Positions 1 through 64,000 of a stretch of DNA of 64,000 bases are shown one piece after another (the first letter of the stretch is position 1; every line of letters starts with the position of its first letter). The position numbers and the translations under genes were made by a program. The notes below the pieces were generated by a model. That model did not search any database. It was not told the DNA's origin and saw only the letters and a list, made by a program, of their open reading frames with translations. The DNA comes from Timaviella obliquedivisa GSE-PSE-MK23-08B (lineage in GTDB: Bacteria > Cyanobacteriota > Cyanobacteriia > Elainellales > Elainellaceae). The DNA is taken from contig JAHHII010000016.1 in the NCBI GenBank assembly GCA_019358855.1, forward strand, positions 1-64,000, given 5' to 3'.

Positions 1-90
1 TTGAACAAAGATTATGAACACCTTCCGCAGACCTCAGAGACTCTGATCTATCTGGCGATGATCCGGATTATGGTGAGGCGATTGGCGTAA
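1..90 (+). mobile_element. 3' end of an IS transposase gene (partial at window edge)
   Basis: An open frame enters from the left edge and stops with TAA at 88-90. The 29 visible residues include YEHLPQTSETLIY and end MIRIMVRRLA. This tail looks like the C-terminal helix of IS5-type DDE transposases, judged from memory of the family. About 35 bases further on, CTTTTCAAACATCCTCTA (near 108-126) could be the terminal inverted repeat of the element, but the other end is outside the window. Whether the transposase is intact cannot be told. Confidence 0.6.
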
Positions 91-595
91 AATCTGACTT
101 GCCATAACTTTTCAAACATCCTCTAAGTTCAGACCAGATCTTAGGTGAAACTGTTGTATATGCAGATTGTGCAGGGGTTCAATCTGCGTATGAATTAAGT
201 GCAGTCACAGTTCTATTTCAAATTGTTTTTATTTTCTAGCACAGTAATAGAACTAGAAATTTTCGTTGGTTTAGATTTAATTTTTCACGTTCATTTTATC
301 TAAAATTCTGCTTCAACTCTAGTGATATATGGCTTTAGACAGAGGCAGAATTTACAGATTGCGTAGTTAACAAGTTATATGAGGTTGACTACGCAAACTT
401 ATGATGCCATAGTAAGGAAAGTTTAGAGTTTATAGTGTCTCCAGCCGACCATCCCCCGTTTTCTTTTTAACAAAGAGGGAACCGCGTCGGAAAATTGCCT
501 CCTGACAAAAGGATCTGGAGTCGCACAATAAGCTCATAGAGACATGAGAATTTCAGGGGGTCATCTGCTCTCTTTGACGAATTTAGAAGGTTGTC
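91..595. other. Intergenic region with a stem-loop, upstream of the export operon
   Basis: About 500 bases without a convincing gene. It includes the probable right end of the IS (to about 126), then AT-rich DNA. A stem-loop has arms TTGCGTAGT (359-367) and ACTACGCAA (388-396), paired over 9 bases with partial extension inside the loop. It may be a terminator or operator. No clear -35/-10 pair was found for the downstream operon, although its promoter must lie here or in the IS. Confidence 0.5.
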
Positions 596-1333
596 ATGAG
601 TGCATTGAAAATTGGCGATCGCCAACTCAACAGCGATCAAATTGTTTCAGCATTAGTCCAATACAAGCTCTTAGAGCCTTTAGTTGGACAAGTTTTACTA
701 GACGGCGCGATCGAGCAAGTCCCGCTATCAGAGCAAGAACTATTTTCGGCTTTGGGCGGCGACGTTAATGCAGAGATGCCAAATCTACAAGAATTTGTAG
801 GTCAATGGTGTCAGCAGATGGAGATTACGCCTGTTTATTTTAAGGGTGTGATATTGCGAGAATTGCGGGTGCAAAAGTTTAAACAAACTTATTTTGCAAA
901 TCAAATCGAGGCTGAGTTTATTCGGCTCAAGCCAGAGTTTGATCAGGTAGAGTTTAGCTTGCTGCAATTGATTGATTTGCCTTTGGCGCAAGAGCTCTAT
1001 TTTCATCTGCGAGATGATGGAGCCGAGTTTGAAATGCTGGCTCGTCAGTATGGTCAGGGACGACCTGGAGGCAGGTTAGGTCCGATGGCAATGTCGGAAC
1101 TGCCACCCGAAGTGGCGAATCTATTTCGGGGTGGACAAACTGCGGTTTGTGCGCCCATTAAGATCGGTGAGGTTTTTTGGATCGTGCGGCTAGAAAAGTT
1201 GATTGCGGCTCGTTTAACTGAGGCAGTACGCGCTAGTTTAATGACTCGTTTATACGATCGCTGGCTCAATGCTCAAGTCAATACGTTGATGTCGCAACCC
1301 GGTGGCATTCAGATGCAATCAGAAGCAGTATAA
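596..1333 (+). CDS. Parvulin-type peptidylprolyl isomerase of an export locus
   Basis: A 245-residue protein with a helical N-terminal half and a PpiC/parvulin-like half (about residues 115-205) that contains GQGRPGGRLGPM and a following hydrophobic strand. Such proteins catalyse proline cis-trans isomerisation and often act as chaperones. There is no signal peptide, so it probably acts on cytoplasmic cargo before export or at the membrane. It starts 21 bases before a peptidase-like-domain ABC exporter. Parvulin genes commonly sit upstream of type I exporters in cyanobacteria, which supports a role in preparing substrates. The start follows a weak Shine-Dalgarno-like stretch (AGAAGG). The role is inferred from family and context. 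Confidence 0.8.
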   Translation: MSALKIGDRQLNSDQIVSALVQYKLLEPLVGQVLLDGAIEQVPLSEQELFSALGGDVNAEMPNLQEFVGQWCQQMEITPVYFKGVILRELRVQKFKQTYFANQIEAEFIRLKPEFDQVEFSLLQLIDLPLAQELYFHLRDDGAEFEMLARQYGQGRPGGRLGPMAMSELPPEVANLFRGGQTAVCAPIKIGEVFWIVRLEKLIAARLTEAVRASLMTRLYDRWLNAQVNTLMSQPGGIQMQSEAV

Positions 1334-1354
1334 AAAGTATCTCCAAAAGAAGTA

Positions 1355-4300
1355 ATGACGCAAGTTGATATCCAAGTTCGCTCGTTCCTTCCCGTTTTCT
1401 ATGAAACGTGGCTCTATCGATCGCTACCCGAACATTTACAAGAAGCGATCGTATGTAAACTCCGTCTCTGTTCCTTCAATCCTGGAGATGTGATTTACCC
1501 TGATCAGGAGTTGCCGTCGGATATTCATTGTGTTGTGCAAGGACAGGTACGCGTTTTAGGACCGACATCGCATCAAAGCCCAACTTTAGCGGTGTCGGGT
1601 AAAGGTTCGGTTATTGGCTGGGATAGTTTGTTGAGGCGGGTTGCAGTCGGTACAGTGCGGGCAGCTTTGCCGACTTCTCTGCCCACCTCTGAGGCTGGAC
1701 AGTCAATTCTAACGTTGGCATTGTCTGCGGATGAATTTGAGCCGTTGGCGTTGAAGTATTTAATGCCTGCGATCGCTCGGCAAGTGAGCCTGATTGAATT
1801 ATTTGACACTCTCTCTGCTTTTTTGTCGGCAATGCCCAGTTACTTTTCGGGCGTTAATCTTAAAGACGTAGTGCGATATATTCAACAGGAAGAATTAGCA
1901 TCGGTACACCACTGGTATCCGTCTAAAACAAAGCCTGTGGCGCTGTTGCTGCAATTGTCAGATGAGCGAGTTTGGCTGGTCAGTGGAGGTGCATTACTCA
2001 ATACGCCAGTCGGTACGCCCGTTAATTTGCCGCAGCAGTTGCGTCAAGTGCAACCTTCACCTTTTCCGGTGCGCTTGCTAGGAATTGATCGAAACTTTCT
2101 AGCATCGGCAATTCTAAAGGGTGCAATTCCCCGATCGATCGAATCATCAATCGAATCATCGATTGATTTACGCTTGTTGCCGGGTGCCGCTGTTGAGACT
2201 GCGCCAGTAGGCTTGCTCACCCAAGATCGTAAGCCCCAAAGTTACCCAGTTCGGCGATCGCCCTCCCCTAATCTCACGGAAGATGTGGTGGCTTGTTTCG
2301 ACATGGTTTGTCAGTTTCTCAAATTGCCTTACCGTCCTGATTCAATGCGGCGACAGTTGGGGCAGCGATCGCTAGAAGAATTTGATCCACTAGATTTGTG
2401 TGTTCGCATTGCTCAGGCGATTGGTTTAGATGCCAGGATTGTCCACTTTACCCCTTCGCCAGGTGGACTCAATCGCTTGAGCGCCCCGGCAATTGTGCCT
2501 TGCCGGGGTCTTTTAACTGTCCTGTATGAGGCAACTTCCAAGACCGCCGTTGTCGGTTCGCCTCGTTCAGGACTGCTACGGGTATCGCCTGCCGAACTGG
2601 CGTCGCGGCTAGACTCAGACAAAGGCTCCTGCCGCGCTGTTATTTTAGAGCGCCAACCCCAAACTCCGATTAAACATTTTGGCTTCAGTTGGTTTCTTCC
2701 GCTATTAGCCGCACAACGGGGAATTCTAGTTCAGGTCTTATTGGCTTCAGCATTTGTGCAGGTGCTTGGGCTAGCGAACCCGCTGTTAGTACAGCAGGTC
2801 ATTGATAAAGTTATTGTTAATGCGAATCAGGGCGCGATGCCGACCTTTGGTTTGTTAATGGTAGCGTTTGCCTTACTAGAAGGCATATTGACAATTCTAC
2901 GAACTTATTTATTTGCCAATACAACGTTGCGACTAGATTTACGACTGGGAACCGAAGTCATCCGTCATTTGTTGCACTTGCCCCTCGGCTTCTTTGAAAA
3001 GCGCCCTGTAGGTGAGTTATCAGCCAGGCTAGCAGAGCTAGAAAAGATTCGGCAGTTCTTAACAGGAACGGCACTGACGGCTGTGTTAGACGTAATCTTT
3101 TCCACCATGTACGTGGCAGTGATGTTCCTATACAGCGTGCCGCTAACGGTTTGTGTACTGCTGATGCTTCCGGTCATCATGATTTCTACAGTGCTGGTGG
3201 CAACGATTCAACGACGGCTGATTCGAGTCAGAGCAGATCATGGCTCGAAGGTGCAATCTTACTTAATTGAAGCCTTGGGTGGAATGTTTACGGTCAAGGC
3301 TCAGAACATGGAAGGATTGGTAGAAGCAACGTGGCGCGATCGCTATGTTAAATACCTCACCAGCGGTTTTACCGCCTCAAACATCACTACAATTTTTGGC
3401 TCATTTAGCCAATTTTTGAACACTCTTAGCGGTTTTCTCGTATTGTGGATTGGTGCAGGATTGGTCATTGAAGGCAAACTCACACTGGGCGGATTGATTG
3501 CCTTTCGCATCTTGTCTGGTTCAGTTACAGGCCCCTTCACTCGTCTCTCTCGCCTTTGGCAGCAGGTTCAGGAAGCCTCATTATCAATGGAGCTACTGGC
3601 AGATATTGTCGAAAGCCCAATGGAGGCAGATCCTCAGCGAGACGATGCCCATGTCCGAATGCCTGCCATTGAGGGTCGAGTTCAGTGTCAGGATCTTTGT
3701 TTTGGTTTCAAGCCAGGGCAACAGCAACTCTCGAATGTGAGTTTAGAAATTCCAGCGGGTGCCTTTGTCGGGGTGGTCGGACAAAGCGGTTCAGGAAAAA
3801 GTACGTTGGTAAAACTTTTACCGCGTTTGTATACGCCTCAATCCGGCAATATTTTGATTGATGGATTCGATATTAGCAAAGTTAAATTGAGTTCCCTACG
3901 GCGGCAGATTGGCTACGTGCCTCAAGATTCTGTGCTGTTTGAGGGTAGTATTCGAGACAACATCACTCTGTTCTCAGAATTTGAAGATGACGATGTAATT
4001 GCAGCAGCAAAAGTAGCCAACGCCCATGACTTTATTATGCAATTACCAGAGGGCTATAACACTCCGGTGGGCGAACGCGGCGGTCTATTGTCGGGTGGGC
4101 AACGTCAGCGAATTGCCATTGCACGGGTTGTGGCTAGCAATCCACGCCTGTTAATTTTTGATGAGGCGACCAGTGCTTTAGACTATGAAACAGAACGCCA
4201 AGTTTGTGCCCAATTAAGAAGTTATTTCCGCGATCGCACCGTGTTCTTTATTACCCACCGTCTTAATACTGTTGCAGGTGCAGATTGGATTATTTATATG

Positions 4301-4393
4301 CAATCTGGTGTCGTTATCGAGCAAGGTACTCACGCAGATTTAATGACGAATCGGCAGCTTTACTATAGCTTGTTTAGTCAAGCATCTCGTTAG
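1355..4393 (+). CDS. Type I secretion ABC exporter with cNMP-binding-like and C39-like domains (HetC/HlyB-like)
   Basis: A 1012-residue fused permease/ATPase. Residues about 15-150 look like a cyclic-nucleotide-binding fold (NPGDVIYPDQELPSDI). Residues about 310-440 look like a C39 peptidase domain, but I see no Q-x-x-x-CG active site, so it is probably a non-cleaving C39-like substrate-docking domain, as in HlyB. The membrane domain spans about 455-750. The ATPase shows Walker A GQSGSGKST (about 808), signature LSGGQRQR (about 912), Walker B LLIFDEATSALD and the ITHR switch histidine. This cNMP/C39/ABC order is that of HetC. It is followed after 57 bases by an HlyD adaptor, so together they should form the inner-membrane part of a type I secretion system. 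A likely cargo is encoded at 10219. Confidence 0.9.
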   Translation: MTQVDIQVRSFLPVFYETWLYRSLPEHLQEAIVCKLRLCSFNPGDVIYPDQELPSDIHCVVQGQVRVLGPTSHQSPTLAVSGKGSVIGWDSLLRRVAVGTVRAALPTSLPTSEAGQSILTLALSADEFEPLALKYLMPAIARQVSLIELFDTLSAFLSAMPSYFSGVNLKDVVRYIQQEELASVHHWYPSKTKPVALLLQLSDERVWLVSGGALLNTPVGTPVNLPQQLRQVQPSPFPVRLLGIDRNFLASAILKGAIPRSIESSIESSIDLRLLPGAAVETAPVGLLTQDRKPQSYPVRRSPSPNLTEDVVACFDMVCQFLKLPYRPDSMRRQLGQRSLEEFDPLDLCVRIAQAIGLDARIVHFTPSPGGLNRLSAPAIVPCRGLLTVLYEATSKTAVVGSPRSGLLRVSPAELASRLDSDKGSCRAVILERQPQTPIKHFGFSWFLPLLAAQRGILVQVLLASAFVQVLGLANPLLVQQVIDKVIVNANQGAMPTFGLLMVAFALLEGILTILRTYLFANTTLRLDLRLGTEVIRHLLHLPLGFFEKRPVGELSARLAELEKIRQFLTGTALTAVLDVIFSTMYVAVMFLYSVPLTVCVLLMLPVIMISTVLVATIQRRLIRVRADHGSKVQSYLIEALGGMFTVKAQNMEGLVEATWRDRYVKYLTSGFTASNITTIFGSFSQFLNTLSGFLVLWIGAGLVIEGKLTLGGLIAFRILSGSVTGPFTRLSRLWQQVQEASLSMELLADIVESPMEADPQRDDAHVRMPAIEGRVQCQDLCFGFKPGQQQLSNVSLEIPAGAFVGVVGQSGSGKSTLVKLLPRLYTPQSGNILIDGFDISKVKLSSLRRQIGYVPQDSVLFEGSIRDNITLFSEFEDDDVIAAAKVANAHDFIMQLPEGYNTPVGERGGLLSGGQRQRIAIARVVASNPRLLIFDEATSALDYETERQVCAQLRSYFRDRTVFFITHRLNTVAGADWIIYMQSGVVIEQGTHADLMTNRQLYYSLFSQASR

Positions 4394-4450
4394 TTGCACT
4401 GATCATTCTGCTGATTATTCCATTCAGCATCACCTTGAAGGAGGAATACT

Positions 4451-5914
4451 ATGAGCCCCAAGATTTCATCATTCAATCCTCTGCGCGTTCTTCAAAACCA
4501 CCACGAGTCGATCGTTAAACAAATAGAAGAGGAGGCGAATGGAGGCGCGTTAAGTCTTCCTCAGCCTGCTGTTTGGGTAGAACGCATTACCCAGATCATG
4601 CTGCTAGGCATAACGGCAACGGGCATTTGGTCGGTTGTAGCACGGGTAGATGTGGTGGTGGCAGCCAGAGGCAAGCTAGAGCCAATTTCTCAAACTCAGG
4701 TTGTGCAGTCGCGGGTTGGCGGAGTTGTGACTTCGGTGATGGTACGCGAAGGAGAAACGGTCAAAAAAGGACAGTTGTTAATGCAACTTGATAAAACCCC
4801 GCTCTATGATCAATTAGAAACTTTGTCAGAGCAGCGAGGACAGATGATCCAAGAAGTGGCGGCGCTGCGAATGGCACGACAAGGTGAATTTGCGACAGCG
4901 ACGGGTGAACTTCCTCCAGAACTGAAAAATCAAATTCAAGAGCGATCGCTCCTCGTGTCACAACTCTCTGGTAACCCTGCTGGGTTAGCTCCTGATCAAC
5001 AGCAACGATATGCCCTGTTTCAGCAGCAGTTAAACAATCAGCTATCGATTAACCAACTGCAAACTTCTAATCTAAACGCCCAAATTGCTGCAACCAATTC
5101 CCAGGCAACTCAGACCGAGTACCAACTTCAGGTTGAGCAGGGATTGCTAGATAAGTTGCAGCCGCTTGCCGAATCAGGGGCGATCGCTCGAGCAGATGTT
5201 ATGAAGCGAGTTGTGGATGTTAGTGCGTTGCAAAGCCAAATTAACCAGGCTAATCTCCAGAAAAGCCAACTACAGCTTAGCCAGCAACAAGCCCAAGTTG
5301 AAACCCAAAGGGTTCAAGCAACTGCCTACCAGGATGTCCAACAACAGTTGGCATCGTTAGACACTCAGGTTGATACCACTGTTAAAACCAACGAGCGTCA
5401 ACTGCTGCAAATCTCAGCACAGCTTAAACAAATTCAACATGACCTGGAAAGTCAAGACTTACGTGCTCCAGTCAATGGCATAGTAGTTAATTTAGTGCAT
5501 AAGTTACCCGGTGTCGTTGCCCAACCTGCACAGGTTTTGCTCCAAGTCGTGCCTAGCGAATCTCTGATTGCTCGCATTCAAGTTGCCAACGCCGATATTG
5601 CTAATTTGCAAGAAGGAATGACAGTGGATGTTCGTATTGATGCTTACCCTTTTACTGAGTTTGGAGCAGTTAAGGGAACAGTAACAAAAATCAGTCGAGA
5701 AGCATTACCTGCTAGTCAACAAACTCCAGGACAAACAGTTTTCCCGATTGAGGTGAAACTAAAAACACAGTCTTTAGAACGTCAAGGAAAACCGCTTTCA
5801 TTGGTGCCCGGAATGACAGTTGGAGCCAATATAAAAGTGCGTTCCCGTGCACCCATTAGCTATGTGGCAGACGAGTTGATTAAGGCTTGGGATAGTTTGC
5901 GATCGACTCGTTAA
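4451..5914 (+). CDS. HlyD-family periplasmic adaptor of a type I secretion system
   Basis: A 487-residue membrane fusion protein. A cytoplasmic N-terminus is followed by one membrane helix (about 48-68) and a biotinyl-lipoyl-like half motif (GGVVTSVMVREGETVKKGQLL). A long Gln-rich coiled coil covers about 110-330. The second lipoyl half includes DLRAPVNGIVVNL, and a beta-barrel region follows. HlyD proteins bridge the inner-membrane exporter to a TolC-type outer-membrane channel, and no TolC gene is present in the window. A good ribosome site (AAGGAGGAATACT) precedes the ATG. It lies between the exporter and the Fe-S membrane gene with 56-57 base gaps, so it is probably in the same operon. 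Confidence 0.92.
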   Translation: MSPKISSFNPLRVLQNHHESIVKQIEEEANGGALSLPQPAVWVERITQIMLLGITATGIWSVVARVDVVVAARGKLEPISQTQVVQSRVGGVVTSVMVREGETVKKGQLLMQLDKTPLYDQLETLSEQRGQMIQEVAALRMARQGEFATATGELPPELKNQIQERSLLVSQLSGNPAGLAPDQQQRYALFQQQLNNQLSINQLQTSNLNAQIAATNSQATQTEYQLQVEQGLLDKLQPLAESGAIARADVMKRVVDVSALQSQINQANLQKSQLQLSQQQAQVETQRVQATAYQDVQQQLASLDTQVDTTVKTNERQLLQISAQLKQIQHDLESQDLRAPVNGIVVNLVHKLPGVVAQPAQVLLQVVPSESLIARIQVANADIANLQEGMTVDVRIDAYPFTEFGAVKGTVTKISREALPASQQTPGQTVFPIEVKLKTQSLERQGKPLSLVPGMTVGANIKVRSRAPISYVADELIKAWDSLRSTR

Positions 5915-5970
5915 CTATTTAATCATCCATAATCATCTCTCTCAGAACACCCCTAGAATACTGATATCCT

Positions 5971-7680
5971 ATGTTGAGCCAAGCTTCAGAAAGAACTATG
6001 CACCGCGTCCGGTGGGTGCTTGCCCTCGGATGGCTAGTGTTAATTGCTTCACTGTTTTACGATCCTTTCACACCTTTATTAACTGAGCCAAGCAACCTCA
6101 GCAGTCCTTTTCATCTCGATCTCACCAGTTGTATTAAAATCCGAGAAAACTGCATTGTCCAAAAACCCTATTCCCTCAGTGTCTTAATTTGGTGGGCAAT
6201 GATTGTGCCTGCGGGTATTTTGATTTTAATGACTCTAGGTCATGAGTTTTGGCGACGAATCTGCCCGTTATCTTTTTTCTCGCAAATTCCTCGGGCTTTG
6301 GGCATCCAACGAAAACGTAAAGTTGTTGATCCAGTGACTCGCGACGTTCGATATGAGTTGGTTACTGTGGGTGAACATTCTTGGTTAGGAGAAAATCATC
6401 TTTACGTACAGTTCGGATTATTCATACTAGGTTTAGGCATACGAATCTTATTTGTAAATGGCGATCGCACTGCCCTGGCTTATTTCCTTATCGGAACAAT
6501 CTTCTCTGCTGTAATCATTGGTTATCTCTACGCTGGAAAAAGCTGGTGCAACTACTTCTGCCCCATGGCTCCGGTTCAGATGATTTATACGGGCCCACGC
6601 GCCTTACTAGGTAGTAAAGCTCACGTTGCACCCGGCATTACTCAATCCATGTGTCGCACTGTAGATAGCACTGGACAAGAAAAAAGCGCCTGTGTGGGTT
6701 GCAAAGTCGCTTGCATTGATATTGATGCAGAAAAATCCTATTGGCAGGAGTTGCAACTGCCAGGACGGCGACTCGTACAGTATGGATATCTAGGAATGGT
6801 CATTGGGTTTTACCTTTACTATTTCCTTTATGCAGGCAACTGGGATTATTATTTCACTGGCGCTTGGACTCACGAAGAAGCTCTGCTCACACGAATATTC
6901 GATCCAGGATTTTATATCCATGGACATGCGATCGCCATTCCCAAAGCGATCGCGGTTTATCTCACCTACGGCGTTCTTGTCGCCATTACCTTCAGCCTAG
7001 GGTTAACGCTCGAGAAACTCTATCGTCAACATGCTCGGTGGCGTGGACGAGCAGTTTCCGCAGAACAAGCACAACATTTTTCCTTTACCGTATTCACTGT
7101 CGTCTCCTTCTGGGCGTTCTTCTCCTATGGAGCACGTCCATCCCTAAATCGATTACCCACAACGTTCGTGCTGGCGTTCAATGCATTGGTTGTTCTGATT
7201 GGTGCAATCTGGATGTTTCAAACCTTAGGACGCACCCGTGAGCAATACGAACGGGAAAGTATGGCAAATAGTTTGCGCAAGCAACTCCAGCGGCTTCAGC
7301 TTGATCCAGCACTGTTAAAGGGGCGATCGCTTGAAACTCTCTCTCCCGATGAACTTGACCTGCTGGTAAAAATTCTTCCCGGACTTTCTCACCATTTGCG
7401 CGTACAAACTTACACAGGCGTTCTGCAAGAGCTAATCGAACAAGGTGTAACCCATGCTTCTCGAAGCTTCGATTTTTGTGAAAAGCTGCGACAAGAACTT
7501 CAGTTGGGAGAAGCAGATCATTTGGCAGCAATAGAGGCGATCGGAAAAACCAGTCCTGAAGTTTTAATAGCCCCCCGCTGGCAATCATTTGCTTCTTACC
7601 TACACGATGCTGAAACTCTTGCCCGGACGATTGTTAGACCTGTAAAAAAACGGTCTATACGCAAGAAACAACGACTATAG
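5971..7680 (+). CDS. Polytopic membrane protein with ferredoxin-like [4Fe-4S] cysteines
   Basis: A 569-residue protein with several membrane helices. Two CP motifs (RRICPLSFF and CNYFCPMAP) resemble those of the NapH/NosR/RdxA group of membrane electron-transfer proteins. A soluble loop carries cysteines spaced C-x12-C-x2-C-x3-C (ending CVGCKVACIDID), enough for one [4Fe-4S] cluster but with an unusually long first gap. More helices follow, and the last 130 residues are soluble and helical. The next gene (36 bases away) encodes a flavin/2Fe-2S reductase, an obvious electron donor. I infer that this pair carries electrons across or into the membrane. Its connection to the adjoining secretion genes is unknown. 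Confidence 0.75.
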   Translation: MLSQASERTMHRVRWVLALGWLVLIASLFYDPFTPLLTEPSNLSSPFHLDLTSCIKIRENCIVQKPYSLSVLIWWAMIVPAGILILMTLGHEFWRRICPLSFFSQIPRALGIQRKRKVVDPVTRDVRYELVTVGEHSWLGENHLYVQFGLFILGLGIRILFVNGDRTALAYFLIGTIFSAVIIGYLYAGKSWCNYFCPMAPVQMIYTGPRALLGSKAHVAPGITQSMCRTVDSTGQEKSACVGCKVACIDIDAEKSYWQELQLPGRRLVQYGYLGMVIGFYLYYFLYAGNWDYYFTGAWTHEEALLTRIFDPGFYIHGHAIAIPKAIAVYLTYGVLVAITFSLGLTLEKLYRQHARWRGRAVSAEQAQHFSFTVFTVVSFWAFFSYGARPSLNRLPTTFVLAFNALVVLIGAIWMFQTLGRTREQYERESMANSLRKQLQRLQLDPALLKGRSLETLSPDELDLLVKILPGLSHHLRVQTYTGVLQELIEQGVTHASRSFDFCEKLRQELQLGEADHLAAIEAIGKTSPEVLIAPRWQSFASYLHDAETLARTIVRPVKKRSIRKKQRL

Positions 7681-7716
7681 CGCTATGGCAAACTGACCTT
7701 TAATCTCAATACCATC

Positions 7717-9228
7717 ATGTTGAAACTGAAATCTGTTAACTTCAACCACCAACTATTTCAAGACTATACCTTAGAACCTGCCGATGAACGCGAGTGGATT
7801 ATTGGTAGAGATCCGCGCTGTCAGATTGTGTTAACGACGCTAGATGTAAGCCGTACCCATGGACGCATTTCTTATGAAGATGATGTTTATTACTTTGAAA
7901 ACATTAGTCAACATGGCACGACTCTAAATAGCACCGAGCTTTTACCTAGTGAAAGGAAGCCTCTCCACAAAGGAGACTTACTGGTTTTAGGAGAGACTTA
8001 TTTACAGATCGAAGAACTAACGGCACTGACTTCGTTAGACCTTGCCTCGCATCAACCATTAAAGATGGCTTCAGAATGGCAGGGCGATCTACAGGTGCGT
8101 TGCTGTCGCATCATTGATGAAACAGCAGATGTTAAGACCTTTTGTTTTACAGCTGAGCCAGCCACTCTATTTCACTACAAACCTGGACAATTCGTGAATT
8201 TGGAAGTGGAAATTGATGGAAAACCTGTTGTACGTCCCTATTCTATTTCATCCTCGCCTACACGCCCTCATCATCTTGCTGTCACCATCAAGCGACTGCC
8301 TCGTCTGCGCAATGATCTTCCCCCTGGATTAGTCTCTAACTGGATGCACGATCGCTTGCAAGTAGGCGATCGCATCAAGCTTCGGGGCGCACCGATGGGC
8401 AACTTTACCTGCCTGCCTGCACCACCCAAAATTCTCCTGGCATCCGCAGGCAGCGGCATTACGCCCATGATGAGCATGGCAAGGTGGGTTCAAGATACTC
8501 TGGCTCCCTGCGATATTATTTTCTTGCATAGCGCTCGGACACCCGAAGATATTATCTTTCGCCGCGAGCTAGAGGTTATGGCAGCCCAAATCCCTAACTT
8601 CCGGTTAGCATTCACTGTCAGCAGACCTTCTGCTCAGTCCAATTGGACAGGGCTGACAGGACGCATTTCAAACATGATGCTGCAAATGGTTGTACCCGAT
8701 TTAAGCGATCGCGCTGTCTACGTTTGTGGTTCTAAGGACTGGATGCAAAACATTAAATCTATCCTGACGGCGTTAGACTTCCCGATGTCTTCTTACCAAG
8801 AAGAAAGCTTTGGTGGATATCGCCCTGCTTCTGCCAGCAATACCACACAGCTAAAAACAGAAACAGGTCTTGAGGATACATTTATAGGCAATAAAGGAAC
8901 GACCGAGAGTAACGGCAACGGACATCAGTTATCCCGCGTGGCGATCGCTCAACCTATCGCGGTAGATACTGCTGAGATCAGCTTTAGTCAATCAGGTGTG
9001 AACGTTCTAGCAGACGGTGAGCTTTCCATTCTCGAACTTGCCGAACAAGAGGGCATTAGCATTCCCAATGCCTGCCGAGCAGGAGGCTGTGGCGCTTGCA
9101 AAGTGCGAACTCAAGGTCGCGTTCGCTATGCCACAGCACCCACTGCCCTGACTGCTGCCGACCGAGAGGCAGGGCACGCTTTAGCCTGTGTTGCACATCC
9201 GGTCGGTTCGTTGGTAGTGGATGCGTAG
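7717..9228 (+). CDS. FHA - ferredoxin reductase - [2Fe-2S] ferredoxin fusion protein
   Basis: A 503-residue three-part protein. Residues about 22-95 form an FHA phosphothreonine-binding domain (IGRDPRCQIVL, SRTHGRISY). Residues about 125-345 are a ferredoxin-NADP-reductase-like unit with FAD motif RPYSISSSP and nucleotide motif ASAGSGITPM. The C-terminus is a plant-type ferredoxin with cluster cysteines C453, C458, C461 and C491. The reductase and ferredoxin order resembles Hcr/phenol-hydroxylase reductases; the FHA head is unusual and suggests control by Ser/Thr kinases. It probably takes electrons from NAD(P)H and passes them to the membrane Fe-S protein encoded just upstream. It has no signal sequence, so it acts in the cytoplasm. 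Confidence 0.85.
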   Translation: MLKLKSVNFNHQLFQDYTLEPADEREWIIGRDPRCQIVLTTLDVSRTHGRISYEDDVYYFENISQHGTTLNSTELLPSERKPLHKGDLLVLGETYLQIEELTALTSLDLASHQPLKMASEWQGDLQVRCCRIIDETADVKTFCFTAEPATLFHYKPGQFVNLEVEIDGKPVVRPYSISSSPTRPHHLAVTIKRLPRLRNDLPPGLVSNWMHDRLQVGDRIKLRGAPMGNFTCLPAPPKILLASAGSGITPMMSMARWVQDTLAPCDIIFLHSARTPEDIIFRRELEVMAAQIPNFRLAFTVSRPSAQSNWTGLTGRISNMMLQMVVPDLSDRAVYVCGSKDWMQNIKSILTALDFPMSSYQEESFGGYRPASASNTTQLKTETGLEDTFIGNKGTTESNGNGHQLSRVAIAQPIAVDTAEISFSQSGVNVLADGELSILELAEQEGISIPNACRAGGCGACKVRTQGRVRYATAPTALTAADREAGHALACVAHPVGSLVVDA

Positions 9229-9265
9229 CTCGTAAAAACCCAGATCTAAAAACAGGAGAGAATTC

Positions 9266-9766
9266 ATGAGACAGGTTTATTTAACAGTTGCAACGACTGC
9301 TGCCAGTCTACTCATTGGCTTAGGTGAAGGGGCAATAAGCTTAGATCTACAAACCATTAGTTTTGACCATGCTCCTAGACTAAATCGCGTGGCGATCGCC
9401 AATCAGAAAGCCTACTTCACAGTCACCATCCCCGAAAACGCCGGAGAAGAACTAGCAAAACTCAGCTTTAGTGACCTTACCCCAGAAGGAAGTCGCCTGC
9501 CCTTCAACTTAGAGAAAACTCAAGTATTTTTAGGGACACGCGCTACCGGACAGAGCGTTGAATTAAGCGATGCCTGGGTGGATGAAATTGGTGTAGTCTG
9601 GGTCGAATTCGCTCCCACATTGGCACCTGGCACTACTTTTACAGTTGTTTTAGAAGTAGGAGAAAACGCGCCATCTGGCGAACGAGAGTATGGCATTGCA
9701 GCTTATCCAGAGCCAGAAAACTCTGTTCCTGCTTTTGTAGGAGATGGAACATTAGTATTTGAGTAG
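9266..9766 (+). CDS. DUF2808 family secreted protein
   Basis: A 166-residue protein with a short N-terminal hydrophobic stretch (VATTAASLLIGLGEGAISL) that reads as a signal peptide, followed by a beta-rich body. Motifs such as KAYFTVTIPENAGEEL and the ending with EREYGIAAYPEPEN match the DUF2808 family, which is common in cyanobacteria and of unknown function. A strong ribosome site (CAGGAGAGAATTC) precedes the ATG. It is 37 bases after the redox fusion gene and probably ends that operon. It would act in the periplasm or cell envelope. Confidence 0.8.
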   Translation: MRQVYLTVATTAASLLIGLGEGAISLDLQTISFDHAPRLNRVAIANQKAYFTVTIPENAGEELAKLSFSDLTPEGSRLPFNLEKTQVFLGTRATGQSVELSDAWVDEIGVVWVEFAPTLAPGTTFTVVLEVGENAPSGEREYGIAAYPEPENSVPAFVGDGTLVFE

Positions 9767-10218
9767 ACTGTATTTTTCACTCTGTTGAGAACAATCTATT
9801 CCTGTACTAGATCTAATTTTTTTCACTCCGAAATAACGTCCCATCAATTCATGAATGAATTCAAAATAAATAGTAAATTAAATTTGAATTCATGAGAAAT
9901 GATTGTTATAATGTCGGGGGTAGGATGACCTACAGCAGTTAAGCTTTTCTAGCAGATTGAGAACCTTCATTCGTACCGCCGTTCCTTAACGGTTGCCTCT
10001 GTAATGTACGTTGAATGAGATCTATGGGCGATCGCTCTGCTAGATCCTAAAGTATTTATTCACCTGAAAGTTTTAGTTCATTAGCTTGTCTCAAGGCTTT
10101 GCCCTGAGAGTATAGATGAACATTAGCAACTGCTATTCCTCCACGTGTGTTCTTCTGTATCACGAGTCATTAATTATTTAGTTCCAGTTCGTTCTTTTCA
10201 CAATTACTAGGAGAAACC
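9767..10218 (+). other. 452-base intergenic region with a promoter and a long leader
   Basis: This region holds the promoter at 9884-9912 and then about 300 bases of untranslated leader before the RTX/CHRD gene. A short hairpin is visible around 10088-10115 (CTCAAGG...CCCTGAGAG). The leader has no match to a riboswitch class that I can recognise. The downstream ATG has a good ribosome site, TAGGAGAAACC. Confidence 0.6.
9856..9912 (+). promoter_or_regulatory. Sigma-70-type promoter with an overlapping inverted repeat
   Basis: -35 TTGAAT (9884-9889), a 17-base spacer and a perfect -10 TATAAT (9907-9912). An inverted repeat, TGAATTCAAA (9856-9865) and TTTGAATTCA (9883-9892), has its right arm over the -35 box, so it could be an operator. 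It would drive the RTX/CHRD gene. Confidence 0.7.
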
Positions 10219-11904
10219 ATGGAAGCCTTAGAAACAAAGCCTCTTGATACCCATCTAGATAATCACAATCACAATTCTGTCGGTGCAACCGATATCCTCA
10301 GCCCTGTTGACTCTAATTCCACTGCAAATAGCTCGATCGGTTCATCCATTCAAGAGACTGAATTAGGTCAGTCCTTAAATGCTGCCCTAGGTGAGCCTGC
10401 TGCCCCTACCGCCCCTGTTGCGCCCGTCGTGGTGACTGAACCTGAGCCACAAGTTGCTGCCCAAGAGGCTCAAGCCCTAGATCAGGAACAAGCTCCTAGT
10501 GAGGCTCAAGCACCTACTGCTAACACGCCCGTTGGCGATTCCCTTGAGTCCTCTGCCGATCCATCTGTTGCTAACTCATTGCGACTAATGACAACAGAAT
10601 CTCCGACAGAAGCACTTGCCGATGTTATTCCTGGCTTAGATCCCACAACAACTGCACCCCAACCCGCTGATTCAGATTTACAGGGATTTAGTGTCGATAA
10701 TGCACCTGCTGTGACCGACGATCATGATCACGGTAATCCGGGTACTGCGCCACAGTTCCACATTTCCCTAGACGATGTATCTTCGGCAAAAGGCGTTAAC
10801 GCTGACGCAACTCGCCAAGTTAGAGATCTAACTCGCAGGTTTGGCGCTAAAGGCGATCTACTTGATCCAGGCGCAGGTAACAACACCGTGATTGGCGCAG
10901 GTGGCAATGATCTCATCTTTGGTAACGGCGCTGGACTAAACACCATCACCACAGGCGGTGGCTCTGATACGATTGTGTTGGGCGATGAAACCACTAACCG
11001 GATTTTTGACTTCAATCCAGACCGCGATCGCTTTGTTCTAGCCGATGGTTTAGATATGAGCAACATCGTTATCGCCCAAGGTAAAAACCCTGGTAAAGGT
11101 GGACTCAACCAGCCTCTAGACAGCGTTACCAACACCTTGATTATCGACAAGTCTGACGGGCATATTTTAGCCTCGCTCGCCTTTGTCAACTCAGATACCA
11201 TCAACGAGAGTAACTTCTTTAGAGTCAGTTCTACTGCGCTTGATGCTGCCAAAAATTCCCAGTTTTCCAATACTCAAGAAGGGAGCGGGCAACTGACTGG
11301 AGGTCAAGGACGCGACAAACTAGTAGGTGGTGAAGGCGATGATTTCTTGGCTCCTGGTGATGATACGTTCAAATTCCGTACAGCCCGATCTGGCGAAGAA
11401 TTTCCTTTTGCTACCGACAGCCCTGGCAGCACTCGGCTCAATCTTGACCTTAAAGGCGGCGTGTTGCGCGTTAACGGAACTTACAAAAACTTTGATGGCG
11501 CACCTCTCTTTAGCCAAGGAGAAACGACTATTGACCCAACCGCTGTGATTCTTAACGGTGCCCAGGCTCAGCCGTTCCTGGATGGCTTCCTGAGAGTTCC
11601 TGAAGACGTGGAGGGCAACCAAATCACTGGAACGCACTTACACTTTAGCCCGGCAGGAGATGTGCGGGGCAACTTTGCTGATGCTACGGTAGTTCGGTAT
11701 TTTAACAATACGTCCACGAGCGCGAAAGCTGGAACAATCACAGGTGAGTTTGAGTTAACGCCCCAAGAACAAGCAGCGTTACTGGGTGGACTCTTCTATG
11801 TCAACACTCATACCAACGTAGATTTGGATGGAGATGGCAAAGGTGGGTTCTTGACTGGAGAGAATCGAACGAACTTCAATAAAAACGTTGTGCGATCTGC
11901 TTAA
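10219..11904 (+). CDS. RTX-like repeat / CHRD domain protein, probable type I secretion substrate
   Basis: A 561-residue acidic protein without a signal peptide. The first ~190 residues are low-complexity and rich in Ala, Pro, Glu and Gln. Next come glycine/aspartate nonapeptide-like calcium-binding repeats (GAGGNDLIFGNGAG, GGGSDTIVLGD) and a second short set (GGQGRDKLVGGEGDD). The last ~165 residues form a CHRD domain (LNLDLKGGVLRVNGTYKNF, GTHLHFSPAGD, FYVNTHTN), a fold named after chordin and found in bacterial extracellular proteins. RTX repeats without a signal peptide are typical of type I secretion cargo, and an exporter is encoded just upstream. It shares short motifs with the next gene. 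Its extracellular role is not known. Confidence 0.8.
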   Translation: MEALETKPLDTHLDNHNHNSVGATDILSPVDSNSTANSSIGSSIQETELGQSLNAALGEPAAPTAPVAPVVVTEPEPQVAAQEAQALDQEQAPSEAQAPTANTPVGDSLESSADPSVANSLRLMTTESPTEALADVIPGLDPTTTAPQPADSDLQGFSVDNAPAVTDDHDHGNPGTAPQFHISLDDVSSAKGVNADATRQVRDLTRRFGAKGDLLDPGAGNNTVIGAGGNDLIFGNGAGLNTITTGGGSDTIVLGDETTNRIFDFNPDRDRFVLADGLDMSNIVIAQGKNPGKGGLNQPLDSVTNTLIIDKSDGHILASLAFVNSDTINESNFFRVSSTALDAAKNSQFSNTQEGSGQLTGGQGRDKLVGGEGDDFLAPGDDTFKFRTARSGEEFPFATDSPGSTRLNLDLKGGVLRVNGTYKNFDGAPLFSQGETTIDPTAVILNGAQAQPFLDGFLRVPEDVEGNQITGTHLHFSPAGDVRGNFADATVVRYFNNTSTSAKAGTITGEFELTPQEQAALLGGLFYVNTHTNVDLDGDGKGGFLTGENRTNFNKNVVRSA

Positions 11905-12028
11905 TCAGCCTTGTTGATCATCGGAGGGCGAGGCAATTAGATATTGATTTCAGAGATTTTTGAAAAAAAATATATCAAACGCTTCTCCCTTCGGTTAACG
12001 AAATCTTGAAAATCATGGAGACAACTCA

Positions 12029-13135
12029 ATGTTAGATGCGATCGCAGCAGTCGATAACCTCGGCATGGAAGACTCAGCATTAGCCGCTGATGTTTCCGTC
12101 ACAAGTTTAGATACGAATGCAGCATTGACTGAATCACAAGGCTCTTCTATACAAAGCGCTGACTTCGATCAGTCTCTAATGGATATGCTGTCTAGCCTTG
12201 ATGCCCTTGGCAATGACACAAACCCATCCTTACGCATCGTTTCCGGTCAGTCCTTAGAAGACGCGTTGGCAGATGCAATACCGGGCTTAGATCCGACGAC
12301 CATAACGCCACCCGATCCATTCGCTGAAGAAGGTTCTTTATCCAGCCTTGAGGCTCCAGTTGATGTTACGAACCCATCGCTGCAAGTCGTTTCAGGTCAG
12401 TCTTTGGAAGACGCATTGGCAGACGCAATACCGGGCTTAGATTCCACGACCGTAACGCCACCTGCTCCGTTAGCTCAAGACTCGAGTTTGAGCATCGCTG
12501 AAGATGCGAGTTTGAACCCGTTCATGATGGCTGCCCTCAGTGAGTTAGATAATGCAGAGTCTATCGGTGAAGCGTTTCAAGCGGTCAGTGATGGCTTTGA
12601 AGGACTGAGCGATAGTTTTGAACAGTTGGCAGCATCGTTCCTAGCACAAGATAGTAACGTTGACACTGCGGCGATCGACGCTAGTAGTGATGATGCCAGT
12701 GCTGACCTTGAGGCGAATAATGTCGCAATTGATGACGGGGAAAATGCTGCCAACGCCAACTTTGATGCTGACTCAGTAGAAACCAAAAACGTGAGTAATG
12801 ACGATGATAATACCGATTCTGATACCCGTTTTGATACCGATTCTAATCTCGATTCTAGCAGCCATTCTCATGACGGTTCTCACGACCATTCTGACAAGGT
12901 GGCGATCGCTAATGATGCTGATGACATTAACGCTGATTTTGGCATCAGTAACCTAATCAGTAATGATGATGACATCACTCTAGGAACAGACTTTGATTTA
13001 GATTTTGATGCTCTGAAAGTGAATGTTGGTCAAATAAGTCGGGGTTTGCAGTTCTTGGTGCAGCAACTTGAAGCAGCTTTTGAAGGTGATGATTCATCGT
13101 TGACAGCAGCATCGACTTTTAATTCTTCACGCTAA
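12029..13135 (+). CDS. Acidic low-complexity protein with internal repeats
   Basis: A 368-residue, very acidic protein with no recognised domain. It contains two copies of a ~40-residue unit with core SLEDALADAIPGLD, about 150 bases apart in the DNA (near 12221 and 12371). The same motif occurs once in the preceding RTX/CHRD protein as EALADVIPGLDPTT. Both proteins also share an upstream IQ-x4-QSL motif. A histidine-rich patch (SHSHDGSHDHSDK) and many Asp/Asn residues suggest metal binding. There is no signal peptide, so type I export is plausible but unproven. It starts 124 bases after the CHRD gene, and its TAA stop directly abuts a MITE-like repeat. Confidence 0.65.
   Translation: MLDAIAAVDNLGMEDSALAADVSVTSLDTNAALTESQGSSIQSADFDQSLMDMLSSLDALGNDTNPSLRIVSGQSLEDALADAIPGLDPTTITPPDPFAEEGSLSSLEAPVDVTNPSLQVVSGQSLEDALADAIPGLDSTTVTPPAPLAQDSSLSIAEDASLNPFMMAALSELDNAESIGEAFQAVSDGFEGLSDSFEQLAASFLAQDSNVDTAAIDASSDDASADLEANNVAIDDGENAANANFDADSVETKNVSNDDDNTDSDTRFDTDSNLDSSSHSHDGSHDHSDKVAIANDADDINADFGISNLISNDDDITLGTDFDLDFDALKVNVGQISRGLQFLVQQLEAAFEGDDSSLTAASTFNSSR
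12221..12489 (+). repeat. Two direct repeats of about 120 bases within the acidic protein gene
   Basis: Copies begin at AACCCATCCTTACGC (12221) and AACCCATCGCTGCAAG (12371). Both encode NPSL-x-x-VSGQSLEDALADAIPGLD and differ at few codons, which suggests a recent duplication. Confidence 0.75.
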
Positions 13136-13284
13136 GGGAGTTGCGTGAAAATGAAACCCCAATGGGATGCATTGACTTATCAGCCCCCTAAATCCCCCAT
13201 TCTGGGGGACTTCCGAACCTGTCAAAGTCCCCCATTCTGGGGGATTTAGGGGGCGGTTCGGGGCGTTATTTAATTGCAACTCCC
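13136..13284. repeat. MITE-like palindromic element, copy 1 of family A
   Basis: A 149-base element with terminal inverted repeats GGGAGTTGC (left) and GCAACTCCC (right), flanked on both sides by TAA. The interior has two opposed arms of the CCCCCTAAATCCCCCATTCT type. No coding capacity. Its right end forms the last codons of the deoxyribosyltransferase-like gene on the minus strand. Copy 2 is at 18500-18649. Confidence 0.85.
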
Positions 13285-13740
13285 TAACCAGCCAAACAGC
13301 GACTTATCTGGTGCGCCAATCTCCTCAACCGAAGTGTAAAAGCAGCTTTCCCAGCCTATCTCTGGCAAGCCTGCAAATAACATCAGGTTGAGGGGATATT
13401 TTTCGCTATCGGTACACCGTCGAAAATCATCTCGAAACAAAAAGATTGCCTTGTTGAGCGCGATCGCCACACCCAACTCCACCATTACGCCTTCATCAGG
13501 AGGCGTGCCATTCACAATGGCGAAAATTCCATCACAGTTCTTCACATCATTCAAATCTGCTTGCGCCACCTGATACGCCCATCCTGGCTGCGAAAGATCA
13601 ACCTGGTTATTGCGCTCAAACGGTTCCCAAACCTCAGCCCCCAAGCTTTCTAGCGATCGCACAATAGGCGGTAACAGCAGTGCCTTTTGTTGAGCCGAGA
13701 AACCGTAGGGGCTAGCCAAGTAGATAATTTTGCGAGTCAT
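13270..13740 (-). CDS. Nucleoside 2-deoxyribosyltransferase-like protein
   Basis: A 156-residue protein from the chosen start at MTRKIIYLASPYGF. The family signature appears as LASPYGF near the N-terminus and as DEGVMVELGVAIAL, where the glutamate would be the nucleophile. NDT-fold enzymes cleave or transfer the N-glycosidic bond of deoxynucleosides or related nucleotides; the exact substrate cannot be read here. A longer frame starts at 13800, but family alignment favours 13740. The last residues, GSCN plus the stop, are encoded by the terminal repeat of the inserted MITE, so the natural C-terminus was probably altered by the insertion. Confidence 0.8.
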   Translation of the reverse strand: MTRKIIYLASPYGFSAQQKALLLPPIVRSLESLGAEVWEPFERNNQVDLSQPGWAYQVAQADLNDVKNCDGIFAIVNGTPPDEGVMVELGVAIALNKAIFLFRDDFRRCTDSEKYPLNLMLFAGLPEIGWESCFYTSVEEIGAPDKSLFGWLGSCN

Positions 13741-13830
13741 GTCTGTCTCGGTGCGACTGAAAGGTACTAGCGGTATCATCAGTCTAATATCATCAGGCAA
13801 CTTAATTTATCAGGCAAGCTGGGACAGGTT

Positions 13831-15786
13831 ATGGTGCAACTAAAATCTTGGCAGTGGCTAGTATTGATCAGCCCGATCGCCATCCTCGTTAGTTTCTTGC
13901 TGATTGCCGCAGGATTACAAATCCATGAGTGGGGCATTAATTGGATTTGGGGCTTAGTGCCGCTGTTGCTGTTGGGCTGGCGTTGGCTGTTGGTCAACTG
14001 GACACAGCCCGAAATTCGCCAGGTCGAAGCCGCGATCGCAGAGGTTAATCAAGAACTTAAGTCTTCAGCATCTTCCGGTGGAACGGGGGAGGGAAGGACA
14101 GGGGCACAAGCGGCAATCGTGCTTCAAGAACTTTTGTTGGCGGCACAAAGCGATCGCCCAATTTGGGAAGACTGGCAAACTTTCTGGAAACGTTGTCAAG
14201 ATCTGGTAAGCGCGATCGCCCACATCCACCATCCTGAAGTTAAATATCCCCTTCTTAACATCTATGTGCCGCAAGCCTACGGACTGATTCGAGGAACAGT
14301 CGATGACATGGATCAATGGATGCAAAAGTTATCGCCCGTACTCAGTCAATTAACCGTTGGTCAAGCCTACCAAGGCTACGAAGTTTACCGCAAGTTAGAA
14401 CCCTCGGCACGCAAACTGGGACAAGTTTGGGATTGGGCGCAGTGGGTCTTAAACCCTGTTGTGGCAGTTGCAAAACGCGCCAGTCAGCCTTCCAGCAATC
14501 AGGCAAACCAGCAGCTATTGTTCAACCTCAGCCAACTTTTGCGAGAAGCGGCTTTGCGCAATTTATGTCAGCAAGCGATCGCCCTCTACGGCGGCAGCGC
14601 TCTCCCCGATTCTTTCGGAACCGCAACAGACCCCGCCATTCCCCTCGCTAAAACTCAAACCCTACGCGACATTCTTTCCCAAGCCCAGCCCGCCGAAGTC
14701 GTTGCACAAAAGCCCCTGAATATCTTGCTAGTCGGACGTACCGGAGCCGGAAAAAGCAGCCTGATCAACACACTGTTTCAAGCCGATCGGGTTCAGCCAC
14801 GATCGGCTCAACCTCAACAAGTGCAAGCCGAGCCGATCGCAGTAGATGTATTGCCTAGCACCGACCAAATTCAAAGCTATCAGTGGCAAGCAGAGGGTGA
14901 AACGTTAATCCTTTGGGACACGCCAGGTTACGAACAAGTTAACCGCAGTGATTTTCGAGAACAGGTACTGGACTTTGGCACAAAAGCCGATCTCCTCCTC
15001 CTGGTCACACCTGCCCTTGATCCAGCGCTGCAAATGGATGTCGATTTTCTGAAGGAAATGCAGGATTTAGAATTGCCGACTCTGGCGATCGTTTCTCAGG
15101 TCGATCGCCTTCGTCCCGTGCGGGAGTGGGAGCCGCCCTATGATTGGCAATGGGGCGATCGACCTAAGGAAATCGCGATTCGGGAAGCGGTTGAATATCG
15201 GGCACAGCTTTTAGGTGAGTTTTGCGATCGCGTGTTACCGATTGTGATGGGTGATTCTTCGGCAGGTGGTTCTGGGCGAATGGCTTGGGGTATAGAGGCG
15301 TTGTCATTGGCACTGCTAGAAGCGATCGCCCCAGCGAAACAACTCCGCCTCGCCCATTTTCTGCGCAACTTAGATGCCCGAACGATCGCGGCAGCAAAAA
15401 TCATCGATCGCTACACGTTGCAAATGACAACGACTCAAGGGCTAACAATGTTTCTTAAAAGTCCTGTCCTGCAATTCATTTCTACCCTATCTACCGGAAC
15501 GCCAGCCCTGGCGTATGTGTTGGCACAAAAGATTCCCGTCGAGGAGTTACCCGTGGTCATTGGCAAACTTCAGATGGCATACGATCTGTTTTTGCTACTT
15601 AACCCTAAAGGCAATCCTTTAAACTTCGATTTGCGATCGCTCTGGTCATTATTAATAGACAATTCTGCTCCCGCCGATCGTGCTGCTAGTGCATTGGGTC
15701 ATGCGCTAGTAGAGTACTGGACGCAGGACTTAACAATGGAGCAATTGCAGGAACGGTTCAATTATTATTTGACGCAACCAGCATGA
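13831..15786 (+). CDS. Membrane-associated Era-like GTPase
   Basis: A 651-residue protein. Two hydrophobic segments lie near the N-terminus (about 8-28 and 33-52), followed by a ~230-residue helical region. The GTPase domain starts at about 295 with G1 GRTGAGKSS (about 301-309), G3 WDTPGYEQ and a G4-like SQVDR in place of the usual NKxD. The C-terminal ~150 residues are helical and hydrophobic, as in DUF697-type partners of dynamin-like or YcjX-like GTPases. The substrate process is unknown; a role in membrane stress or remodelling is only an analogy. It starts shortly after the divergent deoxyribosyltransferase-like gene. Confidence 0.75.
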   Translation: MVQLKSWQWLVLISPIAILVSFLLIAAGLQIHEWGINWIWGLVPLLLLGWRWLLVNWTQPEIRQVEAAIAEVNQELKSSASSGGTGEGRTGAQAAIVLQELLLAAQSDRPIWEDWQTFWKRCQDLVSAIAHIHHPEVKYPLLNIYVPQAYGLIRGTVDDMDQWMQKLSPVLSQLTVGQAYQGYEVYRKLEPSARKLGQVWDWAQWVLNPVVAVAKRASQPSSNQANQQLLFNLSQLLREAALRNLCQQAIALYGGSALPDSFGTATDPAIPLAKTQTLRDILSQAQPAEVVAQKPLNILLVGRTGAGKSSLINTLFQADRVQPRSAQPQQVQAEPIAVDVLPSTDQIQSYQWQAEGETLILWDTPGYEQVNRSDFREQVLDFGTKADLLLLVTPALDPALQMDVDFLKEMQDLELPTLAIVSQVDRLRPVREWEPPYDWQWGDRPKEIAIREAVEYRAQLLGEFCDRVLPIVMGDSSAGGSGRMAWGIEALSLALLEAIAPAKQLRLAHFLRNLDARTIAAAKIIDRYTLQMTTTQGLTMFLKSPVLQFISTLSTGTPALAYVLAQKIPVEELPVVIGKLQMAYDLFLLLNPKGNPLNFDLRSLWSLLIDNSAPADRAASALGHALVEYWTQDLTMEQLQERFNYYLTQPA

Positions 15787-16379
15787 TCGCCCCTTTCTAT
15801 CAAACAGAAGACCTTTTTACGGTGTCACTAAATCAAAATCCGGTTCCCCTGCCCTCGCAGGGAAGGGGTTAGGGGTTAGGTTTCGATAACGCAGCGCGCG
15901 CGACCTCTCCCCCAACCCCTCTCCTGAAGGAAAGGGGCTTTGAGCAGATTCATATTCTCATTCAGCAATGCCCCCGTACCGTTTGCCAGTGGCAAGTACA
16001 TGAGTGTCTTGGTGAGATAAGGCAGAGCATCACGGGCTACCGTCTGTCTATGGCGTAGCTCCTGCAATGCGATCGCAACCTGGCGCAATGACAATGTCAC
16101 CACTCAACTTTCTAATTGCGCTCTCTACAATGCCAGTGTGACCCAACACGCTGCCATTGTCACTCGACCTCATGGCAGTGTGACTCGACACGAAGCGATC
16201 GCAACCTCACACAATGGCGATCGCACAGCCTTTCCTTTAAGAATTGGGCATTGCCCAATAAAGGTGATGAGGGAAAATCATACTTAGATTCAGCAACGCC
16301 TTTTCTTCAACCCTATCTTCGTTTCCCTCATCTTTGTTTATCCTATTGGTTAGACCATTACACGATCGCCATTAGATTC
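15787..16379. other. 593-base intergenic region with two kinds of repeat
   Basis: No convincing gene. At 15848-15941 there is an inverted arrangement of the widespread cyanobacterial motif (GGGAAGGGGTTAGGGGTTAG against CTCCCCCAACCCCTCTCC). At about 16087-16200 degenerate units around ATGCCAGTGTGAC / TGCCATTGTCACTCGAC recur four or five times at 20-30 base intervals. The open frame upstream of yebC (16116-16379) is an in-frame extension through these repeats and is not counted as coding. Confidence 0.6.
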
Positions 16380-17171
16380 ATGTCACATAGTAAATGGGCA
16401 ACCATCCAACGGCAAAAAGCCAAGACAGATGCAGGCAAAGGAGCAACTTCGGCAAAAATGTCACGGGCAATTATCATCGCAGCGCGCGCAGGCGTACCTG
16501 ACCCGTCTGCCAATTTTCAGCTTCGGACTGCCATCGATCAGGCAAAGGCGGCGGGTGTTCCTAAGGAAAATATCGAACGGGCGATCGCCAAAGGGGCAGG
16601 CACCTTTGGCGGCGAAGATGCCCTGGAATCCATCCGCTATGAGGGCTACGGAGCAGGCGGCGTGGCAGTCATTGTCGAAGCGCTGACCGATAACCGCAAT
16701 CGCACCGCCGGAGATTTGAGGTCTGCATTCAGCAAACGGGGTGGGAACATGGGCGAAACAGGCTGTGTAAGCTGGATGTTTGACCAAAAAGGCGTAGTGA
16801 CCATCAAGGCACATCCCCCTGCAAGCAAAAAGGAACGGGCAGTAATAAATGAAGAAGCTCTACTAGAAGCGGCACTAGAAGGCGGTGCAGAGACGTATGA
16901 ACTCCTTGAAGTTGAGGAAGATATTCCCGGTGCAGAAATTTTCACCGAACCGACTAACCTGGAGCAGCTTGTCCAGAGCCTTAAAGAACAAGGTTATCTT
17001 GTGGAACAAGCTGAAATTCGCTGGATTCCTAACAACAGCGTTGAGGTAACCGACGCAGAACAAGCGCGATCGCTCCTACGGATGATGGAGGTTCTGCAAG
17101 AACTAGACGATGTGCAAAGCGTCACTGCCAACTTTGAAATGGCGGATGAGCTGCTGACCAGTTTGGTTTGA
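16380..17171 (+). CDS. YebC/PmpR-family translation/transcription regulator
   Basis: A 263-residue protein from the start MSHSKWATIQRQKAKTDA. The family hallmark HSKWATI...K..DA.KG and RAI-x3-ARAGVPDP, followed by NIERAIAKGAG and GYGAGGVAVIVEALTDN, is complete. YebC proteins were described as transcription regulators, and more recent work ties the family to relief of ribosome stalling at proline stretches. The open frame extends 88 codons upstream, but those codons translate intergenic repeats and the family starts at MSHSKW, so 16380 is chosen. Usual family length is about 245-255 residues. No operon partner. Confidence 0.93.
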   Translation: MSHSKWATIQRQKAKTDAGKGATSAKMSRAIIIAARAGVPDPSANFQLRTAIDQAKAAGVPKENIERAIAKGAGTFGGEDALESIRYEGYGAGGVAVIVEALTDNRNRTAGDLRSAFSKRGGNMGETGCVSWMFDQKGVVTIKAHPPASKKERAVINEEALLEAALEGGAETYELLEVEEDIPGAEIFTEPTNLEQLVQSLKEQGYLVEQAEIRWIPNNSVEVTDAEQARSLLRMMEVLQELDDVQSVTANFEMADELLTSLV

Positions 17172-17269
17172 GGAATATTCTCAAAACGCCTTCAGAATGC
17201 CTCGCTTGAAAGTCCGCTAGAATCGCGGCACAATAAAACTAGCAGCTTAACGTTTCTTCAAAATCCCCA

Positions 17270-18529
17270 ATGGTTCTGGCTCAGCATTCCTCCATTTCTT
17301 CCTCCGCGCAGCAGGTTACTTATGATGTGGCGATCGCTGGAGCCGGGATTGCAGGGCTAACCCTCGCCTGTGCCCTGAAAGACTCAGGACTTCGCATTGC
17401 CCTCATCGAAACCAAGCCCCGTACCGCTGGATTGCAGCAGCAGCGGGCATATCACCTTTCGCTGATGACCGAGCGCATCTTCACAGGTCTGGGCATTTGG
17501 CAACATATTTTGCCCCACATCACCACCTTTCGCCAAATTAGCCTCGCCGATGCCGACTATCCTGCCGTCGTAGACCTGCGCCCCGAAGACTTAGGCACCC
17601 AAAATTTGGGCTATGTGGGAGAACACCGAGTCTTGGTGCAGGCATTGCTAGATGCTCTGGAATCCAGTGAATCGGTCACCTGGATTTGCCCTGCGGAAGT
17701 GATAGAAGTGGAATATGGAACAGATGCCGCAGTGGTGACGATCGCCCTAGATGGAGAACAACAGCAGATTCGGACAAAGCTGATGGTAGCCGCAGATGGA
17801 GGGCGATCGCCCTTGCGCCAACAAGCAGGCATCAAAACCCACGGCTGGCAGTACTGGCAATCCTGCGTCACGGCAGTGATTCGTCCTGAAGCCTCCCACG
17901 GCAACATTGCCCGCGAACACTTTTGGTCGAGCGGCCCCTTTGCAACGCTGCCCCTGCCTAATAACCGCTGTCAAATTGTCCTGACGGCTCCCCACGATGA
18001 GGCACGGCAATGGGCAACTGGCACCGAAGCCGACTTTTTAGCCGAACTCAATCGTCGTTATCAGGGGCAGTTGGGCAAGTTGGAGCTATTGAGCGATCGC
18101 CTCCTATTTCCTGTGCAATTGATGCAGAGCGATCGATACATTAGCCCCCGCCTTGCCCTGGTCGGCGATGCGGCTCACTGCTGTCATCCGGTGGGGGGAC
18201 AAGGCTTAAACTTAGGCATTCGAGATGTGGCGGCACTCGCCCAAGTGCTGCAAACGGCTCACCGCCAAGGCAAAGATCTCGGTAGCCTGCCCGTCCTGCG
18301 ACATTACGAACGGTGGCGAAAACTAGAAAACCTGATGATTTTAGGATTTACTGATTTTCTCGATCGCAGTTTCTCTAGCAGTTGGCTACCGATCGTTATT
18401 GTGCGCCGTTTAGGACTGCGAGTGATGAAAGTAATACGTCCGCTTAAGTTTGTGGCACTACGGATGATGACTGGCACAGGTGGACGTAAACCCGACTTAG
18501 GAAGTTGCGTGAAAATAAAACCTCAGTAA
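17270..18529 (+). CDS. UbiH/VisC-family FAD-dependent hydroxylase
   Basis: A 419-residue flavoprotein hydroxylase. The Rossmann motif GAGIAGLTLA is at about 25-34, the mid DG motif is AADGGRSPLR, and the GD motif is ALVGDAAHCCHPVGGQGLNLG at about 297. Family members hydroxylate aromatic quinone precursors; in cyanobacteria a homologue is thought to act in plastoquinone or related quinone synthesis, but the substrate here is inferred. The C-terminal residues GSCVKIKPQ and the TAA stop (18527-18529) lie inside a MITE-like element that begins at 18500, so the natural C-terminus has been replaced. Confidence 0.87.
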   Translation: MVLAQHSSISSSAQQVTYDVAIAGAGIAGLTLACALKDSGLRIALIETKPRTAGLQQQRAYHLSLMTERIFTGLGIWQHILPHITTFRQISLADADYPAVVDLRPEDLGTQNLGYVGEHRVLVQALLDALESSESVTWICPAEVIEVEYGTDAAVVTIALDGEQQQIRTKLMVAADGGRSPLRQQAGIKTHGWQYWQSCVTAVIRPEASHGNIAREHFWSSGPFATLPLPNNRCQIVLTAPHDEARQWATGTEADFLAELNRRYQGQLGKLELLSDRLLFPVQLMQSDRYISPRLALVGDAAHCCHPVGGQGLNLGIRDVAALAQVLQTAHRQGKDLGSLPVLRHYERWRKLENLMILGFTDFLDRSFSSSWLPIVIVRRLGLRVMKVIRPLKFVALRMMTGTGGRKPDLGSCVKIKPQ

Positions 18530-18649
18530 GATGCACTAACTTTCCAGCCCCCTAAATCCCCTATTTTGGGGGACTTCCGAGCCTTTCAAAGTCCCCCAAA
18601 ATTGGGGGATTTAGGGGGCGGAGCGGGACGTTATTTTATTGCTCCTCCC
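18500..18649. repeat. MITE-like palindromic element, copy 2 of family A
   Basis: A 150-base element with ends GGAAGTTGCGTGAAAAT and TTATTGCTCCTCCC, preceded by TTA and followed by TAT. The interior arms CCCCCTAAATCCCC / GGGGATTTAGGGGG face each other around a short spacer. It resembles the element at 13136-13284 over its whole length. It provides the final codons and stop of the hydroxylase gene. Confidence 0.85.
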
Positions 18650-18661
18650 TATCTCCGATCC

Positions 18662-20110
18662 TTAACTTGCTTCTTGACTCTGCAAATGAGGCAGCCGCAC
18701 AACATAGCGGTAGCCTTCTTCGCTTGAACCTTTGATGGTGATGTTTCCCCCATGCAGTTCTGCTAAATGGCTGCTCAACAGCAATCCTAAGCCTTGCCGA
18801 GACACGTCCGGTTGCTTCGACTCTTCAGTAGTTTTATAAGATTCAGAATACGTTAAATATTCTTCGGGCAAGTCATTAACATTCCAAGTCGCTGAGGATG
18901 CTGATGAAAATTCATTGAGATCCGAATCTGCACCCACTAAGGCAAGGCGGTTCGTTGACTGGGGTGAATAGTCAGTGGGTAAACCATCGCCCAGCCAAGG
19001 ATGGGAAATCCAAATGGTAAGGCTGAGGTCGGCTTGCTTGCGCGAAACGTGAATGCGAATAGTTCCTCCTGCATTAGAGGTTTGAATGATGCCAAACACC
19101 AGATGATAAATTAGCTGCCGAACTTTACCTTTATCGAGGAGCCAAATTCGCTGTCCGGGTTCTATGGTGAGTCTAATTTGCTGTTCGCGGCGTTGGGCAG
19201 ACTGGGCGAGGGTGCCGATCGCCTGCTGGCAGAGCATTTCAATGTCAACAGGCATTAAGTTAAGGGCGCGATCGCTATCGTCTAACGCACCCAAATCGAC
19301 AATCTCATTAACCAACGACAGCAAATACTGTCCGCTGTTGTGAATAATTCCAATATATTCCTGCTGTTTGTCGGTGAGGGTGCCATAGATACCTTGGCTT
19401 AAAACGCTGCCCATGCCCAGGATTGAGGTCAGCGGCGTGCAAAGCTCTTGGGTCATTTGAGAAATCAGACTAGCTTTGATAGAGACAGGAGCAGGTTCAT
19501 TTGTGAGGGAGGGCTGAGGGGTACGTTTAATTAAGCGATCGCGCTCAAACTCACTCATGCTCCAACGCGCCATGAGTTGCAAAAAGTCAATGTCCTTCCG
19601 GGTAAAGCTGCGGGGTTCTAGTTCCATGATTGCCAGGGTGCCAACACAGACCCCGTCGGAAGTCATGATGGGCACTCCTAGATAAGCTCGAACGCCATAA
19701 TGTTGAACGAGGGCAGTCGTGGCAAAAGTAGGATGTTTGGAGGCATCGGCGATCGCCAAGACTTGCTGAGTTTCTACAACTTGGGCACAGAAAGACTCGG
19801 TGCGATCGATCTGCCTCGTCGAAGCCAAGCTGTTCATCAGCCCCAACCGCGATAAACCCACGGCAGATTTGTACCATAAGCGATGGCGATCGAGCACGCC
19901 CAACACGCAAATAGAAGCCTCAAGGAAATGTGCTGCGGTTTGAGTGGCTTCCTCAAATACAGGCACACTCTCAGTTTCGAGCAAACCCAATGCTGTCAAA
20001 GTTTGCAACCGCGCCTGTTCTAAGTCTGCCATGTGCTCAAGGCGACCAGATAATCCATTCTCAGGACTGATCATCACAACCCCTTCCCTCGTATTGTCTA
20101 CGTATGCCAT
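18662..20110 (-). CDS. GAF-domain sensor kinase-like protein lacking the phospho-acceptor histidine
   Basis: A 482-residue protein. A GAF domain covers about 35-190, with RTESFCAQVVE and VRAYLGVPI motifs seen in GAF domains of cyanobacterial kinases. A HisKA-like segment reads SQMTQELCTPLTSILG, where most kinases have S-H-E-L-R-T-P-L: the histidine is replaced by Gln221. The ATPase end keeps GLGLLLSSHLAELHGG, but the N-box asparagine is not evident. It probably acts as a pseudokinase or scaffold, or is no longer active. It is divergent from the GH116 gene. No response regulator is adjacent. Confidence 0.8.
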   Translation of the reverse strand: MAYVDNTREGVVMISPENGLSGRLEHMADLEQARLQTLTALGLLETESVPVFEEATQTAAHFLEASICVLGVLDRHRLWYKSAVGLSRLGLMNSLASTRQIDRTESFCAQVVETQQVLAIADASKHPTFATTALVQHYGVRAYLGVPIMTSDGVCVGTLAIMELEPRSFTRKDIDFLQLMARWSMSEFERDRLIKRTPQPSLTNEPAPVSIKASLISQMTQELCTPLTSILGMGSVLSQGIYGTLTDKQQEYIGIIHNSGQYLLSLVNEIVDLGALDDSDRALNLMPVDIEMLCQQAIGTLAQSAQRREQQIRLTIEPGQRIWLLDKGKVRQLIYHLVFGIIQTSNAGGTIRIHVSRKQADLSLTIWISHPWLGDGLPTDYSPQSTNRLALVGADSDLNEFSSASSATWNVNDLPEEYLTYSESYKTTEESKQPDVSRQGLGLLLSSHLAELHGGNITIKGSSEEGYRYVVRLPHLQSQEAS

Positions 20111-20353
20111 CGCGTATAAATTTGACCGATGGTTGTTTCATTGCACCCAGAGTTCCCGATCTTTTTACAGCACAAACATTGTGACTAGAGAGGATCTTTT
20201 TTCTAGTTAACCCTACGGAGAGTCAGGGCTGAGGGTTAAAGTGAGCGATCGAAACAATTAGAATTTTTCTCTAGAATATTGCCAAAATATCGACAATTTT
20301 TGTGAAAATTTACGGATTGTGCAAACGACACCGCACCCCAGTAAAATCAACCC

Positions 20354-22789
20354 ATGATTAAATCTCACCCTGATATTCCGCCTTGCACCTGGAGCCGCCC
20401 GATCGGTTTAGGCTGGACGAAGCCCTACACCGTCCGCTATGCCAGCAACATTGATGATGGGCCGTGGCACGGGATGCCGCTAGGTGGCTTTGGAGCAGGG
20501 TGCATCGGTCGCTCCTCAAAGGGAGATTTTAACCTCTGGCACATTGATGGGGGGGAACATATTTTTCAAACAATGCCCGCTTGCCAGTTCAGCATATTTG
20601 AGCAGGTTGGCGGCTCCGAAACAAACGCAGAGCGGCGTACTCAAGCCTACGCCCTTTGCACAGAGCCACCTACAGACGGCACGTTGAAGACTTGGCAATG
20701 GTATCCAAAGAAGGGCGGCACTTATCATGCGCTGTTTCCCCGCAGTTGGTATGTCTATGAGAATGTCTTTCAGGCAGAATTAACCTGCGAACAGTTCTCG
20801 CCCATTTGGGCAGACAATTATCAGGAATCGAGCTACCCGATCGCCTGCTTTGAATGGACGGCGCATAATCCTACCGAGCAGCCAATTACCCTGAGCATCA
20901 TGCTGACCTGGCAGAACATGGTGGGCTGGTTTACCAATACCTTGAAATCGCCAGAGGTGAAAGTCCGCGATGATGGCAGTCCGGTCTATCAGTATCAGCC
21001 ACGAATTGGGCAAAGCGCTGGACAAGTAAATCGCTTGACTGAGCAAGGGCAAGGGCTGGGCTGTCTGATGGCAGGTTCGGCAACGACACCTCCGGCAGAA
21101 GGGGATGGACAGTGGGCAATTTTTGCAGATCCGTCGGTTATGGATGCGATCGCCCCAGAGACATTTTTTCAGACCCGCTGGAATCCGCAGGGCGATGGCG
21201 CGGAAGTGTGGCGGCAGTTTGCCGCAGATGGATCGCTGAGTAATCAGGAAAATGAGGCAGTGTCGAAAGGCGAGCAACTTGGAGCCGCGATCGCCATCCG
21301 GTTCACCTTGCCGCCTGGAGCCACCCAGCGCATTCCCTTCGCCGTCGCCTGGGATTTCCCAGTCACAGAATTTGCCGAAGGCGTGAATTACTTCCGCCGC
21401 TACACCGATTTTTTTGGACGCACCGGAGCCAACGCCCAGGCGATCGCCCTCACCGCTATTCAGAACTATCGCCACTGGCAAACCCAAATCCAGCAATGGC
21501 AGCAGCCCATTCTCGATCGCCCCGACCTGCCCGACTGGTTCAAAATGGCGCTCTTCAACGAGCTATACGACCTCACCAGCGGCGGCACCCTGTGGAGCGC
21601 TGCCGATGAACGCGATCCCTATGGACAGTTCGCGGTGCTGGAATGCTTAGACTATCGCTGGTACGAAAGTCTGGATGTGCGGCTATATGGTTCTTTTGCC
21701 CTGCTGATGCTGTTCCCCGAACTTGATAAAGCAATTCTGCGAGCGTTCGCGCGGGCAATTCCTGCCGAAAATGTCAGCACACGCATCATTGGTTACTACT
21801 ATGTCATGGGTTCGGAAAGCCCCCAAGCGTTGCGCAAAGCCAAAAACGCCACACCCCATGATTTAGGTGCGCCTAATGAGCATGTCTGGGAAAAAACGAA
21901 CTACACCAGCTACCAAGATTGCAACCTGTGGAAAGATTTAGGCAGCGATTTTGTGTTGCAGGTCTACCGCGATTTTGTCATGACGGGCGGCACCGATACG
22001 GCGTTCTTAGCAGAGTGTTGGGAGGCGATCGCGGCAGCCTTAGAATATCTCAAAGCGCTCGATTTAGACGGAGATGGCATTCCAGAAAACTCTGGCGCAC
22101 CCGACCAAACGTTTGATGATTGGCGACTTCAGGGAATTAGCGCCTACTGCGGCGGGCTGTGGATTGCGGCACTAGAGGCGGCGATCGCCATAGGAAAGCT
22201 ACTTTCTACAGATCATCCGCTCCCTAATCTCAACGCCCAGCTTCAAAACTTCCAATCCTGGCTCACCCAATCCCGCGCCGTGTACCACAACACCCTGTGG
22301 AACGGTCAATACTATCGCCTCGACAGCGACAGCGGCTCAGAGGTCGTTATGGCAGATCAACTTTGTGGACAGTTCTATGCGCACCTATTGGGGTTGCCAG
22401 ACGTGGTGCCCGAAGCCTGTGCCCAATCTGCTTTAGCCACGGTCTACGAAGCTTGTTTCCTCAAGTTTCACGATGGCAAAATTGGCGCTGCTAATGGCGT
22501 GAGACTAGATGGATCGGCGGTTGACCCTAAAGACACGCATCCGCTGGAAGTGTGGACGGGCATTAACTTTGGGTTAGCAGCATTTTTAGTGCAAATGAAT
22601 CGGCGCGACGACGCTCTGAAGTTGACAGAAGCCGTGGTGCGACAGGTTTACGATAATGGGCTACAGTTTCGGACACCGGAAGCGATTACGGCGGCTGAGA
22701 CGTTTCGAGCGAGTCATTACTTGCGGGCAATGGCAATTTGGTTAGTGTATGGGGCGATCGCAGGTTTCAGTCATTCCAAGGTGTATTAA
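20354..22789 (+). CDS. GH116-family beta-glucosidase / glucosylceramidase-like enzyme
   Basis: An 811-residue protein related to bile-acid beta-glucosidase GBA2. The N-terminal beta domain starts with GMPLGGFGAGCIGR, typical of the family. The (alpha/alpha)6 domain holds a probable nucleophile, Glu430 (in LECLDYRWYESLDVRLY), and a probable acid/base, Asp584 (in GAPDQTFDDW), placed by analogy with characterised GH116 enzymes. It would hydrolyse beta-linked glucosides, perhaps glucolipids or exogenous glycosides. There is no signal peptide, so it is cytoplasmic. It stands alone as a transcription unit. Confidence 0.88.
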   Translation: MIKSHPDIPPCTWSRPIGLGWTKPYTVRYASNIDDGPWHGMPLGGFGAGCIGRSSKGDFNLWHIDGGEHIFQTMPACQFSIFEQVGGSETNAERRTQAYALCTEPPTDGTLKTWQWYPKKGGTYHALFPRSWYVYENVFQAELTCEQFSPIWADNYQESSYPIACFEWTAHNPTEQPITLSIMLTWQNMVGWFTNTLKSPEVKVRDDGSPVYQYQPRIGQSAGQVNRLTEQGQGLGCLMAGSATTPPAEGDGQWAIFADPSVMDAIAPETFFQTRWNPQGDGAEVWRQFAADGSLSNQENEAVSKGEQLGAAIAIRFTLPPGATQRIPFAVAWDFPVTEFAEGVNYFRRYTDFFGRTGANAQAIALTAIQNYRHWQTQIQQWQQPILDRPDLPDWFKMALFNELYDLTSGGTLWSAADERDPYGQFAVLECLDYRWYESLDVRLYGSFALLMLFPELDKAILRAFARAIPAENVSTRIIGYYYVMGSESPQALRKAKNATPHDLGAPNEHVWEKTNYTSYQDCNLWKDLGSDFVLQVYRDFVMTGGTDTAFLAECWEAIAAALEYLKALDLDGDGIPENSGAPDQTFDDWRLQGISAYCGGLWIAALEAAIAIGKLLSTDHPLPNLNAQLQNFQSWLTQSRAVYHNTLWNGQYYRLDSDSGSEVVMADQLCGQFYAHLLGLPDVVPEACAQSALATVYEACFLKFHDGKIGAANGVRLDGSAVDPKDTHPLEVWTGINFGLAAFLVQMNRRDDALKLTEAVVRQVYDNGLQFRTPEAITAAETFRASHYLRAMAIWLVYGAIAGFSHSKVY

Positions 22790-23078
22790 AGCTTGCATTA
22801 CCTTCAGACAATTTTAGGTTTGAACAGGTTTGACTAAGTAAAAATTCCTAAAAACGGCTCAGATCAACGATAAATTTTCTAAAAAAACCTTGAAATCTAA
22901 TAAATTAGAGGTTCTGACGATCCATATGGTAAATCTTCCATCTAGAATAAGGCAGTGAAAATTCGAGTTTGCTAGGGTTTCAGCCATTCTGAATCTAAAC
23001 CCACTCAAACGTTTAACTTGCAATCTCAGCCAGAGATCCAATCCGTAAATTCGACGAACGTTCCTAGGAGATACCCCA
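22790..23078. other. Intergenic region upstream of the HU gene
   Basis: 289 AT-rich bases with no gene visible. A good ribosome site (CCTAGGAGATACCCC) precedes the HU start codon. I did not find an unambiguous -35/-10 pair. Confidence 0.5.
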
Positions 23079-23360
23079 ATGAATAAAGGTGAATTAGTAG
23101 ATAAGGTTTCAGAAAAAGCCGGAGTGACCAAAAAGCAAGCAGATTCTGTCCTATCTGCGGCGATCGACTCCATCATGGAAGCTGTATCCAAAGGCGATAA
23201 AGTCACCTTGGTGGGCTTCGGTTCCTTCGAGCCTCGTGAGCGCAAAGCCCGCGAAGGACGCAATCCTAAAACCGGGGAAGCCATGGAAATTCCGGCAACC
23301 AAGGTTCCTGCATTTTCGGCTGGCAAATTATTTAAAGAAATGGTGGCACCCGCCAAGTAA
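23079..23360 (+). CDS. hup: HU-family DNA-binding protein
   Basis: A 93-residue histone-like protein with the full HU fold: MNKGELVDKV at the N-terminus, KVTLVGFGSFEPRERKAR in the beta saddle and GRNPKTGEAMEIPA at the DNA-intercalating arm. HU binds and bends DNA as a dimer and compacts the nucleoid. Length and sequence are standard. It is 11 bases before the cobD start, so the two could share a transcript. Confidence 0.96.
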   Translation: MNKGELVDKVSEKAGVTKKQADSVLSAAIDSIMEAVSKGDKVTLVGFGSFEPRERKAREGRNPKTGEAMEIPATKVPAFSAGKLFKEMVAPAK

Positions 23361-23371
23361 CGGGAATTTCA

Positions 23372-24505
23372 GTGCAAGATTTTTCATTCGCACAACCCGT
23401 CAACCGACCTCAACACGGGGGGAACATCGCCTGGGCAGCATCGCTAGCAGGCTGTTCTCCCCTAGATATTTTAGATTTTTCTGCTAGCATCAATCCCTTA
23501 GGGCCGCCAAAGTCGGCGATCGCTGCCATCCAAGCCAGTTGGGACAGCCTCACCCATTACCCCGACCCCCGCTACCTTCATCTGCGGCAAGTTCTCGCCG
23601 CCCATCATCAGATCGACCCTGGCTGGGTGCTCCCCGGCAATGGTTCAGCAGAACTGCTCACCTGGGCAAGCCGCGAACTTGCCGAACTCCCCAGTACTGC
23701 CCTAATTACCCCCGCATTTGGTGATTATTACAGAGCCTTAAAATCATTCGGCGCAACTTTGCACCCTTGCCCGATCGCCTTAAGCTATCCCTTGACAGCC
23801 TCGCCAGGAGTTGTCCTTACTCCGTGCCCAACCTTATCTTCGCTGACCAACACTGCTGGCTTACTGCTTAACAATCCCCACAATCCAACAGGTGCAATGT
23901 TTTCAGTAGAGGCGATTCGTCCTTTACTAGAACGATTTTCGCTCGTGGTAGTTGACGAAGCCTTTATGGATTTTGTCTTACCCGATCACCAGCAAAGCTT
24001 GATTGCATTGATCACTCAATATCCTAATTTAGTGATACTGCGATCGCTCACTAAGTTCTACAGTTTACCAGGATTAAGACTGGGTTATGCGATCGCTCAC
24101 CCCGATCGTCTGCAACGCTGGCAAGAATGGCGCGATCCATGGTCAGTGAACGTCCTTGCTGAAGCCGCTGCGATCGCTGTATTACAAGACATAGCCTTTC
24201 AGCAACACACCTTTGACTGGCTAGAACAAACGCGATCGCCCCTCTATCGCCAACTCGCTAATATCCCTGGACTACAACCCCTTCCTGGAGTCGCCAACTA
24301 TTTTCTGGTTCAATCTGACTATCCCGTTCTACAACTTCAGCAAGAACTTCTACAGCAACACAAAATTCTGATTCGTGACTGCACTAGCTTTGCTGAACTG
24401 GGCGATCGCTATTTCCGCATTGCTATTCGCACCGCACTTGAAAACGATCGTCTCCTAAAAGGATTAACTCAAACTTTAAGTACCTTAAGTACCCTAAAAG
24501 GATAA
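23372..24505 (+). CDS. cobD: Threonine-phosphate decarboxylase (CobD), cobalamin side-chain synthesis
   Basis: A 377-residue class I/II aminotransferase-fold enzyme starting at GTG. The N-terminus RPQHGGNIAWAA and DFSASINPLGPP are typical of CobD; the PLP lysine is in RSLTKFYSLPGLRLGY. It makes (R)-1-amino-2-propanol phosphate for the nucleotide loop of cobalamin. It resembles HisC, but the HGG and NPLGPP motifs favour CobD; hisC is separately present at 49012. It is 3 bases from the next gene and 11 from hup. A second cobalamin gene, cobO, is at 41940. Confidence 0.88.
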   Translation: MQDFSFAQPVNRPQHGGNIAWAASLAGCSPLDILDFSASINPLGPPKSAIAAIQASWDSLTHYPDPRYLHLRQVLAAHHQIDPGWVLPGNGSAELLTWASRELAELPSTALITPAFGDYYRALKSFGATLHPCPIALSYPLTASPGVVLTPCPTLSSLTNTAGLLLNNPHNPTGAMFSVEAIRPLLERFSLVVVDEAFMDFVLPDHQQSLIALITQYPNLVILRSLTKFYSLPGLRLGYAIAHPDRLQRWQEWRDPWSVNVLAEAAAIAVLQDIAFQQHTFDWLEQTRSPLYRQLANIPGLQPLPGVANYFLVQSDYPVLQLQQELLQQHKILIRDCTSFAELGDRYFRIAIRTALENDRLLKGLTQTLSTLSTLKG

Positions 24506-24508
24506 TCG

Positions 24509-25831
24509 GTGAAAGGAATTGACTACGACATCATCATTATCGGCGGCACCCACACAGCCCGCTATGCCGCCGCCAAAGCTGCCCAAACCAAAGCCCGGAT
24601 TGCCCTGATCGAACCCTCCTCCCACCTAATCCCCACGGCTCTTCATCGCCAAGCCCTTGCTCATGCGGCACAAGTTGCTCACCAAATGTGCCACGCCGAC
24701 CTCTGGGGCTTCCCCTCTACTACTCTACCTTTTCAGTGGCATACCTTAACCGAGTGGACAACTCGTGTTGCCGAAACCTTAACCCCAGAACAATCTGTTG
24801 AATCATTGGCTACTGTAGGAGTCGATGTGGTTATTGGGAAATGTACATTCATTCGCCATCCTCAAGGACTGGAAATTAACGGCAGAGTGTTGCGATCGCG
24901 CACTTACCTCCTTGCCCTTGCCACCCAACCTGCCATTCCCCAGATTGCTCGAAGTATTGCCTACCTCACCCCCGATTCACTGATTCATCAGCCCTGGCAA
25001 AGCCCTCCTCCACGACTAATCATTCTCCACAACGAGCCAGCAGGCATTGAGTTGGCTCAAAGCTTCAACCGCCTGGGCACTGAGGTAACGCTAATTACTG
25101 AACAGAGGCATCTCTTAAAGCAAGCAGATACCACAGTAATGAACGAGCTACGATCGCAAATAGAAGCAGAAGGTATAACGATTTTTACAAGCTGCCAAGT
25201 CACTCAAGTCGAACAACAGGGAGATCTAAAGCGAGTATGGGCTGGAGATAAGCTTTTTGAAGCCGAGGAATTATTAATTGCAATGGGACGGCGATCGCCC
25301 TTGGAACACCTTAACTTAGAAGCGATCGATGTTCAATGGCAACTCCAGGGTATTCCCGTGAACCGTCATCTCCAAACCTCTAATTTACAAGTCTATGCCT
25401 GTGGCGAAACTTTAGGCGGTTACGCAATTCCTCATCTGGCAGAGTACGAAGCAGGTATTGCTGTAAGCAACGCTTTGTCTTTCCAAAAGATACCAATTGA
25501 ATATCGATGGGTACCATGGGGAATCCAGACCCAGCCAGAGTTTTCTCAAGTTGGGTTAACCGAAGCACAGGCGAAAAAGATCTACAAAAATGTCAGAGTT
25601 CTACACCAACAGCTACCCAACAAAGGGGCAATTCAAAACGAAGTAGCTGGCTTTTGCCAAATTGTAGTGCGGCGCAACGGTGAAATCTTAGGAGCACAGA
25701 TGACGGGCAAGGGTGCAAGTGAAACGATCAGTGCGATCGCCTTTGCCATGCGCTCCAAGTTAAAAGTGAAGGCGATCGCTTCGAGAGATCCACAAGGAGT
25801 CGTCCAGTTTTTGCTGAGGCAGCAAACGTAG
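24509..25831 (+). CDS. Pyridine nucleotide-disulfide oxidoreductase-fold flavoprotein without the redox disulfide
   Basis: A 440-residue two-dinucleotide-binding-domain flavoprotein starting at GTG. The FAD motif IIIIGGTHTARYAA is at about 8-21, a second dinucleotide segment is at about 165-200, FAD-contacting VYACGE is at about 297, and a dimerisation domain ends the protein. The usual GGTCLNxGCIPSK disulfide motif is absent; that place reads SSHLIPTALHRQALAHAA. It therefore cannot be a normal lipoamide/glutathione/mercuric reductase. It lies 3 bases after cobD, so co-expression is likely. Function unknown; a quinone or metal reductase is possible. Confidence 0.78.
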   Translation: MKGIDYDIIIIGGTHTARYAAAKAAQTKARIALIEPSSHLIPTALHRQALAHAAQVAHQMCHADLWGFPSTTLPFQWHTLTEWTTRVAETLTPEQSVESLATVGVDVVIGKCTFIRHPQGLEINGRVLRSRTYLLALATQPAIPQIARSIAYLTPDSLIHQPWQSPPPRLIILHNEPAGIELAQSFNRLGTEVTLITEQRHLLKQADTTVMNELRSQIEAEGITIFTSCQVTQVEQQGDLKRVWAGDKLFEAEELLIAMGRRSPLEHLNLEAIDVQWQLQGIPVNRHLQTSNLQVYACGETLGGYAIPHLAEYEAGIAVSNALSFQKIPIEYRWVPWGIQTQPEFSQVGLTEAQAKKIYKNVRVLHQQLPNKGAIQNEVAGFCQIVVRRNGEILGAQMTGKGASETISAIAFAMRSKLKVKAIASRDPQGVVQFLLRQQT

Positions 25832-25925
25832 AGCAGAAAAGAGTTCGAGCTAGATTAACGATCTTTTGACAATACCCCTTTTGACTTACAATGCAAACTA
25901 AGACTTTTAGGGGCAACGTTAAGCC

Positions 25926-28400
25926 ATGTCATTCCCTTCAGACCAGTATTGGACTCAAGCCCTCGCTTTTTTGCAACACCAGCTTAAACCCTCCAATACA
26001 CTTCTCGCTCCTAATGATTTTTTAGAACTCTTTTCTGGCACTTACCCCTATCGTGTTTCTCATCTGTTCCCTGCTCACTTCTATAATTTTGTAGTCTTTC
26101 ACAAAGACATGGTTGCAGAAGTGGATCAATCGTTGTCTTTAAAGGTTCTTGAACACTTCTATTTATCATTCGCTAATGATGTTTTTGTAATTTATGCTCA
26201 AGCTAAACTAACTGATATTCCTGAGCCAGACGAGCGACAGGCTCAGGCTTTGGTCGAACAAATCGAAGCTAGCGATCGCTTCGAGTCTCTGCAAAACAAT
26301 CAAACCTGCGCCATCGTCGTCACCACCTACAACAACCCGGACAACTTAGCACGATCGCTTCCTCAAATCGCTGCACTTGGGGCACCTGTCCTCATAATCG
26401 ATGACGGCTCCTCACCTGAACAAGCTGCACAAAACCAGAACATCGCAGAGCAGTATGGCGTTCAATTGATGCGATCGCCAACCCATCAACGTCAGCCCAA
26501 CGCCATCAACCTGGGCATTAGCCACTGGCTTGCCGACCCAACCATTGCCTGGATCTCATACTTCCGAGACAACGTTAACGTCAGGGCAGATGCCCTAACA
26601 GTTCTGGCACAAATTCAAAGCCCCGAACGTCCAATCCTCACTGGACGCGACGCACCAGAGCATCCTACCCTCCAAACTGATATCATTGCCGATCACCCCA
26701 TTTTGCTGAAGCGATCGTCCTCCAGCATTCACTTTCATGCTCACCGTCGCTATTGGGCATCGATACTGCCCATCCCCACCCCTGTTTTAGATCTACCCGG
26801 ACAGGGCACCGATGAAGACTGGTGGATTACAGCTTGGTCGCCCTACTCTATTGTTAAACAAGGCGGAAATTTAGTTTGTGTACCCGGACTAGTGAATACT
26901 TTTGAGGATGCAGAGAGTCTTACTGGCAAAAATCCTGCTGGCAGAAGTCCTACAGAAGCTACGCCGTCCGTTGCTCCTACCCTTCCTATTGATCTTTCCC
27001 CTAAAAAAATTGGGGAGACTAGTTCTGTGAGATACCCGCAAGAAAGGGCTCCTATCGTTCCAGAAACAGTTCTACCCGCAATTGCACCCGCTAACATTAA
27101 TTCAGAAGACCTCAGCCTGGCAGGAGTCAAAGTTCTTGTTGATGGCTATAATCTGCAACTGCCTCAAGGAACAGGCATTAAAACCTATGGTTTAAGCCTG
27201 ATTCAGGCACTTAACGAAATGGGCGCAACCGTTGATGTTTTACTCGGTCGAGGCGGTTACAAAGGGAACGAAATTCTTGATGAAGTCTACTTTTTTGACA
27301 CTATTGATAAAGATCAAAACCTACTAATGTTGCTCAAAGGTTTACTAAAAACCGCAGCAGGACCACTCTACCGAGCCAAGCGCCGGAAACCTTCTAATAA
27401 TTACGTCGTTAAGCGCGGTCAATACAGTGACGATTTTCTAAAGTATGCGACCTCCTTCAACCTGCCTCAGTGCTACGATCTAGCCAATGGTATTTACAAA
27501 AAACTCAACATTACAACCCATATTTCTGCCTCCGAAAAACTCGATATTTGGCACGCGACCTATCCTCTACCCATGAAGATTCGGGGAACGCAAAAAATCA
27601 CGACAGTTCACGACTTAATTCCGCTACGATTACCCTACGCAACGCTTGATGACAAAGAAAACTTTTATTTCAAAGTCCGCGATGCGTTAAAAGAATCGGC
27701 AGTTACTATCACAGTTTCAGAACATTCTAAGCAAGATTTGCTGACCTATTTTGATGTTGACCCCGATCGCATTGTAGTCACGTATCAACCGATCGCCCTG
27801 CAACCGCTGCCAGTCTCGAAAGAAGAGGTTGCCTTTTCGATTAGACGCTTTGGCTTGAGCTATCAAAATTATTTACTGTTTGTCGGCGCGATCGAACCCA
27901 AGAAAAACGTTGGCAGATTACTCGATGCTTACGCAGCCCTCAATACTGACATGCCCCTCGTCATTGTGGGCAAAAAAGGCTGGCTCTGGGAAAACGAAAT
28001 TGGTAAACTGTCCTACCTATTCGACTCTGACTCCTCAAAACAGGTGCGTCTTCTAGAATACGTTTCTCCTGACAGCCTTCGTTATCTTTATCGGGGCGCT
28101 TATTGCCTCGTTTTTCCATCACTTTACGAAGGGTTCGGCTTACCCCCCATCGAAGCGATGAACTTCGGCTGCCCAGTTGTCACCTCTAATGCATCCTGCT
28201 TACCCGAAGTCTGCGGTAACGCTGCGCTTTACGTTGATCCCTACGATGTCCGCGATATTAAGGCAAAGCTGGAGGAAATTTTGGGGGATAAAGCCCTACG
28301 CGATCGACTAGCGATCGCAGGACGGCAAGTTGCAAAGAACTTTAGTATGGAAAACTATCTCAAGCGGTTGCACAGTGCTTATGTCAAAGCCTTAGGATAA
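25926..28400 (+). CDS. Two-headed glycosyltransferase (GT2-like plus GT4-like)
   Basis: An 824-residue protein. After a ~110-residue N-terminal region, residues about 115-320 resemble a GT-A family 2 domain ([23 protein letters not shown]). A Pro/Ser/Thr-rich linker follows (about 330-395). Residues about 400-824 form a GT-B family 4 domain with [15 protein letters not shown] and [18 protein letters not shown]. It probably adds two sugars in polysaccharide or glycolipid synthesis. There is no signal or membrane segment. The substrate is unknown, and no other polysaccharide genes are adjacent. Confidence 0.83.
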
Positions 28401-28472
28401 AACAGCCTTAGACAACCGTCTAAATATCCTTGCGCTACTTTTCAAATTCTTGTGAAATTCTTGTCGCCGCTC

Positions 28473-28513
28473 TAATGGAGTAGTACATCTTTTGTGCCTG
28501 TACTACTCCATTA
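28473..28513. terminator. Perfect 15-base inverted repeat after the glycosyltransferase
   Basis: TAATGGAGTAGTACA (28473-28487) and TGTACTACTCCATTA (28499-28513) pair perfectly across an 11-base loop. The U-tract after it is short (GCCTTTTA), so it may be a terminator of the upstream gene or a protein-binding palindrome at the edge of the origin. Confidence 0.55.
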
Positions 28514-28747
28514 GCCTTTTACCCTCTTGCCATTCTCAAAATAAGACTGTCTTTAAGCACTCTCTAAACTCAGTCTCATCTCAAGACTTCTTTTCAAGCC
28601 CCCCTCCAGCCTTAACTAAAATTCCTGCGAGTCTTCAACCCACTTTACCCACCTTTAAATTACGGAAAATCAACCAAAGACCGATTAGTTTCCTAAGGCA
28701 AATATTTGTAACTTTCTTTTGTAAAGAAAAACTATCCAAATCTTTCC

Positions 28748-28942
28748 TGTGGAAAACTCACCTTTTTCTGTGGAAAAGTTGGGGAAAACCCGTGGATAAT
28801 CCTGAGGTAGTTCTAACAACTTGATGGGATATCGAGGCACCTGTTGAAAACCTCGGTTTTCCCTAACAGGTTTTCCACACCCTTAAAGTCCTTATGACTT
28901 ATCTATAGTAAGGCTTTGAGAATCTTTTCCACATTTTCCACA
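28748..28942. other. oriC: Putative chromosomal replication origin (DnaA-box cluster)
   Basis: Five exact TTTTCCACA boxes, the form known for cyanobacterial DnaA: minus-strand copies at 28748-28756 and 28769-28777; plus-strand copies at 28871-28879, 28925-28933 and 28934-28942 (the last two directly adjacent). Near matches: CGTGGATAA (28791-28799) and TGTTGAAAA (28842-28850). The cluster is immediately upstream of dnaN, as at known cyanobacterial origins. The surroundings are AT-rich. Confidence 0.82.
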
Positions 28943-29194
28943 GGCTCTACTACTACTAGATCTCTTTAAAGCTATTTAAAGATGAAAGAACTCTCCGGAC
29001 AAATAGATTAACCTGAGCCAACAAATTTGTGAACAAACTCACTCTTATCGAAAGGGGAGTGTTACGATAACCTCCTGAAAAGAACTCGTTTAAGCGTCAC
29101 CGCAAAAGCTGATAGACCCTTAGAATTTCTTTGCCGTGCCTTTATTTCTTCTATTCCTTGCTGACCCAGCTTCTCTAGCTCTTTGCGCACCCTC

Positions 29195-30352
29195 ATGAAA
29201 CTTACCTGTACCCAGAACGAACTCAATACCCACCTGTCTTTAGTCAGCCGCGTCGTGCCTTCTCGTCCTAGCCATCCCGTTCTGGCTAATGTTCTATTGA
29301 ACGCTAGCGAAGAGACGCAGCAGGTAAGTCTCACTGGGTTCGATCTCAGCTTAGGAGTGCAAACCAGCTTCAAAGTTCAGGTTAAAGAAGGTGGCATACT
29401 AACTTTGCCCGCAAAACTCCTGGGGGATATCGTCTCTCGGTTGCCTGATGGTGAGATTACCTTAGACGGCAGTTCCGATGAGACTCTCGTGACCCTGACC
29501 TGTGCCGCTGGACGTTACCAGGTCCGAGGCATGGGCGCAGAGGAGTATCCTGAGCTACCCACATTGGTTGATGGCAGCGTGGCTTACTTGCCCGTTGAAG
29601 CATTGCTGGAGGGACTACGAGGTTCGCTCTTTTCAACGAGCGTTGATGAGACTAAGCAAGTCTTGACGGGAGTTCACATTGCGGTGGACGAGGATGGTAT
29701 GGAGTTTGCGGCGACTGATGGGCATCGGTTAGCAGTCGTAGAAACGGCAAATGTTCAGCCAGGAGATGGTGATCCGGCTGAGCAGAAGAACCACAAAGGC
29801 AAGTTCGATGTCACGGTTCCTGGTAAAGCATTGCGAGAACTAGAGCGAATGATTCAGAGCAATGCCTCGGCGGAACCGATCGCCATTCGGTTTGATCAAG
29901 GGCAGTTGATTGTGGAGTGGGCAAATCAGCGTCTCACGAGCCGCCTGTTAGAAGGGCAATATCCTAACTATCGGCAGTTGATCCCCAAACAGTTTTCGCG
30001 CCAAATGACGTGCGATCGCCGTCTCTTAACCTCTGCTCTAGAACGCATCGCTGTACTAGCCGACCAAAAAAATAGCATCGTCAAGTTCACCCTCACGACT
30101 ACTGATCAAGAAATTATTCTGTCTGTAGATGCTCAAGATGTGGGCAGCGGTCGAGAAGCCATTCCGGCACAAATTTCTGGCGACGATTTGGAGATTGCGT
30201 TCAACGTCAAATATTTGCTAGAAGGGCTGAAGGCGCTGAACACAACAGAGGTACAGATGCAGTTTAATACCGCAACCAGTCCTTCGATTTTAACGCCATT
30301 AGGCGGCATGAAGATGACGTATCTGGTGATGCCAGTGCAAGTGAGATCCTGA
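29195..30352 (+). CDS. dnaN: DNA polymerase III sliding clamp (beta subunit)
   Basis: A 385-residue protein starting MKLTCTQNELNTHLSLV, with three repeated clamp domains. Characteristic elements are GFDLSLGVQTSF, GRYQVRGMGAEEYPELP, FAATDGHRLAVVE and the C-terminal LTPLGGMKMTYLVMPVQVRS. The clamp encircles DNA and holds the polymerase. The frame can be extended four codons to a TTG at 29183, but the ATG at 29195 matches the family. It lies just downstream of the DnaA-box cluster. Confidence 0.97.
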   Translation: MKLTCTQNELNTHLSLVSRVVPSRPSHPVLANVLLNASEETQQVSLTGFDLSLGVQTSFKVQVKEGGILTLPAKLLGDIVSRLPDGEITLDGSSDETLVTLTCAAGRYQVRGMGAEEYPELPTLVDGSVAYLPVEALLEGLRGSLFSTSVDETKQVLTGVHIAVDEDGMEFAATDGHRLAVVETANVQPGDGDPAEQKNHKGKFDVTVPGKALRELERMIQSNASAEPIAIRFDQGQLIVEWANQRLTSRLLEGQYPNYRQLIPKQFSRQMTCDRRLLTSALERIAVLADQKNSIVKFTLTTTDQEIILSVDAQDVGSGREAIPAQISGDDLEIAFNVKYLLEGLKALNTTEVQMQFNTATSPSILTPLGGMKMTYLVMPVQVRS

Positions 30353-30397
30353 TTTTTGCTCTGATAGAGAACGAGAGATCAGCCTAAAATTAAGAGC

Positions 30398-30694
30398 ATG
30401 GATACGACCTATCGCTTAGAAGGATTCGAGTTTGAATGGGATGAGAACAAAGCCCAAAGCAACTTTGAGAAACATGGAGTTACTTTTGAGGAGGCAGTAG
30501 AAGTTTTTCTGGATCCCTTTCATGTGGTAGGTGAGGCATCGGCAAATCGTGAAGTGCGAGATTTTGCGTTAGGATACTCGATCGCTGAACGGCTGCTGCT
30601 TGTTGTCCATGTGGAGCGGCGATCGAAAATTAGAATGATTTCTGCTCGTGTTGCTACTCGTTCCGAACGGAGGTTATATGAACAATCTCAATGA
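30398..30694 (+). CDS. brnT: BrnT-family ribonuclease toxin
   Basis: A 98-residue protein with the BrnT/DUF497 signature FEWDENKAQSNFEKHGVTFEEA and the C-terminal IRMISARVATRSERRLYE. BrnT is a RelE-fold RNA-cleaving toxin. Its gene overlaps the downstream antitoxin gene by 17 bases, the standard toxin-first order of this system. It is the first of three toxin-antitoxin pairs in a row. Confidence 0.9.
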   Translation: MDTTYRLEGFEFEWDENKAQSNFEKHGVTFEEAVEVFLDPFHVVGEASANREVRDFALGYSIAERLLLVVHVERRSKIRMISARVATRSERRLYEQSQ

Positions 30695-30989
30695 AGAGTT
30701 GGAGTTAGGAGAAGATCTAGAGTTGCGGATTCATCCCCGCGAAGCTGAAACGATTTCAATCCAGATTCCCAAAGATATACTAGAGTCGCTTAGGAGGATT
30801 GCAGTACAGCGGGATATGTCGCTAGAGGCACTTCTCAAGTTCTACATTGGAAAATGCCTTCGTCAGGATTTAAGTCAGATGTTTGCGAACCAGATGCTGG
30901 ACTCGACTGCAAAGGTTTTGGCGCGATATCACCATTCTGAAGATGAGGTTGCCCAGATTTTGCAGGAAATTCGTTTAGAGTCGCAGTAA
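30678..30989 (+). CDS. BrnA-like / CopG-type antitoxin
   Basis: A 103-residue protein from MNNLNEELELGED, chosen because an AACGGAGGTTAT ribosome site lies just before it. The middle ISIQIPKDILESLRRIAVQRDMSLEALLKFYIGKCL reads as a ribbon-helix-helix DNA-binding domain. It should neutralise the BrnT encoded just upstream and repress the operon. The C-terminal part (HHSEDEVAQILQEIRLES) is helical and seems the likely toxin-binding tail. Confidence 0.8.
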   Translation: MNNLNEELELGEDLELRIHPREAETISIQIPKDILESLRRIAVQRDMSLEALLKFYIGKCLRQDLSQMFANQMLDSTAKVLARYHHSEDEVAQILQEIRLESQ

Positions 30990-31038
30990 TTCTTAGCCTA
31001 AGCAGGCAATTTGGACATTCACCGGACGGACAACCAAA

Positions 31039-31236
31039 CTAAAAAGCCTTTGGCAATCCTGCTTGCTTGAGAACTGCATTTGCTGTATGACGAGATTTGA
31101 TTGAACTGTCTACGACAAATCGCCAATCAGTAATTGGGCTGTACCAGATTTCATGATCTCCTTTGCCTTGACGCTCAAAAAAACAACCTGCTTCTATCAA
31201 GAGTTTCTTGAGTGCGGAGGTTAGCGATGCAGCCAT
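31039..31236 (-). CDS. hicA: HicA-family mRNA interferase toxin
   Basis: A 65-residue protein of the YcfA/HicA family. It keeps the dsRBD-like pattern LIEAGCFFERQGKGDHEIWYSP, with the catalytic-type histidine in GDHEIWY, and the C-terminal HTANAVLKQAGL. HicA toxins cleave mRNA. It starts one base after the stop of the DUF1902 gene on the same strand, and its ATG has a GAGG ribosome site. Confidence 0.87.
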   Translation of the reverse strand: MAASLTSALKKLLIEAGCFFERQGKGDHEIWYSPITDWRFVVDSSIKSRHTANAVLKQAGLPKAF

Positions 31237-31482
31237 TTATAAGGCAACCTCGATGAGTTCTTGCCGATGACTGGTCAATTGAATGGCGATCGCACCTACA
31301 TAATCGGCAGAGATGAGATGATTACTCAGAAGCAAATCAGGAATCATATCCCGCAATTTTTGACTCAAAGCTTCGATGGTATCGGCTTCCGTTGCCAATC
31401 CGAGCACATCTTCGCTGGTTGCTACCCAGACTGCTGCATCTGCATCCCAAAAGGCACTGACTTGATAAATTGCTGATTCCAT
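31237..31482 (-). CDS. DUF1902 (HicB-like) antitoxin
   Basis: An 81-residue protein from MESAIYQVSAFWDADAAVWVA. This start has a CCGGAGAC ribosome site; a longer frame (31551) would add a repetitive ANAQANANAQ leader that is not typical. The fold (FWDADAAVWVATSEDVLGLATEADT) is that of the HicB/DUF1902 partner of HicA toxins. It directly precedes the toxin gene on the minus strand and should form its operon and cognate inhibitor. Confidence 0.85.
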   Translation of the reverse strand: MESAIYQVSAFWDADAAVWVATSEDVLGLATEADTIEALSQKLRDMIPDLLLSNHLISADYVGAIAIQLTSHRQELIEVAL

Positions 31483-31714
31483 ACTTGTCTCCGGTTGAGC
31501 ATTGGCATTAGCCTGTGCGTTAGCACGCATCGCCTCTTCAATATAAGACACTCGATCGCCTCGGTACTGCCTATGATTTTCGGATTATTGGAGTGGGAAG
31601 CGATCGCCGTTCACCCCAAGTGGAGACTAAGAGAGTAAGGAATTGAGCGGTGACTTGAAAAAGTTCGTTAGCTATACTGGGGAAATAAACATCACGGCTT
31701 AAGGTTGATGATTA

Positions 31715-31966
31715 ATGCTGAACATGACGCTTTCAGACCAAATTCTCGCATTTGTCGAAGAGCAGGCAGCAGCGGCTGGCTTTAACACTGCCAGTGAATA
31801 TATTTATCAGTTGATTCTGCGAGAGCAAGAGCGACTTTTGCAACGAAAGCAAGTCGAGTCAATGTTGCTAGATGGGTTGGAGAGCGGAGAACTCATTGAA
31901 GCAACAGATGACTGGTGGGAGCAAAAACGCACCCAGCTTGAGCGGATGCATCAGCCAGAAGCATGA
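31715..31966 (+). CDS. parD: ParD-type antitoxin
   Basis: An 83-residue ribbon-helix-helix antitoxin: LSDQILAFVEEQAAAAGFNTASEYIYQLIL, followed by a charged helix (REQERLLQRKQVE) and a Trp-rich tail (DDWWEQKRTQLE). It would bind and silence a ParE toxin and repress its own promoter. The stop TGA (31964-31966) overlaps a candidate ATG of the toxin gene (31963), so translation was probably coupled originally. The cognate toxin is disrupted by an insertion (see 31963-32436). Confidence 0.85.
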   Translation: MLNMTLSDQILAFVEEQAAAAGFNTASEYIYQLILREQERLLQRKQVESMLLDGLESGELIEATDDWWEQKRTQLERMHQPEA

Positions 31967-32436
31967 CCAAATGAATCATTCTCAGAGGATGTCTGAGAAG
32001 TCTAGATTGTTATCCGATCCGCCCCCTAAATCCCCCATTCTGGGGGACTTTGAAGGAGGACTGGTGCAGAAGTCCCCCAGAATGGGGGGTTGGGGGGCGA
32101 GTGTAAGAATCCTTGAGACTTCTCAGACATCCTCTCAGACCGAAAGCTAGCCAGAACTTAAATGATCATTTTGCTTACATTGCTGAGAACAACCTCGCAG
32201 CCGCTCTACAGTTTTTTGATTCTGCACGGTTGATGATCGCTCAGCTTGCCAAAATGCCAGGAACCGGTAGTTTATACCTTGTCGAAAATTCTCGTTTGCA
32301 GGGGTTACGGAAATGGGCAGTGAAAGATTTCAGGAAATACCTGATTTTCTATTTTGAGCATGATAGTGATATCGAAGTTGTGCGAATTCTATATGCAACG
32401 CGAGACATCATCAGCATTTTGGACGGTGAGGTGTAG
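31963..32436 (+). pseudogene. parE: parE toxin gene broken by a MITE insertion
   Basis: The toxin frame begins at the ATG overlapping the parD stop, with codons ATG ACC AAA, then TGA at codon 4, ATC ATT CTC, then the inserted MITE (31986-32133). After the element the frame resumes as CTC AGA CCG AAA, followed by PKASQNLNDHFAYIAENN and the ParE-type C-terminus VKDFRKYLIFYFEHDSDIEVVRILYATRD, complete to the stop at 32436. Insertion plus duplication (153 bases) keeps frame but brings in a TAA. A TTG at 32113 inside the element could start a 107-residue product with a replaced N-terminus, so partial activity is not excluded. Confidence 0.78.
31986..32133. repeat. MITE-like element of family B inserted in parE
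   Basis: A 148-base element with perfect 18-base terminal inverted repeats AGGATGTCTGAGAAGTCT and AGACTTCTCAGACATCCT, flanked by a 5-base target duplication CTCAG (31981-31985 and 32134-32138). The interior has opposed CCCCCTAAATCCCCC and AGTCCCCCAGAAT arms like family A, though the ends differ. No transposase. The target duplication and perfect ends suggest a fairly recent insertion. Confidence 0.9.
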
Positions 32437-33033
32437 GGCGATCGCCTTGTAGATTGGATTTTGGAGCAGCGATCGCTGTTTGACTCGTTGTATTTTTATT
32501 GGTAGTCGGTTGTTCACATAGTGTTCGTGCAACTTCTTGAAAAATGTAACTTGTTCAATTGCGAGTTTAAAGCGGGCACGAATCTTTTCACGTTCAGGCA
32601 TATCCTCGGCTGTAGCAGTATAGCCATCTGGTGTCAGTGCAAGATACCCATCTTTGTAGCTGCCGCTCGTCAAACCGTATTTATTAGAGTTGGTTACTAA
32701 CTGACGGCTTGTACCACTTTCCGCAGATCGTCCCATTTCCTGAAATAGTGTAAGATACCGAATCTTTTGACCTGATGCATGCTTCTGAATGGCAAGAGCT
32801 AGTTCTAATGATTCCTCGAAGGTTGCGGCTGGAAAATTGCGCTGAGGTCTTTTACGGCGTGTTCGAGTCTGTGAATCACCACCCATCCCAGCATCTGTAT
32901 CATCATTAAACAAGTCCTCAAAGGTTTCCCCAGACTCCTCTTGATCTTCATGTCCTCCGTTGTTATTAAGTAGGCTATTTCTATCGCCTTCTGGAAAAAT
33001 GTCTTCCTGTGAATCGCTGACTTCTTCTATCAC
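32389..33033 (-). CDS. Unrecognised protein, probably C-terminally altered
   Basis: A 214-residue frame. The first ~75 residues are acidic and low in complexity (EDQEESGETFEDLF). A folded-looking stretch (FPAATFEESLELALAIQKHASGQKI, GTSRQLVTNSNKYGLTSGSY, LALTPDGYTA, FKKLHEHYVNNRLP) suggests a winged-helix-like domain, but I cannot name the family. From about residue 180 the sequence becomes basic and runs antisense into the 3' end of parE, overlapping 48 bases. That suggests a frameshift or truncation near 32515-32530. No partner gene. It could be the remnant of a defence or regulatory protein. Confidence 0.5.
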   Translation of the reverse strand: MIEEVSDSQEDIFPEGDRNSLLNNNGGHEDQEESGETFEDLFNDDTDAGMGGDSQTRTRRKRPQRNFPAATFEESLELALAIQKHASGQKIRYLTLFQEMGRSAESGTSRQLVTNSNKYGLTSGSYKDGYLALTPDGYTATAEDMPEREKIRARFKLAIEQVTFFKKLHEHYVNNRLPIKIQRVKQRSLLQNPIYKAIALHLTVQNADDVSRCI

Positions 33034-33314
33034 CTATTTCTCTCTAATACTGTAGGTATAATCTGGCTTATAGAAATACTGTTGTCCATAAGAACACTTG
33101 TATTAACTAGACTTTATTCCTAATAGAGCAGCATCTTTCCCCCACCCAACGCCCCTTCAACCCTGCACAGCAATCTCCCAAGCACGATCGCCATCCCCAC
33201 CGATTGCCAATCTGTTCCAAATTTATGATTACGGAAAAGTTATGCTTCTAAAAGCATCAAAAATATTGCGATCGCCGCCTATTGCAGCATTCCGAAATCA
33301 ATCTCTGGAGGCAT

Positions 33315-33877
33315 ATGGTTCAAACTCCAACTCAACTGTTAACACTGGAAGCGTTTCTGCAACTGCCAGAAACTCAACCTGCTAGTGAATTCATCAACAG
33401 TCAAATTACACAAAAACCTATGCCTCAAGGGGAACACAGCATTCTACAAGTTGGACTTTGTAAGGTGTTGATTATGTTGCAGAGTCACCGCGAATTGCTA
33501 AAGCTTTTTCAGAACTGCGCTGTGTGTTTGGCGGAGCGGCGATCGTGCCTGATGTGTCCGTGTTTCGGTGGCGGAGGATTCCGCGCACTTCGGCGGGTAG
33601 AGTGGCTAATCGGTTTGAAATTCCTCCCGATTGGGCGATCGAAATCCTTTCTCCTGACCAATCTCAGACTAAGGTTTTAGCTAAGCTGCTGCACTGCATG
33701 GAGCATGGTACAGAGCTAGGTTGGCTGCTTGATCCAGAAAATGACACTGTGCTAGCAATTTTGCCAGAGTCGCGGGTGAAGCTATATCAGGGAACAGAGC
33801 CGTTACCAATCCTGCGAGATATCGACCTCACCTTATCAGCAGCAGAGATCTTTAGCTGGCTGGCACTACCTGAATAA
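33315..33877 (+). pseudogene. Uma2-family (DUF820) nuclease gene with a frameshift
   Basis: Two overlapping frames together spell a Uma2 protein. The first gives MVQTPTQLLTLEAFLQLP and SEFINSQITQKPMPQGEHS; the second gives IAKAFSELRCVFGGAAIVPDVSVF, PPDWAIEILSPDQSQTKV and LGWLLDPE. The switch is around 33465-33475, where a single-base indel would restore one ~187-codon gene. Uma2 proteins have a PD-(D/E)XK nuclease fold and are abundant in cyanobacteria. The second frame retains the catalytic-type acidic region. Sequencing error is possible but cannot be tested here. An intact family member is at 51163. Confidence 0.8.
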
Positions 33878-34104
33878 AGGAAGCATCATAGCAAGTTCCT
33901 GTTTTCCGTTTTTTTGTTGAAAATTACCTGTCAGGGTACTAGAAACGTTTGCCGATCGCCCCCAGTATAGGGGAAACCAACGGGTTAACGTAAAGAGCGG
34001 CAGGGTTTGCGAAATATAAAATATTAGGATCGGGAAACCCTGAAGGGGCGATCGCGTCTATTAAACTAATAGTGGTTGTGTATAATTACTAACCAAGGAA
34101 AATC
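33878..34104 (+). promoter_or_regulatory. Promoter region of the EACC1-caspase pair
   Basis: A TATAAT sequence at 34081-34086 stands 18 bases before the ATG of the EACC1-like gene, with the ribosome site AAGGAAAATC between them. There is no good -35 at the right distance (CTATTA), so an activator may be needed. The rest of the 227 bases shows no gene. Confidence 0.45.
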
Positions 34105-34488
34105 ATGATGACCAGTGACACCATTAAATTCACGATTAACTTTAGTGATCCAGGTCTAGATGACGAAGAGCGGGATGAAGAAGTTGAGAACCTACTGTAT
34201 CAACTACAAGATCTGGATGAAGTCGAAGCAAACCGAGTGGTTGATCCTCATCCGCCCGCTGGCAATAAATCCTTGGGAGCCTTGCTAATAGGTATTTTGA
34301 CGGCAGAAGTGAATGCTGCTAACTGTAAAAAAGTGTTGGGTTTTTTGGGCGATCGCCTTGGCGGTAAACCCATTGAACTGGAAGTCGAAGCGAACGGTAG
34401 AAAGCTAAAGGTAACGGCACACAGCCGAGAAGAGTTAGAAGCCGCGATGAAAGCTGCTCGAGATTTTGTTGAAGTTGAGCAATCGTAA
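34105..34488 (+). CDS. EACC1-like effector-associated protein
   Basis: A 127-residue acidic protein. The layout matches what I know of EACC1 (effector-associated constant component 1): a helix of the LLYQLQDLDEVEANRV type, a small-residue stretch PAGNKSLGALLIGILTAEV, then a helix, then the strand pair PIELEVEANGRKLKVTA and a final helix. EACC1 proteins occur in predicted NTP-dependent conflict systems, where they accompany effectors such as caspases and are thought to help recognise or switch them. Here the gene ends 27 bases before a caspase gene. Family assignment is by pattern, not by search. Confidence 0.68.
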   Translation: MMTSDTIKFTINFSDPGLDDEERDEEVENLLYQLQDLDEVEANRVVDPHPPAGNKSLGALLIGILTAEVNAANCKKVLGFLGDRLGGKPIELEVEANGRKLKVTAHSREELEAAMKAARDFVEVEQS

Positions 34489-34515
34489 GGAAAAGTAGCC
34501 ATAGGAAAAATAGCC

Positions 34516-36306
34516 ATGAAAAAAGCCGCACTGCTGATTGGAATGAGTGAATATCAGCCTGGGTTAAATCCTTTGCCCGGAGCGGTGCGCGATATGGAAG
34601 CGATGCAGCGGGTGTTGCAGCATCCAGACATGGGCGGGTTTGATGAGATTAAGACTTTGGCAAATCCTGAAGTGCAGCAAATGCAGGAGGCGATCGAAGC
34701 TTTGTTTTCGAGTGGCGTGAAGGAAGATTTAACGCTACTTTTTTTCTCAGGTCATGGCATTAAAGACGATCGCGGACGGCTATACTTTGCAACGCCGTTA
34801 ACCCGCAAAAATAGTAATGGCGATTTAGTCAAAGCGACTGCTGTGCCTGCGAGTTTTGTGCAAGATATCATGAGCCAATCGCGCTGTAAGCGCCAGATCG
34901 TCATTTTAGATTGCTGTTTCAGCGGCGCTTTTGCTGAGGGTATGACGGCGAAAGATGATGGCGTTGTTGATGTACAGTCGCAATTGGGCGGCGAGGGACG
35001 GGCAGTGCTAACCTCATCGACCTCGACGCAATACTCTTTTGAGCAACAAGGCTCAGAACTATCGGTGTACACCCGTTTTATTGTGGAAGGAATTGAAACA
35101 GGAATTGCTGACACCGACAATGATGGATTTATTGCGGTCGATGAACTGCACGACTATGCACGCAAAAAGGTACAAGATACATCGCCTGCAATGAAGCCTA
35201 AAATCTATGCAGTCGAGGAAGGGTTTCGCATCTTTTTGGCGAAAGCACCGACGAGCGATCCGAAGGTGCTTTATCGCAAAGAGGTGGAACGCTTTTTTAG
35301 CCGGGGCACAATCTCGGCGATCGGGCGGCACACGTTAGATGTGCGCCAGACAACACTAGGATTATTACCAGATGTTGCAGCGGCGATCGAGGCAGAGGTC
35401 ATGAAACCTTACCAAGAATATCAGGCGAAACTGCTGCGCTATGAGCAAGTTTTGGCGGCTGAATTGCAACAACGGCGGACTGCTTCGCAGATACCGCAAG
35501 GGTCGCTCCCCAACACCACATTGGGCGAACTGCAATCTTTTCAAAAGGCTTTAGGGTTACGGAAAGAAGATGTTGAGGCGATCTCTCGACGATTGATTCA
35601 ACCAGAAGTGCGTCAGGAGGTCACTCAAACCCCACTTAAAGAGAGTTTTCCTAATCTCTCTAAGAGTTCAACTCCCGATTTTCAACCCCTCATTTCAACC
35701 CCTGTACGATCTGCTCCTGTACAAGAAGACCGATCGTTTCAAGGCACCCGCAAGCGATCGCGTCATTCCCTCTGGATTATTGTGGCTGTGATTGGCGTAG
35801 GGCTTGCAGTCGGGGCAGGCGCACGGCTCTTACTCTCTGGTGATTCAGATTATGGCTCTGTCTCTCCTCCGGTAAGTCCGACGATCGCAGTAGGCAGCTC
35901 TGCCACTCCTGAACCCTTTCCTGCGCCTGATCTGTCTCCTCCTTCCCCGGCTAACTCATCTCCTATTCCAAGCCCTGATCTCATTCCCACGCCTGAGCCA
36001 TTGCCCGTGACCCCATCAGTTTGGGTGGTGATAGTGTCTAGTGATAGCACCTTGGAACTGGCGCAAGAACAAGTGAAAATTGCAGAAAACGCTGGGCTAT
36101 CGGCGGCAATTGCTAAGCGAAATGAATGGTATGCAGTGCGCGTTGGAGAAGGATTTGCCAGCAAAGCGGAAGCAGAACAGGCAAAGGACTATATTCTGAC
36201 GCAGGTGCCAGGATGGGCAAAAAATAAGCCTTTTGTGCGAAATCAGACAGATTGGTGTGGACAGCCTGTTGAGCAGGTAGGCTATGTGGAATGTCAGCAA
36301 CCATAG
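34516..36306 (+). CDS. Caspase-fold (C14) protease with membrane helix and SPOR-like tail
   Basis: A 596-residue protein. The caspase domain covers about 1-240, with catalytic His80 in LLFFSGHGI and catalytic Cys134 in ILDCCFSGAF, both conserved. Residues about 250-400 are linker-like and helical. A single membrane helix (LWIIVAVIGVGLAVGAGARLLL, about 417-438) follows, then a Pro/Ser-rich stretch. The C-terminus resembles a SPOR repeat (WVVIVSS...EWYAVRVGEGFASKAEAEQAKD), a peptidoglycan-binding fold. The topology implies cytoplasmic protease and periplasmic SPOR. It is paired with the EACC1-like gene 27 bases upstream. Bacterial caspase-like proteases can act in regulated death or defence. 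Confidence 0.82.
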   Translation: MKKAALLIGMSEYQPGLNPLPGAVRDMEAMQRVLQHPDMGGFDEIKTLANPEVQQMQEAIEALFSSGVKEDLTLLFFSGHGIKDDRGRLYFATPLTRKNSNGDLVKATAVPASFVQDIMSQSRCKRQIVILDCCFSGAFAEGMTAKDDGVVDVQSQLGGEGRAVLTSSTSTQYSFEQQGSELSVYTRFIVEGIETGIADTDNDGFIAVDELHDYARKKVQDTSPAMKPKIYAVEEGFRIFLAKAPTSDPKVLYRKEVERFFSRGTISAIGRHTLDVRQTTLGLLPDVAAAIEAEVMKPYQEYQAKLLRYEQVLAAELQQRRTASQIPQGSLPNTTLGELQSFQKALGLRKEDVEAISRRLIQPEVRQEVTQTPLKESFPNLSKSSTPDFQPLISTPVRSAPVQEDRSFQGTRKRSRHSLWIIVAVIGVGLAVGAGARLLLSGDSDYGSVSPPVSPTIAVGSSATPEPFPAPDLSPPSPANSSPIPSPDLIPTPEPLPVTPSVWVVIVSSDSTLELAQEQVKIAENAGLSAAIAKRNEWYAVRVGEGFASKAEAEQAKDYILTQVPGWAKNKPFVRNQTDWCGQPVEQVGYVECQQP

Positions 36307-36336
36307 TTCTCTATGTTCTGTATGAGGATGATTGAA

Positions 36337-37644
36337 CTACGACTGCTCCAATCTTTTCCGCCATTCTGCGTCCACTTTGTCAGCGTTCAAGAACTCCTGC
36401 TCTGTTAAATCTGACTCAGTGGTATATGCCAGGTCTTTTGCATCAACCACTGTAGCGGCTGCAAACTGTTTGGCAAAGCTCAGTTTTTGATTAAGGGTAT
36501 CGCTGCCAGAGTTAAGAGCGATTGCTCTTTCTTGGCGTAATACGTTCCGCGACTCAATGCCCCGGTTGCGCCACTGAATCCAGAAATAGCGAGCTAAGGG
36601 AATGCCCAAAAAGCCAATGCCATAGGCTAGCAAAATGCCATAAATACCGCCGACGAAGGCAACTAAACCGCCTAATTGAGCAGCGATCGTTCCATCTCGT
36701 AGTAAACTGCCTAGCACCAGCGCACCAACGAGATTAACGCCACCCAAGCCTGCAGCTAGTATGATCTGTCCCGAACCTGCCTGGCTGAATCGCCACAGGG
36801 ATTCTTTCAAGTAAGCGCCGACGGATCTAGACTGCTGCTGCTGTGCCGAAACTTGCAGTTGAGGAAAGTGATAGATAATCTGCCCCGTCGGACTCACTTC
36901 TGGTCTGCCGTTAAAGCGCGTCAGCACAGGCAGCATATAGTCTTCAAATTCTTGTTGAGAGCGATCGCCCAGATTATCTAAATAAGGAACGACCTGTTCG
37001 GCAACAATCGCGCCATTGTTATTCCGAATGACGGTGGCGATCGTTTTCCAGCGGCGATCGTTGAGATCGGCGTTGGGGTCGCCATCGCCAAAAAGGAAAG
37101 AGAAGACCGATTCTAGGAAGTTCATTTCGTTTCCGTCTCGGCTTGACTTACGGCGATGCGCCCGATCGTCATAATAGTTGGGTGTAAAAATCCAGAAAAA
37201 GTCAGGGCTGAAAAAGCCCATACCGCCTCCTGAACCGCCACCCCAACTTCCGCCGCTGTCGTTGTCATTGTCGCCTCGGCTGCTGGCTAGGGCAATCAAG
37301 ATAATGGCGATCGCCAGCATGATTAGCAAAATTGACGCAATCAGCACGATCCCAAACGACACGCGAATAATGTAGAACAGAACGCCCCAGATTTTGCTCC
37401 ACCATTCCTGAAGCCGTAGCCGAAAATATTTGTTACGCAGCACATCCCGAAAATTGTTGGAAAACAGGTATGCCATCTCGCCCGACTCTGCAACCTGCAT
37501 ATGCCCACCCGCTTCAGAGGCAAGTTCTAGCAAATCGCGCTCGGCAACCTGCACCTCTAATCCCGCTTGAGACGCTACATCTCCAACTGTCACCCGATAA
37601 CCTAATCTCTCTACCGCTTGCATGACGGAAGGGTTTAAAGCCAT
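36337..37644 (-). CDS. Conserved cyanobacterial membrane protein of unknown function
   Basis: A 435-residue protein starting MALNPSVMQAVERLGYRVTVGDVA, chosen because a GAGG ribosome site lies 9 bases before it. The N-terminal ~75 residues look like a winged helix (VGDVASQAGLEVQVAERDLLELAS). A strongly hydrophobic helix follows (about 92-125), then a glycine-rich stretch (GGSWGGGSGGGMG). A soluble segment (NNNGAIVAEQVVPYLDN) and two more helices lie near residues 305-360. I recognise the overall type from cyanobacterial genomes but no function is known to me. Convergent with the caspase gene. Confidence 0.7.
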   Translation of the reverse strand: MALNPSVMQAVERLGYRVTVGDVASQAGLEVQVAERDLLELASEAGGHMQVAESGEMAYLFSNNFRDVLRNKYFRLRLQEWWSKIWGVLFYIIRVSFGIVLIASILLIMLAIAIILIALASSRGDNDNDSGGSWGGGSGGGMGFFSPDFFWIFTPNYYDDRAHRRKSSRDGNEMNFLESVFSFLFGDGDPNADLNDRRWKTIATVIRNNNGAIVAEQVVPYLDNLGDRSQQEFEDYMLPVLTRFNGRPEVSPTGQIIYHFPQLQVSAQQQQSRSVGAYLKESLWRFSQAGSGQIILAAGLGGVNLVGALVLGSLLRDGTIAAQLGGLVAFVGGIYGILLAYGIGFLGIPLARYFWIQWRNRGIESRNVLRQERAIALNSGSDTLNQKLSFAKQFAAATVVDAKDLAYTTESDLTEQEFLNADKVDAEWRKRLEQS

Positions 37645-37710
37645 GCCATTGAACCTCAAACGATCTGCTCTCTTCAGTATAGGTTTTGGTTCTAAATGAT
37701 GGGGAAAACG

Positions 37711-37770
37711 CAGTCACTCAGAACTTAGTCCCTTAGAACTCAGTCCTTTAGAACTCAGTCACCTAGACAG
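37711..37770. repeat. Four tandem copies of a 15-base unit
   Basis: CAGTCACTCAGAACT, TAGTCCCTTAGAACT, CAGTCCTTTAGAACT and CAGTCACCTAGACAG follow one another at exactly 15-base steps between the membrane-protein gene and the small gene at 37780. A short, degenerate minisatellite; it could bind a protein but no function is evident. Confidence 0.8.
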
Positions 37771-37779
37771 AATAAACTG

Positions 37780-38058
37780 TCAAAGGTGCCTCATAGACTT
37801 TAATATTCGCATCGGAGTAAATTCTGGCTCTGTGACGAAAATCTCAGGAGGCTGAGGCTGAGGCAAACGCAGGTGTTCAACGGGCAAAGAATACTCCTCT
37901 GGAACAATTTCACAGGCAACGGTTGAAATCATCTCAGAGGATATGGGGTTAGCTGTAAGCCACGTGACAGAGCCATCAGGAAAAATGACGACGTTATCGA
38001 GAAGGAGGGAATTACTTAAATTTGCACCATTGGGCTGATCTGGTGATAAGATGCGCAT
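37780..38058 (-). CDS. Small hypothetical protein
   Basis: A 92-residue frame starting MRILSPDQPNGANLSN. It contains LLLDNVVIFPDGSVTWLTA and a Pro-rich end (LPQPQPPEIFVTEPEF), with no domain I recognise. It may be real because codon use looks ordinary and no other gene covers this strand, but a chance frame cannot be excluded. It is divergent from ycf3. Confidence 0.45.
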   Translation of the reverse strand: MRILSPDQPNGANLSNSLLLDNVVIFPDGSVTWLTANPISSEMISTVACEIVPEEYSLPVEHLRLPQPQPPEIFVTEPEFTPMRILKSMRHL

Positions 38059-38223
38059 CTTTACGGCTGTTTAAGGTGAAGCTACGTGAAGCGGTTATTG
38101 TAGCTGCGTGTTGTCGGGTTGGATCAGGTTAAAGTATTAAATTGTGAGATGTTCTCCAGTATTCCATTTAGACTGCTTTAACACGCTCTTTCTGTCCTTC
38201 CTAAATTCTTACCCGAGGCGACC

Positions 38224-38745
38224 ATGCCCAGATCTCAACGAAATGACAACTTTATTGATAAAACCTTTACTGTCATGGCAGACATGATTTTGAAGGTGCT
38301 ACCCACCAGCCGAGCCGCCAAAGAAGCATTTGCTTACTACCGAGATGGGATGTCGGCTCAGGGCGATGGCGAATACGCCGAGGCGATGGCGAACTATGAA
38401 GAGGCTCTGCGGCTAGAAAAAGACCCCTACGATCGCAGTTTCATTCTCTACAACATGGGCTTAATCTTTGCGAGCAACGGCGACCATAACAAAGCGCTAG
38501 AACTCTATCACCAATCTATTGAAATCAGTCCTCGGATGCCCCAGGCGTTGAATAATATCGCGGTTATTTATTATCACTTGGGCGAGATGAAGCAGGAGGA
38601 AGGCGATAACGAAGCGGCTGAAGAACTGTTCGATAAGGCTGCGGATTACTGGCAACGCGCCATTCGTCAGGCTCCCAATAACTACATTGAGGCGCAGAAC
38701 TGGATGAAGACGACTGGGCGATCGAAGGCAGATGTTTTCTTTTAA
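38224..38745 (+). CDS. ycf3: Photosystem I assembly protein Ycf3
   Basis: A 173-residue protein with three tetratricopeptide repeats, starting [28 protein letters not shown], as in cyanobacterial and chloroplast Ycf3. Conserved segments are [37 protein letters not shown] and [17 protein letters not shown]. It is a thylakoid-associated chaperone needed to assemble PsaA/PsaB. It is 29 bases upstream of gatC. Identity is clear. Confidence 0.97.
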
Positions 38746-38774
38746 AAGCTAGATTTTCTTTTGCAGGCTAAATC

Positions 38775-39077
38775 ATGATTGATCGAGAACAGGTTCATAA
38801 AGTGGCTCATTTGGCGCGACTAGATTTATCGGCTGGCGAAGAAGAGCAGTTTACAACGCAACTCAATGGCATCCTAGATTACTTTGAGCAGTTGAACGAG
38901 CTAGATACGACCAACGTTCAGCCTACGACTAGGGCGATCGAGGTGAGCAATGTGGCGCGAGTAGATGCGTTGCAGCCTTCGCCAGAACGGGAGCAAATTT
39001 TGGAGAGTGCCCCCGACCGAGAGACGAACATTCAAGGAGACTTTTTTAAGGTGCCAAAGATTATGAGCGCAGATTAA
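38775..39077 (+). CDS. gatC: Aspartyl/glutamyl-tRNA amidotransferase subunit C
   Basis: A 100-residue protein: [45 protein letters not shown], followed by NVQPTTRAI, is the GatC family pattern. GatC holds the GatAB enzyme together during correction of misacylated Glu-tRNA(Gln) or Asp-tRNA(Asn). Directly downstream of ycf3 and convergent with the fra genes, ending 13 bases from fraE. Confidence 0.95.
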
Positions 39078-39090
39078 GTTCTTTAACTGA

Positions 39091-39876
39091 TTAGAACTCT
39101 CGGCGAGAAAAGATCAGGACGGCGATCGCTAATACCAATCCTATCCACACCAGCCCATAGATCGTACTCCCCAGCAAGTCTAGCGGCTGGGGCAGTAAAG
39201 TCATGCCGTAGATTGCTTCGTTCTTAAGGTTAAAGCGCGACAGGTCGGGCAGCACCAAGTAAAGATTTTGAGTCATCTGCCGAATGCCTGGGCTTTCTAC
39301 CAAATTTCCCAATGTGACAATATCGCGGCTAAAGTTCCCCATTAGGTAAACTGCTAGGGTTAGCATCATGGCGATCAATGAACTGGTGAACACGCCAAAA
39401 AGAATGGCAACTCCAGCAATAAGAGCAAGTTCTAGAAACTGAAAGAGTACCGTCACAAAAATGCTGGTGACCGGATAAGAAATTTGTTTGGCACTGAGTA
39501 TTGCCAGAAAGATAGCCGTCATTGCTGCCAACAACACCGCCAACACTGCCGATAACCCGACATGTTTGCCCACAACAAACTCAGCGCGACTGATTGGTTT
39601 TGCGATCAGGACGTAGACTGTGCGCTTCTCAATTTCTTTATTAATGAGCGCTGTGCCGACAAAAAGGGTGACGACCAGTCCGAAAAGACTCATGGCGGCT
39701 AAGCCGATGTCGATGATGATTTTGTTTTCATTACCCGCTGCGATTTCGGGAAGGAGCACCGCAGCCGCAATCATGAGCAGAGCAAAGAAGCCAATGATAT
39801 AGAGAACGCGATCGCGGATTACCTCGCGGAATACGTTGGAAGCCACTACTAGAGTTCGACCTAAGTTCATAGACAC
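39091..39876 (-). CDS. fraE: ABC-2 type permease, FraE-like
   Basis: A 261-residue protein with six predicted membrane helices, a cytoplasmic N-terminus (RTLVVASNVFREVIRDRVLY) and the ABC-2 pattern INKEIEKRTVYVLIAKPISRAEFVVGKH. It lies immediately after genes resembling fraC and fraD, the order of the fraC-fraD-fraE operon required for filament integrity in Anabaena, hence the symbol. No ATPase gene is adjacent. It could move a septal or envelope component. Confidence 0.82.
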   Translation of the reverse strand: MSMNLGRTLVVASNVFREVIRDRVLYIIGFFALLMIAAAVLLPEIAAGNENKIIIDIGLAAMSLFGLVVTLFVGTALINKEIEKRTVYVLIAKPISRAEFVVGKHVGLSAVLAVLLAAMTAIFLAILSAKQISYPVTSIFVTVLFQFLELALIAGVAILFGVFTSSLIAMMLTLAVYLMGNFSRDIVTLGNLVESPGIRQMTQNLYLVLPDLSRFNLKNEAIYGMTLLPQPLDLLGSTIYGLVWIGLVLAIAVLIFSRREF

Positions 39877-39968
39877 CCGTTAAATTTTTGATTCGACCGC
39901 TTTTAATATGCCCTGCCAAGGCTAAATATTTCCTGGGAGGATGGCTGGATCAGGATGCTTTGGCAACT

Positions 39969-41099
39969 CTAAATGCTAGGCGTTGGACTAGCGGCAGGAG
40001 TCCGAGGGTTAAGGTTCCACCAGGGAGCCGTTGCCGGAGGTGGAGCGCGATCGATTGTAATGCCGCTGGTACGCGAGTCAATGGGGTCGCATTTAAGGAG
40101 ATAAAAGCTGAGTTCTTTAGGACGTTCTAAGCCTCTAACTGGCGGTGCATCTGGCTCTCGGGGGACACGGCAGGATTTAGCTAAGGTGTAGCCGTTGGGT
40201 TGAGAGCTAGGGCCCCGCCAAATGGCTTGCAGAAGAAGTGTGCCGTACCAAGGAGACTGAGAGCCAGGGGCGTTGTCAATGTTACTAGGAAAAAATTGGG
40301 CGTTGTAAAGCCAGAGGCGGGCTTCTTCAGCGCCAGGGATATTGCCAAAAACTTTTTGGGCAATCACCGGAGCCATGTTGAAGGGACGAATAGGCGAGGT
40401 TTCGGCTTGAATATTGCGGAGGAGCCGTTGTCCATCTGCCCACGATCGCCCCCTCAGTTCCCCGCGGCGAAGTTCATCTCGAATCATGGCTTCGGCAGTG
40501 TCTAGAATCGTTACACCTTGAGAAACAGGAGGGGAATTGAGCCGAACAATAAAGGCGCTTTTGTTAACGTTGCGATCGGCTAGAAGGCTAGGATACTGCT
40601 GAAGCAAATTATCAAGCAAGAAATGAAACTGAATCCAGCAGCTTAGCAGAATTGAAATTAGAGCGAGCAAAACGAGATATTGCCGCTCAAAAGGGAGGAA
40701 GTCATCAAACTTTTTGATCTGAGGGCCCGTTTTTAGCAAAGTTGGGATGGCAGCAATGATGCCAGATAACAACGGCCAACTAATCAGCGCGGTCGGGAAA
40801 TCTTGAATGAAGAAACGATTGCTATAGAGTGCAATACTCAGCAATGCCCCGGTTACCCAGGGCCCATAAGTAATTTTCAAACCTAAAAGCGGAATAGGCA
40901 CAGTTTTCTTGAAAAGTACCCAATCTGTGCCAATGATGAGGAAAAACCAGCCAGTCAGCGCGACAAGTTCTTTGGCAGCGGGTTCACGAATTAGCAGGTA
41001 AACCAGCCAAGAAAATATCCCTAGCAACAGCGCCGTTGTCCCCGAAAATTGCTGAACGTCTTTGAAGCGTGCCTGGAACTGGTCAATAAGTTTTTTCAC
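39969..41099 (-). CDS. fraD: Filament integrity / septal junction protein FraD-like
   Basis: A 376-residue membrane protein. Five hydrophobic segments lie within residues about 20-180, and a soluble periplasmic-type domain follows (FIVRLNSPPVSQGVTILDTAEAMIRDELRRGEL...). In heterocyst-formers FraD sits at septal junctions and is needed for cell-cell communication. Identity is based on topology, length close to the Anabaena protein, and on its position between fraC-like and fraE-like genes; the start codon overlaps the fraC stop by 4 bases (ATGA). The C-terminus is proline-rich (TPAASPTPSI). Confidence 0.8.
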   Translation of the reverse strand: MKKLIDQFQARFKDVQQFSGTTALLLGIFSWLVYLLIREPAAKELVALTGWFFLIIGTDWVLFKKTVPIPLLGLKITYGPWVTGALLSIALYSNRFFIQDFPTALISWPLLSGIIAAIPTLLKTGPQIKKFDDFLPFERQYLVLLALISILLSCWIQFHFLLDNLLQQYPSLLADRNVNKSAFIVRLNSPPVSQGVTILDTAEAMIRDELRRGELRGRSWADGQRLLRNIQAETSPIRPFNMAPVIAQKVFGNIPGAEEARLWLYNAQFFPSNIDNAPGSQSPWYGTLLLQAIWRGPSSQPNGYTLAKSCRVPREPDAPPVRGLERPKELSFYLLKCDPIDSRTSGITIDRAPPPATAPWWNLNPRTPAASPTPSI

Positions 41100-41671
41100 A
41101 GCGGCACATTAAGGTTTGATTGGAAGACGATCCGCAGCAACAGCGCCACCAAAATTGCGCTATAGCTCCAGGCATTAGCTACCAGGGTGGTGTTGAGCCG
41201 CGGACGGAACTGGCGGGGTTTACGCTGAGGTGAAACAAAAACCCCTGTTTCGACGACCACATCAGGAGCTTTGGGGAGATCTTTTTTCATCAACCAATCT
41301 AGCCCGACCAGCCCCAGCCACTTCATGCCCAGGCTGACAAAAAAGGTAATGAAGCAAATCATGATTAATAGCTCGGCAGTGCCGTTAGACCATTGGTCAA
41401 AAAAGATAAAGTTCATCAGCGCTATCTTTAGCTCTGTGAGTAAAGGCGTGGGCAGTGCCAGGGAGGTTCCCAACAGCAAGAACGTGACTAGCCAGCCTAA
41501 AACTGTCGTTAATAAATTAATAGAGGCGGCAAACTGGACGCTTTGCTTCGGGGGAATATTGAGTTGTTTATGAAGGACGGTGGCTTCAATGGCGATCGCC
41601 ATCAGCAAAAATACGATCTGAAAGGCGATCGCTCGGAGAGGAACAACGCTAGGGATGAAGTCAAAGAACAT
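41096..41671 (-). CDS. fraC: Filament integrity protein FraC-like
   Basis: A 191-residue integral membrane protein (FDFIPSVVPLRAIAFQIVFLLMAIAIEATVLHK) with four hydrophobic segments and a basic linker (SPQRKPRQFRPRLN). Length and topology fit FraC, and it starts the fraC-fraD-fraE order. In Anabaena FraC is needed to keep filaments intact under nitrogen step-down and is located at septa. It is translationally coupled to fraD. The presence of the full set supports a filamentous organism, although the genes also occur in non-heterocystous species. Confidence 0.82.
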   Translation of the reverse strand: MFFDFIPSVVPLRAIAFQIVFLLMAIAIEATVLHKQLNIPPKQSVQFAASINLLTTVLGWLVTFLLLGTSLALPTPLLTELKIALMNFIFFDQWSNGTAELLIMICFITFFVSLGMKWLGLVGLDWLMKKDLPKAPDVVVETGVFVSPQRKPRQFRPRLNTTLVANAWSYSAILVALLLRIVFQSNLNVPL

Positions 41672-41939
41672 CGGTTCAAGAAAAAATGCAGGGAGATTCT
41701 TTCATTAAAAGTACTTCAGCCTGAACAGAATGGATCTGTGGGATAGGAAAAGAAGTGGGCAGCACAAGGAGGAACTAGGAGTTAATTCTTTTTGTAAAAA
41801 CGCTACATGTAGTAAATATTAGTAATATTTAGGTCAGAATAACTACTTGTAGTGTTACCGTGAAGGCGCGAATGAAGTTTTTTTTCCTTCTTTTATCTCT
41901 CTTAATTTATCCTTCTTTAAAGTGAGCAATACTAAAGTC
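41672..41939. promoter_or_regulatory. Shared upstream region of fraC and cobO with two palindromes
   Basis: 268 bases between divergent genes. CTACATGTAG (41803-41812) and CTACTTGTAG (41843-41852) are 10-base palindromes (the second with one central mismatch) whose starts are 40 bases apart, close to four helix turns. Between them lies AATATTAGTAATATT (odd palindrome). They could be operator sites for fraC or cobO. No NtcA consensus (GTA-N8-TAC) was found. Confidence 0.55.
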
Positions 41940-43073
41940 ATGACTAGATCAGGCATCGGTATTCGGACAGCCCAGGGTCGGTCTGAGCGGTTAGCAGGTC
42001 AGACCCACGTGTATGACGGGCTGGGGAAGGGAAAGTCGCAGGCAGCGCTGGGTGTGGTGCTGCGATCGATTGGGCTAGGCATTCACACGGGGACGCAAAC
42101 GCGGGTGTTGCTGCTGCGATTTTTGAAGGGCCCTGGACGGACTTACGATGAAGATGCGGCGATCGAAGCATTGCGGCGCGGGTTTCCGCACTTAATTGAC
42201 CAGGTACGGACGGGTCGGGCAGAATTTTTTGGAGCAGATGAAATTACAAAGTTTGACCGCTTGGAGGCGCAGCGGGGCTGGGATGTGGCAAAAGGAGCGA
42301 TCGCTTCTGGGCTTTATTCAGTCGTAGTTTTAGACGAAATTAATCCAGTGCTTGACCTGGGTTTGCTGCCCGTTGAAGAGGTTGTAAAAACTTTACTGAA
42401 TAAATCCCCCGATTTAGAGGTCATTGCCACAGGACGGGCTGCGCCCCAAGCCGTGTTAGATATTGCTGACCTGCATTCTGAGATGAAGGCGTATCATCAT
42501 CCTAATGCGTTGGCGCATGGCATTGAGGGTATTGAAATTTATACCGGTGCAGGTAAGGGTAAATCGACTAGTGCGTTAGGCAAAGCGTTACAGGCGATCG
42601 GAAAAGGAATTAGTCAGGATAAGTCGCACCGGGTGTTGATTTTGCAGTGGTTGAAGGGTGGGGTGGGTTATACCGAAGATGCGGCGATCGCGGCGCTTCA
42701 CCAAAGCTATCCTAATTTAGTGGATCATCAGCGCTGTGGACGGGATGCGATCGTGTGGCGGGGGCAACAACAAGAATTGGATTATGTGGAGGCTGAGCGC
42801 GGTTGGGAAATTGCGAGGGCGGCGATCGCCTCTGGTCTTTACAAAACTATTATTCTTGATGAACTCAACCCCACCGTAGATCTAGAATTACTTCCGCAAG
42901 AACCGATCGTCCAAGCTCTTCTTAGAAAGCCGCGCGACACCGAAATTATTATCACCGGACGCTGCAAAAATCCCCCAGACTACTTCGACCTCGCCAGCGT
43001 CCATTCTGAAGTCTACTGCCACAAACATTACGCTGAAAAAGGTATTGATCTCAAACGAGGCGTAGATTTTTAA
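41940..43073 (+). CDS. cobO: Cob(I)yrinic acid a,c-diamide adenosyltransferase, tandem duplicated
   Basis: A 377-residue protein from MTRSGIGIRTAQ, with a possible GTG 18 bases earlier. Two complete CobO/BtuR-like domains lie in tandem: P-loop GLGKGKSQAALG and VVLDEINPVLDLGLL in the first, GAGKGKSTSALG and IILDELNPTVDLELL in the second. CobO transfers the adenosyl group of ATP to cobalt in corrin synthesis; normal family members have one such domain of ~180 residues. Both domains keep the WD-type helix and the P-loop, so both may bind ATP. Together with cobD it shows cobalamin or pseudocobalamin synthesis. Confidence 0.88.
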   Translation: MTRSGIGIRTAQGRSERLAGQTHVYDGLGKGKSQAALGVVLRSIGLGIHTGTQTRVLLLRFLKGPGRTYDEDAAIEALRRGFPHLIDQVRTGRAEFFGADEITKFDRLEAQRGWDVAKGAIASGLYSVVVLDEINPVLDLGLLPVEEVVKTLLNKSPDLEVIATGRAAPQAVLDIADLHSEMKAYHHPNALAHGIEGIEIYTGAGKGKSTSALGKALQAIGKGISQDKSHRVLILQWLKGGVGYTEDAAIAALHQSYPNLVDHQRCGRDAIVWRGQQQELDYVEAERGWEIARAAIASGLYKTIILDELNPTVDLELLPQEPIVQALLRKPRDTEIIITGRCKNPPDYFDLASVHSEVYCHKHYAEKGIDLKRGVDF

Positions 43074-43198
43074 GCAGGGTTAAAAGACCAGGTTCATGGG
43101 GGACGTTAGAAGCCGTGTCATTTGAAGCGATCGCTTTCAGCCTAAAATGTGTTTACCATTTAAAGGTCTAATGTAGAACTTTTTAGGCTCAGATCGCT

Positions 43199-43771
43199 AT
43201 GACCGCCACTTCATCAACCCTTGCCTCTCGCCTCCGTAACCTCATTATTGTCCTGGTTGCTGTTGTCCTTAGCGTTGCTCTCTTTTTGGGTCTGCGAACG
43301 GGCACAAGCTCTGGCTCCCTTACTAGCCTGGCAGCGATCGCTGTTCCCCTTGATGTAGCGCTCAAAAACGGTAAGCCCACTCTCGTAGAGTTCTACGCCA
43401 ACTGGTGCTCGGCTTGTCAAGCAATGGCGAATGATATGAGCGAACTTGAGCAGCAATATGGCGATCGCGTCAACTTCGTCATGCTCAACGTCGATAACAA
43501 CAAATGGCTTCCCGAGATGCTGAGCTATCGGGTTGATGGCATTCCTCACTTTGAATTCCTGACGCAAAAAGGAGAAGCGATCGCCAGCACCATTGGTCAA
43601 CAACCTCGTGCCATCATGGCAAGCAACATTGAAGCCCTCGCCACTGCCTCTCCTCTGCCTCATCTCCAAAACCGAGGTCGTGTCTCTGAAATAGAACCTC
43701 CCGTGACCCAAGACAGTGCTCAAGCCAGAACCGATGACCCGCGTAGTCATGGAGGACAAGTGGTGCAATAG
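43199..43771 (+). CDS. txlA: TxlA/HCF164-type membrane-anchored thioredoxin
   Basis: A 190-residue protein. An N-terminal membrane helix (NLIIVLVAVVLSVALFLGL) is followed by a thioredoxin domain with active site FYANWCSACQAM and a cis-proline in VDGIPHFEFL. Such proteins hand reducing power across the thylakoid membrane for cytochrome c maturation and other lumenal thiols. The C-terminus is a disordered polar tail (DDPRSHGGQVVQ). The symbol is by similarity. It is convergent with mgtE, with only 13 bases between stops. Confidence 0.85.
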   Translation: MTATSSTLASRLRNLIIVLVAVVLSVALFLGLRTGTSSGSLTSLAAIAVPLDVALKNGKPTLVEFYANWCSACQAMANDMSELEQQYGDRVNFVMLNVDNNKWLPEMLSYRVDGIPHFEFLTQKGEAIASTIGQQPRAIMASNIEALATASPLPHLQNRGRVSEIEPPVTQDSAQARTDDPRSHGGQVVQ

Positions 43772-43784
43772 CACCAGGGTTCTC

Positions 43785-45134
43785 CTACCGACCCACAATT
43801 TTTAACGCTACAGAGACTAAGGTTAAAAACGTCAAGAATCCGATCGCATCTAAAGTGGTAGTTAGTAAGGGCCCACTGATTAACGCCGGGTCGAGATTCA
43901 GCCGCTTTAACCCCAGGGGCAGCAGCGTCCCCAAACTCGCTGCTATCAGTACATTAATCATCATCACTGACCCAGCTACTAGTGCTACCCAATGCTCTGA
44001 AGGAGGTGCCCAGATTAATGAAAGCACTGCCAACGAAAGCCCTAGTGCTAATGCAGAAGCTAAACCTGCCAAAATTTCCTTTCGCAAAATTTTTAACGCG
44101 TCATGATGGGTCACTTCCCCCATGCCCAACCCTCGCACTGTCACTGAAAGCGCTTGGATTGCTACATTGCCACTGGCATTAGAAAGAATTGGCATCACCA
44201 CTGCTAAAACAGGCACTAGGGAAATCACAGACTGAAAAGGAGCGATCGCACTTGCCGCACCCACATATAACACCACGTTTCCTAATAACCACGGCAACCG
44301 CTTGCGTATCGTTACCTTGGGCGAACATAATGCTGCCTCATCGCCTCCGCTAACCCCGGCTAGTTTTTGAATATCCTCAGTGGCTTCTTCCTCCAGAATG
44401 TCCACAACATCGTCAATGGTGACAATGCCGACTAGCCGATCTTCGCGATCGACCACAGGTAACGCCAGCAGGTCATACCGCTTCATGAGTTGCGCCACTT
44501 CCTCTTGCGGCATCTCGGTGTAGGCTTTCAGCACCCGCTCACTGGCAATATCACGAATATAGGCAGTTGGAATTGAAAATAGCAATTGCCGCAAAGACAC
44601 GACCTGCACCAACTTACGCCGCTCATCAATGACGTAAGCGTAGTAGACAGTTTCTTTATCTTGGTCAGTCTGCCGAATTTTTTCTAAGGCTTCACCTACA
44701 GTTAATCCTCGGCGGAGTTGCACATACTCAGTGGTCATGACCCGTCCGGCAGTGCCCTCTGGATATCCCAAGATAGTGGCGGTGGCGGCACGCTCACTGG
44801 GACTAAGCTGTTGCAGCAACCGTTTAACGATACGCGCAGGCAGTTCGTCGAATAGTTCAGCGCGATCGTCGGGGCGCATGGAATCGACTAGACTCCTTAC
44901 ATCTGCGGTGTGGAGCGAGGTAATCAACTCCTCCTGCACATCGGGGGGAAGATATTCAAATACATCGGTCGCTTTATCTTTTTGAAGCAACCGGAAGGCG
45001 ATCGCCCGTTTTTCAAGCGGCAACTCTTCAATGTAATCGCCCACATCTACAGCTTGGAGACGATTCAACTCTCCCTTCGCCTGATTTAAATCGACAAGTT
45101 CTAGCAGGACATCTTTGTTTTCCTGAGTGAGCAT
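43785..45134 (-). CDS. mgtE: Magnesium transporter MgtE
   Basis: A 449-residue protein. The N-terminal Mg-sensing domain (RLLQQLSPSERAATATILGYPEGTAGRVMTTEYV) is followed by two CBS repeats (MKRYDLLALPVVDREDRLVGIV) and five membrane helices that include the GNVAIQALSVTVRGLG pore signature. MgtE is a Mg2+-gated channel/transporter of the inner membrane. Complete and of standard length. A palindrome lies about 130 bases upstream (45261-45282). No M-box riboswitch pattern was recognised in its leader. Confidence 0.95.
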   Translation of the reverse strand: MLTQENKDVLLELVDLNQAKGELNRLQAVDVGDYIEELPLEKRAIAFRLLQKDKATDVFEYLPPDVQEELITSLHTADVRSLVDSMRPDDRAELFDELPARIVKRLLQQLSPSERAATATILGYPEGTAGRVMTTEYVQLRRGLTVGEALEKIRQTDQDKETVYYAYVIDERRKLVQVVSLRQLLFSIPTAYIRDIASERVLKAYTEMPQEEVAQLMKRYDLLALPVVDREDRLVGIVTIDDVVDILEEEATEDIQKLAGVSGGDEAALCSPKVTIRKRLPWLLGNVVLYVGAASAIAPFQSVISLVPVLAVVMPILSNASGNVAIQALSVTVRGLGMGEVTHHDALKILRKEILAGLASALALGLSLAVLSLIWAPPSEHWVALVAGSVMMINVLIAASLGTLLPLGLKRLNLDPALISGPLLTTTLDAIGFLTFLTLVSVALKIVGR

Positions 45135-45533
45135 TTCAGCCTCCTATAGTCCCCTCGCGCCGGGAAACTAGAGTCGTAGAGACAATGGCTACACCGGGCT
45201 AGAGGACGAATTTACTATGTGGGGATGGACTTTGGTCCATAAAATCGGGTAACTCTACATCGGTTGTTGTATACAACAGCCGCTAATGGGACATTTTAGC
45301 CGTCTTAGAGATTGTCGGCTAGGAATTTTATGCAATTTCTGCAATTCTTGTTGAGTTCTTCAAGTATTAACAGCCCAATGATTTGTAGGACGGGCATGTT
45401 ACCCGTTAGGCTAGAAGGCTGTCCTACTCTTACAAGCAAACTCGCAACTGAAATAAAATTGCTGCATCAGGAGGCTCTCTCAGTATTCCCAGAGAAGCAG
45501 TATTCCCGGAAAAATTGGGAAATCCGGTCATTT
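45135..45533. other. Leader of mgtE and intergenic DNA
   Basis: About 400 bases. Next to mgtE, on its strand, is the ribosome site AGGAGGCTGAA. A palindrome is at 45261-45282. A small frame (45312-45551) has no family resemblance. Nothing else recognised. Confidence 0.5.
45261..45282. promoter_or_regulatory. Near-perfect 22-base palindrome upstream of mgtE
   Basis: CGGTTGTTGTATACAACAGC continues as CG to complete the site. The core TGTTGTATACAACA is perfectly self-complementary over 14 bases, with one mismatched pair outside. TTGTATACAA-type cores are typical of GntR-family operators, which is an analogy, not proof. Confidence 0.55.
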
Positions 45534-46397
45534 TTATTTCTCCATGAATAGCAAATTCTTGATGGGTTGCGTCAGGCGGATTGTTTGTCCATCAATTTTT
45601 AGCAGATTTTTCAGCGTGGTTGGGGTGCCCTCCGGAAGGAGGATGAGGCGATCGCTGTTCACCGTCAAATATGCTTCTAGGTCTCCTAAATCAATGCCGT
45701 CATGCTGCGACAAATATCCCATTAATCGCCGAAACAGCTTAGGAAAAATCACCGATTCTTGGGTTAAAGAATTAAATCCTGAAATCGTAAACCCTGCGGT
45801 TGTGACATCGACTGACCACAGCCCTGCTTCTGTAGAACAGGCTTGGGCAACCGCTGCTGTTAAAAACTGCCGAATCTGTGCTAGCTGATTGTTGTAGAAA
45901 ATTGGATAGACTAATCCTTCTTTAAGGAGTTGAAAATTAACGCTTTGTTGTATCCAATTTTTATCCATGACCACCTTACTGCCATCCTGTTTTCCCGATC
46001 GCCCTGGAAACGCTAATGCTAATGCTCGTCCATATTGGTCGGCAAAGTGAGTCAAAATATAACCGGGAGCGATCGCTGGGTCAGCTGCGATCACGCACCA
46101 TTCGTCATCTCGTTGAATGGTGCCAGTATCAAATCCCAACAAATTGAGCAATCTAACTGCTGCTTGTTCGGCGTAGGGTGGTGGCTGATGTTGGCTCCCA
46201 ATCCGGCTTTTGGGCGGCTGAAAATGAGTTTCTAAAGAGTCGATCGCATCTAATCGCAGTTGCGTCACGCCTGCCTGATTAAACTTAACGGGTTGCCCTA
46301 ACTGATTCCACAAACTCAAGTCGTGGGGCATGAAACGAATTGAGTCGCCATCGGGAGCCGAACCCAAAATAGAAAAATTGCCTTCAATCAAAATCAT
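45534..46397 (-). CDS. Staphylococcal-nuclease-like (SNase/TNase) domain protein
   Basis: A 287-residue protein. The N-terminal ~200 residues show the SNase-like pattern DGDSIRF, TQLRLDAIDSLETHF, YAEQAAVRLL, YGRALALAF and VNFQLLKEGLVYP. Active-site arginines are not clearly in place, so nuclease activity is uncertain. A C-terminal ~70-residue extension (FPKLFRRLMGYLSQHDGIDLGDLEAYL) seems to bind or position substrates. The start overlaps the stop of the upstream HEAT-repeat gene by 4 bases. Function is unknown. Confidence 0.65.
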   Translation of the reverse strand: MILIEGNFSILGSAPDGDSIRFMPHDLSLWNQLGQPVKFNQAGVTQLRLDAIDSLETHFQPPKSRIGSQHQPPPYAEQAAVRLLNLLGFDTGTIQRDDEWCVIAADPAIAPGYILTHFADQYGRALALAFPGRSGKQDGSKVVMDKNWIQQSVNFQLLKEGLVYPIFYNNQLAQIRQFLTAAVAQACSTEAGLWSVDVTTAGFTISGFNSLTQESVIFPKLFRRLMGYLSQHDGIDLGDLEAYLTVNSDRLILLPEGTPTTLKNLLKIDGQTIRLTQPIKNLLFMEK

Positions 46398-47332
46398 GGG
46401 TTAGATGCGTCTCCTGCCATGGCTTGCTGTACCCGTTGCCAGAGAATAGCATCTGATTGATACATTTTGAGCGCCCCGATCGCCCCATCCCGATCGCGCT
46501 GATTTCCCGTTGCAACTAGCGTTAACAGAAAATCTAAAGCATGATCTTGCCGCAACATAGCGATCGCCAGTAAACCCGTTAACCGCAACTCTGTCATTGT
46601 TGTGCGCTGCCACCACTGCCGCAAAATCTCAAACGCTTCAGGCTGCCGCGATTCGCCTAAAGCCAATGCTGCCATCTCGCTAATTTCGGGAGATTTGTCT
46701 AAAAAACTAGCGATTAATGGTAGAGAGGGTTGAGGCGCTAAACTCATCAGCCCCGTAAAACATTCGGATACAACCTGTGGATCTTCGTCGCCCATTCGAG
46801 CCTTAAATCGCAGCAGTGGCACAGCTTGAGGATGGGCGGTGTAGGCGATCGCCCGAATTGCCCCAATCCGCGCCTCTGATTCGGCATCGGCTAACAAATC
46901 TGCTAATTCGCTCATCACATCAACATAATTCATCCGTACCAAGCCTAGGGCACAGGTGCCTCGTAGTGCGGCAGCCGTATCGGTTGGGCTACCCCAGCCT
47001 GGCTCCTTTTGTACAAAATGAATGCCCCCAAGAAACAGCGATTCTTCAGAATAATCCATGCGGTATAGGGCTTCGGCAATCCGTTGTTTCGCTTTGCAAC
47101 TCGGATCTGTTTCTGCCCCGTTTGTCATAAACTTGGAGAATGCAGCAGCTAATTCTGGAATCAGCGATCGCACTTCAGCTTCTCCAATTACCTTCGCAGC
47201 TTGGGCAATGGCGATCGAAAATTTGCTACTCAGGATCTGACGCAAAACCGCTATGCCAGCCTCCGATGTGGGATCATTCCGCACTTCAGCCAAGCTAGCC
47301 AGCAACTCTTCTTGTTTTTTTGACTTTGCCAT
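46394..47332 (-). CDS. HEAT-repeat protein
   Basis: A 312-residue protein starting MAKSKKQEELLASLAEVRND. Helical HEAT/PBS-lyase-type repeats run through it, for example EARIGAIRAIAYTAHPQAVPLLRFKAR and EISEMAALALGESRQPEAFEIL. These make a scaffold for protein contacts. The frame is open another 58 codons, but they would overlap the divergent PPK2 gene, so the ATG at 47332 is preferred. It is translationally coupled to the SNase-like gene. Confidence 0.75.
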   Translation of the reverse strand: MAKSKKQEELLASLAEVRNDPTSEAGIAVLRQILSSKFSIAIAQAAKVIGEAEVRSLIPELAAAFSKFMTNGAETDPSCKAKQRIAEALYRMDYSEESLFLGGIHFVQKEPGWGSPTDTAAALRGTCALGLVRMNYVDVMSELADLLADAESEARIGAIRAIAYTAHPQAVPLLRFKARMGDEDPQVVSECFTGLMSLAPQPSLPLIASFLDKSPEISEMAALALGESRQPEAFEILRQWWQRTTMTELRLTGLLAIAMLRQDHALDFLLTLVATGNQRDRDGAIGALKMYQSDAILWQRVQQAMAGDASNP

Positions 47333-47344
47333 CCCCTTTCCTCT

Positions 47345-48232
47345 ATGAATCACAAACCTTTGATCGTTAAACCCGGCGCAACTATCTCTCTCAAAGATTA
47401 TGACCCCAAGTATACGGGCGAATTTAAAGATAAGACCGAGGCTCAAGCCAAGCTCCAAACAGATACAGGACGGATTGGTGCTTATCAAAATGTGCTGTAT
47501 GCCCAAAATACCTATGCGCTACTGCTAATTTTTCAGGCAATGGATGCAGCGGGCAAAGATAGTACCATTAAGCACGTTATGTCTGGCGTGAACCCACAGG
47601 GCTGTCAGGTGTTTAGCTTCAAAGCACCTTCAACAGAGGAATTGGATCATGATTATTTATGGCGATCGTTTAAAGCATTGCCGGAACGGGGGCGCATTGG
47701 CATTTTTAACCGTTCTTACTACGAGGAAGTTTTAGCGGTACGGGTTCATCCTGAAATCTTGGCTACACAGAAGTTGCCCCATTTGCCGAAAGGCGACCCT
47801 TCCGGTATCGGCAAAGCCGCGCGCATTTGGCAGCAACGGTTTGAGGAAATCAACAACTTTGAAAAATACTTAGATAATAACGGAATCGTTGTTCTTAAAT
47901 TCTTCCTCAATGTCTCTAAGGATGAACAGAAAAAGCGATTTCTAGAACGCATTAATATCCCTGAAAAGAACTGGAAATTTTCCCTCAGCGATCTTGAAGT
48001 TCGACAATTTTGGGATGATTATATGTATGCCTATGAGGAGGTACTTAGCTACACCAGTACTGATCATGCACCCTGGCACGTGATTCCAGCCGACCGCAAA
48101 TGGTTTACTCGCTTGGCAGTTGCTGATATTGTTTGTACAAAATTAGAAGAACTGAATTTACAATATCCTCAGATGAATCCAGAACATTTGCAGGAGCTTT
48201 TGCGGGTTAAAGCGATTTTGGAGAATGAATAG
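47345..48232 (+). CDS. ppk2: Polyphosphate kinase 2 family protein
   Basis: A 295-residue enzyme with Walker A QAMDAAGKDSTIKHVMSG, lid-type FNRSYYEEVLAVRVHPE and the RFLERINIPEKNWKFS segment of the PPK2 family. PPK2 enzymes use polyphosphate to phosphorylate nucleotides (ADP, GDP or AMP); which one cannot be read. Its start codon is 13 bases from that of the divergent HEAT-repeat gene, so the promoters must overlap. The symbol is for the family. Confidence 0.92.
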   Translation: MNHKPLIVKPGATISLKDYDPKYTGEFKDKTEAQAKLQTDTGRIGAYQNVLYAQNTYALLLIFQAMDAAGKDSTIKHVMSGVNPQGCQVFSFKAPSTEELDHDYLWRSFKALPERGRIGIFNRSYYEEVLAVRVHPEILATQKLPHLPKGDPSGIGKAARIWQQRFEEINNFEKYLDNNGIVVLKFFLNVSKDEQKKRFLERINIPEKNWKFSLSDLEVRQFWDDYMYAYEEVLSYTSTDHAPWHVIPADRKWFTRLAVADIVCTKLEELNLQYPQMNPEHLQELLRVKAILENE

Positions 48233-48267
48233 ACAGAGGGCATTTAAGATTGGCTCAGTGGTCAGGA

Positions 48268-48603
48268 TTAGCTCACAGCAAAGCCATTATATTGGCGCAT
48301 GAAAGGCGAGTGATATGCCAAGACAATATCTTCCTTGGTAATTCCTTGTTCGGTGAGTTCATTGGCAACACCCACTTCTGTGCCGTCATATTGAATCCAG
48401 ATTTTCCCTCCGTTCAGGTCGATGTGAATTAGCGCACCGTACACGCGCCTTTTTTGCAGCCATCCTGTACGGATGACTTGGTAGCGATCGCGCTCTAGGT
48501 TAAACAAAACTCCCATTTCGATCTCACCATAGGCAGGCTTGATCTGGCCGTGTTCAGTGAGGATTTGTTGAACAACTTGGCGATAGTGATTCAGCTTATC
48601 CAT
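48268..48603 (-). CDS. xisI: XisI-family protein
   Basis: A 111-residue protein starting MDKLNHYRQVVQQILTEH and containing VRNLERDRYQVI-type and YGALIHIDLNGGKIWIQYDGTE motifs of XisI. XisI was named from the fdxN DNA-element excision machinery of Anabaena but is common outside such elements. Its 5' end overlaps xisH by 13 bases. No excision element or XisF recombinase is seen here. Confidence 0.88.
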   Translation of the reverse strand: MDKLNHYRQVVQQILTEHGQIKPAYGEIEMGVLFNLERDRYQVIRTGWLQKRRVYGALIHIDLNGGKIWIQYDGTEVGVANELTEQGITKEDIVLAYHSPFMRQYNGFAVS

Positions 48604-49004
48604 TGCAGGATACTCCTATCTTCTATTTCATAAACCACTAGACGCATTTGATATTCATCTACCCCTTCTTGAACAAACCGTAGGCGGAAAAATTCATCAT
48701 AGGTTTGGCTAGGGACAGCTAAGTACAGAATACGACTTGGCTCCTGCGATCGCAATGCTCGCCGATAGTTGAGGTATTGTCCAACAGCAGTATAAAATTC
48801 GGAGATAGCTGATGGTTTGGTAAAGCTTTTAACTTCGACAGCAATTTTTTCTTGACCGCGAGTAGCAGCGATTAGTCGTTCCGCACCAAGATCAATTTGC
48901 ATTTGGACATCACCATAGTCAACAGGAAAAGGATCATGGGTGATCTGCTAGCCGTCTTTGATGAGTGCGTCTCTCACTACAGGGCGAAATAAATCTTTTG
49001 CCAT
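48591..49004 (-). pseudogene. xisH: xisH-family gene with an in-frame amber codon
   Basis: The full frame from ATG at 49004 encodes 137 codons, the normal XisH size. Residues 1-18 read MAKDLFRPVVRDALIKDG, then codon 19 is TAG (48948-48950) where XisH has Trp, then QITHDPFPVDYGDVQMQIDL continues in frame. The rest is complete to the stop at 48591. A shorter 103-residue product could begin at the Met at 48902, lacking the conserved N-terminus. The TGG to TAG change looks like a simple point mutation; sequencing error should be excluded. It overlaps xisI. Confidence 0.82.
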
Positions 49005-49011
49005 AACAGCC

Positions 49012-50067
49012 TTATTGCAACAAACTCACCAATGCTTCCAACAAAATCTGATTCTGTTCCGCTGTTCCTACAGTAATGCGCAGCTTATCTGCTAGCCCAG
49101 GTTGGTTGAAGTAGCGCACCAAAATTCCTCGTTCCTTTAGCCCTAAATAGAGGCTTTCGGCATGACTGCCAGAAGGCACAGTTGCCAGCAAAAAATTACC
49201 GTGGGAGGGACGCATTTCAAACCCAAGCTGCTTGAGATCAATCATCATCTGAGCCCGATCGCCCTTTACTTTTGTCGCACATGCATTTTTATACGTCTGG
49301 TCGCGCATGGCGGCAGCGCCGACCTGAATGGCGATCGCATCAAGGTTATAACTATCTTTTACCTTAAATAAACCTGCTAATAGCTTGGGATTTGCCACTC
49401 CAAAGCCCATCCGCAAACCCGCCAGCGAATAGCCTTTTGAAAGTGTCCGCAGTACGATCACATTCTCAAATTCTTGCACGAGCGACAACGCTGAACCTTC
49501 AGCAAAATCTACATAGGCTTCATCTACTGCCAACACTCCCTTCACCCGCGCTGCTAATTCACGTAGTTGATCGAGCGGCACCGTGTGCCCCGATGGACTA
49601 TTAGGCGATGCGATGAACGTAATGGCGGCTTGGGCGGCAACGAGGGCATCAATGGGCAGTTCAAAGTTTTCGCTGTAGGGAATTTCTACCGTGTTTGCGG
49701 GCTGAATTTCTGCTAGCGTGCGGTAAAGAACGTAGGTGGGCATGGGATAGACAATGGGGCGATCGCTCCCCTCGGCACAAGCGCGCACCAACACATTCAA
49801 CACATCATCACTGCCATTTCCTACTATTACCCAATCGGCAGGAACACCCAACACATCACTCACTGCACTACAAAACTCCCGCGCAAACGGATCGGGGTAT
49901 CGTCGCAGCCATTCGCCATCCAGGTTTTGCAGAACCGCCATAGCTTTGGGCGAGGGCGGATAAGGATTCTCATTGGTGTTGAGTTTAATGATGGGTGTGC
50001 CCGGTTTGGGTTGTTCTCCAGGAACGTAGCCATTCATGGCATCAACTGTGGGGCGGAAGTAACTCAT
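49012..50067 (-). CDS. hisC: Histidinol-phosphate aminotransferase
   Basis: A 351-residue PLP enzyme starting MSYFRPTVDAMNGYVPGEQP. It contains KLNTNENPYPPSPK, NGSDDVLNVL, SPNSPSGHTVP, AVDEAYVDFAEG and the PLP-lysine region RTLSKGYSLAGLRMG. It converts imidazole acetol phosphate to histidinol phosphate in histidine synthesis. The open frame extends 58 codons upstream to 50241, but these overlap the MBL gene start, so 50067 is chosen. No other his gene is in the window. Confidence 0.92.
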   Translation of the reverse strand: MSYFRPTVDAMNGYVPGEQPKPGTPIIKLNTNENPYPPSPKAMAVLQNLDGEWLRRYPDPFAREFCSAVSDVLGVPADWVIVGNGSDDVLNVLVRACAEGSDRPIVYPMPTYVLYRTLAEIQPANTVEIPYSENFELPIDALVAAQAAITFIASPNSPSGHTVPLDQLRELAARVKGVLAVDEAYVDFAEGSALSLVQEFENVIVLRTLSKGYSLAGLRMGFGVANPKLLAGLFKVKDSYNLDAIAIQVGAAAMRDQTYKNACATKVKGDRAQMMIDLKQLGFEMRPSHGNFLLATVPSGSHAESLYLGLKERGILVRYFNQPGLADKLRITVGTAEQNQILLEALVSLLQ

Positions 50068-50179
50068 AGGGATAGAAGGCTTGAGGGCAGCAGTTTCTAT
50101 TTTACCGAGAAGGGGCGCAATCAGCCTGAGAGATGATAGGGTGTTAAATCTATTCCTTCGAGATTTTATGGTGTGATTC

Positions 50180-51166
50180 ATGAATGTAGATCTCTCTCGT
50201 CGGTCTTTTCTAAAAACAGCAGCACTCGCTGCGATCGCCACTTCTCTCCCCGTTGCATTCTACTCTGTTGCCAAAGCTCAAACGCCGCCCCGTAACCCCG
50301 GTTTTTATCGGTTTAAAGTAGGCGAGTTTAACCTAGCAACTATTAGCGATGGCGTTTTGGCGGCTCCGGCAGCACTCTTTGCAGGCAACGCTACCCCCGA
50401 ACAATTGCAGGCGGTCTTGAAGGAGGGCTTTCAATCAGAAACATTAACACCCGACTGCAATATTCTGTTTATCAATACGGGTAGTCATAAAGTTTTGATT
50501 GATAGCGGCAGCGGCAATCTAAACGGGGCAACGGCGGGTAAGTTGATTGAAAATTTGGCATCAGTTCAAATTGCGCCCACGGATATTGATACCATCATCA
50601 TTACCCACGCCCACGGCGATCATGTGGGTGGCTTGACCGATCCGATGGGCACTCTGTTGTTTCCTAATGCCCAGTATTACGTGTCCAATACTGAATGGCA
50701 ATTTTGGATGAATCCGAGAGTCAGCTTACCCAAAGTGAAGCTGCCTGATGAGGCGAAAAAGGGGGCGATTGCTACTGCCAAAAAGCAGTTGACCTCAATA
50801 CAAGGACGGGTGACTCGTTTTGAAATGAACGAGGAAATTATTCCGGGGATCACGGCTATTCCAACACCCGGACATACGGCAGGTCATGTTGCTATTCAAA
50901 TTACGTCAGGAGAATCAACCCTGATTCATACAGCAGACGTGGTGCATATCTCTACGATTAACTTGTGGAATCCTAGCTGGAAGCCAGTTTTTGATGCCGA
51001 CCCAGAACAGGCAGCGGCAACGCGGCAGTCAACGCTGGCAAAAATTGCGAGCGATCGCACCCTCATGTTTGCGTACCACTTTCCGTTCCCTGGCATTGGG
51101 CACATTACACCCCGCGAGGCAGGCGGTTTTAATTGGAAGCCAGTTAATTGGCAGTTTGAGTCTTAG
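50180..51166 (+). CDS. Tat-exported metallo-beta-lactamase-fold hydrolase
   Basis: A 328-residue protein. The N-terminus shows a Tat signal (SRRSFLKTAALAAIATSLPVA, cleavage near AKAQ). The zinc-binding motif is THAHGDHVGGLTD, with later histidines in PTPGHTAGHVAIQ and ADVVHIST and a final HF region. The fold hydrolyses a wide variety of substrates, for instance lactones or phosphodiesters; the substrate is not evident. It is divergent from hisC and overlaps the convergent Uma2 gene by 4 bases. Confidence 0.85.
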   Translation: MNVDLSRRSFLKTAALAAIATSLPVAFYSVAKAQTPPRNPGFYRFKVGEFNLATISDGVLAAPAALFAGNATPEQLQAVLKEGFQSETLTPDCNILFINTGSHKVLIDSGSGNLNGATAGKLIENLASVQIAPTDIDTIIITHAHGDHVGGLTDPMGTLLFPNAQYYVSNTEWQFWMNPRVSLPKVKLPDEAKKGAIATAKKQLTSIQGRVTRFEMNEEIIPGITAIPTPGHTAGHVAIQITSGESTLIHTADVVHISTINLWNPSWKPVFDADPEQAAATRQSTLAKIASDRTLMFAYHFPFPGIGHITPREAGGFNWKPVNWQFES

Positions 51167-51759
51167 CGTCCTATCTCGGCAAGAAACTCTGTCACCGCGT
51201 CATATTGATCGTGATAAGTCACATAGCGCAGAAAAGTTTCAAGGGGCAGACTGGGCAGCAGTCTACTCCTTGAAACTTTCTGATAGCCTATGACTGACTC
51301 AATGTTGTTTAATTGGTAGATACTGAGTACGCCATCCTCCCAAAACCAAACTTCGAGAACGCCCATTCGTCGGTAGATTTCCAGCTTATCTATTCCGCCG
51401 CTCGTTCTGACGACTTCTACAACTAAGTCAGGATAGGGTTTTCGCGTATCAAGATTATAGGATTCGTCAGGTTCTCCTCTAGCTCCTATCTCTGGAGTAC
51501 CCAGGGTCGGACTCCCACGTTTGTAAAAGCGAATTTTTGCGGCTCTCATGTAAGCATCAAGAAGAAGCCCGATAGTAGATTTGAATTCTTCGTGTTCGTC
51601 TGAAAGAGGCATTATTTCTAAAGTTTCATCCAAATAGGCAAGCTTGAATCTGCCCAAAATGCTGAGCGCTCGATCGATTTCCTCGAGCTGTTGCCAGGAA
51701 ACATGGTGAATCAGGTTTGCGGGTTTGGCATGAAGCGGACTTAAAAGTTGCGTTGTCAT
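51163..51759 (-). CDS. Uma2-family (DUF820) nuclease-fold protein
   Basis: A 198-residue, apparently intact family member. It contains LPLSDEHEEFK-type, PDLVVEVVRTSGGIDKLEIYRRMGVLEVWFW and YQLNNIES motifs with the acidic residues and lysine of the PD-(D/E)XK fold. Uma2 genes are numerous in cyanobacteria and may be mobile-associated; the biological role is unknown. It contrasts with the frameshifted copy at 33315. It overlaps the stop of the MBL gene. Confidence 0.85.
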   Translation of the reverse strand: MTTQLLSPLHAKPANLIHHVSWQQLEEIDRALSILGRFKLAYLDETLEIMPLSDEHEEFKSTIGLLLDAYMRAAKIRFYKRGSPTLGTPEIGARGEPDESYNLDTRKPYPDLVVEVVRTSGGIDKLEIYRRMGVLEVWFWEDGVLSIYQLNNIESVIGYQKVSRSRLLPSLPLETFLRYVTYHDQYDAVTEFLAEIGR

Positions 51760-51812
51760 AACCCATTCTTTAATAGTTCAACCTGCTAAGAGCAATTTTA
51801 CCCATAGATTTA

Positions 51813-53069
51813 CTAGAAAACTGTTCCATCGCTAATAATTTGAATTGGCGGAGCGCCTCTAGGTCTTAGCTCCGCCGCTATTTTACGCCCTGCTGCCCAG
51901 GTGCCGCCTTCTAGGACTTTTACTAGTGGTAAAGATTGGGCATCCATTCCTAGCTTTTGGCGAATTGTTTCGGCAATGCGATCGAGCAAAATCACCGTCA
52001 ACGATCGCCACTCTACAATCACTTCTGAATCGGGTGAGTGTGTTTCTTGCAATACGCCCGAATGCTTGGGTTGCAACAGTCCTAAATCCATGCATAAACC
52101 GCCATTACGATACTCCGATAATCCTGTCAATTTATCCAAGTGAGTAATTTCTAAGCCCAATTCTTGCAAAGGCTCTAGCAAAGAGTAAGTCAGCCATTGG
52201 GAGAGTTTATGGAACGGCACAATCTGAGAGCCAACGCCGCGATCGGGCAAGGCAGAGTGAAGCCAAACATCGCCCATATTGATATTGTCTAGCCTGATCC
52301 GACCTTCCCAAATCTCGCTAAATCCTTCAAGAACTGCCTCAAAAACCTGTTGCGCCTCTAGTTGATTGGACTGCGACCCCTTGCGGGTATCTTGAAGCGC
52401 GCGCGCTACTAAATAATTGACTAAATACCCTAGTCGGGGCTGTTTCCCTGGCTGTTCTCCAGAAAACAAATGGGGCGATTGGGATAAAACGTTGCCCAAA
52501 CGTTGCATCAGCTTGAGTCGTCCCGCCATCCCCACTAAAGAATTGCGATCGCTGACTTGAAATCCTTCTATTAACGTGGCTTCTGTAAGATTTTGTAATC
52601 CGGCTGCATCAGTTTGTAAGGCGTGAGGAATGCTAGAGAACGCACTTTGTAGAAACAGATGAAAGCTGGCAACGCCTAATCCTTCGGAACGTTGAAACGT
52701 TTGTCCGGTTGACGCTTCTAAGTACTGCCAACCTGTACCTGCGCCTGCATCTAGGAGAACGCTAGGAATAACGAGGTCAAACTTTGCTTGGGCTTTTTCT
52801 AGAGGGTTTAATTTTGCAAGGTGCTGATTCAACAGCGCAGAGCGAGAAATGCCACCTGCTTCAAAATGTCGCCAACGGCTGTGAAAGGGAATTTGTAGGG
52901 TTGGATATGTCGCTCGCATCACTTCAATGACGTAGTCTGCGGTGCGATCGAGTTGTGTTAGATCGAGATGGAAATGTTGAAGTTGGTTGGCAGTAGCGAG
53001 GGCAAAAATTTGACCGCAGCGATCGCGGATGCCTTGAGGAGAGCGAAGGTAGGCGATCGAGGGATGCAT
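51813..53069 (-). CDS. URC4/Urg3-family protein (DUF1688), uracil catabolism
   Basis: A 418-residue protein from MHPSIAYLRSPQGIRDRCGQIF; the frame is open to 53177, which would overlap upp by 80 bases, so the shorter start is favoured but uncertain. The family pattern (LDLTQLDRTADYVIEVMRATYP, IPFHSRWRHFEAGGISR, SVLLDAGAGTGWQY) matches DUF1688. In yeast URC4 is required for uracil degradation by the URC pathway. It follows upp after 28 bases and faces the URC1-like gene across a divergent promoter, so the three form a pathway set. Confidence 0.85.
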   Translation of the reverse strand: MHPSIAYLRSPQGIRDRCGQIFALATANQLQHFHLDLTQLDRTADYVIEVMRATYPTLQIPFHSRWRHFEAGGISRSALLNQHLAKLNPLEKAQAKFDLVIPSVLLDAGAGTGWQYLEASTGQTFQRSEGLGVASFHLFLQSAFSSIPHALQTDAAGLQNLTEATLIEGFQVSDRNSLVGMAGRLKLMQRLGNVLSQSPHLFSGEQPGKQPRLGYLVNYLVARALQDTRKGSQSNQLEAQQVFEAVLEGFSEIWEGRIRLDNINMGDVWLHSALPDRGVGSQIVPFHKLSQWLTYSLLEPLQELGLEITHLDKLTGLSEYRNGGLCMDLGLLQPKHSGVLQETHSPDSEVIVEWRSLTVILLDRIAETIRQKLGMDAQSLPLVKVLEGGTWAAGRKIAAELRPRGAPPIQIISDGTVF

Positions 53070-53097
53070 GAGTGTTTGACCTGTGTGATGATAGCGG

Positions 53098-53730
53098 TTA
53101 TTGCGTACCAAATAAGCGATCGCCTGCGTCTCCCAATCCTGGGACAATATAACCGTGTTCATCCAGGCGTTCATCAATGGCGGCGGTGTAGAGGGGAACG
53201 TCGGGGTGCTGTTCGTGAAAATGCTGGATGCCTTCTGGAGCAGCTAATAAACAGACAAATTTGATAGAGGCTGGATTGGATTCTTTAAGGCGATCGATCG
53301 CGGCTACTGCTGAGTTGCCAGTTGCCAGCATCGGATCAACCACCACCATGTCCCGCTGCTCCACATCAATAGGTAGCTTAAAATAATACTCTACCGTCAT
53401 TAGGGTGCCCGGTTCACGGTATAGCCCAATGTGTCCGACCTTGGCAGTTGGCAATAGCTCCATCATTCCGTCTAGCAAGCCTTGTCCTGCCCGCATGATA
53501 GACACAATCACCATCCTTTTGTCTGCTAACATCGGTGCTTTCATGGGAGCAACCGGAGTTTGAATCATTTCGTACTTAAGCGGTAAGTCGCGGGTTACTT
53601 CGTAAGCCAAAAGCAAAGAAGTTTCCTTCAAAAGCCTCCGAAAATTCTGCGTGTCTGTTTCTTGCTGACGCATCAACGTTAGCTTGTGCTGCACTAGGGG
53701 ATGACGGATTACAAATACTTCAGATGCCAT
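53098..53730 (-). CDS. upp: Uracil phosphoribosyltransferase
   Basis: A 210-residue enzyme of the UPRT family. [14 protein letters not shown] and [11 protein letters not shown] are in the N-terminal half; the PRPP-binding loop is [17 protein letters not shown] and the uracil-contacting end is [16 protein letters not shown]. It makes UMP from uracil and PRPP. In this context it also matches URC6, the first step of the URC uracil-degradation pathway. Same strand as URC4 and divergent from the URC1-like gene. Confidence 0.95.
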
Positions 53731-53924
53731 TTATACTGGTGTCACTTAGAGAATTTTGTTAGCAAACTTAAAAACATACGTTAGATAAAGAACCTAGCAG
53801 ATGCCATTATTTTGTATCTGTAGTTACTTTAGCGAACTAACTTGCTCATATTAAAGCGGGTTAATATCCGAACTCTAAGGATTAGAATACAGCACATTAA
53901 TATCATCAGGGCGGCAAAACTCCT

Positions 53925-55199
53925 ATGACAGATATTTCCATCCAGCCTAATCCAGAGCCAACTCGCTCGAAGCACGTTATCTTAACATCTCACCAAAATA
54001 AGGGTGCTAAGCCCGTTGTGCCTATTCGTTGGGGAGCGACAGATCCGGGCGATCGCGGTCCTGTCATTGGCTCTCTGCGCAGCGCCAAGCACCGCAATGT
54101 GATTGGCTCCCATGCTGGCTCCTACGGGGTTTATCGAGCTTTAGCAGTCGCCAGCGGCGTGCTTGATCCCATGCACAAGGCAGACTTAACCGATACGTCT
54201 CCCATTGTGCCGCTGGGGCCTCATCCCAGTTGGAGTGACCCTAGCAAAATTGTTTCCCTTGACCCCTTTGGGGCGATCGCGGGTAAGTTGTTTGGCTCTC
54301 ACTACTCTGAAGACTATGACATTCTGCCGACTATCGCTATCACGAAGGCGCACATTTGTATTCCCGAACTCAAGCAAGAAATTGACCAAGGACGTTTAAA
54401 AGTCGATGGCAAAATCCTCAAAGCCGACGGTAATTTAGTAGTCACTAAAGCGTCAATTGATCCGGTTTGGTACTTGCCTGGAATCGCTCAGCGCCTTGGC
54501 ATTGAGGAGTGGGATCTGCGGCGGGCGCTGTTCCAACAAACGGGCGGCATGTTCCCTGAACTGGTTACCCGCCCTGATCTGCATGTGTTTCTGCCACCTA
54601 TTGGCGGAACGACTGTCTATATTGTGGGAGATGAAGGAGCGATCGCTGATCCTACCCAGCCCTTAGCAGTGCGAGTTCATGATGAATGCAACGGCTCGGA
54701 TGTGTTTGGCTCAGACATTTGCACCTGTCGTCCTTATTTAGTTCACGGCATTGAAGTCTGTATTGAAACGGCGCAAGCGGGAGGCGCAGGGGTGATTGTT
54801 TACTGTCGCAAAGAAGGACGGGCATTAGGAGAAGTCACCAAATTCCTCGTCTACAATGCCCGTAAGCGTCAGGAAGGAGGCGATCGCGCTGATGCTTACT
54901 TCCTGCGCACCGAATGCGTGGCGGGGGTGCAAGATATGCGCTTCCAGGAGCTAATGCCCGATGTGTTGCACTGGCTGGGTATTACCAAAATCGATCGCCT
55001 TGTTTCGATGAGTAACCTGAAGTACAACGCCATTACCCATTCTGGAATTGAGGTCGTGCAGCGAATTGCCATTCCACCTGAATTAATTCCTGCCGATGCT
55101 CAAGTCGAAATTGAAGCGAAAAAAGCATCAGGTTATTACTCTGAAGATGAGGTGATGGTGGCGGCAGAACTAGCAGAAGTCAAGGGAAGGGATTACTAA
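53925..55199 (+). CDS. GTP cyclohydrolase II-like enzyme (URC1 type)
   Basis: A 424-residue protein. The N-terminal ~195 residues are unique to the URC1/urg1 branch. The C-terminal half carries the GTP cyclohydrolase II motif with zinc cysteines spaced C-x10-C-x-C (VHDECNGSDVFGSDICTC) and CRKEGRALGEVTKFLVYN. URC1 is needed for uracil catabolism in yeasts, converting a pyrimidine derivative rather than GTP. Because the neighbours are upp and URC4, this reading is preferred over riboflavin synthesis. The start has a GGGCGGCAAAAC leader. Confidence 0.88.
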   Translation: MTDISIQPNPEPTRSKHVILTSHQNKGAKPVVPIRWGATDPGDRGPVIGSLRSAKHRNVIGSHAGSYGVYRALAVASGVLDPMHKADLTDTSPIVPLGPHPSWSDPSKIVSLDPFGAIAGKLFGSHYSEDYDILPTIAITKAHICIPELKQEIDQGRLKVDGKILKADGNLVVTKASIDPVWYLPGIAQRLGIEEWDLRRALFQQTGGMFPELVTRPDLHVFLPPIGGTTVYIVGDEGAIADPTQPLAVRVHDECNGSDVFGSDICTCRPYLVHGIEVCIETAQAGGAGVIVYCRKEGRALGEVTKFLVYNARKRQEGGDRADAYFLRTECVAGVQDMRFQELMPDVLHWLGITKIDRLVSMSNLKYNAITHSGIEVVQRIAIPPELIPADAQVEIEAKKASGYYSEDEVMVAAELAEVKGRDY

Positions 55200-55223
55200 A
55201 TTTCCAAAAAACAAGATTTTAAG

Positions 55224-55251
55224 GAGATATGCAACTGCACATCTCTTTTTT
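55224..55251 (+). terminator. Rho-independent terminator after the URC1-like gene
   Basis: The stem pairs GAGAT (55224-55228) with ATCTC (55241-55245) and TGCA with TGCA around one mismatch and a short loop, followed by TTTTTT (55246-55251). It lies 25 bases after the stop codon. Confidence 0.72.
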
Positions 55252-55273
55252 ACGGGGCAACTGTCTTGTCTCT

Positions 55274-56083
55274 TTATGGATAAATTTTAGCCATGGCTTG
55301 AGCAACCCTTTCTATATAGTCATTAATTTCCACTCCATGCCCTTTTGCCAACAACTTGAGAGTTTCCAGTTTAGGACGTGCTCCTTTTTCTATCCGTCCG
55401 ATATGTCTAGCAGACACGCCCTCAATATCAGTTTGTTTGAGCTTTAGATTTTTTCTAACTGTGGCGATCGCTTTGCCAAACCGTTCATCATAGAGAAGAT
55501 TTTCAGCATTCAGCTTAGTTTTTAAGTCTGGATCTACAGATATTTTGAAGGAATCAAGGTCAAGATGAGTATCTGTAAATGCCCAGTAAAGGTAGCTGCC
55601 ATCTGCATCAAGTTCAAAGTTTTGTCGCTCAGACCAGGGAAGAGAGTTCAAAGCAGACATTGCATCGAAAGGAATAGTCAAAATATTCAAAGCACAATCC
55701 AAGATGCACAACCCTTTGTCAGAAACCGCCGCATAGGCAATCAGATCTTGTTCTGCTCCAAGCTTCCAAGCATTCAAGATGCGCTCTGGGATAGCAGTAT
55801 TTAGCCGAAAGCGCACATTGCGAATTGATCCTTGCTTCGCATCTTCAAAGACGCGAAATATTGCTTTCGACTCATTTCCTGTCGAAAAAATAATCGCTAC
55901 TAAAGTTTCTGATGAACTCTGGCTTTTGACACGAACTTCTACAAACTCAAATTTAGTTGTTGTGGCAAGTAGAGTTTGGTGTTCATCATCCATGATGGTC
56001 TCATGCAGGACTTCGATACCTTGGGTAGAATCGCCGCAGATGCTTTGTCCTAAAGGTTCTTTCACTAGCCCTCTAATGTCCAT
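55274..56083 (-). CDS. HTH (XRE-like) protein with an unrecognised N-terminal region
   Basis: A 269-residue protein. Residues about 1-195 have no known family; WTDTHLDLDS-like and LYWAFTDTHLDLDSFKIS strands suggest a beta-rich domain. The C-terminus (DERFGKAIATVRKNLKLKQTDIEGVSARHIGRIEKGARPKLETLKLLAKG) is a helix-turn-helix domain of the XRE kind. It sits 35 bases after the DUF4160 gene on the same strand, so the pair may be a small regulated module. DUF4160 genes often have a DUF2442 or similar partner, and this protein takes that place. Confidence 0.65.
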   Translation of the reverse strand: MDIRGLVKEPLGQSICGDSTQGIEVLHETIMDDEHQTLLATTTKFEFVEVRVKSQSSSETLVAIIFSTGNESKAIFRVFEDAKQGSIRNVRFRLNTAIPERILNAWKLGAEQDLIAYAAVSDKGLCILDCALNILTIPFDAMSALNSLPWSERQNFELDADGSYLYWAFTDTHLDLDSFKISVDPDLKTKLNAENLLYDERFGKAIATVRKNLKLKQTDIEGVSARHIGRIEKGARPKLETLKLLAKGHGVEINDYIERVAQAMAKIYP

Positions 56084-56118
56084 TGCTAACTATCCTCTCC
56101 AGTACTTACTTTTTCTTC

Positions 56119-56379
56119 TCATTCTTTAAGCAGTGCTGCACGATGCTTTAAAACCGCTTTCAAAATATCTCTTCGTTCCCTTCCTGTTGGCCCCTCGTCT
56201 CTATTAGGCTTTTTAGGAAACTTAAACTTATAGTTAAGCTCTTGCTCAGTACAACTTAAAAAGTAGACTCGAATTTCCCAACGTCCAGCTTTTTTAATAT
56301 GGAAGTGGGGAGGGTAATGATCATTAGAGAAAAGTAAACAATCTAACCCAGGGATTATAAATGCGGAAATCTTCGACAC
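56119..56379 (-). CDS. DUF4160 protein
   Basis: An 86-residue protein with the family motif LLFSNDHYPPHFHIKKAGRWEIRVY, where the HYPPHFH cluster recalls a metal site, and a basic helical end (ILKAVLKHRAALLKE). The function of DUF4160 is unknown; its neighbours are often toxin-antitoxin-like genes. It is the upstream gene of the HTH pair at 55274. Confidence 0.8.
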   Translation of the reverse strand: MSKISAFIIPGLDCLLFSNDHYPPHFHIKKAGRWEIRVYFLSCTEQELNYKFKFPKKPNRDEGPTGRERRDILKAVLKHRAALLKE

Positions 56380-56431
56380 GGTATTTAATCATAGAGAACA
56401 AAAATAGAAGTTAGTATAGTTAGTCTTAGCC

Positions 56432-56545
56432 AGGACTTACGCACTGTGCAACTGCAAATTCAGATCCTCCCTAACCCTCCTTATTAAGGAGAGAATCTCA
56501 AAAGCCCCTTTTTAAGGGGTTAGGGATCTCTTCTGCGTAAGTCCT
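56432..56545. repeat. MITE-like element bounded by AGGACTTACGCA repeats
   Basis: A 114-base element with perfect 12-base terminal repeats AGGACTTACGCA (56432-56443) and TGCGTAAGTCCT (56534-56545). The interior contains inverted AAGCCCC/GGGGTTAG segments. GGACTTACGCA termini are common among cyanobacterial repeats. No clear target duplication was seen. Confidence 0.8.
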
Positions 56546-56565
56546 ATGATTTAAAGATTAGCATG

Positions 56566-56609
56566 GAATCGGACATTTTCTAAATTATTCTTGAAAGAAT
56601 GTCCGATTC
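56566..56609 (-). terminator. 12-base inverted repeat after the phosphodiester glycosidase gene
   Basis: GAATCGGACATT (56566-56577) pairs perfectly with AATGTCCGATTC (56598-56609) over a 20-base loop, just beyond the stop of the minus-strand gene that ends at 56614. Without a long T-run it could also be a transposed fragment. Confidence 0.55.
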
Positions 56610-56613
56610 ATCG

Positions 56614-57585
56614 CTAGCGTAATAACAACACCGATTTCACCGATCGCTCTATCCGTCCCTGGTCATTCACCTTGCCATAAAATGCCTTGCCGTCATAGTA
56701 AAGTGACGAAGAACTGCCGCCGTCCAAATTCATTGCCTTTTCAACCCCCAAAGTTTTCATAAACTCGGCAAGTTCTGCCAGCGTCATGCCAGAATCCTCA
56801 GGGAAATTAGGTTTCTGCGCCACCATTACCCAAAGCATCTTGCCATCAGGTAGGAGTCCTACAGCCGTTCTGGCATTGCGCTGACGGCTGCCCAAGGGAT
56901 CTCGAATAACCTCGCCTTGCGCATCAAAAAAGCCTTCTTGCTCCAAAGCCAGATTGGGAAGTAATTGAGGTCCACCCCCGATCGCATCCACAATTTCACA
57001 ATTGGCAGGTGGTGGAGCAAGATGTTGTGCTAAATCAAATCTATCTAATTGCTGACACTGGTAACGGCGTAGTTCTGTCCGATTGAGGATGCGATCGAGA
57101 TAGGGTGTGAGAGCAGGATTTTCCATGAGCCGTTCATTTTGCTGTGGATCGGCAACGAGCTTTTGATTAAGAGTGATGTAAGAAGTGGACTTTTGATTGA
57201 CTGGATCAAAAAAACCAGCATTGAGGATCGCAGTCGCCTCTTCGCGTTGGGCGAACTGTTCGACAGTCTCTAAAGTGGCAGAGACAGCAAAGGTAGGGCG
57301 ATCGTGACTAGAGTGCAAAGGGTTGCCAACAGGTATCAACAGGGTATGAATATCTGTCTGAGGCAATGAATAAACCCGATACTGAATCGCTGTGGAGGAG
57401 GCGATCGGGAAAGGTAGAGGCTGAACGCCTGACAAAGCAGAGGAGAGAAAAAAGGAAGGCGACAGGACGTGAAATAACAGAGCCAGAATCATTCCTCCTA
57501 CCCCTAGAACAAAAACTAGCATCCTAAATCTTCTCATGAGCCAACGCCTCAGAAAGTCGATCAATTTCCCACACATTATCCTCAA
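56614..57585 (-). CDS. Phosphodiester glycosidase (NAGPA-like) family protein
   Basis: A 323-residue protein. An N-terminal membrane anchor or signal (FRMLVFVLGVGGMILALLFHVL) is preceded by basic residues. The catalytic domain has ATAILNAGFFDPVNQ, IVDAIGGGPQLL, RTAVGLLPDGKMLWVMVA and the final AMNLDGGSSSSLYY motif of the NAGPA fold. Such enzymes cleave sugar-1-phosphodiester bonds; bacterial members act on envelope or exopolysaccharide material. It would act in the periplasm. Stands alone. Confidence 0.85.
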   Translation of the reverse strand: MRIMCGKLIDFLRRWLMRRFRMLVFVLGVGGMILALLFHVLSPSFFLSSALSGVQPLPFPIASSTAIQYRVYSLPQTDIHTLLIPVGNPLHSSHDRPTFAVSATLETVEQFAQREEATAILNAGFFDPVNQKSTSYITLNQKLVADPQQNERLMENPALTPYLDRILNRTELRRYQCQQLDRFDLAQHLAPPPANCEIVDAIGGGPQLLPNLALEQEGFFDAQGEVIRDPLGSRQRNARTAVGLLPDGKMLWVMVAQKPNFPEDSGMTLAELAEFMKTLGVEKAMNLDGGSSSSLYYDGKAFYGKVNDQGRIERSVKSVLLLR

Positions 57586-57747
57586 TCTGTCACTCGCTCG
57601 ACATGTCTTGATGAATGTTCTTGATAAAGTTCGGGCAGAAATAAGATCTTCAATGATCGAAACAGAAGATAAATTGGTAGGCTAGTCTTAACACAGCTTT
57701 CCGAACTCAATTAACATTAGGAAAGTAACATTCGTAGGAACACAATC

Positions 57748-58338
57748 ATGCCTCCCATTAAACAAAGACCGCCTGCTTCAGTAGCTGTTTCCAAAGCCAA
57801 CATTGAGCAAGCAACTTTGACGCTTCAAGAACTTCCTGCTAAAACCAAGGACACTTGGTCACTACGGGAAGCCGTTACCCTGTTGCAAGATTCTATTACA
57901 ACCGCACTCGATCGTGGATACAGTTACGAAGAAGTCTCAACGATGCTTGCTGGAAAAGGGGTTGCTATTACGGCTTCTTCGTTAAAGCGCTACCTGGCAA
58001 ATGCCAAAAAACAGAGTGAGGGGGGTGCTAAGACCTCTACAGGTAAGCGCGGCAGAACGCCTCGTGCACCCAAAGCAGACGTGGCAACCGACGCAGAAGC
58101 GTCAACCGATGCAACCGATGCAACCGATGCAACCGATGCAGCACCAACCAAGCGTCGCGGCAGAGGCCCTAACAAACCTAAAGGCGAAGGTGAGGAAACT
58201 CAACCTAAAGCAACTCGTAGCGCCGCTGCTCGGAAAAACACGGCAGCCAGTGGCACAATTGCAGCCCCAGAAAACCAGCCTAAAGCCGTTCGTTCAACCT
58301 CTACTCGGGGACGCAAGAAAGCAGCTAGTGCAGAGTGA
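57748..58338 (+). CDS. Small helical protein with a basic, AT-hook-like tail
   Basis: A 196-residue protein. Residues about 20-85 form a helical domain (LSLREAVTLLQDSITTALDRGYSYEEVSTMLAGKGVAITASSLKRYL), a pattern I have seen in several cyanobacterial proteins but cannot name. The rest is low complexity, rich in Lys, Ala and Pro, with repeated GRGPNKPKG-type and KRGRTPRAPK segments like AT-hooks, and four TDA repeats coded by tandem GCAACCGAT (near 58104-58140). It probably binds DNA non-specifically, as histone H1-like tails do. A terminator follows. Confidence 0.65.
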   Translation: MPPIKQRPPASVAVSKANIEQATLTLQELPAKTKDTWSLREAVTLLQDSITTALDRGYSYEEVSTMLAGKGVAITASSLKRYLANAKKQSEGGAKTSTGKRGRTPRAPKADVATDAEASTDATDATDATDAAPTKRRGRGPNKPKGEGEETQPKATRSAAARKNTAASGTIAAPENQPKAVRSTSTRGRKKAASAE

Positions 58339-58388
58339 GTTACTGAATACTCAACCTCTTGTCTAGAAGAAATTCATCTAGGTGAACT

Positions 58389-58421
58389 AAAAAGCAGGCT
58401 GAGTGTTCAGTCTGCTTTTTT
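58389..58421 (+). terminator. Rho-independent terminator
   Basis: Self-complementary AAAAGCAGGCTGA and TCAGTCTGCTTTTT with a four-base loop, one G-T pair, ending in a T-run. It lies 50 bases after the basic-tail protein gene. Confidence 0.85.
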
Positions 58422-58470
58422 GGTGAGTCAGGCTCGGTCTAAGAAATTGTTTAGATTTGGGTAATAAGTG

Positions 58471-59169
58471 TTAGGGGGGAAGCTCGTCAGACAGCGCTCC
58501 AAATCGGTATCCTCTGCCGTACACGGTATGAATCAGAGGCGGTTCTAGCTCAGCTTCAATTTTGCGACGGAGCAACCGAATCTGAGCCGCCAAGGCATTG
58601 CTACTGGGTTTCTCATCTTCCTTCCAAAGATGCTGATAAATCTGCTCGTGGGTTAATACTTGGTTAGGATTCCGCATGAAGTATGCCAAAAGCTGGCTCT
58701 CTTTGTCTGAAAGTTCGATCGCCCTTTCCTGTCGATACGCCAACTGATTCTCAAGATCAAGTTTAAGATCGTTGATTTGCAGCAGGGCAGAGCGATCGGA
58801 AACAGGCGACGATGGACGACGAAGCAGGGCACGCACACGGGCAAGCAGTTCGCGTAGCTCGAAGGGTTTGATCAGGTAATCATCGGCTCCTGCATCTAAG
58901 CCTTCCACGCGATCGTCCAGGGTATCTTTGGCGGTAAGAAAGAGAACAGGAGTAGTGTTACCGAGCGATCGCAGTTCTTCACAGATTTCTAGTCCGCTCT
59001 TGTAAGGCAGCATCCAATCTAAGATCAGCAAATCATATTGCTTCTGCATTGCCAAAAGACTTCCAGCCGCTCCATCATGGGCAATATCAACTTGATAGCC
59101 TTCGCGTTTAAGAATGCGGCTGAGGGGTTCGGTGAGTTCGGCTTCGTCGTCTACAAGGAGAATTTGCAT
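58471..59169 (-). CDS. OmpR/PhoB-family response regulator (RppA-like)
   Basis: A 232-residue regulator starting MQILLVDDEAELTEPLSRIL. Acidic pocket DDE, phospho-acceptor aspartate in LLILDWMLP, TAKDTLDDRVEGLDAGADDYLIKPFELRELLARVRALLRR, then a winged-helix DNA-binding domain ending IHTVYGRGYRFG. The sequence resembles RppA-type cyanobacterial regulators (photosynthesis/redox control) by memory. A longer start at 59208 adds residues not typical of the family. No kinase gene is adjacent; the defective kinase at 18662 is unlikely to be its partner. Confidence 0.88.
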   Translation of the reverse strand: MQILLVDDEAELTEPLSRILKREGYQVDIAHDGAAGSLLAMQKQYDLLILDWMLPYKSGLEICEELRSLGNTTPVLFLTAKDTLDDRVEGLDAGADDYLIKPFELRELLARVRALLRRPSSPVSDRSALLQINDLKLDLENQLAYRQERAIELSDKESQLLAYFMRNPNQVLTHEQIYQHLWKEDEKPSSNALAAQIRLLRRKIEAELEPPLIHTVYGRGYRFGALSDELPP

Positions 59170-59254
59170 GGGGCTATTTTGTTGGCAGAGTAGCGAAAAA
59201 AGAGACAACTCACCGGATCGTCTGCCTATGGTTTAGACAATCCGGTGATAAGAA

Positions 59255-61855
59255 TTAGCTTTCGTTTTTCTTAGATTTTGCCTCTAGATTTTCTAAACGA
59301 CTCTTCAAATCCTGGTTGTCTTTTTTGAGTTGGTCTAATTCCTCCTGTAGCTTTTTAGTCGCTTGATCTGATCCAGCAGCTTTTTGCACTTTTTGGACAG
59401 CTTCCTCTGCCATGCGACGCACCCGACCATCAGGGGTTTGACTGGCGATCGCTCTCAAAATTCCAATTGCTTTAGTCGTTTCCATTTGCCCCAGGGCGAT
59501 TACAACGGAAACTTGCGTCATAAAAAATGACTCACGCGCTAGTTCATTTAACCGATTCAGGATGCGCTCTACACTCGTTTTGGATTGCCCTGTAGAAATA
59601 GCGCCCAATGCCCGAATTGCAGCCAGGCGGAGCGGTTGAGGCGTTCCTGCAACCGTGTTTTCGAGAATCAGCGCCAGGGCTGCTTCTGAAGTTTTGAGTT
59701 GGCTAAGTCCGGCGATCGCTCCACTTCTAACGGTTTCGTTCCAGCCAGCCCGTTGCGCCAACACATCCTGAAAAAGCTGGATAGCCTCGTCTGCATCCGT
59801 TTCGCTGCTGCCCAAAATGCTGCCAATGCCAGAGAGTGCTGATGCTTCCACAAGGTAGCTGGCATCTCCCTTTTCGGCAATGGGTTTTAATGCCTGGTAA
59901 CTGGCGGTTGTTTTCAGCTTGGCGATCGCGCCAACCACTGCTCGCCGCACTCTTGCATCTGAGTCAGTAAGTCCTTTCACCAATCCTTCAAACGCTTGAT
60001 CTAGCTTGATGCTTGCCAGTTGCCCTGCTACTTCCACTCGAACTCCCCAGAAAGGATCATCGGTAAGAGCAACAGTGAGCGCTTTGACGGCTTCTAGTCC
60101 GCCTTTTTTGGCAAGGGCTTTCGCGGCATCAATTCGCGAAAGCACGTCTGGATCATGCTGCAATTGCGCCTTCAGTTCGGCGATCGGATATTCTAGCGCT
60201 ACCGTTTTAAGGAAATGATTGCCCACATCAAAACTGACAAACTGGGGCTTTTCTGATAATGGAAAATAGAAAGTTTGTTCGCGCTCGTGAATGCGGACGG
60301 TGAACGTTTGGGATTTAGATTTTTCAGTGTAGCCAAATCCAATTGGCACCTTTAAATCAAATAATTCACTGCCGCTGCCATTGCCTTTACCGTTACTGCC
60401 CTCCTTCACCTGAGTTTGCGTCACGGTTACTTTTGCAAGATTGCTGTCACTATCCCAAGCATACGCCACCTTATAGTCAGGATGTCCGCCCCGAAAGACA
60501 TATTGATCGAACAAAAATTGCAGATTGCGCCCGGTTGCCGTTTCGATCGCCCTCAACAAATCGATCGTTTCCACCGTTTGATGGGCGTTGTCTTGCACAA
60601 AAGTATGAACCGCTTTGAAGAACAGATCATCGCCCAATTCTGAGCGAATCATGTGGTAAACGCAGGCTCCCTTGTCATAAATATGGCGATCGTACAGTTC
60701 GATCGCCTCTCGATAAACGTGGGTTACCATCGGGCGACGATACCGAGAACTATCTTCTGCCAAATAATTTCGCGCTTCACCTAAGCGATAGTAAGCCCCA
60801 TCTTCCTGGCTATACTCATCCGTCACCCACAAAATTTCGGCATACGAAGCCATGCCTTCTTTAATCCAGGCGTGCGACCAATGTTTGATCACTACTAAAT
60901 CACCAAACCATTGGTGGGCAAGCTCATGAGCCACTAATGATTCTGAATTTTGATTGTCCAATGCTGCCCGTTCATCCAGTAAGCAGCGATCGGTTAACAG
61001 CGTCGTGGAGGTGTTTTCCATGCCACCAAAGATGAAATCGTTGACGCAAACCTGCGCATATTTAGGAAAAGGATAGGAATAGCCAAACGCCTTGCTAAAA
61101 AACTCAATCATGCGCGGCGTTTTACCCATGGTGCGAAGGGCATCGTCTGCGCGCGATCGCTCCACATAATAGGTCACGGGTCTACCCTGCCACTCTTCTT
61201 TAAACTCAGCAAAGTCGCCTACAGCCAGCGTCATTAGGTAGGTCGGATGCACCTGTTTCTGTGACCAGTGATAAATGCAATCGCTCCCCAAGTCCTGCAT
61301 ATCCACCAACTCTCCATTAGAAATTGCCATATACGGCTTGGGAATGCGCACCCGAATTTCAGAGGTTGCCAACTGTCCTGGATAGTCGAAGCACGGGAAC
61401 CAGTAGCGAGAGTCTTCATCCTCACCCTGCGTCCACACTTGCACAGGTTTGTCAGGATAATCTTTATCGGGTGCAATAAAGTAAATGCCGCGCTGAGGTT
61501 GTTCGACCTGGTAGTTAATGGTGATTTCTAAAACCTTCTCGGCTTGCGTCGCTTGCCCCAAATTAATTTGTAGCTGTTCTCCGTCGTAGTCAAATGTCTG
61601 TTCAACCCCTGCCGCTTGCACTGAATTAATTTGTAGATTGACAGCATCTAGGGTGAGGCGATCGATGCCATCGCGTACAGGCTTAATGCGGATGTGGCAG
61701 GTTCCCTGATAGCTCTGATAGGGAATATCTAGCACTAAATCCAGGAAGATATGCTCAACTTGTCCAGGGCGATCGGGATTGTAATGGGGGCGAGAACCTG
61801 GTAACTCAAAAGATCTGCGTCCGTTATTGTCGCTATCAAAAGAAAGATTTGGCAT
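59255..61855 (-). CDS. M1-family aminopeptidase with C-terminal HEAT repeats and coiled coil
   Basis: An 866-residue protein. The substrate-exopeptidase motif GGMEN is at 277-281 and the zinc motif HELAH at 310-314 with Glu333 (KEGMA), all as in M1 peptidases. The N-terminal beta domain comes first. The C-terminal ~300 residues are HEAT-like repeats (DALSRIDAAKALAKKGG, WGVRVEVAGQLAS, VRRAVVGAIAKL) and the end is a charged coiled coil (KKLQEELDQLKKDNQDLKSR). It trims N-terminal residues from peptides in the cytoplasm. No signal peptide. Confidence 0.92.
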   Translation of the reverse strand: MPNLSFDSDNNGRRSFELPGSRPHYNPDRPGQVEHIFLDLVLDIPYQSYQGTCHIRIKPVRDGIDRLTLDAVNLQINSVQAAGVEQTFDYDGEQLQINLGQATQAEKVLEITINYQVEQPQRGIYFIAPDKDYPDKPVQVWTQGEDEDSRYWFPCFDYPGQLATSEIRVRIPKPYMAISNGELVDMQDLGSDCIYHWSQKQVHPTYLMTLAVGDFAEFKEEWQGRPVTYYVERSRADDALRTMGKTPRMIEFFSKAFGYSYPFPKYAQVCVNDFIFGGMENTSTTLLTDRCLLDERAALDNQNSESLVAHELAHQWFGDLVVIKHWSHAWIKEGMASYAEILWVTDEYSQEDGAYYRLGEARNYLAEDSSRYRRPMVTHVYREAIELYDRHIYDKGACVYHMIRSELGDDLFFKAVHTFVQDNAHQTVETIDLLRAIETATGRNLQFLFDQYVFRGGHPDYKVAYAWDSDSNLAKVTVTQTQVKEGSNGKGNGSGSELFDLKVPIGFGYTEKSKSQTFTVRIHEREQTFYFPLSEKPQFVSFDVGNHFLKTVALEYPIAELKAQLQHDPDVLSRIDAAKALAKKGGLEAVKALTVALTDDPFWGVRVEVAGQLASIKLDQAFEGLVKGLTDSDARVRRAVVGAIAKLKTTASYQALKPIAEKGDASYLVEASALSGIGSILGSSETDADEAIQLFQDVLAQRAGWNETVRSGAIAGLSQLKTSEAALALILENTVAGTPQPLRLAAIRALGAISTGQSKTSVERILNRLNELARESFFMTQVSVVIALGQMETTKAIGILRAIASQTPDGRVRRMAEEAVQKVQKAAGSDQATKKLQEELDQLKKDNQDLKSRLENLEAKSKKNES

Positions 61856-62063
61856 GAGAAGAGAAACCTAGAATTATGAAGATGCCTCTCTAAAAGAGGC
61901 TTTGGCAGCTATCCCTACAGATTAGCAAAGGGAAGGCGATACGCTGGGCTTCATACTGATTTTCCCTAAGCAAGTTGACCCTATGATTAAGCATTTAAAA
62001 TAAATTGCCCACTCCCCATCTAGAATTTCGGGAGCAGGCGGATTCATTAATTTTCAGTCAATC
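61856..62063. other. Intergenic region
   Basis: About 200 bases between two minus-strand genes. No gene or clear signal was recognised. Confidence 0.4.
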
Positions 62064-62582
62064 CTACAACGTGAGGTTATCTACAAAGCAAGACTTAGAA
62101 TGAGCATCAAAACGGCTTAGTTCTGTCCAAGTTTTCGCACCAATGACCCCATCAACTTTTAGACCCACACGAGCAGCTTGAAAAGCCTTGACCGCCGTTT
62201 CAGTTTTTGCGCCAAAGTCGTTGTCCACAGCACCCTTATAAAAGTCACCGTCTTTCAGCGCTTGTTGCACTTTACCTACTAATGCGTCAAAAGCACCTTT
62301 TCTTAATACGGGCATACTTGCTGTTCCTTCGCAGAGGTAAGCCCAAGTCTTGGCTCCAACAATTCCATCGACTTTTAAGAAAGCAAGACACTGAAGATAT
62401 TGCACTGCCGTCCGAGTGTGATCTTCAAAAGATCCTGTTATTGCCACCTGTAGGGGAGAACGAGAGATGACGTCAATTTCCTTAAGACGGGCATTTAGAG
62501 CGGTTTGCATTTCAGAAACAATCCGACCACTCGCGTTAGATTGAACGGTGGGACGAACAGCCGGACATTGAATAGTAGGCAT
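62064..62582 (-). CDS. Protein with two peptidoglycan-binding domains
   Basis: A 172-residue protein starting MPTIQCPAVRPTVQ. Two PG_binding_1-type helical repeats occur: one around QYLQCLAFLKVDGIVGAKTW, the other AFQAARVGLKVDGVIGAKTW. There is no catalytic domain and no obvious signal peptide, so how it reaches the wall is unclear. The frame is open 18 codons further upstream but the first ATG in the typical position is 62582. It is divergent from the peroxiredoxin gene. Confidence 0.85.
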   Translation of the reverse strand: MPTIQCPAVRPTVQSNASGRIVSEMQTALNARLKEIDVISRSPLQVAITGSFEDHTRTAVQYLQCLAFLKVDGIVGAKTWAYLCEGTASMPVLRKGAFDALVGKVQQALKDGDFYKGAVDNDFGAKTETAVKAFQAARVGLKVDGVIGAKTWTELSRFDAHSKSCFVDNLTL

Positions 62583-62684
62583 GGTAGATTCTCTGCGATG
62601 GATTACTGGTTTACGTGGATTAAGCTTCCACATCACCTAGATTAGAAAAACCTCTTCAGCAAAACTATTCCCCTCGTGAGTACT

Positions 62685-62726
62685 CTAGGAGAATCCTAGC
62701 AAGTATCTAGGAGAGATCGCTCTCCT
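62685..62726. promoter_or_regulatory. Two palindromes in the peroxiredoxin upstream region
   Basis: CTAGGAGAATCCTAG (62685-62699) and AGGAGAGATCGCTCTCCT (62709-62726) are perfect inverted repeats, 24 bases start to start. They lie between the divergent genes and could be operators or mRNA stem-loops. A TATAGT hexamer (near 62751) may be the -10 of the peroxiredoxin gene. Confidence 0.6.
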
Positions 62727-62801
62727 GAGTCGCAATTACTATGGCTAAGATATAGTCAAGGCAGTTTGCCCAAAAGCAAGTTCCATTCAAGGAGAATTCC
62801 T

Positions 62802-63398
62802 ATGTCCGAAGGCTGCCTCCGGGTTGGTCAGGTTGCACCCGATTTCACCGCAACCGCAGTACACCATCAAGAATTCAAGACCATTCGGCTCTCTGACTAT
62901 CGCGGTAGATATGTCGTCCTGTTCTTTTATCCTCTGGACTTCACCTTCGTTTGCCCCACAGAAGTTATGGCATTCAGCGACAGTTACGACAAATTTAAAG
63001 ATCTCAACACCGAAATTCTGGGCATTTCAGTAGACAGCGAATTTTCTCATCTAGCCTGGGTGCAAACCGATCGCAAACTAGGCGGCGTTGGCGACCTGAC
63101 CTATCCCTTAGTGTCTGATATTAAAAAAGAAATTGGTACCGCTTACAACGTTCTTGATCCTGATGCTGGAATCACCCTACGCGGTTTGTTTATCATCGAT
63201 CGCGAAGGCGTTGTTCAGCACGCCACTATCAATAACCTTGGCTTTGGTCGCAGCGTAGATGAAACCTTGCGCGTTTTGCAAGCCATTCGTCATGTCCAAT
63301 CTCATCCTGACGAAGTTTGCCCCGTCAATTGGCAACCCGGCGAGAAAACCATGAACCCTGACCCCATTAAGTTTAAGGAATTCTTCGCGGCAGTTTAG
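62802..63398 (+). CDS. 2-Cys peroxiredoxin
   Basis: A 198-residue thiol peroxidase starting [20 protein letters not shown]. Peroxidatic Cys51 is in [10 protein letters not shown] and resolving Cys173 in [11 protein letters not shown]; both are conserved, so it is a typical dimeric 2-Cys enzyme. It reduces H2O2 and organic peroxides with thioredoxin. An AAGGAGAATTCCT ribosome site precedes the ATG; a longer frame at 62766 includes that ribosome site and is rejected. Confidence 0.95.
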
Positions 63399-63974
63399 GC
63401 AAGCTTTTATAAGAGATTTCTAGAGGGTCACATCACTACAGATTTCCGGCTTCTCAGACAAGACTCAAGAAATCGGGAATCTGTGCAACAAAAAAACTGG
63501 CAAACTCGAAAGTTAACCAGTTTCAATCACCTAAAAAATTGTGTCGTTCTAAGCAATTTGGAAGAAACCTAATCTGCGCTTCCCATGGCGGCAAAATAGT
63601 TCCTTAAAGATTTCTACAAGCCTCAGACGAGCGTTTCCAGAAATCTGACTTCCAAGGCAAATTGTAGCAACAAGCACAGCCCCTTCGTTATAAAGCTTCA
63701 TGCAAGTTTTAAAAGATTTAATAATCTGCGCTAATCACTCTGCGTCGAGTTGCAGTTGTGGGAACCGATCGCTGCTCAATGCCTTCTAAACTTGGAACAA
63801 ATCCTCTCATTCCTCGTCAATGAGTATCTAAATCTAAGTTAGGGAAATATTTAGATTAGAAAAACCAGGGCAAACTCATTCCCTTGCACTTCTTTTACTG
63901 CCCATTTTTTAATGCCCAATGTTACCCCATTCCGTCACCCATAACCTCGACCTTGGAGAACTCTAAAACCCACT
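63399..63974. other. 576-base region without a recognised gene
   Basis: After the peroxiredoxin stop I find no gene, RNA or repeat that I can support. The stretch is AT-rich and of low information. Promoters for the downstream frame presumably lie near its end. Confidence 0.5.
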
Positions 63975-64000
63975 ATGGCAACACAATCTACCCTTCCCAT
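63975..64000 (+). CDS. Possible start of a gene running off the window
   Basis: An ATG at 63975 opens the frame MATQSTLP up to the window edge, with GGAG 20 bases upstream. Only eight residues are visible, so neither reality nor function can be judged. Confidence 0.25.

Follow-up and report, generated by a model that had tools for sequence, protein, structure and literature searches.

Gene ends supplied and preserved by ISAzo13-type MITEs with a duplicated TTA/TAA triplet in Timaviella obliquedivisa

Two genes in a 64,000-nucleotide stretch of Timaviella obliquedivisa GSE-PSE-MK23-08B (contig JAHHII010000016.1, positions 1 to 64,000, hereafter the window) take their last codons from a short mobile element, and both do so in the same register. 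How does such an element come to form the end of a gene, and why is it tolerated there? The window elements at 13136-13284 and 18500-18649 (Table 1) are two copies of one MITE of about 149 bp, with an identity of 81% and 83% in two ungapped blocks. The deoxyribosyltransferase-like gene ends with TGG TTA / GGG AGT TGC AAT TAA (WL-GSCN-stop), its element part starting at GGG, and the hydroxylase ends with GAC TTA / GGA AGT TGC GTG AAA ATA AAA CCT CAG TAA (DL-GSCVKIKPQ-stop), its element part starting at GGA. The original prediction, according to which copy 1 encodes GSCN-stop and copy 2 GSCVKIKPQ-stop, proved correct base for base on re-reading; the junction that it described for both genes, TTA (Leu) followed by GG(A/G) AGT TGC and translated as Leu-Gly-Ser-Cys, matches this codon reading. 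It had also placed the other end of copy 1 next to the TAA stop of the acidic protein, and TAA 13133-13135 is indeed the left flanking triplet. The right flank of copy 2 is TAT at 18650-18652, i.e. the duplication is imperfect (TTA/TAT). The acidic protein gene matches no Pfam family at E<=0.001.

Table 1. Features around both MITE copies, in window coordinates
Feature	Position	Strand	Remarks
Acidic protein gene	12029..13135	+	stop codon common to target-site duplication
Left target-site duplication TAA, copy 1	13133..13135	+	stop codon of acidic protein gene
MITE copy 1	13136..13284	+	149 bp, ISAzo13-type ends GGGAGTTGCGTGAAAATGAAACCCC / GGGAGTTGCAATTAAATAACGCCCC
GSCN-stop end encoded by copy 1	13270..13284	-	deoxyribosyltransferase-like gene; orthologue ends differ
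Nucleoside 2-deoxyribosyltransferase-like gene	13270..13800	-	PF05014, E 1.5e-29
Right target-site duplication TAA, copy 1	13285..13287	+	TTA (Leu) codon of minus-strand deoxyribosyltransferase gene
FAD-binding hydroxylase gene	17270..18529	+	PF01494, E 1e-34
Left flank TTA, copy 2	18497..18499	+	last native Leu codon of hydroxylase
MITE copy 2	18500..18649	+	150 bp, GGAAGTTGC...GCTCCTCCC variant, also in genome copy L070
GSCVKIKPQ-stop end encoded by copy 2	18500..18529	+	FAD-dependent hydroxylase; congener end PDLASQIK-stop
GAF/histidine kinase gene	18662..20110	-	convergent neighbour; stop 12 bp from copy 2 right end

With up to three mismatches, the end patterns match 54 left and 56 right ends in the 4.9-Mb genome, and the reversed control patterns match none and one, respectively; the MITE is therefore a genuine family, dispersed throughout the genome. 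A DNA search and the two end patterns yielded 59 stretches, and 55 two-ended elements were analysed; the single-ended loci (L046, L061, L079, L083, L087 and L088; 6/59) are excluded from the 55. The two-ended MITEs are 114-294 bp long (n=55) and lack a transposase gene, with the exception of one copy of 1314 bp (L048), which carries a nested ISAs1. The window copies have a palindromic core inside, and their hairpins are strong (-83.5 kcal/mol with z -8.5, and -72.9 kcal/mol with z -7.6).

Identical 3-bp flanks are present in 45/55 copies (TAA 22, TTA 18, CAA 2, TAG 2, CTA 1), a perfect TTA or TAA duplication in 40/55. Flanks were scored as unequal by script in ten copies, including copy 2 and L070, the latter scored AGG/TAA by script and TTA/TTA by eye. 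The boundaries of L031, L040, L063 and L064, a GG-ended subfamily with TAA duplication, were shifted by 1 bp. Among the 40 perfect copies, 25 have G directly 3' of TTA, while 18 have C and 11 have G directly 5' of it. The best target context is [C/G]TTAG; TAA and TTA flanks are a single target in opposite orientations. A MITE of the IS630/Tc1-mariner type was rejected: IS630 and mariner duplicate a 2-bp TA target and ISAzo13 three base pairs (PMC10045372, in the sections at hand), and here the full triplet is duplicated, be it TAA, TTA, TAG, CTA or CAA.

A relaxed end pattern run over 36 genomes gave, among the matches listed, two facing ends 1.29 kb apart with TAA flanks in one genome (G047; ends GGGAGTAGCGTTGAAATAA / GGGAGTTGCCGATAGATAA). 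These ends enclose two overlapping frames that together code for a transposase of the ISAzo13 family. The second frame matches PF07592 above cut-off (E 7.5e-60); its match to NF033519 (E 1.2e-51, 176 bits) stays below the cut-off of 200, as expected for a gene divided between two frames. These frames (L138, 1128-1613 and 1610-2338) may reflect a programmed frameshift or decay. A protein search with this transposase found a match in 23/60 genomes, and a search with a related transposase in named genomes gave 43 loci. Facing ends with identical 3-bp flanks are present in 21 of 32 loci examined (11 TTA, 9 TAA, 1 TAG) with a script that favoured equal triplets; L251/L182 and L253/L254 are apparent repeats of single loci, which leaves no more than 19 distinct loci among the 21. 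Two further loci have ends with unequal flanks (L247, L267), and nine have no pair. Hosts with an end pair include Phormidium tenue, Desmonostoc muscorum, Nostoc, Fischerella and Leptolyngbya.

The cyanobacterial ISAzo13 ends are typically GGGACTTGC....AAATAA, those of the MITE GGGAGTTGC(G/A)..AAATAA. The window elements are thus alike to cyanobacterial ISAzo13 insertion sequences in end type and in the 3-bp TTA/TAA duplication, and with these similar ends, a 3-bp target-site duplication and a short body without transposase gene the MITE can be placed in the ISAzo13 family. They differ from the insertion sequences in their length of about 149 bp, the lack of a transposase and the palindromic core, and no autonomous copy was found here. 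In the congener, 13/21 elements have identical 3-bp flanks according to a script that favoured matching flanks. The G047-type transposase has no match in this genome or in the single congener (G001) by protein search; the MITE is therefore without a resident transposase source found in this genome. A PF07592 family search of this genome gave no match, as did the control genomes, and the exact 20-base left end has no match in a scan of the collection that may omit this genome and very near ones. From the ends and the duplication we infer a mobilisation in trans by an ISAzo13-family transposase, which was not found in this genome or its congener. Two local candidates for a parent were discarded: L048, the single long copy (1314 bp), owes its ISAs1 transposase to a later insertion that has ends of its own (CAGGGCTGATC) and is nested in the hairpin, and L087, whose right end falls inside a 108-aa frame, yielded no parent.

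A single explanation very probably accounts for both gene ends: a trans-mobilised ISAzo13-type MITE, a 3-bp TTA/TAA duplication, three outcomes at gene ends and tolerated tails. Non-autonomous MITEs would be moved by the DDE transposase of the ISAzo13 family into TTA/TAA targets, with duplication of 3 bp. As this duplication comprises one codon, either a stop or Leu, the triplet would decide most outcomes. At an in-frame TAA stop, the duplication would preserve the stop; at a T-TAR stop, the duplicated TA and the first G of the element would form TAG; at an in-frame TTA (Leu), or in the third register, translation would enter the element and proceed to its first stop. The window contains two cases of such read-in and one of a preserved TAA stop. 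In phase 0, TAA retains the stop and TTA leads to L-G-S-C with read-through. TTA plus G in phase 1 gives an immediate stop (T-TAG), and a TAA in that phase continues over 4 or 6 codons. Translation in phase 2 yields RELR... from the left end of the element or RELQ... from its right end. The Leu-Gly-Ser-Cys common to both window genes is, by this codon logic, mechanical and no separate coincidence, because one of the three registers after TTA always reads L-G-S-C. With another register closed by its immediate stop, two genes that read into the element easily fall into the same one. At L087 (2252-2578), the right element end inside the 108-aa open frame is read RELQLNNA; this frame may be a gene or chance.

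The original prediction had named coincidence as the alternative in case orthologues have the same C-termini without the element, and no such shared ends occur among the relatives compared. A GSC tail is found in 0/29 hydroxylase relatives (best relatives' loci; the search matched 60/60 genomes) and in 0/17 deoxyribosyltransferase relatives (all relatives found). In 24/29 hydroxylase relatives A comes next to the aligned PDL and precedes a variable stretch of 2-17 residues; the congener protein ends with PDLASQIK-stop. Relatives of the deoxyribosyltransferase end with WL or WV plus 2-11 variable residues in 14/17 cases; the congener gene has a frameshift near its 3' end (draft assembly). Both element joins sit directly behind the conserved protein core, which, with the lack of GSC in the orthologues, argues that both elements replaced a variable tail at this position. 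The residues that were lost are outside the conserved core, and we infer that the insertions persist through weak constraint on C-terminal tails. A single insertion would be enough to exchange a variable tail: GSCN for the short one after WL, GSCVKIKPQ for a PDLASQIK-like one and, at a third element, L042, an 18-residue tail.

For copy 1 another history is unlikely, albeit the best of the alternatives: two elements, one after the acidic gene and one in the deoxyribosyltransferase tail, could have recombined with loss of the intervening gene, leaving copy 1 as a deletion scar. The congener is not empty at this site, as such a deletion would lead one to expect, and possesses a 160-aa gene and another MITE between both orthologues, the MITE with TAA flanks and starting 26 bp past the stop of the acidic gene. 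However, the rejoined flanks of copy 1 restore a good target, GTTAG, and a plausible, orthologue-like tail, WLA-stop, and the congener element is oppositely oriented and in another position. A direct insertion of the MITE into a TTA/TAA triplet is the preferred reading of copy 1.

Related MITEs or remnants occur in several corresponding intergenic spaces of the congener. Copy 1 (L076) and congener L121 share the same space in opposite orientation. Copy 2 (L077) and congener L091 lie in matching spaces, and the congener space at the copy 2 site contains a degenerate hairpin of like kind. L055 and congener L203 share a space in opposite orientation, and an end of L203 supplies GICA-stop to the right-hand gene. 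The three spaces (L055, L076, L077) may reflect parallel insertion, or old insertions that were replaced.

Gene ends were called with a simple finder that had been trained on this genome and that recovers the genes around both window copies. With this gene finder and re-bounded element boundaries, 13 gene ends are located at or in elements, at 11/55 elements; gene calls scoring <20, e.g. L048 right +56 and L085 left +30, are not counted. C-terminal codons are supplied at only 3/13 ends; at the other 10 the element coincides with a stop, the commoner outcome, which the original prediction had noticed only at the acidic gene. Read-in is found at L042L (18 residues, RELRENKTPIGCIDLSAP; the suffixes L and R denote left and right), L076R (GSCN) and L077L (GSCVKIKPQ). 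The stop is the duplicated TAA at six ends (L034R, L038L, L055L, L063R, L069R, L076L); at four (L031R, L055R, L074R, L084L) it consists of the duplicated TA and the G with which the element begins. Re-bounding moved the ends at L031 (+2 to +1) and L063 (+1 to 0), and the stop-coincident tally is 10 with a raw value of 9. At L055 two convergent genes end on one triplet, and both stops are retained.

Rejoined flanks predict an unaltered protein at 8/10 stop-coincident ends. For L031 and L063 the rejoined-flank tails were computed with raw boundaries and are therefore longer; with corrected boundaries their stops are retained in the congener alignment. Congener orthologues were found for all ten gene ends outside the window. 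Aligned across the junctions, the congener has an empty site at L063 (ungapped, with both flanks), at L031 and at L074; at L038 the alignment covers the stop-codon side and only 3 bases past it. Congener tails are identical to those here at L031, L038, L063 and L084; at L074 one residue near the end differs (VIDP in the congener, VIEP here). The congener tails of L034, L055L and L069 differ more in their last residues, and an unaltered tail at these three ends is predicted solely from the rejoined flanks of this genome. The L042 orthologue of the congener has a different tail, QNQSDFLQSSTKDT.

The null expectation was taken from TTA/TAA sites in sampled DNA at which an insertion costs <=~10 codons (2329 sites), with 55 sites drawn each time. 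Ten stop-coincident ends compare with 3.9 expected for uniform sites (P 0.005) and 4.3 with target-context weighting (P 0.015), both unadjusted for several tests. Elements with two gene ends are 2 vs 0.16-0.45 expected (P 0.01-0.07, unadjusted). Read-in ends are not above chance (3 observed vs 3.7-4.1 expected), and elements with any gene end are not significantly more frequent than expected (11 vs 7.4-8.0, P 0.12-0.17). The proposed preference for TAA/TTA targets at gene ends is thus borne out for the target, with 40/55 perfect duplications, and not for gene ends as such. The ready-made stops once attributed to the element did not appear either: the element ends possess no extra stops, the mean run to a stop being 15.6 codons (13.3 in the CAGTGAG variant) vs 14.9 in shuffled sequences.

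The stop-codon excess is modest, about twofold, and may fit targeting or survival. Somewhat less than an even chance is given to the view that the one-codon duplication and the terminal G rebuild stops, whereby stop codons, even a shared one (L055), would be nearly free landing sites, used about twice as often as expected. The reason for elements at gene ends would then be simple, as the target triplet is itself a stop and is duplicated on insertion. An active preference, with the transposase or the target context (e.g. transcript ends) steering insertion to stops or gene 3' ends, is distinctly improbable. It would account for the excess of stop-coincident ends over the null and for the 3 stop-coincident ends among 21 congener elements, but post-insertion selection would yield the same excess, the raw tally is 9 and reaches 10 after two elements were re-bounded, the several tests are unadjusted, and neither any-gene-end elements nor read-in ends exceed expectation. 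When full-length ISAzo13 loci were scored by this genome's gene model, a stop at offset 0 or +1 was seen in 0/20, and the ISAzo13 distribution over four gene-orientation settings is called 'normal' in the accessible text of a large survey (PMC9208149). Three of the 20 loci have read-in ends (L252 +44, L268 +15, L161 +47), L268 in the register of copy 1. Exaptation as a gene-end module, in which stop and hairpin serve as terminator or insulator between convergent genes, is very improbable: the hairpins are strong and both window copies lie between convergent genes, but convergent settings (13/45 vs 20-22% expected) differ weakly, a consensus scan gave copy 1 a single short-stem terminator-like site and copy 2 none, and the element ends are without an excess of stops.

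Insertion into a TTA/TAA triplet with tolerated tails, the preferred reading, has parallels in other bacteria, and MITE takeover of C-termini is already published, as the consulted parts of PMC5896051 document. In Coxiella burnetii, QMITE1 and QMITE2 are likewise MITEs at gene 3' ends; their overlap with functional genes there is 1-50 bp, 33 C-terminal residues come from one of them, and the authors suggest that C-termini tolerate change (PMC5896051, same parts). QMITE2 differs in direct repeats of 7-11 nt with variable sequence, and a stop from a duplicated target is not described in these parts (PMC5896051). ERIC, Correia and Rickettsia palindromic elements are also small mobile elements translated in the host frame; in the Rickettsia elements, unlike here, ORFs are fused in frame within protein genes and do not form gene ends by a duplicated triplet (PMC2229807, in excerpt). 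Reviews describe in-frame fusions for several bacterial MITEs (passages of PMC2229807 and PMC10969869). In the portion of the open-access literature covered, we found neither an ISAzo13-derived MITE nor a duplication that rebuilds a stop. Annotators and phylogeneticists should allow for the possibility that the last residues of a cyanobacterial protein come from a transposon.

The hairpin core of the family shows features of its own. ISAs1-type insertions split 6/55 elements in the hairpin (L038, L048, L053, L057, L067, L082), of which one is an ISAs1 element whose transposase occupies two frames and the other five are short MITEs whose ends resemble those of ISAs1. The element hairpin looks like an insertion hot spot, comparable by analogy to QMITE2, a hot spot for IS1111 in Coxiella according to the pages seen of PMC5896051. 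A different MITE family is present in the window at 31980-32139, with ends GAGGATGTCTGAGAAGTCT and the same palindromic core CCCCCTAAATCCCCC; 40/40 scored second-family elements, of 171 first-look candidates in this genome, match in this core. Two MITE families with unrelated ends hence possess one common core hairpin.
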